Program-made: the position numbers and the translations under genes
Shown here: positions 1 to 22,555 of the stretch, in pieces
How the letters are laid out: every line of letters begins with the position of its first letter
Numbering within the stretch: position 1 is the stretch's first letter
From: a virus
Length of the DNA: 22,555 nucleotides
Virus record (IMG/VR): IMGVR_UViG_3300035162_003201
Location: 1-22,555 of that record
Direction: 5' to 3' (one strand)
The notes under the pieces: generated by a model
Seen by the model: the letters and a program-made list of their open reading frames with translations, nothing else
What the model was told of the DNA's origin: nothing
The model's database searches: none

Positions 1-1862
1 GAGTAGTTTCTCTTATTAATCAACCTATCATTAAAAGCATTTCTACAGGAGCTAATGTTGAAATGATGGTTAAAGAGGGTCTAGCTAGAATAAAAGGATT
101 AGTTGAAAGCAAGTTAGAAAAAGATGAGAATTACGTAGCTGTTTTAGAAAGTGTGGAAATAGATACAAAAGCTATAAAAAAATTAATGGAGAAACCTCTT
201 GAAGAAATGACTAAAGAGGAGCTTATACAACAAGCCAAAGTAATGATACTTTTTAATAAAGCTTCTGAAATAGGTACTAAAGCATTTATAGATCCTTCTA
301 AAGGACTTAAAATGCTTCAAGATATTCCTACTAATTATGCTGCATTACAAGATGTGACAGATAATTTAGATGTAATGTATAAACAATCTGACAGAGAGCT
401 TGTTAAAGATAAAGAAGGTAATTATATATTAACTGGAGATTTTCCTTTTGAAAATACTGATATATTAAAAATACCTCATATTGCTTCTTCTCGTTCTGTA
501 TTATTAATGCTTAAAAATAAATTAGAGCATTTATTTTATAAACATAATGAAGAGCTTATTAAACTATCAAAAGAAATTTCAAATAAATTTGAGATTAAAT
601 TAGATAAAAATAAAAATAAAAATTTAGAAATAATTAGAGATGAGTTTATAAAATATATTCTATCAGGAGTTGATGTACCTATTGAAAACAGTGATTATAT
701 ATATAATTTTGATACTCGTAATGAAGATCCTTATAAGTATAAACATAATTTGTTTACACGTACAGCTACTGGTACTGATGCTTGGAATATGAATTTTATT
801 GAGAATATAGAGCTCATGAAAAAAACTGTTGATAATAAATTTCTAAAAGGTTTAGAAATTAAAACAGATTGGAAAACAGGTCTTAAGTATCTTAAGTTTA
901 CTACTCTTAGTAACATGGAACAAAGAGACGTATTAATGTATACAGATTCTTTTGAAAAACTTAATAGCGATCCTAATTTAACTTACAATAACTTCCAAAG
1001 AGACTTTGTAAAGTACTCTGTGCTTAATCAAGGTCTAGAGTTTGGTTCTAGAAACTATAGTATGATACTTCCTCCTCAGATGTATGGAGAGATATCTAAT
1101 AGTCTTGATGTAGCTCTTACAAACATCTTTGATAGTGTAGAAACTGATAGAGGTAATGAGAAAAAAACTAAAACTAAAATATACAATACCTTAGACAAAA
1201 TGAGAGATCATTTTGGAATACAACTTGCTTTAGCTAAAGCTGATATTTTACCTAAATTATTTAAAGAAGAGCCTGTAACTACTCAAAGTAAAAATGGTAA
1301 AAAAGTAAGAACAGGTATAGAAAATGGTATTATGTATAGTATTAAATATAAAGTTTCTAAAAATAAAGATTATAATACTTTTCCAAAATTAATATCTGAT
1401 AGCTATAAAGATAGGATTAGTGCTTATATAAAACTTCCTGATACTGAAAATGGTTTTGTGTACTATCAGAAGATTGGTAATAAACCTGTATCAGGTGCTC
1501 AATATCAGTATGAAGAAAAAGTGTCTAAAGAAGGTTATCTTCTAAATAAAGCATTTCCTGGTAATATATTAGTACGTTCTGTAGAAGATAATACTCCTAA
1601 TGAAAAAGGCACTTTTAGATATGCTTCAGATGAGGTATTAGCCAAGAAAAGCGATATTTTAATAAAAAATTATTCTGATATTACAAGAATGGATGCTTTA
1701 GTATATGGAGTAAAAAGTAGAAAAAATGCTACTAAATCAGATAATACTAATAAAAAATATATTTATACTTTATCAAATTCTATATCTTTGAATGAAGTCA
1801 CTACTTTAGATTTACTAGGAGTAGAAGATGAAAATGATATTAAAGATTGCTTAATCAAATAA
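1..1862 (+). CDS. Large virion-type protein of unknown function, 5' end cut by window edge
   Basis: The reading frame is open from base 3 to the TAA at 1860-1862. The first in-frame ATG is at 63, but codons 3-62 read on without a stop, so I take the gene to begin outside the window. About 620 residues are visible. They are lysine-, asparagine- and glutamate-rich and mostly helical, with no signal peptide or membrane segment. I recognise no catalytic motif or family. The next gene starts four bases after the stop and is a 1632-residue polyvalent protein on the same strand. Size and position suggest a structural or ejected virion protein from the same late transcript. Coding is well supported by length and frame; the function is unknown. 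Confidence 0.85.
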   Translation, partial: VVSLINQPIIKSISTGANVEMMVKEGLARIKGLVESKLEKDENYVAVLESVEIDTKAIKKLMEKPLEEMTKEELIQQAKVMILFNKASEIGTKAFIDPSKGLKMLQDIPTNYAALQDVTDNLDVMYKQSDRELVKDKEGNYILTGDFPFENTDILKIPHIASSRSVLLMLKNKLEHLFYKHNEELIKLSKEISNKFEIKLDKNKNKNLEIIRDEFIKYILSGVDVPIENSDYIYNFDTRNEDPYKYKHNLFTRTATGTDAWNMNFIENIELMKKTVDNKFLKGLEIKTDWKTGLKYLKFTTLSNMEQRDVLMYTDSFEKLNSDPNLTYNNFQRDFVKYSVLNQGLEFGSRNYSMILPPQMYGEISNSLDVALTNIFDSVETDRGNEKKTKTKIYNTLDKMRDHFGIQLALAKADILPKLFKEEPVTTQSKNGKKVRTGIENGIMYSIKYKVSKNKDYNTFPKLISDSYKDRISAYIKLPDTENGFVYYQKIGNKPVSGAQYQYEEKVSKEGYLLNKAFPGNILVRSVEDNTPNEKGTFRYASDEVLAKKSDILIKNYSDITRMDALVYGVKSRKNATKSDNTNKKYIYTLSNSISLNEVTTLDLLGVEDENDIKDCLIK

Positions 1863-1865
1863 ATT

Positions 1866-4800
1866 ATGGCGTGTCCCAATATAAATACTAAATACTTTAG
1901 AAATCTTAAAAAAGATTTTGGCTTTGATGATGCTTATAGAATTAACTATCGTACCAACAAACAAAAATTTGATAATTGGTATAAAGATGGTCAGCGTGAT
2001 AAATTTGGTAATCCTAGAATAAATGGAAATTACTTTATTAGTGGAAGTGGTCAAAAATTTTTAATAGCTAATGCTCTTAAAACTACTGAAGAAGAGCGTA
2101 ACTTATGGCAATTAGGAGCTAGGACTGAATGGAAGAATCCTGCTAATACTAAAACATCAGAATTATCTAAAGCACAATGGGTACATGTGCGTACTAAAGC
2201 TTTTAAAGAATGGTTTGGTGATTGGCAAAACTTTACTAATGAATCTATTAGTAAAGCAATAAACAAAGTTACTGGAGAACCTCAAGTATATTATCATCAA
2301 GGTAATAAAGTATATAGTTCTGAGAAAAGCAATACTCCTGTGTTTATTAAATCTGAAAAAGCAATAAAAGATAGAGTCATAGTAAAAGAAGATGAAAATA
2401 TTAAATCTGCCGTATCTAATAACGGAGAGTATACTGTAGGTATTAATGATATAAACAAAAGTAGATTAGAAGGTGGAGTAAAAGAAACTATTGACACTGT
2501 AGAAGATAAATCAGAACTACTTAAGAATAAGTTTGCTGCTATAGGAATAGATGTTACTGTAGTAGAAGATGATACTTTAGAGGAAAATGCTAATGTTAGA
2601 TTAGTAGACGGTAATCCAGTTATTACTATTAATCCTAATAAAGTATATGCTGATACTATACCTCATGAGTTCTCTCATCTTTACGTAGATTTACTAGGAT
2701 ATTCTCACCCATTAGTTAAAGCAGGTATTAAGCAATTAAAAGAGAGAAGTCCAAAATTATGGAATATTATACAAAAAAAATATGCTGAAGATAATCTTAC
2801 TCAAGAACAATTAGAAAAAGAACTTTTAGTAACTGCTATGGGCACTGAAGGAGCAGCATTAATGGAAGATAATCCTACAGGAATAGCGCCTTGGAAAGCA
2901 ACAGTAGCTAGAATATTTAGAGAAATAGGTAAAATATTAGGTATTAAACCTAATATAGCTAAACAATTATTTACTGATATAATGGCTAATGAGTTTCGTA
3001 TTAATGAGTTTAGGGGCCAATTAGAAAAAGGAGTACAAAAATCTAAATTAAATGATATAGCAGAAACTAGTTCTTATGTAACTTTAAATGACTCAGACCC
3101 TAAAAATACTTTTTATAAGAATACAAAAACTAATTCAATATTAAGCCGTCTTACAGATTTTATAAGTGGTGATAAAAGCCCATTTAGTTTTGTTAAAAAC
3201 GGTCAAGTAATAAATTATGAAAGAATTAGGGCTGAAAATGCTTTTTTAAGACATGGTAAAGATAAAAAAACAGAAACTGTAGAATATGTAATAGAAAATA
3301 AAAGAAAAATATTCACTTTTGATGAATTAGTAGCTTTTTATAAAATAAAAAATACAACTAGTACTGCTGCAGGCTCTGTAGCTCATGCTATGATTGAAAA
3401 ATTTATTAAAATATTTAATAATCAGCCTACTATGGATATAGATAAACGTATTAATGAGTTATCAAAAGAAAAGCCAGGTGAACAAGATAATATTCCAGAA
3501 TCATGGTTTTCTTGGTTAGATTCTCCTACATTAACTAAAATATTTGGTAGATTAGGAATAAATTCTTTTGACGAAAATATAGATCTAAATGATAGAGATA
3601 AAATACAAGCTGAAGTAATATTACATAGTGATTTATTAGGAATAGCTACAACTGCTGATACTATAGTAGAACATAATGATGGTTCTATATCTATGATTGA
3701 TTGGAAAGCAGGTAACCACTTTCTCACTGACTTTGCAGATACTTCACGTATCTTAAAATACTCAGGAAACAATTATATTAATATATACGATAATAAAGTA
3801 GGAAGAGCTCAATTAGAGCTTATGATGAGAGCTATGATTATTAAAGAACATCATCCTGATACTAAATTTAGAAACTTAACAGTAGCCCATTTACAAAAAA
3901 TTAAAGAAGTAGAAGGTTTTGAGGTTAATATAAATGATACTTTAAGTATACTAGAAAAATACTATAAAATAGAAAAACCTGATGTATACAAACAGCTAAA
4001 AGAAAAAGGAGTATTTAATGCACGTAGCTATGTAGGCATGGATATGGATATGAAATTTGATGCTGATATGGAAGGAAAGTCTAATTCAGATAAAATAGCA
4101 ATATATACTAATAGACTACAAGCATTAACAACTTCATATCCTAAAAATAAACATAATGATGATGAAATTGTAGATCTAACTAAAAAGATTTTAATATTAG
4201 AAAAAAATCCTGGAGATTCTCTTGATTTTTCTATGACAGGAGAGTCTGATATGGGATTTATTAAAAGATGGCTAGGAAGTAAAACTGCCGTCACTAATAA
4301 TATTGTACAAACATTTATTAAAAAAATTGTAGAACCTGCACAAAATAGAGCACAAGAAGAATTAGATAAGGCTAATAAAGAGCATAGAGACCTTCTTATT
4401 AAAGTAGCTGATGAATACTTTGAAAGAAAAGGTTTAGGTAAGAGGTCTGATAAATGGATGGCTGATAATTTTAAAAGTTTCTTTGTTAAGTACAATGATA
4501 TGTACAGCTTTATGTGGGAGTATATGGATACTCCAGGTAAAACTGGATGGTATGCACGTACGGATATGGATTCTTTAATTAAAGATAATAGAACTCCTGA
4601 AGGTCGTCAAATGACTGAGGCTGAAAAAGAATATTCTATATGGTACAGAGCAAAAATTGCTGAAATGTATGAAGAAACTATGTCTAGAATAGGCAATGCA
4701 GAAGGAGATCCTATATGGAAAATATTAAAGAAACCTGCAAAAGCGGACCCTAACTTTATGCCTAGAGTACCTATAACTATAGAAGAAGTAGCAGAAATTA

Positions 4801-6764
4801 GAACTTTAATAAAAAATGGAGCTGTTGTTAAAGAACAGCTTAGTGATAGAACTCGTAGAGTAACTAGTTCATATTGGGAATATATAAAAAGTAACAAATT
4901 AACTACATTTACTGAAGATCTTTATAGAGAAAACGAAGGTAATGCAGGACTACCTGTAAAGTATGTAGCTGATAGCAAAATTATAGAGTCTCAAAATCAT
5001 ACTATGAATACTGAAATCATATTTGAAAACTTTGCTTCTAATATGATAATGAAAAAAAACCTAGATCCTGCTTATGCTGTGGGACAAGGTGTTATAGGAT
5101 ATTTTAATTCTAGTCAACTATTAGATCCTGAATCTGGAGAAACAAAGTTTCCTATGATGACTAAATGGTTAGAAGATCAATTAAAAATACAATTACAAAC
5201 AATTAAAGGTAAAGAAGAATTTGCTCGTAAAGGAATTAAAATTCCTTCTGGAGGATGGAAAATAGAAAGAAATTCTAAAACTAAAACAGGATTGGCTATA
5301 GTACCTGTAAATCCAGGAAAGTTTAAAAAAATTAACATATTTGGTTTCATGAAAGGTATGAAATCTTTTGTTAGTGCTTCTACATTGTGGCTTAAACCTT
5401 ATGCAGGTGCTGCCAATGGTGCTTTAATAACTATTTTTAATGCTAAAGCTGCTATAAGAAATAGTATAGCATCTAGAATATGGGATGTAGATGATTCATC
5501 TATTGATTTTACTTTTACTGATTTAGTATTTGCTCATAAAGAAATGGGTAAACATTGGGCAAAGACTTTTGCTGGTGGAGCTGGAGGATTAGTAACAGGT
5601 GCTACTGCAGGGTTTTTTACAGCAGGTCCTTTAGGAGCTATAGCAGGTGCTGCAATCGGTGGTGCAGTAAGTGGGGCTATTGGGGCAATGACTTCTAATG
5701 ATGCTACATCAATAAATAAAGATAAATTAACTCTTCTTATGAAGAAATATAGATTTCTACCTGACAATTATGATTTTGCTGTAAATAACTCTGAACTTAT
5801 AACAGGTAAAAATAAACCTATAGATCAAGGACACATGTATTTATTTCATTCTATACCTGAAGAATATGGGCAACAAGTTCTTCTTATAGCTATGATGAAA
5901 AGAATGGGAGTATGGGATAAATATGACGTAAATAGCAAAGGAGAATTAGAATGGACAGGTGGAGTAAGATTTAAAAGAATTACTTCTGATGGAGAAGTTA
6001 TAGAAGTTAAAGGATTAACTCCTGAAGAAATTAATAGAATGAAATATGTTAGTGCTAGAATACATGGGGGATATCGTACTGAAGAAAAAACAGCTTTAGA
6101 GCTTAATGCTTTTGGGCAATGGGCTTTACAATTTAAAAAATATCTTCCTGCCATTATTATAGACTCTGCACAAGGAAAGTTTGAAGATATGTCTATAGGA
6201 AAATTTGCTAAAAGTTTAAAACAACAAGAAGGTCAAGATGTTTATGAATGGGTATCTACGGCTAACAGAGGTAGAATGGGAGCATTTGGGGCATGGTTGA
6301 TGGTAATAGCTGGAATGAGAGATGGTACTTATAAAGAGTATATGGAAACTTTATCTATAGAAGAGAAAAAACAAATTACTGATTTCTTTGTATCTATGGG
6401 ATCTTGGATTATGTTATTTCTCGCTATACCTATGGCATTTGATGATGATGATGATGAAATTTGGGGAATTAAAGCATCAAACGCTGCTAAAGATAGATAT
6501 GAAAAATTAGCTCAGGATATGACTCAAGGATGGAATCCTGCAGATTGGGGTAAAGCTCTTGAAAAACCTTTTCCAACAATACCTAAGTTCTATAATGTGG
6601 GTACAGGGCTTTTAGATATGTTTACTAAAGGGTTATTAAAAGGAGAAAGAGTTACAACTGGTAGATATAAAGGTAATATGCCAGGATCAGCTGCTGTTAG
6701 GCATAACTTACCTATTTTTGCTACTATGTGGGAAATAGAAAGATTTGCGGAAAGTAGAAATTAA
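1866..6764 (+). CDS. Giant polyvalent protein: ART-like motif, HExxH metallopeptidase, PD-(D/E)XK nuclease, hydrophobic C-terminal part
   Basis: This 1632-residue protein starts at ATG 1866, four bases after the previous stop. Residues 109-144 carry a WFGDW...GEPQVYYH segment resembling the start of ADP-ribosyltransferase domains in phage polyvalent proteins, but the usual YHGT is YHQG. Residues 267-271 are HEFSH, a zinc-metallopeptidase HExxH motif. Around 502-655 is a RecB-like PD-(D/E)XK fold: GSVAHAMIE near 502, D598, D612-W-K614, and QLELM near 650. Residues about 1235-1278 are a long Gly/Ala-rich hydrophobic stretch; about 1509-1526 is a second hydrophobic segment followed by five aspartates. 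Polyvalent proteins of this type are packaged in virions and ejected with DNA; the nuclease and peptidase could act on host defences. Domain calls are by motif only. The peptidase and nuclease calls are fairly secure; the ART call is weak. Confidence 0.85.
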   Translation: MACPNINTKYFRNLKKDFGFDDAYRINYRTNKQKFDNWYKDGQRDKFGNPRINGNYFISGSGQKFLIANALKTTEEERNLWQLGARTEWKNPANTKTSELSKAQWVHVRTKAFKEWFGDWQNFTNESISKAINKVTGEPQVYYHQGNKVYSSEKSNTPVFIKSEKAIKDRVIVKEDENIKSAVSNNGEYTVGINDINKSRLEGGVKETIDTVEDKSELLKNKFAAIGIDVTVVEDDTLEENANVRLVDGNPVITINPNKVYADTIPHEFSHLYVDLLGYSHPLVKAGIKQLKERSPKLWNIIQKKYAEDNLTQEQLEKELLVTAMGTEGAALMEDNPTGIAPWKATVARIFREIGKILGIKPNIAKQLFTDIMANEFRINEFRGQLEKGVQKSKLNDIAETSSYVTLNDSDPKNTFYKNTKTNSILSRLTDFISGDKSPFSFVKNGQVINYERIRAENAFLRHGKDKKTETVEYVIENKRKIFTFDELVAFYKIKNTTSTAAGSVAHAMIEKFIKIFNNQPTMDIDKRINELSKEKPGEQDNIPESWFSWLDSPTLTKIFGRLGINSFDENIDLNDRDKIQAEVILHSDLLGIATTADTIVEHNDGSISMIDWKAGNHFLTDFADTSRILKYSGNNYINIYDNKVGRAQLELMMRAMIIKEHHPDTKFRNLTVAHLQKIKEVEGFEVNINDTLSILEKYYKIEKPDVYKQLKEKGVFNARSYVGMDMDMKFDADMEGKSNSDKIAIYTNRLQALTTSYPKNKHNDDEIVDLTKKILILEKNPGDSLDFSMTGESDMGFIKRWLGSKTAVTNNIVQTFIKKIVEPAQNRAQEELDKANKEHRDLLIKVADEYFERKGLGKRSDKWMADNFKSFFVKYNDMYSFMWEYMDTPGKTGWYARTDMDSLIKDNRTPEGRQMTEAEKEYSIWYRAKIAEMYEETMSRIGNAEGDPIWKILKKPAKADPNFMPRVPITIEEVAEIRTLIKNGAVVKEQLSDRTRRVTSSYWEYIKSNKLTTFTEDLYRENEGNAGLPVKYVADSKIIESQNHTMNTEIIFENFASNMIMKKNLDPAYAVGQGVIGYFNSSQLLDPESGETKFPMMTKWLEDQLKIQLQTIKGKEEFARKGIKIPSGGWKIERNSKTKTGLAIVPVNPGKFKKINIFGFMKGMKSFVSASTLWLKPYAGAANGALITIFNAKAAIRNSIASRIWDVDDSSIDFTFTDLVFAHKEMGKHWAKTFAGGAGGLVTGATAGFFTAGPLGAIAGAAIGGAVSGAIGAMTSNDATSINKDKLTLLMKKYRFLPDNYDFAVNNSELITGKNKPIDQGHMYLFHSIPEEYGQQVLLIAMMKRMGVWDKYDVNSKGELEWTGGVRFKRITSDGEVIEVKGLTPEEINRMKYVSARIHGGYRTEEKTALELNAFGQWALQFKKYLPAIIIDSAQGKFEDMSIGKFAKSLKQQEGQDVYEWVSTANRGRMGAFGAWLMVIAGMRDGTYKEYMETLSIEEKKQITDFFVSMGSWIMLFLAIPMAFDDDDDEIWGIKASNAAKDRYEKLAQDMTQGWNPADWGKALEKPFPTIPKFYNVGTGLLDMFTKGLLKGERVTTGRYKGNMPGSAAVRHNLPIFATMWEIERFAESRN

Positions 6765-6786
6765 ACTTCTTGGGTAGTATGTAAAA

Positions 6787-6811
6787 AAAAGGGAGCTATA
6801 AACTCCCTTTT
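6787..6811. terminator. Bidirectional hairpin terminator between convergent gene blocks
   Basis: A perfect 9-base-pair stem (AAAAGGGAG / CTCCCTTTT) encloses a CTATAAA loop. On the minus strand the stem runs into nine T residues, making a strong intrinsic terminator for the leftward genes. On the plus strand it ends in CTTTTACTTAT, a weaker T tract. It lies 23 bases after the stop of the polyvalent gene and 25 bases after the stop of the last leftward gene, so it can end both transcripts. Confidence 0.85.
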
Positions 6812-6835
6812 ACTTATCCTATTAATATTTGCCTA

Positions 6836-7021
6836 TTATTTATTAAGCAATTCTTGTTCCATTATAAACTTTCTGACAACTTTACCTAAATCAGTATCAT
6901 TAGGATGTTGTCTTGTCAGTTTTAATATTTGACTATAACTAATAGCCATTTTATATAAGTCTATATGAGTTTTATTTATTTCATTCTTTAGCTCTTCCGA
7001 GTACTTCTTAGTCGCTCCCAT
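6836..7021 (-). CDS. Small helical protein of unknown function
   Basis: A 61-residue charged, helical protein, last gene of the leftward block. I chose ATG 7021 because it forms a TAATG overlap with the UDG stop codon, the same coupling seen elsewhere in this block. An ATG two codons upstream at 7027 would give 63 residues. It begins MGATKKYSEELKNEI and ends EQELLNK, with no membrane segment, cysteines or recognised motif. The bidirectional terminator follows 25 bases after its stop. Translational coupling to the UDG makes it likely to be real; nothing shows its role. Confidence 0.7.
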   Translation of the reverse strand: MGATKKYSEELKNEINKTHIDLYKMAISYSQILKLTRQHPNDTDLGKVVRKFIMEQELLNK

Positions 7022-7680
7022 TACCATTTTATTGTAGCATATCCCATAGCTTCTAATATCTCATTACAACTGCTAAAACGATCACTTCTTAAGAAGTTTT
7101 CATTAGTGGGGCCTCTGCTTGTTAATATAAAATTACTTTCTTTTACTATACATTTAATATATTTACTAGCATTATCTCCCCATAACATAAATACACAAGG
7201 ATTAGTTTGAGAAATTTTAGTTACTACTTCTTTAATAAATTTATTCCAGTATTTCTTATGAGAACCTGGCTTATCTTTTTCAACAGTCAATGCTGTATTA
7301 ATTAAAAGAATACCTTGCTCTGCCCAACGTTTTAAGTCAGGGTTTTGGTCTAGTTTAAATCCATCATAAATATCATTCTCTATTTCTTTAAATATATTAG
7401 TTAATGATGTAGATACTTTTAATAAATCTTTATTACCAAATGCTAATCCTGTAGCATTACCATCATAGTAAGGCTCATCACCTATTATAACTACTTTAGT
7501 ATCACTAACAGGGCATAGTTTAAATGCTTTAAAAACATTTTCTTTAGAAGGATATATAGTCCTAGTATCAAATGTACCAGGTATAACTTTTTTACCTAAT
7601 TCATTAAAATAATCTGTTTCTATTATAGGCTTGAGTAGTTCATACCACTCTTCTCCCATATGTTGTATTAATTTACTCAT
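7021..7680 (-). CDS. Uracil-DNA glycosylase family 1 homologue with altered catalytic motifs
   Basis: 219 residues, close to normal Ung length. The family scaffold is clear: VVIIGDEPYY at 63-72 corresponds to the GQDPYH water-activating loop, followed by GLAF (78-81). LLINTALTV (125-133) keeps the uracil-specific Asn (N128), SH is at 140-141, and WGDNA at 167-171 matches WGxxA. The C-terminus FSSCNEILEAMGYATIKW matches the family end. The catalytic Asp of GQDPYH is Glu (E69) and the loop's His is Tyr (Y72). The HPSPLS motif is replaced by TSRGPT (187-192) with no His. UDG normally removes uracil from DNA. Here activity may be reduced or lost, leaving a DNA- or uracil-binding role, as UDG-fold processivity factors show is possible. 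Its start ATG overlaps the stop of the small upstream gene. Confidence 0.88.
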   Translation of the reverse strand: MSKLIQHMGEEWYELLKPIIETDYFNELGKKVIPGTFDTRTIYPSKENVFKAFKLCPVSDTKVVIIGDEPYYDGNATGLAFGNKDLLKVSTSLTNIFKEIENDIYDGFKLDQNPDLKRWAEQGILLINTALTVEKDKPGSHKKYWNKFIKEVVTKISQTNPCVFMLWGDNASKYIKCIVKESNFILTSRGPTNENFLRSDRFSSCNEILEAMGYATIKW

Positions 7681-7828
7681 CTTTTTTGTTTTGGTTTAAT
7701 AGTTCTACTAATTTATCTTCTATTTCCATATATTCTTTAGCGGCTAAAACGGGAATAAGACCTTTATCTGTATCTCTACTTATATATACTATATCAGCTA
7801 TCTTCTCTCTTAATTCCAATTCGCTCAT
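7673..7828 (-). CDS. 51-residue acidic helical protein
   Basis: A short gene read from ATG 7828 to TAA 7673-7675. It overlaps its neighbours at both ends: its ATG overlaps the TGA of the upstream gene (ATGA), and its stop lies inside the start of the UDG gene. The product begins MSELELREKIADIVYI and ends LNQNKKDE, and looks like two amphipathic helices. The leader TAAACCAAAACAAAG before its ATG recurs almost exactly before the UDG ATG, and both proteins start MS(E/K)L. Coupled overlaps on both sides are the main evidence that it is translated. Function unknown. Confidence 0.65.
   Translation of the reverse strand: MSELELREKIADIVYISRDTDKGLIPVLAAKEYMEIEDKLVELLNQNKKDE
7678..7698 (-). repeat. 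Repeated start-site leader, copy 1 (before UDG)
   Basis: The minus strand reads TAAACCAAAACAAAAAAGATG here. The same leader, three A shorter, occurs at 7826-7843 before the 51-residue gene. The match continues into the first codons (GAGTAAATT against GAGCGAATT). It may be a shared A-rich translation-initiation element or the trace of a local duplication. Confidence 0.6.
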
Positions 7829-8031
7829 CTTTGTTTTGGTTTATAATTATTTTTGTTATTATAATTCAAGCTAATTTCTATTTCTAAAGCTTTAATTTGC
7901 TCCATGAAATCTCTCCTATCTAAATAACTTGTGCTTTTATTATACAGAGTTTCTAACTCATGCATTCTCTCTAGATAATTATTTTTATCTTCTACCTCTT
8001 GGGTTCCTGGGTGATGTTGTTGATTGTCCAT
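7825..8031 (-). CDS. Small helical protein, possibly the second half of a frameshifted gene
   Basis: Read from ATG 8031 (MDNQQHHPGTQEVEDKNNYL...) to TGA at 7825, 68 residues, charged and predicted coiled coil in its second half (LERMHELETLYNKS, MEQIKALEIEIS). The same frame stays open upstream to 8127 and beyond the A8 run at 8091-8098, reading RYHFFGHVLLKRKEE. That is plausible protein and in the +1 frame relative to the overlapping signal-peptide gene. So it may be an independent gene overlapping that one by 47 bases, or the continuation of it after a frameshift. It is coupled downstream to the 51-residue gene by an ATGA overlap. No family recognised. Confidence 0.55.
   Translation of the reverse strand: MDNQQHHPGTQEVEDKNNYLERMHELETLYNKSTSYLDRRDFMEQIKALEIEISLNYNNKNNYKPKQR
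7826..7843 (-). repeat. Repeated start-site leader, copy 2 (before 51-residue gene)
   Basis: The minus strand reads TAAACCAAAACAAAGATG, the partner of the copy at 7678-7698. It overlaps the last codons of the upstream gene, whose TGA stop overlaps this ATG. Confidence 0.6.
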
Positions 8032-8215
8032 AAGTGAATTGTTTTTTTCTTCTTTTCTTTTTAGTAGAACGTGTCCAAAGAAATGATACCTTTTTTTTAC
8101 TTCTCCACTTTCTACTCTTCTCAGCATTTTTAAATGTATCCATTTGCCAACTGTACATCTGCCCGTAACTCTGTATAGATAAAAATACCAATAAGAGTAT
8201 AAAGTATTTATTCAT
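7985..8215 (-). CDS. Small exported basic protein
   Basis: 76 residues from ATG 8215. Residues 1-19 (MNKYFILLLVFLSIQSYGQ) are a textbook Sec signal peptide: short basic N-terminus, hydrophobic core, and the SYG-Q cleavage site common in Bacteroidota. There is no lipobox cysteine. The mature part is very basic (many Lys and Arg from residue 33 on, ending in NPRGRR) and low in complexity. It follows another exported protein gene by 12 bases. Because the adjoining +1 frame also looks coding past an A8 run, the basic C-terminal half could be an out-of-frame reading and the native product longer. The signal peptide is clear; the function is unknown. A lysis or surface role is possible but unsupported. 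Confidence 0.55.
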   Translation of the reverse strand: MNKYFILLLVFLSIQSYGQMYSWQMDTFKNAEKSRKWRSKKKVSFLWTRSTKKKRRKKQFTYGQSTTSPRNPRGRR

Positions 8216-8249
8216 GAGCTTATTATTCTATTTATATGAGCTTATTATT
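8214..8249. repeat. 14-bp tandem direct repeat spanning two gene ends
   Basis: ATGAGCTTATTATT occurs at 8214-8227 and again at 8236-8249, a 22-base period. On the coding (minus) strand one copy holds the last codons of the secreted 332-residue protein and the other the start codon of the small exported protein. It looks like a small local duplication. Confidence 0.75.
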
Positions 8250-9226
8250 ATTCCATTATAATTACGGTCAACAATTTGACCTAATATATTATAGTATATA
8301 ACTTTTTTTACTTCTTCTATTTCTACTTCTTTATTGCAAACTGCAGTATAAAATACTTCATTATTACCATCAAAATCAACTTGCTTTAAACGGTAATAAT
8401 TAATTTTAGCATAAGGAAAGTAATGCATAAAAGAGTATTCTAAAGTTTCATTAGAATTACCTGCTGCTTGTACTGTTTGTAGATTATCCCAATTAAATGC
8501 ATCTGTTGAATGCTCTATAATAAAATAATCATTATCAACTTCTGTAGCTGTTGACCAACTTATTAAAATATTATTATCTATTATATTACAATCAAAACTA
8601 ATAAGTTCTATTGGCAGTGTTAGTGTGCCCTTAATAGTAAGTTGAGGTATATCATAATAATAAACTAAAATTTGTCTAGGACTTCCTCCAACATATGTAT
8701 TAGAAATGTCAACAGGAGTCTGAAATGGTCCACCTTGGTTATACCTCCATGAATTTAAATTAGAACGATACCATATAATAAATGGAGGGTCTGTTACAAG
8801 TCTGAATCTAAATTGTGTAGCTGTATTTGGTATTGTTGTCCTAACAATAGTAGTTGTTTGTACTCCTGTAAGTACTGTATCAGTTACCCAAGCTCCACTA
8901 TTAAAATAATCAAAATACATATAATCCCAATTATTTTCAATAATACCGCTTATAGGGAAATTAATAGTAGCATTCCCATTTATAGTAGTTAAATCATGTA
9001 CTGGACTTGTTGCCGTAATAGTAGATGAATTTAAGTAAGGAGATGAGCCAAGATTAAATGATAAGTAGTTTTCAGCACCACCGTAGTTTTGCGTACCACC
9101 ACCATTGTTAATGGTCCATTCCCCTACTCCTCCAAAGGAGTTAAATTCTTCTATTATTAAATACTGTCCATTAACTATTACAGATAAAAATATAAATAAA
9201 AAAAATATAAAAACATTATTCTTCAT
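8228..9226 (-). CDS. Secreted jelly-roll-like protein with T9SS-type C-terminal region
   Basis: I start it at ATG 9226 (MKNNVFIFFLFIFLSVIVNGQ), an ideal signal peptide with an NG-Q cleavage site; an ATG three codons upstream is possible. The product has 332 residues. After the signal comes a beta-rich region (EEFNSFGGVGEWTINNGGG...) of jelly-roll character. Next is a block typical of Bacteroidota secreted proteins: LPIELISFDC, WSTATEVDNDYFIIEHS, GNSNETLEYSF, YYRLKQVDFDG. The end, YYNILGQIVDRNYNGIIISSY, resembles the type IX secretion sorting domain ('iYNilGq...GiviiY') but stops a few residues short. These domains send proteins to the host cell surface. It overlaps the upstream gene by 11 bases. 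A phage-borne host-like surface protein suggests acquisition from the host and a role in altering the infected cell's surface; that part is inference. Confidence 0.75.
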   Translation of the reverse strand: MKNNVFIFFLFIFLSVIVNGQYLIIEEFNSFGGVGEWTINNGGGTQNYGGAENYLSFNLGSSPYLNSSTITATSPVHDLTTINGNATINFPISGIIENNWDYMYFDYFNSGAWVTDTVLTGVQTTTIVRTTIPNTATQFRFRLVTDPPFIIWYRSNLNSWRYNQGGPFQTPVDISNTYVGGSPRQILVYYYDIPQLTIKGTLTLPIELISFDCNIIDNNILISWSTATEVDNDYFIIEHSTDAFNWDNLQTVQAAGNSNETLEYSFMHYFPYAKINYYRLKQVDFDGNNEVFYTAVCNKEVEIEEVKKVIYYNILGQIVDRNYNGIIISSYK

Positions 9227-9407
9227 AAGGCCCAATTATATATACTTCTACGTTACCAATTACATTATCGTTACTGTAACGATAATTATCGTTACTGTCT
9301 ACAATATTAACCCATTTAGAAGTTAATGCATCTTTTTGTTCTTTAGTTAACTGAAGATCTTCCACCCCATAGGTGTATAATTTTTCCTTTTTCTTAATTG
9401 TTCCCAT
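9216..9407 (-). CDS. Small protein of unknown function containing an internal repeat
   Basis: 63 residues if started at ATG 9407, which overlaps the upstream gene by 61 bases. A GTG at 9365 would give 49 residues (starting at VEDLQLTKEQKDALTSKW) and only a 19-base overlap, and may be the better start. The middle reads DSNDNYRYSNDN, where a 14-base direct repeat and a palindrome sit in the DNA. The end, VIGNVEVYIIGPYEE, looks like beta strands. No family is recognised. It overlaps the secreted-protein gene downstream by 11 bases. Confidence 0.55.
   Translation of the reverse strand: MGTIKKKEKLYTYGVEDLQLTKEQKDALTSKWVNIVDSNDNYRYSNDNVIGNVEVYIIGPYEE
9264..9298. repeat. Direct repeat with interleaved palindromes
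   Basis: ATTATCGTTACTGT occurs at 9264-9277 and 9285-9298 (21-base period, exactly seven codons). Bases 9277-9294 (TAACGATAATTATCGTTA) are a perfect 18-base palindrome. Bases 9264-9273 and 9277-9286 form a 10-base inverted repeat around CTG. The element lies inside a small gene and encodes the SNDN-YRY-SNDN repeat. Either the codon repeat produces it by chance, or it is a protein-binding site or RNA hairpin. Confidence 0.8.
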
Positions 9408-9559
9408 TTTTCTTTTAATTCTTTAGGAGATATAATATGTTTATATTCTTTATTGTAAATTTCAGGATTCTCTATTAAAAGTTCTTCAAAAATTACATCT
9501 CTACACTCACATATTAACGGCATCTCCTCATTATACAATTTTTCTATATCTATACTCAT
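9347..9559 (-). CDS. Small charged protein of unknown function
   Basis: 70 residues from ATG 9559, beginning MSIDIEKLYNEEMPLICECRD and ending TPMGWKIFS. It is mostly helical, with a CEC pair at residues 17-19 and a lysine/arginine-rich C-terminal third (KELKEKWEQLRKRKNY). There is no signal peptide. It starts 14 bases after the stop of the 52-residue gene, after an A-rich leader (AAATAATAA). No family recognised. Confidence 0.6.
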   Translation of the reverse strand: MSIDIEKLYNEEMPLICECRDVIFEELLIENPEIYNKEYKHIISPKELKEKWEQLRKRKNYTPMGWKIFS

Positions 9560-9573
9560 TTATTATTTATCAT

Positions 9574-9732
9574 TTATTTTAATTTTTTACCGTCAGACCT
9601 ATTAATACTAAATTTCTTAGTTTTTCCGTCTTTAGAGATTAATAATTTATTGTTTTTTAAGCCAAATACAACAAGGACTTTGTATAAGTCCCCGTTATAT
9701 TCAACTGATTTATAATTTTTCTTTAGAATCAT
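9574..9732 (-). CDS. 52-residue beta-rich protein
   Basis: Read from ATG 9732 to TAA 9574-9576. The product begins MILKKNYKSVEYNGDLYKVL and ends INRSDGKKLK. Alternating hydrophobic strands and tight turns (YNGD, KDGK, RSDG) suggest a small beta-barrel. It overlaps the end of the 200-residue gene by 23 bases and fills what would otherwise be a 150-base gap. The evidence for translation is the fit into the gene chain and the protein-like composition. No function can be assigned. Confidence 0.6.
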   Translation of the reverse strand: MILKKNYKSVEYNGDLYKVLVVFGLKNNKLLISKDGKTKKFSINRSDGKKLK

Positions 9733-10312
9733 GGTTTTTAGTTGTAAAATCTTGTTGCATTTCTTTAAAAGGATCTTTAACTGCTAAAATATTCTTATAT
9801 ACTTCAGTTTCAAAATTTATTAACCCAGAGGCTTCTAAATCCCTATTAATAGTTATATGACTACTATAAGGTAATCCTTTATTTAACTCTTTTTCAAGTG
9901 TTTCATAAGCAAAGTTTTTTTTATATAAAACTCCGTATATCTGATGTTTCTTTCCTATATCATGGAATTCAGTTATAAGGTTTTTATATGGTAAAGTAAA
10001 CTCTGAAAATTTAGATTTTTTAAAAGTTTCAAAATCATCTTTATACCATTTAGGAACTTTAAGAACCTTCATAGTATGTAATTTGTCTGTATCATAAGAT
10101 CTTTCAAATAATGATGAATGTGATATTTCTTCTTCAAAAGCTAAAAATTTTATACTACCTCTAAATTTATACAATAAAAATATATGAGCATCTAATTCTG
10201 GATAATTTTCGTCCCCAATAAACACATTTATCAGGCCCTCTTTAATATCTATAACTTCGTTAGAAATCATTGGTAAGATATAAGAATAGGATTTTGTTTT
10301 TTTCATAGCCAT
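9710..10312 (-). CDS. Phage protein of unknown function (200 aa)
   Basis: Starts at ATG 10312 (MAMKKTKSYSYILP) or at the ATG two codons later at 10306. It is a soluble alpha/beta protein with strand-like segments (INVFIGDENYPELDAHIFLLYKF) and a helical, acidic C-terminal part. I see no nucleotide-binding loop, metal site or membrane segment and do not recognise the family. A TATATTTG box lies 12 bases upstream, so it may have its own promoter. It lies after the RecE-like nuclease gene with a 29-base gap. Confidence 0.75.
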   Translation of the reverse strand: MAMKKTKSYSYILPMISNEVIDIKEGLINVFIGDENYPELDAHIFLLYKFRGSIKFLAFEEEISHSSLFERSYDTDKLHTMKVLKVPKWYKDDFETFKKSKFSEFTLPYKNLITEFHDIGKKHQIYGVLYKKNFAYETLEKELNKGLPYSSHITINRDLEASGLINFETEVYKNILAVKDPFKEMQQDFTTKNHDSKEKL

Positions 10313-10323
10313 CTCACTTTATC

Positions 10324-10331
10324 CAAATATA
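10324..10331 (-). promoter_or_regulatory. Possible -7 promoter box (TATATTTG)
   Basis: The minus strand reads TATATTTG in the 29-base gap before the 200-residue gene, an exact match to the Bacteroidota -7 consensus TANNTTTG. No TTTG is seen 19-21 bases upstream, so the match is only half complete, and the transcript leader would be very short. Confidence 0.3.
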
Positions 10332-10341
10332 AATAATTATT

Positions 10342-11376
10342 TTAAAATAAATAAACAGACTTCTCAAAAGCCCCTAAAAAAGATATACCATTATTCTCAT
10401 AAATTTCAGAATGATAATCCCATTTATTAGTTGCTCTATGCCATAATAATTTTTCCATAAGTTGTCTATATCCCTTAATTTCATTATTATTAAGATCTCT
10501 GCCACCATTTTCTCCTACAGACAAATCTTCATCTGTAACTCTATATATCATAGGAGGATTTTGATTAGCCATTTCAGCAACAATAAATTCAAAAGGTTCT
10601 ACAGTATAACCAGGATATTTATCCATAGTCCACTGAATAACACCTTCTGTATATAAAGAAGCTTGAATGTAGTACTTCCAATAAACAAAACTAGATTTAA
10701 AATTTAATACAGGTTTTCCTGTAGTTTTTAAATCTTTAGGAGATATAGTTTTAGAATTATGATTAATAACAATAAGGTCTAATAAAGCTTTAGACTCTAT
10801 ATCTACCTCAACTGTATCTACCATAGGATCTGCAACATTCTTTACCGTGAATATTATAGGAACTTGATACATAATCTCTATACCTTCAGGAAGATTAGAT
10901 TTTTCTGTAAAATATTTACCAGTATACTCATTATTCTTAAGAGTATCTACAACAGCTTTAATCTGTGCATATGTCTCATAATCAAGAATGCTCTTACCTG
11001 AAGAAACTTTAATAGCATCATAATAAGGTTGCCCTTCTTTTTCCCATTTAGCATCAGTAACAGTAGTTTTATAACCAGACATTGTCTGAGCCATATCTCT
11101 ATTGTCATTTTCTAGCATAGATTGGACATAAAGCTGCATTTGTTCACTTTTAGGTTTAGTAGCTGTCATTACATAATACTGACTGTGAAAAGCATCTTCC
11201 CCATCAGTAAGTAAACAATCTACAGCACTACCTTTAATCATAGCTAAAGTTTCCTCTTGTTTAGCTTCTTTATAAGCTTTAGGACTATAGTCTAATTTAG
11301 ATAATGAAGAATAATTTACTGCATCATGTGCTCTATATTCTTTTTCAGTCATAGGTTTAATTTTTGTTTTTTGCAT
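10342..11376 (-). CDS. RecE-like PD-(D/E)XK exonuclease
   Basis: 344 residues. The order of motifs fits the phage RecE-like/DUF3799 branch of PD-(D/E)XK nucleases: YSSLSKLDYSP (22-32), IKGSAVDCLL (47-56), then KALLD with D200, the core pair D215-x-K217 in SPKDLKTTG, and a Q-motif helix Q238-ASLY. These enzymes resect DNA ends during recombination. A Sak4-like RecA-fold ATPase and an SSB-like protein lie upstream in the same block and could provide the annealing step. The position of the usual motif-I His is Asp (D53), a variation in this branch that may not matter. It begins 20 bases beyond a hairpin terminator, so it depends on read-through or an unseen promoter. Confidence 0.8.
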   Translation of the reverse strand: MQKTKIKPMTEKEYRAHDAVNYSSLSKLDYSPKAYKEAKQEETLAMIKGSAVDCLLTDGEDAFHSQYYVMTATKPKSEQMQLYVQSMLENDNRDMAQTMSGYKTTVTDAKWEKEGQPYYDAIKVSSGKSILDYETYAQIKAVVDTLKNNEYTGKYFTEKSNLPEGIEIMYQVPIIFTVKNVADPMVDTVEVDIESKALLDLIVINHNSKTISPKDLKTTGKPVLNFKSSFVYWKYYIQASLYTEGVIQWTMDKYPGYTVEPFEFIVAEMANQNPPMIYRVTDEDLSVGENGGRDLNNNEIKGYRQLMEKLLWHRATNKWDYHSEIYENNGISFLGAFEKSVYLF

Positions 11377-11400
11377 TTAAAATTAATTTAATAGTTAATA

Positions 11401-11426
11401 AAAAAGAAGGGGAGATTTCTCTCCCC
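11401..11426 (-). terminator. Hairpin terminator after the 143-residue protein gene
   Basis: The minus strand has GGGGAGA-GAAA-TCTCCCC, a 7-base-pair stem with a stable GNRA-type loop, followed by TTCTTTTT. It begins seven bases after the stop of the upstream gene and ends just before the RecE-like nuclease gene. Confidence 0.85.
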
Positions 11427-11432
11427 AACTTA

Positions 11433-11864
11433 TTAATATTTAGGAGACCATTCTTCAGTAGATGTTAAATCTTCTGTAGACTCCAATATTTCATGCTCTT
11501 TATGTTCGTTAATGTTCGTTAATGTTTCAGGAGAAGCTACTTTCGCAGCCAATTCTTTATCTAAATCTGTATTAGCTAATTCAGATTCTGCAACATGATC
11601 TACTTCACAAACATCTTCAGCTTGTTCATGTTCTTCTTCAGTATCATCAATTAATACAAAAGATACAGCTTTAGTAGAAATAGTTTTTCTACCTTTAAGT
11701 TTATCATGCTTAAATAAAGAGAATATCTCACTTTTTTTAAGATTGTATTTTTCTTGAATACTTTTACCTTCTCCTTGGTAATGTTTGTCATCTTTTGTTC
11801 TAGTATATCCTTCTTGTAAGTCATTAAGGATTCCAGAAATTGTAATTGTAATTGGTTCTTGCAT
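11433..11864 (-). CDS. Basic/acidic two-part protein at the end of the ubiquitin-like cluster
   Basis: 143 residues. The first 70 are basic and look folded: MQEPITITISGILNDLQEGY, then a possible helix-turn-helix (SIQEKYNLKKSEIFSLFKHDKLKGRKT). The rest, from DDTEEEHEQ on, is strongly acidic and probably disordered, ending EEWSPKY. This layout suits a nucleic-acid-binding protein or a flexible adaptor. It starts two bases after the stop of the 303-residue gene and ends at a strong terminator, so it closes the ubiquitin-like unit. Whether it belongs to that pathway (for example as target or adaptor) or to replication cannot be told. No family firmly recognised. Confidence 0.75.
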   Translation of the reverse strand: MQEPITITISGILNDLQEGYTRTKDDKHYQGEGKSIQEKYNLKKSEIFSLFKHDKLKGRKTISTKAVSFVLIDDTEEEHEQAEDVCEVDHVAESELANTDLDKELAAKVASPETLTNINEHKEHEILESTEDLTSTEEWSPKY

Positions 11865-11866
11865 TT

Positions 11867-12778
11867 TTAATTGAGATTATTAAGGTACGTAAAATCGTCA
11901 CCTTCGTTAGTAATAAATTGATTATATAAATTAGACATACATTCCTTATATTCTTTAGGATTATTAGTCTTTGGCATAGTGTAATGATTAAATAAAGATA
12001 AAAAATCTTTCTTAGTCACATCAATAATAGGCATACCTGCGTCAGCACATACAGCTTTTATTTGTTTTCTATATCTAGGTCTGATGTTTTTAAATTCAGT
12101 ATGTGGAATATCAAAATCATCTCTTACCCATAATTGAAGTAATCTAGTATCTATAGGCTCATCTAATATAAAAGAAGCTCTTATAATAGGCATATACTTA
12201 GGTTTAGTTACTATAGCAACTAAAATTTCCATATTACCATTTTCTTTATTCCAACTAGATAATAAATATGGAGAAACAGCATAAGATAATGGATAAGATC
12301 TAGACCTAAACGTAACTTGATTGTTCATCTCTCCTTTCCAAAAATGATCAAACAAATCATCATAATAAGAAGTATCTCCCCAATTATTAGAATGCTCTAT
12401 TATTTTATAATAAAAAGGATCTTTAATATATTTATCAAAATTCTTTTTAACAATATCTAAAGCATCATAATAGTTTTTACTATCTTTAATTATAAGAGAA
12501 TTCCATCTTGAAGCATTTATAATTTGTCTACACATGCTTATTACAGCTTTTTTTACAGGAAAAGAAAGAGATTCATAATGCTTAGCAATATCTTTATATT
12601 TAGGATCAAAACTTATAGCACTAATATTATTATTATCATAAGAAGGCCTATTTATAGCCGTTAAGGGAACAAAGTTCTTCTTATAAGAACCTATATTAAG
12701 ACAATTTTCGTTAACTACAGTTCCTCTACGATAATGTCTCAGGTTTCTATTTTGAATATAAAATTTATTATCTGTCAT
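11867..12778 (-). CDS. Unknown protein translationally coupled to the E1-like enzyme
   Basis: 303 residues. Its ATG overlaps the TGA of the E1-like gene (ATGA), a sign of coupled translation and often of physical partnership. The N-terminus is basic (IQNRNLRHYRRG), the middle is helical and aromatic-rich (SNNWGDTSYYDDLFDHFWKG), and the C-terminal third has HYTMPKTNN and a four-residue acidic stretch. Two cysteines, C86 region (SMCRQI) and AVCADAG near 246, are not in a recognisable context. It has no signal peptide and no motif I know. By position it could be a target-recruiting or accessory factor of the conjugation system. That is inference from gene order only. Confidence 0.75.
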   Translation of the reverse strand: MTDNKFYIQNRNLRHYRRGTVVNENCLNIGSYKKNFVPLTAINRPSYDNNNISAISFDPKYKDIAKHYESLSFPVKKAVISMCRQIINASRWNSLIIKDSKNYYDALDIVKKNFDKYIKDPFYYKIIEHSNNWGDTSYYDDLFDHFWKGEMNNQVTFRSRSYPLSYAVSPYLLSSWNKENGNMEILVAIVTKPKYMPIIRASFILDEPIDTRLLQLWVRDDFDIPHTEFKNIRPRYRKQIKAVCADAGMPIIDVTKKDFLSLFNHYTMPKTNNPKEYKECMSNLYNQFITNEGDDFTYLNNLN

Positions 12779-13455
12779 AATATCACATCTTGAGTTAAAG
12801 TAGGTAATTCAATAGTAGTTTTAAAAGGTACTTCCCTAAATGCGTGCTCTGATATACTGTTAGCTATATAGTTATTAAATGTTGCAACCATATAACCAGC
12901 AGTAATAGCACCACAATGGGATGTAGCTTTCATTGAACAAGGTTGATCTTGGACTTCTGAGTCTTCAAACAATTCTTCTTCATACTTATCTTCATTATCT
13001 TTAGTAACAGATATTATCTGAGCACTCTCAGCTAACATTCTACCATCAATAAAGATTTTTCTATCTTCACATTCCTTCCAACGATTAAACATAGTTTTTC
13101 TAGCAGTCATATTATCAAAAGCAGAAAACATTATAGGCATAGAAAAAGAATCTTTTTCATACCTACCCATACATGTAATACTATTATCACAATATCCTGA
13201 TGATATTGTATTCATAGCAGTTGCTTTATTAACACCTATAAATGATTTAGCATATAATTGACCACCTAAATTAGTTTCATCTATCATATCATCATCATAA
13301 AGATATATATCACATTCTTGCCTTGCTAAGAAGAAAGTTAACCAACTTCCTATACCACCAGCTCCTCCAATTAAAGTTTCTACTCCTGGAGAAAACCAAC
13401 TAGCATCAGAAAATCTGACACTAGTAGGTCTACTTTTTATATCTATAGTTTCCAT
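12775..13455 (-). CDS. E1-like / ThiF-family activating enzyme
   Basis: 226 residues with a clear ThiF/E1 adenylation domain. The glycine loop GGAGGIGSW is at 30-38; YLYDDDMID..NLGGQLY (51-68) matches the ThiF 'D-D-D...N-L..Q' ATP and magnesium segment. FDNMTARK (113-120) matches the 'DN..aR' motif, and IDGRM is at 136-140. C173 and C181 in QPCSMKATSHCG are candidates for the catalytic or zinc cysteines. E1 enzymes adenylate the C-terminus of a ubiquitin-like protein and pass it to cysteine. The protein lacks a C-terminal ubiquitin-fold domain and is a minimal E1. Its ATG overlaps the stop of the JAMM gene (TAATG), and its stop overlaps the start of the 303-residue gene. Confidence 0.87.
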   Translation of the reverse strand: METIDIKSRPTSVRFSDASWFSPGVETLIGGAGGIGSWLTFFLARQECDIYLYDDDMIDETNLGGQLYAKSFIGVNKATAMNTISSGYCDNSITCMGRYEKDSFSMPIMFSAFDNMTARKTMFNRWKECEDRKIFIDGRMLAESAQIISVTKDNEDKYEEELFEDSEVQDQPCSMKATSHCGAITAGYMVATFNNYIANSISEHAFREVPFKTTIELPTLTQDVIL

Positions 13456-14648
13456 TATAATGCTCCAAAAGAATTATTATAACTTTTATAATCCATAGTT
13501 TCTTCTATAGCATCTTCTTGCAATCCTGAAATAAATTCATATAATAAATATTCATTCATACTATTACAATTTCCTAACCATCCTAAAGCTTGTCCAAATA
13601 AAGCACATGCTTTATTAGGATCTTCTAACATAGGTACATATAAAAGATCACCATACATTATATTAATGAAGTATTCTTCCACTTTTTCCATAGTTAATTT
13701 ATTTATATGTTTAGAATAAGCAAAAGCTCCATTCTCTGACATAGATAAAGAAGAGTCTAATTTATAAGTACCTAAACTAATAAGGTCAATCATAAATCTT
13801 ACCATCATCTCTTCAGGAATAGCTTCTATACCTTCAGCATCATTAATACCATCTTGTAAAGTAAGCTGCACATTATTTTTCAAAGGAGAAATATTATGTT
13901 GTTTACGAAACCCCATTGGATTAGATGACTTGTCCCATTGTAAAAGATCATCTCCCCATCCATATTTATTAGTATTATATACTGATTTAGATTTAATTTC
14001 CTTCTTCTTTTGAATTTTATTAATCTCACCTAATATAGTAATGTCCTCCATTGAGTTTTTCTTAGGCATAGCAATATCAAGATCAATAGCATATACTACA
14101 TCCTCTTCTTTATCTACTTTATTATTGTTACAAAGATGAGAAGATAGTTTTATACCTTTAACAGATACAGAACTAGTTCCCCTAACTTCTCTAGTACCCA
14201 TAAAACACAATCTTGCACAATAAGATTTATCAAAGTTTACAATAAGAGATAGATAATAAGCATGATTAGGAGTATTATCCTGTAATTCACTATTATCTGT
14301 ACCACTAAAGTAAGCTTTCATATTATGATGAGTATGAATATGACCTAGTCTCCATTGTTCAGAAAGAGCATTAGGGTACATATCATACATATCCATAATA
14401 TTCTCATCAAATTCATATTCTGTATAAGCACTAGATCCTATATCCATAGGAAATAATCCTTTAACATCTACATCTACATTACTATCAACGTCCCCATTAA
14501 CAGTATATAATAATACTCCAGACCATTCTTTAGGTCCCACAACTGTGTGTAATAAATCTATTTGTTCTTCTATTTGCTTACTTATATTAAGTGTACCTCT
14601 AGTATTAGATATAATAATAGGGTGATCTGTTTTTTTCTTATTTTCCAT
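13455..14648 (-). CDS. JAMM/JAB-domain isopeptidase
   Basis: 397 residues. The N-terminal half carries the complete JAMM zinc-protease signature. E41 lies in GPKEWSGVLLY (compare E..G.L.G), and H105-T-H107, seven residues, S115-G-T-D118 form the canonical HxH-x7-SxxD. JAMM proteins of the Rpn11/AMSH fold remove ubiquitin-like modifiers or process their C-termini. Residues from about 190 on form a second helical domain I do not recognise, perhaps for target binding. Placement between an E2-like candidate and an E1-like gene, with an 11-base overlap upstream and a TAATG overlap downstream, supports a role in a ubiquitin-like cycle rather than in tail assembly. Confidence 0.87.
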   Translation of the reverse strand: MENKKKTDHPIIISNTRGTLNISKQIEEQIDLLHTVVGPKEWSGVLLYTVNGDVDSNVDVDVKGLFPMDIGSSAYTEYEFDENIMDMYDMYPNALSEQWRLGHIHTHHNMKAYFSGTDNSELQDNTPNHAYYLSLIVNFDKSYCARLCFMGTREVRGTSSVSVKGIKLSSHLCNNNKVDKEEDVVYAIDLDIAMPKKNSMEDITILGEINKIQKKKEIKSKSVYNTNKYGWGDDLLQWDKSSNPMGFRKQHNISPLKNNVQLTLQDGINDAEGIEAIPEEMMVRFMIDLISLGTYKLDSSLSMSENGAFAYSKHINKLTMEKVEEYFINIMYGDLLYVPMLEDPNKACALFGQALGWLGNCNSMNEYLLYEFISGLQEDAIEETMDYKSYNNSFGAL

Positions 14649-15627
14649 AATTTTTTATAAAATATAAATTTATTCTATTAGTTAATACTCTAGTCACATA
14701 TTCTGCTACTCTAGATTTAGTTCTCATTATTAAATTATTATCATCTTCTGCTTTTAATCCATCATTATTAATTATTTTAATTATATTTTTTCCTCTAAAT
14801 TTTAATTTAAATATGTTTTGATAGTTATCATTAAGTGTTTTAATAAGACCTAACATAACTTTAGCACTACTATTAGGAGGAACTTCTATTCCAGAAGGTG
14901 TGGTATAAGTCATAGGACCTATTTCATTAGCTGTTAAAATATCTATAACAGTATTGTTTTCAAAAATAAACCTAAGAGAATTATTATCCCATTTACAAGG
15001 TATTTCTATTTTATCAACAATAACTTTTCTAAAAGCTAACTGCATTTCTGACCTACTAATATGTGAAGAATTGCTTACTCTTATTTCAGCCATTCTTTTA
15101 TAAGGACCTCCATCAAGAGATTCCCATCTTACATAAGCATCTAGTTGATATAAAAATAATTCAAATAATATTTGATCAAAATTATCTTCTCTAGTAGCCC
15201 AATCAGCTTTTAAATCAGCCATTTCAGATGTTCCTAAACAAAATGGTTGAAAGTTATCAGTAGAACTAGAAGGTAAATGAGAATGAGAATAACCACTAGA
15301 ATGTTCTTCAAATGTCATTTTTCCTCTATACCCATCTAATCCTAATAATTTAACATGAGAATCAACAATTATATATTTTATTCTAACATATAAATCTTTT
15401 ATAATATGTTTATTATCCTTTTTATTAGATATTTCTATCTCAGGAAATTTTATATAAACTATATAATGGTTCAATAATTCATCGTCTAATTCATTTTGCA
15501 TATCCCAATTACCAGGATAAATAGCTTCTAAAGATTCCCACATTTTTTTAATAGTAGAATTACTTGATGCTAAAGATCCACAAGGGATATAAGAATTAGT
15601 TTTTTGTTCTATTAATATTTCTTCCAT
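14638..15627 (-). CDS. Candidate E2-like (UBC-fold) protein of the ubiquitin-like cluster
   Basis: 329 residues; I do not recognise the family from sequence alone. What suggests an E2-like fold is the run of strands at about 53-98 (NHYIVYIKFPEIEIS, LYVRIKYIIVDSHVKLLGL). A GYSHSHLPSS...FCLGT segment follows, with H115, H117 and C130. In E2 enzymes a conserved HPN precedes the active cysteine by several residues in a similar 'H...G.iCL' layout. A conserved-looking helix-rich part follows (LFLYQLDAYVRWESLDGGPYKRM, about 157-179), then a C-terminal domain with IPCKW and TPSGIEVPPNSS. Its neighbours are the ubiquitin-like gene and the JAMM gene, whose start it overlaps by 11 bases. The E2 assignment rests on order plus this motif and is tentative. 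Confidence 0.6.
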   Translation of the reverse strand: MEEILIEQKTNSYIPCGSLASSNSTIKKMWESLEAIYPGNWDMQNELDDELLNHYIVYIKFPEIEISNKKDNKHIIKDLYVRIKYIIVDSHVKLLGLDGYRGKMTFEEHSSGYSHSHLPSSSTDNFQPFCLGTSEMADLKADWATREDNFDQILFELFLYQLDAYVRWESLDGGPYKRMAEIRVSNSSHISRSEMQLAFRKVIVDKIEIPCKWDNNSLRFIFENNTVIDILTANEIGPMTYTTPSGIEVPPNSSAKVMLGLIKTLNDNYQNIFKLKFRGKNIIKIINNDGLKAEDDNNLIMRTKSRVAEYVTRVLTNRINLYFIKNYGK

Positions 15628-15637
15628 AATTTAAATA

Positions 15638-15660
15638 AAGGGGAGCACAAGGCCCCCCTT
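15638..15660 (-). terminator. Hairpin terminator after the ubiquitin-like gene
   Basis: The minus strand reads AAGGGG, an 11-base loop, then CCCCTT and TATTTAAATT. The T tract is imperfect, so it may be leaky. It lies five bases after the stop of the ubiquitin-like gene and 11 before the next start, so it can cut expression of the conjugation enzymes relative to the modifier. Confidence 0.7.
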
Positions 15661-15664
15661 ATTA

Positions 15665-16123
15665 TTACATTCCTAATTCTTCTTCAAGTTCTCTTGCTTG
15701 TGCAGCTAATGCATCCGTATTAACAGAGATTCTACCCTCGTCTATATCTTGGATAACACCATTAAATGCAGCATCAAACTTTTCTTTAAGAGAGTATAAT
15801 AAATCTCTAACAGATACATCTGGAGTTAAATTTTGCATTACTTTTTCAGCACCTTCAGCACCTTTAGCACTTGCTTTAGCTTTTGTACCACTAGAAATAC
15901 CTGATTTAACTTTAGTAGGATAAAGAAATACTGTTGCATCTCCTTGTGGAAGTTGTGCACCATCACTTTCTAAAGTTGTTCTATTTTCTCTAACTACAGC
16001 TTTCATACCTGATGTGTTAACATCTGTAGCTAAATCTTTTACTTCTCCCCAAGTATTAACATCTGTTGTTATTACTTGAGATTCATTGGTTTGTGTTGAA
16101 AAAATTGTTACTTTTCTTGACAT
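15665..16123 (-). CDS. Ubiquitin-like beta-grasp protein with C-terminal extension
   Basis: 152 residues. Residues 3-70 follow the ubiquitin/ThiS beta-grasp plan. Strand KVTIFST and strand ESQVITTD are followed by helix TWGEVKDLATDV. Strands KAVVREN and TTLESDGAQLP and the closing strand DATVFLYP come after. After the fold comes KVKSGISSGTKAKASAKGAEGAEK, a flexible linker, then a helical acidic C-terminal part (100-152) ending EEELGM. There is no terminal diglycine, so either it is trimmed by the JAMM peptidase near the SG-rich linker, or it is attached differently. It starts five bases after the previous gene and is followed by its own terminator, implying high output. Downstream E2-like, JAMM and E1-like genes make it the likely modifier of that pathway. 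Confidence 0.75.
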   Translation of the reverse strand: MSRKVTIFSTQTNESQVITTDVNTWGEVKDLATDVNTSGMKAVVRENRTTLESDGAQLPQGDATVFLYPTKVKSGISSGTKAKASAKGAEGAEKVMQNLTPDVSVRDLLYSLKEKFDAAFNGVIQDIDEGRISVNTDALAAQARELEEELGM

Positions 16124-16128
16124 TTTGT

Positions 16129-16383
16129 TTAATTTTTAAATTTATTAATAAAAGTTTCCATAAAAATATTATAAGCCTTTTGAACTTTTACAAGGCGGCT
16201 TACATCTTCCTTGCAAATAATGATATCCTTATCAGGGACATCTACTCTGATATCTAATATATACTTCCTAGATTTGTCAAGTTTATCTTCTAAGATTCTT
16301 CTTACCTCATTAGTAGGAAGAGCTATCTCATCAATAGACAATACTTTTCTAAGAGTAATGATATCTTTCTCATCATACTCCAT
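16129..16383 (-). CDS. Small protein of unknown function
   Basis: 84 residues, charged: MEYDEKDIITLRKVLSIDEI at the start, a central strand-like segment (YILDIRVDVPDKDIIIC), and a helical end (LVKVQKAYNIFMETFINKFKN). No motif recognised. It is 41 bases after the RusA-like gene and five bases before the ubiquitin-like gene, so it is probably co-transcribed with the latter. The gap before it contains a small hairpin. Confidence 0.7.
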   Translation of the reverse strand: MEYDEKDIITLRKVLSIDEIALPTNEVRRILEDKLDKSRKYILDIRVDVPDKDIIICKEDVSRLVKVQKAYNIFMETFINKFKN

Positions 16384-16403
16384 TGTGTAAAATGTTAAAT
16401 TAG

Positions 16404-16424
16404 TACGAAAGTACTGCTATAACA
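16404..16424. other. Small hairpin with tetraloop in the gap after the RusA-like gene
   Basis: AGTAC-GAAA-GTACT (16412-16425 region on plus) makes a 5-base-pair stem in the 41-base gap. It has no T tract, so it is not an intrinsic terminator. It may be an RNA processing or stability element, or chance. Confidence 0.3.
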
Positions 16425-16853
16425 CTATCTGATTTTGATGTGGACTCCTGGATTGTCTTTGTCATAACTATACCAATCACCTTTCTTTTTAAAAGGCATT
16501 GGTATAAAATAATCCATATTATCATCTTCTATATAACCATGGGCAACCATAAGGTCAGCAATGATTTGTACAGCATTATGAAAGTCAAATTTATGTTTGC
16601 TATTTCTTACAAAGTGAAATTCTATTACATTAGGCACAGACTTATCAAGCTTGTCAAAGAACTGCTTGTACTGTGCAAATTTATTTTCTCTTGTTTTATA
16701 GCCAACTACTTCTTGCCTAGATGCAGAGTATTTTTGAACACCCATTTCTCTAAGATATCTCATAACTGTTTTAGATGGAAATATACCTCTCCTAGTCTTA
16801 ATTTTACTATTCTTTAAGGAAGGTACATTACCGTTGATAAATATACTAGACAT
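16425..16853 (-). CDS. RusA-like Holliday junction endonuclease
   Basis: 142 residues, normal for RusA. The N-terminus FINGNVPSLKNSK matches the family's 'p.P.k.n' opening. The acid cluster region is FDFHNAVQIIADLM (89-102) and GYIEDDNMDYF (106-116), corresponding to RusA's D.DN...D and ..DD. D90, D100 and D110/D111 are present. Where RusA has its second aspartate (DxDN) this protein has His (H92), so metal binding may differ. RusA resolves four-way junctions during recombination and phage DNA maturation. Its start overlaps the primase stop by eight bases, placing it in the replication and recombination operon. Confidence 0.8.
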   Translation of the reverse strand: MSSIFINGNVPSLKNSKIKTRRGIFPSKTVMRYLREMGVQKYSASRQEVVGYKTRENKFAQYKQFFDKLDKSVPNVIEFHFVRNSKHKFDFHNAVQIIADLMVAHGYIEDDNMDYFIPMPFKKKGDWYSYDKDNPGVHIKIR

Positions 16854-17829
16854 AATTAATTAGATTCTTTATAAGCAAATCTAATTTATTTTCTCCATTT
16901 TTCTTATAAAAATCCGAAGGATCTTTTTCCATACATATTGGATTATTAATAGTTTTTAATTTATACTTCATACTATGTTCTCTAGATGCTTTAAGTCCGG
17001 GGATATCATTATCATAATAAATGACAACTTTATCCCAAGACTGTTTTAGTTCATTGATAGTATCAGATGGTATAGCCGTATTCTCAGATTGTGGTGCTAC
17101 TGCTGAATAACCCATTGACCTTAAAGTCATAATGTCTTTAAGTGATTTAGTTATAAATAGTAACTCACCAATCTTCGGTATCTGATTTAATCCTTGAACT
17201 ATAGAGGCATCACAATTAGTTATCCACTTCCAATCTGGATTTTGTGGACGAAGTATTTTGTATCTATAATCTCCAAAATAATATGCAAAAGCATGTTCCT
17301 TTTTAGGAACTGTTATATAAGTACTGTTTATGTAATAATGAGAAATCTCTTTTACGCAATATTCTTGCAAGAGCTCTTTGGTTATTCCAAAGTTATTCCA
17401 ATAAGCAAGACCTGCATTGCTAAAAGATTTAGATACTATTCTAATCTCTGTAGCTATTGGTCTTGGTTGCTTAGTGATATGAACTCCTTCATAACCCATT
17501 GTTTTGTTAATAACTTCTCCAGTATGTAATCCAAGATTAAAATCATTGGAAATTACTTTTAAAGCCTCATAGAAATTAAGATTAAACTTCTTTTGCACAT
17601 AAGAGAATGCATTGTAGGTTTCCCCACTAGCAAAATCTCTATATATTGTGTACCCAGAAGGTAATAGCTTAATACTACAAGATGGATGTACATCCTTTCG
17701 TAGTTCTGAACAAAACTTTTTACTAGGGCTCTTGAAGTCCTTTATATAATATCTAAAGATATCATATTCAGTAACTTTACTAAGAATATTATTCTTATTC
17801 AGTTCTTCATATCCTCTAGTCTCATACAT
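16846..17829 (-). CDS. DnaG-type primase with variant Toprim domain
   Basis: 327 residues. The N-terminal part resembles the CHC2-type domain (FKSPSKKFCSELRKDVHPSC, then YRDFASGETYNAFSYV) but keeps only two cysteines, C40 and C51, so zinc binding is probably lost. The C-terminal half is a Toprim domain: LLFITKSLKDIMTL (223-236), APQSENTAI (245-253), VVIYYDNDIPGLKA (268-281). The DxD of motif II (D273, D275) and the following P-G are intact. In motif I the usual TEG..D reads TKSLKD (227-232), replacing the catalytic Glu with Lys. I recall this variant in Bacteroidota phage primases, which would suggest it is functional. The primase makes RNA primers with the DnaB-like helicase encoded upstream. 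Confidence 0.85.
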   Translation of the reverse strand: MYETRGYEELNKNNILSKVTEYDIFRYYIKDFKSPSKKFCSELRKDVHPSCSIKLLPSGYTIYRDFASGETYNAFSYVQKKFNLNFYEALKVISNDFNLGLHTGEVINKTMGYEGVHITKQPRPIATEIRIVSKSFSNAGLAYWNNFGITKELLQEYCVKEISHYYINSTYITVPKKEHAFAYYFGDYRYKILRPQNPDWKWITNCDASIVQGLNQIPKIGELLFITKSLKDIMTLRSMGYSAVAPQSENTAIPSDTINELKQSWDKVVIYYDNDIPGLKASREHSMKYKLKTINNPICMEKDPSDFYKKNGENKLDLLIKNLINYV

Positions 17830-17850
17830 ACGCTAATTTGATTAATAATT

Positions 17851-17880
17851 ATAAAAGAGGGGAAGATTACTCCTCCCCTT
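17851..17880 (-). terminator. Hairpin terminator after the SSB-like gene
   Basis: The minus strand has AGGGGAGGA-GTAA-TCTTCCCCT (17858-17879), nine base pairs with one G-T, followed by CTTTTATAATTATT. It lies 18 bases after the SSB stop and before the primase start, fitting higher expression of the SSB. Confidence 0.8.
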
Positions 17881-17897
17881 TATCTTTTATCTAAATA

Positions 17898-18488
17898 CTA
17901 CCAAGGACTTCCTCCGTCCCCTGCTAATGGGTCATCGCTCTCCACATCTGCTGGAGCTAGTCTAACCATATCATATTTACCATTTTCATCAAACTTAAGC
18001 TTAGAGTCAGCTATAGCTACAGATGGATCTTCAACAAATCCAAAAGCAGCTATTTCTGCTTTAAACCAGTTGTTTTTCTTTGTACCATCATCTCCTACTT
18101 TACCTTCAATCTCAGTACCCTTAAGCTTAAATCTCCCCATTAAACCAGTAAATACAGAAGCTAATGCACTTGCATATTCTTGTCCATCATTTACTGATAT
18201 AGCATCAAGTTGTTCTCTAACACCTAATTTGTCAGCTAAAGTAACAAGTTTAGATTTAGTAAATTCCCAAGCTTTAGGACTTAACCAATAAGTAGTTTCA
18301 CAAGTTTGGCCTACATCTTCCAACTCTTTCATAGGCTTACCCTCAAGAGTTAATTTAATACCAGGAGTTCCTCCTTGTGATTGGTAAAATTCAACATTTT
18401 TAATTTTCGCAATGTGTATTCCAGGTTTCATGAACTTAGATACATATTCCTTCTCTTCAACAACATGTCCTGCCGTAGTAAAATTCAT
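17898..18488 (-). CDS. Phage single-stranded DNA-binding protein
   Basis: 196 residues. The N-terminal two thirds look like an OB-fold: KPGIHIAKIKNVEFYQ, then PGIKLTLEGKPM, then TCETTYWLSPKAW, with a helical insertion and further strands (LMGRFKLKGTE, WFKAEIAAFGFV). The last 15 residues are acidic and glycine-rich (ADVESDDPLAGDGGSPW). An acidic tail ending in an aromatic residue is typical of SSB proteins and recruits replication partners; here the end is Trp rather than Phe. It sits between the Sak4-like ATPase and the primase and is followed by its own terminator, as expected for a protein needed in large amounts. Confidence 0.78.
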   Translation of the reverse strand: MNFTTAGHVVEEKEYVSKFMKPGIHIAKIKNVEFYQSQGGTPGIKLTLEGKPMKELEDVGQTCETTYWLSPKAWEFTKSKLVTLADKLGVREQLDAISVNDGQEYASALASVFTGLMGRFKLKGTEIEGKVGDDGTKKNNWFKAEIAAFGFVEDPSVAIADSKLKFDENGKYDMVRLAPADVESDDPLAGDGGSPW

Positions 18489-18540
18489 AGTTTTAAATTT
18501 TAAAATTAATAATTAATTATTTATATATAATCTCCAATGA

Positions 18541-19221
18541 TTATCCGTAATATTCGTCCATAGTTTTAACTACTAATCCTAAATCATTAGGAATGTATTT
18601 ATCTGCAAACATATCCATAGGACTTTTTGCTGGATAAGTTCCATCATTATTAGTAACAAATCTATATTCTACTTCTCCATTGTCTTTAGTCTCTACATTA
18701 GTAAAGAGTAATACAGTAAACAAGCCTGCTGGATTAATTTTATCATCCAACAATTTACCTATGGTCTTAATCTTAATAGTGGGTTTAGCACCAAATTCCC
18801 CTGGTACTGTATCACTGTGTGTTAATATAAACACCTTAAGATCTTCTCTCAATGCTTTTCCTGCATTAAGCGTACTCCAAGCATTTTTACCTATCTCTGT
18901 AAATTTCTCAAAACCCTTTTCAGAGCTTCTTCTCATAAATTCATTAGACATGGTATATTGCCAATCGTCTATAATTAAATTTGTTATTTCAGGCCTATTG
19001 TCAGATATAGCTTTCATAAATTTTAATATGTCTGCTGTTTTATCTGATGCAAAATAATTACCTGTTTTACCTTCAAACTTAGTATAGTTTTTTTTCCATC
19101 CTTTAAAAGGCAATGGCTTCCCTACACAATTCACAACTGCTGTATCTTTTGGATCCAACGTTCTGCAAGCAGTACTTTTTCCTGTACCACTTTCTCCTAC
19201 TACTCCAATTAGTTCACTCAT
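18541..19221 (-). CDS. Sak4-like RecA-fold ATPase
   Basis: 226 residues with a compact P-loop ATPase core. Walker A is GESGTGKST (9-17), Walker B is NLIIDDWQ (81-88), and a sensor-type strand VFILTHSD lies near 129-136. The family resembles phage Sak4 and AAA-type ATPases that act as single-strand annealing proteins, working with an SSB encoded beside them. Here the SSB-like gene follows at a 52-base gap, and a RecE-like exonuclease is encoded further downstream. An alternative is a more general replication ATPase. It begins nine bases... after the short spacer following the DnaB-like gene, after the A-rich leader AAATTAAAAA. Confidence 0.82.
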   Translation of the reverse strand: MSELIGVVGESGTGKSTACRTLDPKDTAVVNCVGKPLPFKGWKKNYTKFEGKTGNYFASDKTADILKFMKAISDNRPEITNLIIDDWQYTMSNEFMRRSSEKGFEKFTEIGKNAWSTLNAGKALREDLKVFILTHSDTVPGEFGAKPTIKIKTIGKLLDDKINPAGLFTVLLFTNVETKDNGEVEYRFVTNNDGTYPAKSPMDMFADKYIPNDLGLVVKTMDEYYG

Positions 19222-19230
19222 TTTTTAATT

Positions 19231-20307
19231 TTATTTACCTATTATATTTTTTAATTCTACTACATCTCTATAAAGATCATCTCTACCTTTAAATACATCA
19301 GCTTTTGGTAACTCTTTAAAGTAACCTACTTCACCTACAAATTGAAGACCTATACGTACATCAGCTTCACCATCTCTATTCTTAAGAATAGAAACTGATC
19401 TAAACCTATCTTTTAGTTTAGTTATATCATAACCTCTAAAATCCTGTACTTCATGTCTCCGTGGACTAAACAAAGTCATAATAACATTAGCATCTTGCTG
19501 AGTGTTACCAGTGTCTTTGAAATCACTTAACTTAGGCTCTACCATATCCATTTTAAACCTGTCTGCACTTGTGTTAGACCTATTTAACTGCTGTACTACA
19601 ACAGGGATATAATTAAAGTTATTCCTAAGAGGAATAAGGTATTCAGTCATCTTATCAATATTCTCTTTAACGTTCATACCCCTTTCCCTTTTCATTAATG
19701 ATATGTGGTCTATAACAAGAATTACATATTCATTAGGGTTATGAGGATCATATTTATCAAAGATTTCTATATTCTTCTGACCATTGAATACTTCTTTCTT
19801 AGTTATTTTACCATTTGCTCTTGCATAATCAAGCATAAATTTGTTTATACCAGTTGGATTAATATTCTCATCAATAATTGTTAGAATATCTTCCATCTCA
19901 TAAAAATGGTCTTTAGTTGTACACACGGCATCATAGATTTCCTGACTAATTCTATTTTTACCTCTAGAAAGAACATAATTTATATCAGTTACTATACCAT
20001 GTTGTAGTAATAATCTACGACATATAGCTTTAGTCATTTTAATCTCTTTATCAATCTCTAAAGACCAATAAAATACTTTAAGCTTTATACCAGTATCTGA
20101 AGCTTTGTACCAATCATAAGGGTTGTAGAGGAAAGCATCGTCTGTAAATGCTGTCTTACCACTACCAGTTTCTCCCCCAATAAGATAATATGTACCTTGT
20201 TGTATACCTGGAATAAACTGCACTAATCTTTCAAATCCCATAGGAAGACCTTTATTAAGACCTTTCTGACCTCTGTTAATTTTGTTTATTACTCTATCAA
20301 ATATCAT
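19231..20307 (-). CDS. DnaB-like replicative helicase (RecA-fold part only)
   Basis: 358 residues. Walker A is GGETGSGKT (44-52) in the DnaB/RadA style, preceded by GLPMGFERL. Walker B is VILVIDHISLM near 196. PVVVQQLNRSN matches DnaB motif H4, and SILKNRDGEADV near the end matches the DnaB arginine-finger region (lKnRdG). The usual N-terminal helical domain of bacterial DnaB is absent, so loading or primase contact must be arranged differently. The upstream 193-residue protein may supply that. The start overlaps that gene by 11 bases. It unwinds the duplex at the phage fork. Confidence 0.87.
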   Translation of the reverse strand: MIFDRVINKINRGQKGLNKGLPMGFERLVQFIPGIQQGTYYLIGGETGSGKTAFTDDAFLYNPYDWYKASDTGIKLKVFYWSLEIDKEIKMTKAICRRLLLQHGIVTDINYVLSRGKNRISQEIYDAVCTTKDHFYEMEDILTIIDENINPTGINKFMLDYARANGKITKKEVFNGQKNIEIFDKYDPHNPNEYVILVIDHISLMKRERGMNVKENIDKMTEYLIPLRNNFNYIPVVVQQLNRSNTSADRFKMDMVEPKLSDFKDTGNTQQDANVIMTLFSPRRHEVQDFRGYDITKLKDRFRSVSILKNRDGEADVRIGLQFVGEVGYFKELPKADVFKGRDDLYRDVVELKNIIGK

Positions 20308-20878
20308 CCATTAGATTGTTTGTTTGTTTATCAAATGTGTTAGAAGTACCTTCCTCATTTATTCTCTCTATATAAGCACTAAGCATAGATCCACCGTCTT
20401 TGTCTATAAAATAATCAGCCATTTTCATATAAGAATATCTCTCATTGGCTTTTTCTTTTATATAAAGTCTAGTGGCTTTAAAGATTTCAGACATAGTAAC
20501 ACTTTTATTAGATTTAATAAAAGCTTTCATCTTTTTCTCACAACCTCCCTTAGTACCTCTTACAGGATAACCTCCAGTTTTTACACCTTTGGGGAATAAC
20601 TCTCTCCACTTACCTACCCATTCTTCAAGGTTTTTTAACATCATCTCACTTTCATCGTAAGTTCTAATGTCAAAATTATCTTCCTTGAAAAGGTCAATAG
20701 CCTTTTGACGAGCTACTACCTCTTCTTCCATCACCTTTACCCAACCTCTTTCTTCCATAAAAGAAGAACTTAGCCTGACATTAACCTTTCTAGGTTTATT
20801 TTGTACTAAATAATAAAGGAAAACGTACTCATCTGGTGAAAGCCCATGCTCCACCAGGTTATCTATATTAATCTCCAT
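20297..20878 (-). CDS. Replication accessory protein, possible helicase partner
   Basis: 193 residues. The N-terminus (HGLSPDEYVFLYYLVQNKPRKV) looks like a winged-helix beginning of the type seen in phage replication initiators. The middle is acidic and helical, followed by a basic GGYPVRGTKGGCEKK turn. The C-terminal part has helices TMSEIFKATRLYIKEKAN and YSYMKMADYFIDKDGG. There is no nucleotide-binding motif. It is the first gene behind a consensus promoter and overlaps the DnaB-like helicase by 11 bases. A loader or adaptor role, replacing the helicase's missing N-terminal domain, is an inference from that position. I do not recognise the family. Confidence 0.7.
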   Translation of the reverse strand: MEINIDNLVEHGLSPDEYVFLYYLVQNKPRKVNVRLSSSFMEERGWVKVMEEEVVARQKAIDLFKEDNFDIRTYDESEMMLKNLEEWVGKWRELFPKGVKTGGYPVRGTKGGCEKKMKAFIKSNKSVTMSEIFKATRLYIKEKANERYSYMKMADYFIDKDGGSMLSAYIERINEEGTSNTFDKQTNNLMDDI

Positions 20879-20913
20879 AAAGTTTATTGTTTTATCCTTC
20901 TACAGACTATAAC

Positions 20914-20945
20914 AAATATATAAAAAACATAAAACTTATCCAAAA
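20914..20945 (-). promoter_or_regulatory. Bacteroidota-type promoter for the replication genes
   Basis: On the minus strand TTTG (20945-20942) is followed by a 20-base spacer and TATATTTG (20921-20914), fitting the Bacteroidota -33/-7 consensus TTTG...TANNTTTG. Transcription should start near 20907, giving a leader of about 28 bases before the 193-residue gene. The -33 box overlaps the last codons of the upstream small gene. Confidence 0.7.
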
Positions 20946-21127
20946 TTTTGCTCAATAACTAAATGTATTTCATCATTATAATAACGTTCATTATGCTCAT
21001 TAATAAGCTTACTTTCAAGAGTTTCTTTATTGTATTTAAGTATTTCTATTTCTAAATCAGAAATTGTTACATTAATTGTAACTTTCTTTAATAACTTCTT
21101 CTCTGTCTTTGTTTTTGTATATTTCAT
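20936..21127 (-). CDS. Small lysine-rich protein of unknown function
   Basis: 63 residues from ATG 21127: MKYTKTKTEKKLLKKVTINV, a central helix (ISDLEIEILKYNKETLESKL), and an end EIHLVIEQNFG. It overlaps the DnaA-IV-like gene by 56 bases in another frame, longer than the other overlaps here, so the real start could be later. Its end overlaps the promoter of the next gene. No motif recognised. Confidence 0.5.
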   Translation of the reverse strand: MKYTKTKTEKKLLKKVTINVTISDLEIEILKYNKETLESKLINEHNERYYNDEIHLVIEQNFG

Positions 21128-21617
21128 TTTTTTTGTTTTCTAATATTTCTATTTCAGAATTTATAGAAGTTAAATTAGCAAGCATCTGTTCTTTTTCTAA
21201 AATTAAACCTTTAAGTGTAACAAATATATTATCACAAGTTCTAGATTTTACTCTATCATGTATTCGTCTAAATTCTACACTGTAAGACATATGTATATTA
21301 AAATCTTTACTAAGATGTAATACTGTAGAATGATGAAACCCCATATAATCTGCTAATATTGATACAGTTAACATTTTTAAAGCAAATCCTGGACGAACTC
21401 CTCCTCCCCAATTTGTAACTAAATCATATTTACTATAAACTATTGCTATAAAAATTCTTCTAGCGTCAACATATTCTTGTTTTCTTGTTTTTGTGAATAT
21501 ATCTATCTCAAATTCTTTGTCTAACAATAATTTTATATTATCTAAATCTAATTTTACAGATGGTGGCAATACTTTATTTATCCTAATACCCATATAATTC
21601 ATATACTTATCTGCCAT
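21072..21617 (-). CDS. DNA-binding protein with DnaA domain IV-like helix-turn-helix
   Basis: 181 residues. Residues 41-125 resemble the C-terminal DNA-binding domain of DnaA. TRKQEYVDARRIFIAIVY corresponds to the helix with 'aRqiamyl', ILADYMGF to the turn, and HHSTVLH (95-101) to the DnaA signature '(G)RDHSTVLH'. The ATPase domain of DnaA is absent. The C-terminal 50 residues form a charged coiled coil (LEKEQMLANLTSINSEIEIL). In DnaA this domain reads DnaA boxes at origins. Here it may bind a phage origin or act as a repressor. It starts at a TAATG overlap with the helicase stop. Confidence 0.72.
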   Translation of the reverse strand: MADKYMNYMGIRINKVLPPSVKLDLDNIKLLLDKEFEIDIFTKTRKQEYVDARRIFIAIVYSKYDLVTNWGGGVRPGFALKMLTVSILADYMGFHHSTVLHLSKDFNIHMSYSVEFRRIHDRVKSRTCDNIFVTLKGLILEKEQMLANLTSINSEIEILENKKNEIYKNKDREEVIKESYN

Positions 21618-22555
21618 TATATTTTAAATTTAGTTAAACAATCTTCCACATTACGGCAATCAATAATATTAAGGCTATCAATGCCCTCAAACATTTTATC
21701 ATACCATACACATTCTTGTGTCCCAAAGGTTACAAAAATGAATATTCTACCTACTTTACCATTATTTCTAAGCCTACCTATTCTCTGAATAAGATCTTTA
21801 GATTTACTATAATAAGAATGGATAATACAGTTATCTAATCCTACTAGATTAGCACCTTGCTTTAGTTTCTTAAAAGAACCTATAGTATTTATCTTACCCT
21901 TATCAAAATCATTTCTAATTTTCTCATTCTTCTTATCAGTATTTTTAGAACTAACAACATTAGGGGTTATATTAGTTAACGCATTAAGAGAATTACCAAA
22001 TATGATAGTCTTACCTCCTATACCTGCTAAAAGCTCTTTACATGCGCTTATTTTGCTTGGTAGCTCATACAACACTTTTGCTCTAGATGCTGAAGTAGTT
22101 CTTATCTTAAATAACTTAATATCTTCAGGTAAAAACAATGAACTTCTAAATTGTTGGTCCCAATAATTATATCCTGCAAACTCAGTTACCTTAAAAGGTT
22201 TAGCTTTAGTTCCTGCAATCATACTTTTATTATGAATATCCAATTTATGATTAATTACATATACGTCAAGCTTTCTTGACGTACCATCTTCTTGGCCCTC
22301 ATCTATTCCATAAGTATAACACACTGGTGCTATTTTATCTAATAGATGCCCTTTAAATACTTGCTCTTCTTCATTTACTATAGCCTTTCGGTCTACAGTA
22401 GCTGATAATCCTATAATAGCCTTATACTTATTATTAGTATAAAACTTAGAATATTGCTGAGTAAGACTATCATGAATTTCATCAGCTATAACTAAATCCC
22501 ACTCAGTATCTTTCCACTTATAAGCAGATTGATAGCAAGCAAATTTTATATCATA
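21617..22555 (-). CDS. SF2 helicase (DEAD/SNF2-type), 5' end cut by window edge
   Basis: The frame is open from the right edge to TAA at 21617. A GTG at 22324 is only an internal codon, because helicase motifs lie upstream of it. From the edge it reads WDLVIADEIHD, the DExH (Walker B) box at 22484-22472, and GLSATV, motif III. The second RecA domain contains KTIIFGNSL, then GSFKKLKQGANLVGLDN (motif V) and DLIQRIGRLRNNG (motif VI). About 312 residues are present; the P-loop is outside the window. Helicases of this kind remodel forks or displace bound proteins in phage replication. It is the first visible gene of the leftward block. Confidence 0.88.
   Translation of the reverse strand, partial: YDIKFACYQSAYKWKDTEWDLVIADEIHDSLTQQYSKFYTNNKYKAIIGLSATVDRKAIVNEEEQVFKGHLLDKIAPVCYTYGIDEGQEDGTSRKLDVYVINHKLDIHNKSMIAGTKAKPFKVTEFAGYNYWDQQFRSSLFLPEDIKLFKIRTTSASRAKVLYELPSKISACKELLAGIGGKTIIFGNSLNALTNITPNVVSSKNTDKKNEKIRNDFDKGKINTIGSFKKLKQGANLVGLDNCIIHSYYSKSKDLIQRIGRLRNNGKVGRIFIFVTFGTQECVWYDKMFEGIDSLNIIDCRNVEDCLTKFKI

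Follow-up and report, generated by a model that had tools for sequence, protein, structure and literature searches.

The window analysed here, 22,555 bases that make up the whole of IMG/VR record IMGVR_UViG_3300035162_003201, is part of a crAss-like phage genome. Its replication genes enclose an operon for a ubiquitin-like protein (Ubl), an E2-like protein, a JAMM protease and an E1 enzyme. We think it probable that these genes form a phage-encoded Ubl conjugation pathway, in which a blocked Ubl precursor would be trimmed by the JAMM protease and passed by E1 and E2 to a target. This reading rests on the computed folds, the invariant catalytic residues, the Ubl glycine with the tail beyond it, the all-or-none co-inheritance of the genes and the swapping of the slot in which they lie. 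That a phage carries such a cassette itself had been proposed in a first-pass annotation of this DNA, and both predicted folds and the co-occurrence of the genes in related phages now support it.

Gene order, distribution and the replication slot

The cassette ORFs all lie on the minus strand, in the order Ubl, E2-like protein, JAMM protease, E1 and then a 303-residue protein (Table 1). All six ORFs marked in the first-pass annotation were recovered in place and on that strand. It had described the genes as consecutive with overlapping ends, which holds for E2/JAMM (11 nt), JAMM/E1 (1 nt) and E1 with the next gene (4 nt), but the Ubl and E2 genes are separated by 37 nt. The replication setting that it had assigned to the operon is clear from the flanks, with a Toprim primase/RusA gene on one side (phrog_12622 DNA primase, 9.7e-41; RusA-like, 3.6e-12) and a PD-(D/E)XK exonuclease on the other. 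The replication genes of the window (DnaB, primase, RusA, Sak4-like, UDG and PD-(D/E)XK) match or resemble the crAss-like replication block of the Steigviridae and the Flavobacterium Fpv1 group.

Table 1. Features of the cassette and its surroundings, in window coordinates.
Feature	Position	Strand	Remarks
Primase (Toprim) and RusA genes, left edge of slot	16425..17829	-	PHROG matches
Ubl gene, full	15665..16123	-	mature domain and C-terminal tail
Ubl mature beta-grasp domain, residues 1-75	15899..16123	-	ends ...PTKVKSG with invariant Gly75; from model and conservation
Ubl C-terminal tail, 77 residues and stop	15665..15898	-	predicted to be removed by JAMM, from tail-length variation among homologues
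E2-like (UBC-fold) protein, 329 aa	14638..15627	-	candidate catalytic Cys130; HSH motif H115-H117
Codon of Cys130 in the E2-like protein	15238-15240	-	
JAMM/JAB metalloprotease, 397 aa	13455..14648	-	E41, H105, H107, S115, D118
ThiF/E1 adenylating enzyme, 226 aa	12775..13455	-	candidate catalytic Cys173
Fast-evolving fifth protein, 303 aa	11867..12778	-	3' of E1
143-aa ORF, outside the cassette	11433..11864	-	homologues mostly elsewhere in phage genomes

A profile of the E1 protein found 401 relatives in viral contigs, and the best 80 of these 401 were fetched. Counts over this locus set include the window and annotated relatives, with genes detected by iterated HMMs; the alignments used for structure prediction comprise the window and IMG/VR loci only. 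In the best-80-of-401 set, wherever a Ubl is detectable (80 loci), the genes stand in the order Ubl-E2-JAMM-E1. Because the four genes stand in identical order in every one of these, the cassette is not a chance arrangement; a lack of co-occurrence in related phages had been named in the first-pass annotation as grounds for abandoning its proposal. The remaining 6 loci have E1 plus whichever of E2 and JAMM was detectable, and are mostly near contig or locus ends. A primase lies upstream of the Ubl gene in 74 of 79 loci.

Carriers of the cassette are crAss-like phages from the gut and from the environment. The cassette is also found in cultured crAss001 (gp79-gp76), cr111_1, bajarodcaudo, Dulem 41 and Flavobacterium phage Fpv1. 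In a search of 50,697 phage records, E1 had 78 matches, nearly all in Flavobacterium Fpv-type and crAss-like phages and otherwise in three Xanthomonas records and one Erwinia record. The family is nearly restricted to phages: across 84,980 bacterial and archaeal genomes there was a single match, on a 3.7-kb MAG contig that is probably phage, and a cellular source of the cassette was rejected on that account. Each of the four proteins matches a PHROG family of unknown function, and the current labels of relatives include 'thiamine biosynthesis protein', 'ThiF family protein', 'E1 enzyme family protein' and 'metalloprotease domain containing protein'. No description of the cassette was found in the literature searched, with preprints and most subscription papers outside that search.

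Xanthomonas phage PhiXhv-12 and Erwinia phage Ep032 encode a related E1 (1e-33), an 893-aa protein with Cys-rich ends and the motif HPHM...SLCLG, and a 140-aa protein ending in Gly-Gly. This set, recognised by motif and position only, may be a second phage version. No JAMM was found in PhiXhv-12, and no relatives of the 893-aa protein were found in viral contigs.

In crAss001, cr111_1, cr106_1, cr128_1, bajarodcaudo and Dulem 41 the cassette sits between the primase and UDG genes. The same interval is filled in phi14:2 by ATP-grasp, COOH.NH2 ligase, GATase and amidoligase-like proteins, in cr108_1 by ATP-grasp, COOH.NH2 ligase and amidotransferases, and in cr116_1 by rIIA and rIIB. Searches of the whole records of phi14:2, cr116_1 and cr108_1 found none of E1, E2 and JAMM. 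Since the three are absent together while the slot is otherwise filled, the cassette appears to be gained and lost as one unit and swapped with other modules. This is suggestive of an exchangeable host-takeover or counter-defence module, as a pattern in three genomes and not a statistic. The exchange with amidoligases and rIIAB points to modification of host or phage proteins, or to counter-defence, rather than to a core part in replication. Two of the three replacement modules consist of ATP-dependent amide-bond enzymes. The amidoligase modules of phi14:2 and cr108_1 thus share this type of chemistry with the cassette, but their enzymes are unrelated to those of the cassette and they contain no Ubl.

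The first-pass annotation had counted two further proteins of unknown function in the cassette, and one of these belongs there. The gene for the 303-aa protein follows E1 in about 70 of the 86 loci of the best-80-of-401 set, with a mean column identity of 9%. Searches of Pfam and PDB profiles gave no match for this fifth protein, which is a possible substrate adaptor or E3. The 143-aa ORF was rejected as a component, since in other phages most of its homologues lie upstream of the cassette, at a distance of 1.5-3 kb.

A ubiquitin-like protein with a variable tail

The AlphaFold2 model of the 152-residue protein is a beta-grasp, as had been proposed for it, with a pLDDT of about 95 across most of residues 1-70, followed by a disordered stretch and then by two tail helices. 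Foldseek and VIA-align match the model to beta-grasp proteins, among them ubiquitin, NEDD8, SUMO, ISG15 and UBX. In the structural alignment residues 1-75 superpose on ubiquitin -1 to 76, and NEDD8 and SUMO chains are also aligned over 1-75. A PDB profile search with the Ubl alignment gave no useful match.

Gly75 stands at the point where ubiquitin ends and is present in all 80 Ubls of the best-80-of-401 set. It is preceded by Ser or Ala and, before that, usually by Lys; the residue after it is variable. In 18 of the 80 Ubls the tail beyond Gly75 is a single residue (A, K, E, F, Y, H, I or R), and 12 of 55 Ubls have such a tail when the set is made non-redundant at 70%. Tails of 3-5 residues occur in 7 Ubls, and those of the remaining Ubls run from 24 to about 250 residues. 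On the E1 tree the short or long tail class changed about 8 times, with at least three changes forced by well-supported branches. Some crAss-like phages recode TAG or TGA (PMC10136315). Recoded stop codons were ruled out as the source of the short Ubls: the genes with one-residue tails stop at TAA in 17 cases and at TGA in 1, and among all 25 short Ubls 24 stop at TAA and 1 at TGA. Gly75 is a new feature, invariant at the position of ubiquitin's end with a variable and apparently removable tail beyond it.

A fixed glycine with a blocking residue or tail after it, encoded in one operon with a JAMM protease, is a pattern that points to a pro-Ubl, as in the archaeal pair CsUb and CsRpn11, where CsRpn11 has been shown experimentally to cleave the ubiquitin precursor after its C-terminal Gly-Gly (PMC6043591). 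The Caldiarchaeum subterraneum operon (CsUb, CsRpn11, E1, E2 and RING) shares with the cassette an extended precursor cut by a JAMM protease and separate E1 and E2 genes (PMC6043591). The cassette differs in that its Ubl would end in one glycine (SG/AG), its E1 is short, no RING gene is recognised and the carrier is a phage. A single C-terminal glycine suffices for Cap2-type conjugation (PMC10097602). In the phage Ubl this glycine is Gly75, which would be exposed by trimming, with the tail probably cut directly after it. Because K-S-G precedes this putative cut, modified lysines are predicted to keep a Ser-Gly remnant (+144.05 Da) after digestion with trypsin.

Putative conjugation enzymes

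The 329-residue protein had been put forward as a candidate E2, and an E2 fold is indeed predicted. Its AlphaFold model (pLDDT 89.8, pTM 0.85) has the order alpha-beta-beta-beta-beta-(HSH..C)-alpha-alpha. The nine top Foldseek matches are E2, UEV or RWD proteins, at weak E-values of 0.03-0.16, and UBC or UEV chains make up all but about three of 50 VIA rows, with Z of 5-6. The individual structural matches to this predicted UBC/E2 fold are therefore weak, while nearly all of the top rows are UBC folds. Upstream of the cysteine, HSH takes the place of the classical UBC HPN motif. H117, C130 and G132 are present in 83 of 83 homologues of the best-80-of-401 set, and S116 in 82 of 83. It is the combination of fold topology, agreement among the matches and the invariant H-S-H...C-x-G motif on which we base the E2 assignment. 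No useful match came from a PDB profile search with the alignment of this protein.

The JAMM motif (E...HxH...SxxD) is complete, as first described, and conserved among 85-86 homologues: in the best-80-of-401 set E41, S115 and D118 are found in 85 of 85, and H105 and H107 in 85 of 86. The sole Pfam match of the protein is to Prok-JAB (5.9e-4, 20.1 bits), under the Pfam cut-off of 25, and its alignment matched only CSN5 among PDB profiles, weakly. We predict that it acts as both maturase and deconjugase of the Ubl.

E1 matches Pfam ThiF at 1.4e-10. The glycine-rich nucleotide loop that had been noticed in it is present as GxGGIGS and conserved among 85-86 homologues. The closest solved structures in the profile search are UBA5 and MccB (about 4e-11). 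Residues R14, G31, G33, D56, N62, Q66, K77, D114, R139 and C173 are found in 86 of 86 loci of the best-80-of-401 set. The ATP-site arginine of NxxRQ is replaced by glycine (NxxGQ) in 83 of 86, a change not shared by the three PRTRC E1 proteins compared, which retain the arginine; the invariant R139 (IDGR) may stand in for it. By its position in the sequence, Cys173 is the candidate catalytic cysteine.

The proposed pathway and its alternatives

From these observations we infer, as follows, how catalysis would proceed at each step, which E1 cysteine would be used, what would be tagged, what the fifth protein would do and how the phage would benefit. The Ubl would be synthesised as a blocked precursor and cleaved after Gly75 by the JAMM protease. 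E1 would use ATP to adenylate Gly75 and then bind the Ubl through a thioester bond, most likely at Cys173, from where it would move on to Cys130 of the E2-fold protein. The final acceptor would be an amino group, most likely of a lysine, on a target protein that the fast-evolving fifth protein may select, and the JAMM protease could also take the Ubl off again. In crAss001 the replication genes are middle genes (PMC10136315), and by analogy the cassette may be expressed as middle genes. Most likely, host or phage proteins would be tagged once replication has begun, and the tag could serve takeover of the host or defeat of its defence. Counted against a conjugation pathway were the individually weak E2 structural matches, HSH in place of HPN, Gly in place of Arg in E1, and no recognisable E3.

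An unlikely alternative is that the cassette mainly counters host Ubl systems such as CBASS Cap2/Cap3 or Bil, with the JAMM protease stripping host conjugates and the Ubl, E1 and E2 serving as decoys. The cr116_1 rIIA and rIIB genes in the same slot would fit this, as would the use of Ubl conjugation by hosts against phages (PMC10097602). Decoys would work without a trimmed Ubl of their own and without the full conservation seen at the active sites of E1 and E2, and the all-or-none retention suggests a working pathway, whose benefit may still be counter-defence. The cassette is not itself a type II CBASS system. Cap2/Cap3 shares with it the E1/E2 and JAB chemistry on a C-terminal glycine (PMC10097602), but Cap2 is a fused E2-E1 whose substrate is a cGAS-like enzyme, whereas the cassette has separate genes, a beta-grasp tag and a phage carrier. 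The 226-aa phage E1 has no E2 part, and no CD-NTase is among the annotated neighbours. PADLOC matches were weak and, for CBASS, confined to the E1 part; the calls of PADLOC 2023 did not go beyond JAB and E1-E2 in general. The Bil antiphage system is bacterial and includes E1 and E2 plus JAB acting on a C-terminal glycine; it has these enzymes in common with the cassette, which differs in its carrier.

A role of the Ubl as a ThiS- or MoaD-like sulfur carrier for phage biosynthesis or for nucleotide or tRNA thiolation, with the JAMM protease acting in trimming only, is improbable. The E1 is indeed a member of the ThiF superfamily and carries a thiamine biosynthesis annotation, but an E2-fold protein with an invariant cysteine is always present, and sulfurtransferase, rhodanese and thiamine or molybdopterin genes were not found among the annotated neighbours.

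The first-pass annotation had likened the cassette to the PRTRC group, and in kind the likeness stands: in the PRTRC operon (Iyer 2006, row 6d; PRTRC A, B, C and ThiF) the Ubl, E2-fold protein, JAB and E1 likewise each have a gene of their own. The phage E1 profile matches PRTRC ThiF at 98.8% and is clearly related, and the JAMM protein matches PRTRC_A weakly (0.007). Membership was rejected. Against the NCBIfam cut-offs the phage E1 reaches 35.3 of 144.75 bits and the JAMM protein 16 of 101.8 bits, and the E2-like protein and Ubl have no NCBIfam match. Profile comparison of the E2-like protein with PRTRC B and of the Ubl with PRTRC C gave hhalign probabilities of 0.4% and 0.1%, from only three PRTRC sequences each. 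The phage E2 belongs to another subfamily, with HSH upstream and the downstream His absent; the phage Ubl is longer, with a putatively removable tail; and the E1 has NxxGQ, not NxxRQ. The PRTRC ParB, E and F genes are absent beside the cassette, whose neighbours are phage replication genes. It is accordingly very improbable that the phage took over the PRTRC cassette of a plasmid or conjugative element with its plasmid function preserved.

Lambda-like tail operons contain Ubl and JAB pairs (PMC1779556), but that the Ubl and JAMM protein help to assemble the virion, a role that tail proteins I and K of lambda may play, is the least probable reading of all: lambda lacks E1 and E2 and has its pair in the tail operon, with JAB and NlpC/P60 domains (TAPI/TAPK), whereas the cassette lies in a replication locus with E1 and E2 alongside and no tail genes nearby, and its JAMM protein has Prok-JAB alone in Pfam and no NlpC/P60 domain.

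If conjugation by a phage-encoded pathway is correct, its meaning may be wider than this window. About evenly balanced, in our view, is a broader reading: that crAss-like lytic phages, among them some cultured from the human gut, tag host proteins during infection by a complete pathway of their own with a tail-blocked pro-Ubl; that the slot, which in relatives contains peptide-ligase or rIIAB modules, marks interchangeable takeover modules that modify proteins; and that jumbo Xanthomonas and Erwinia phages may have a JAMM-free version, its candidate Ubl ending in Gly-Gly from the start. Bacterial Ubl conjugation is known mostly as anti-phage defence, and a full pathway in abundant gut phages would reverse this picture. 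The cultured phages crAss001 and Fpv1 would be testable models, with the +144.05 Da remnant as a specific mass signature to search for. The cassette would also offer an explanation for genes labelled as thiamine biosynthesis or metalloprotease, and the slot would be a place to find further phage modules that modify proteins.

E1 variants and split JAMM genes

The phage E1s (window 12775-13455) carry NxxGQ where NxxRQ would be expected, plus an invariant IDGR, and this combination is the predicted active site of a phage-type E1. The E1 of crAss001, gp76 (L005 8542-9690), has an additional N-terminal region of ~130-150 residues that is absent from the window E1.

In Flavobacterium phage Fpv1 (L004 6707-8999) a candidate group I intron interrupts the JAMM gene immediately 5' of the catalytic HSH codons. 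It matches RF00028 with an E-value of 2.3e-9 and 43.4 bits, below the gathering score of 50, and its inner ORF is inverted. The JAMM gene of a further homologous locus, L027, is likewise split.

Other open reading frames in the window

Amid the phage replication strand lies a 335-aa ORF (window 8228-9235) with a signal-like N-terminus. It has no match in Pfam or PHROG, and looks like a Bacteroidota surface protein. A 1632-aa protein (window 1866-6764) contains a metalloprotease-like motif, HEFSH, and has no match in Pfam.

Replaced and candidate second cassettes

In related phages the Ubl cassette is replaced in the primase-UDG slot (see table). Jumbo phages possibly host a second Ubl cassette. 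No JAMM was detected in this candidate; it includes a 140-aa protein ending in ...KASGG, an 893-aa protein with E2-like HPHM...SLCLG and Cys-rich at both ends, and a related E1.

Slot contents and candidate cassettes in other phages
Feature	Locus	Position	Phage
Candidate second Ubl cassette	L088	4766-9518	Xanthomonas phage PhiXhv-12
Candidate second Ubl cassette	L089		Erwinia phage Ep032
Slot with amidoligase modules or rIIA/rIIB	L096	18260-23904	related phage
Slot with amidoligase modules or rIIA/rIIB	L097	16105-20261	related phage
Slot with amidoligase modules or rIIA/rIIB	L098	14318-21107	related phage
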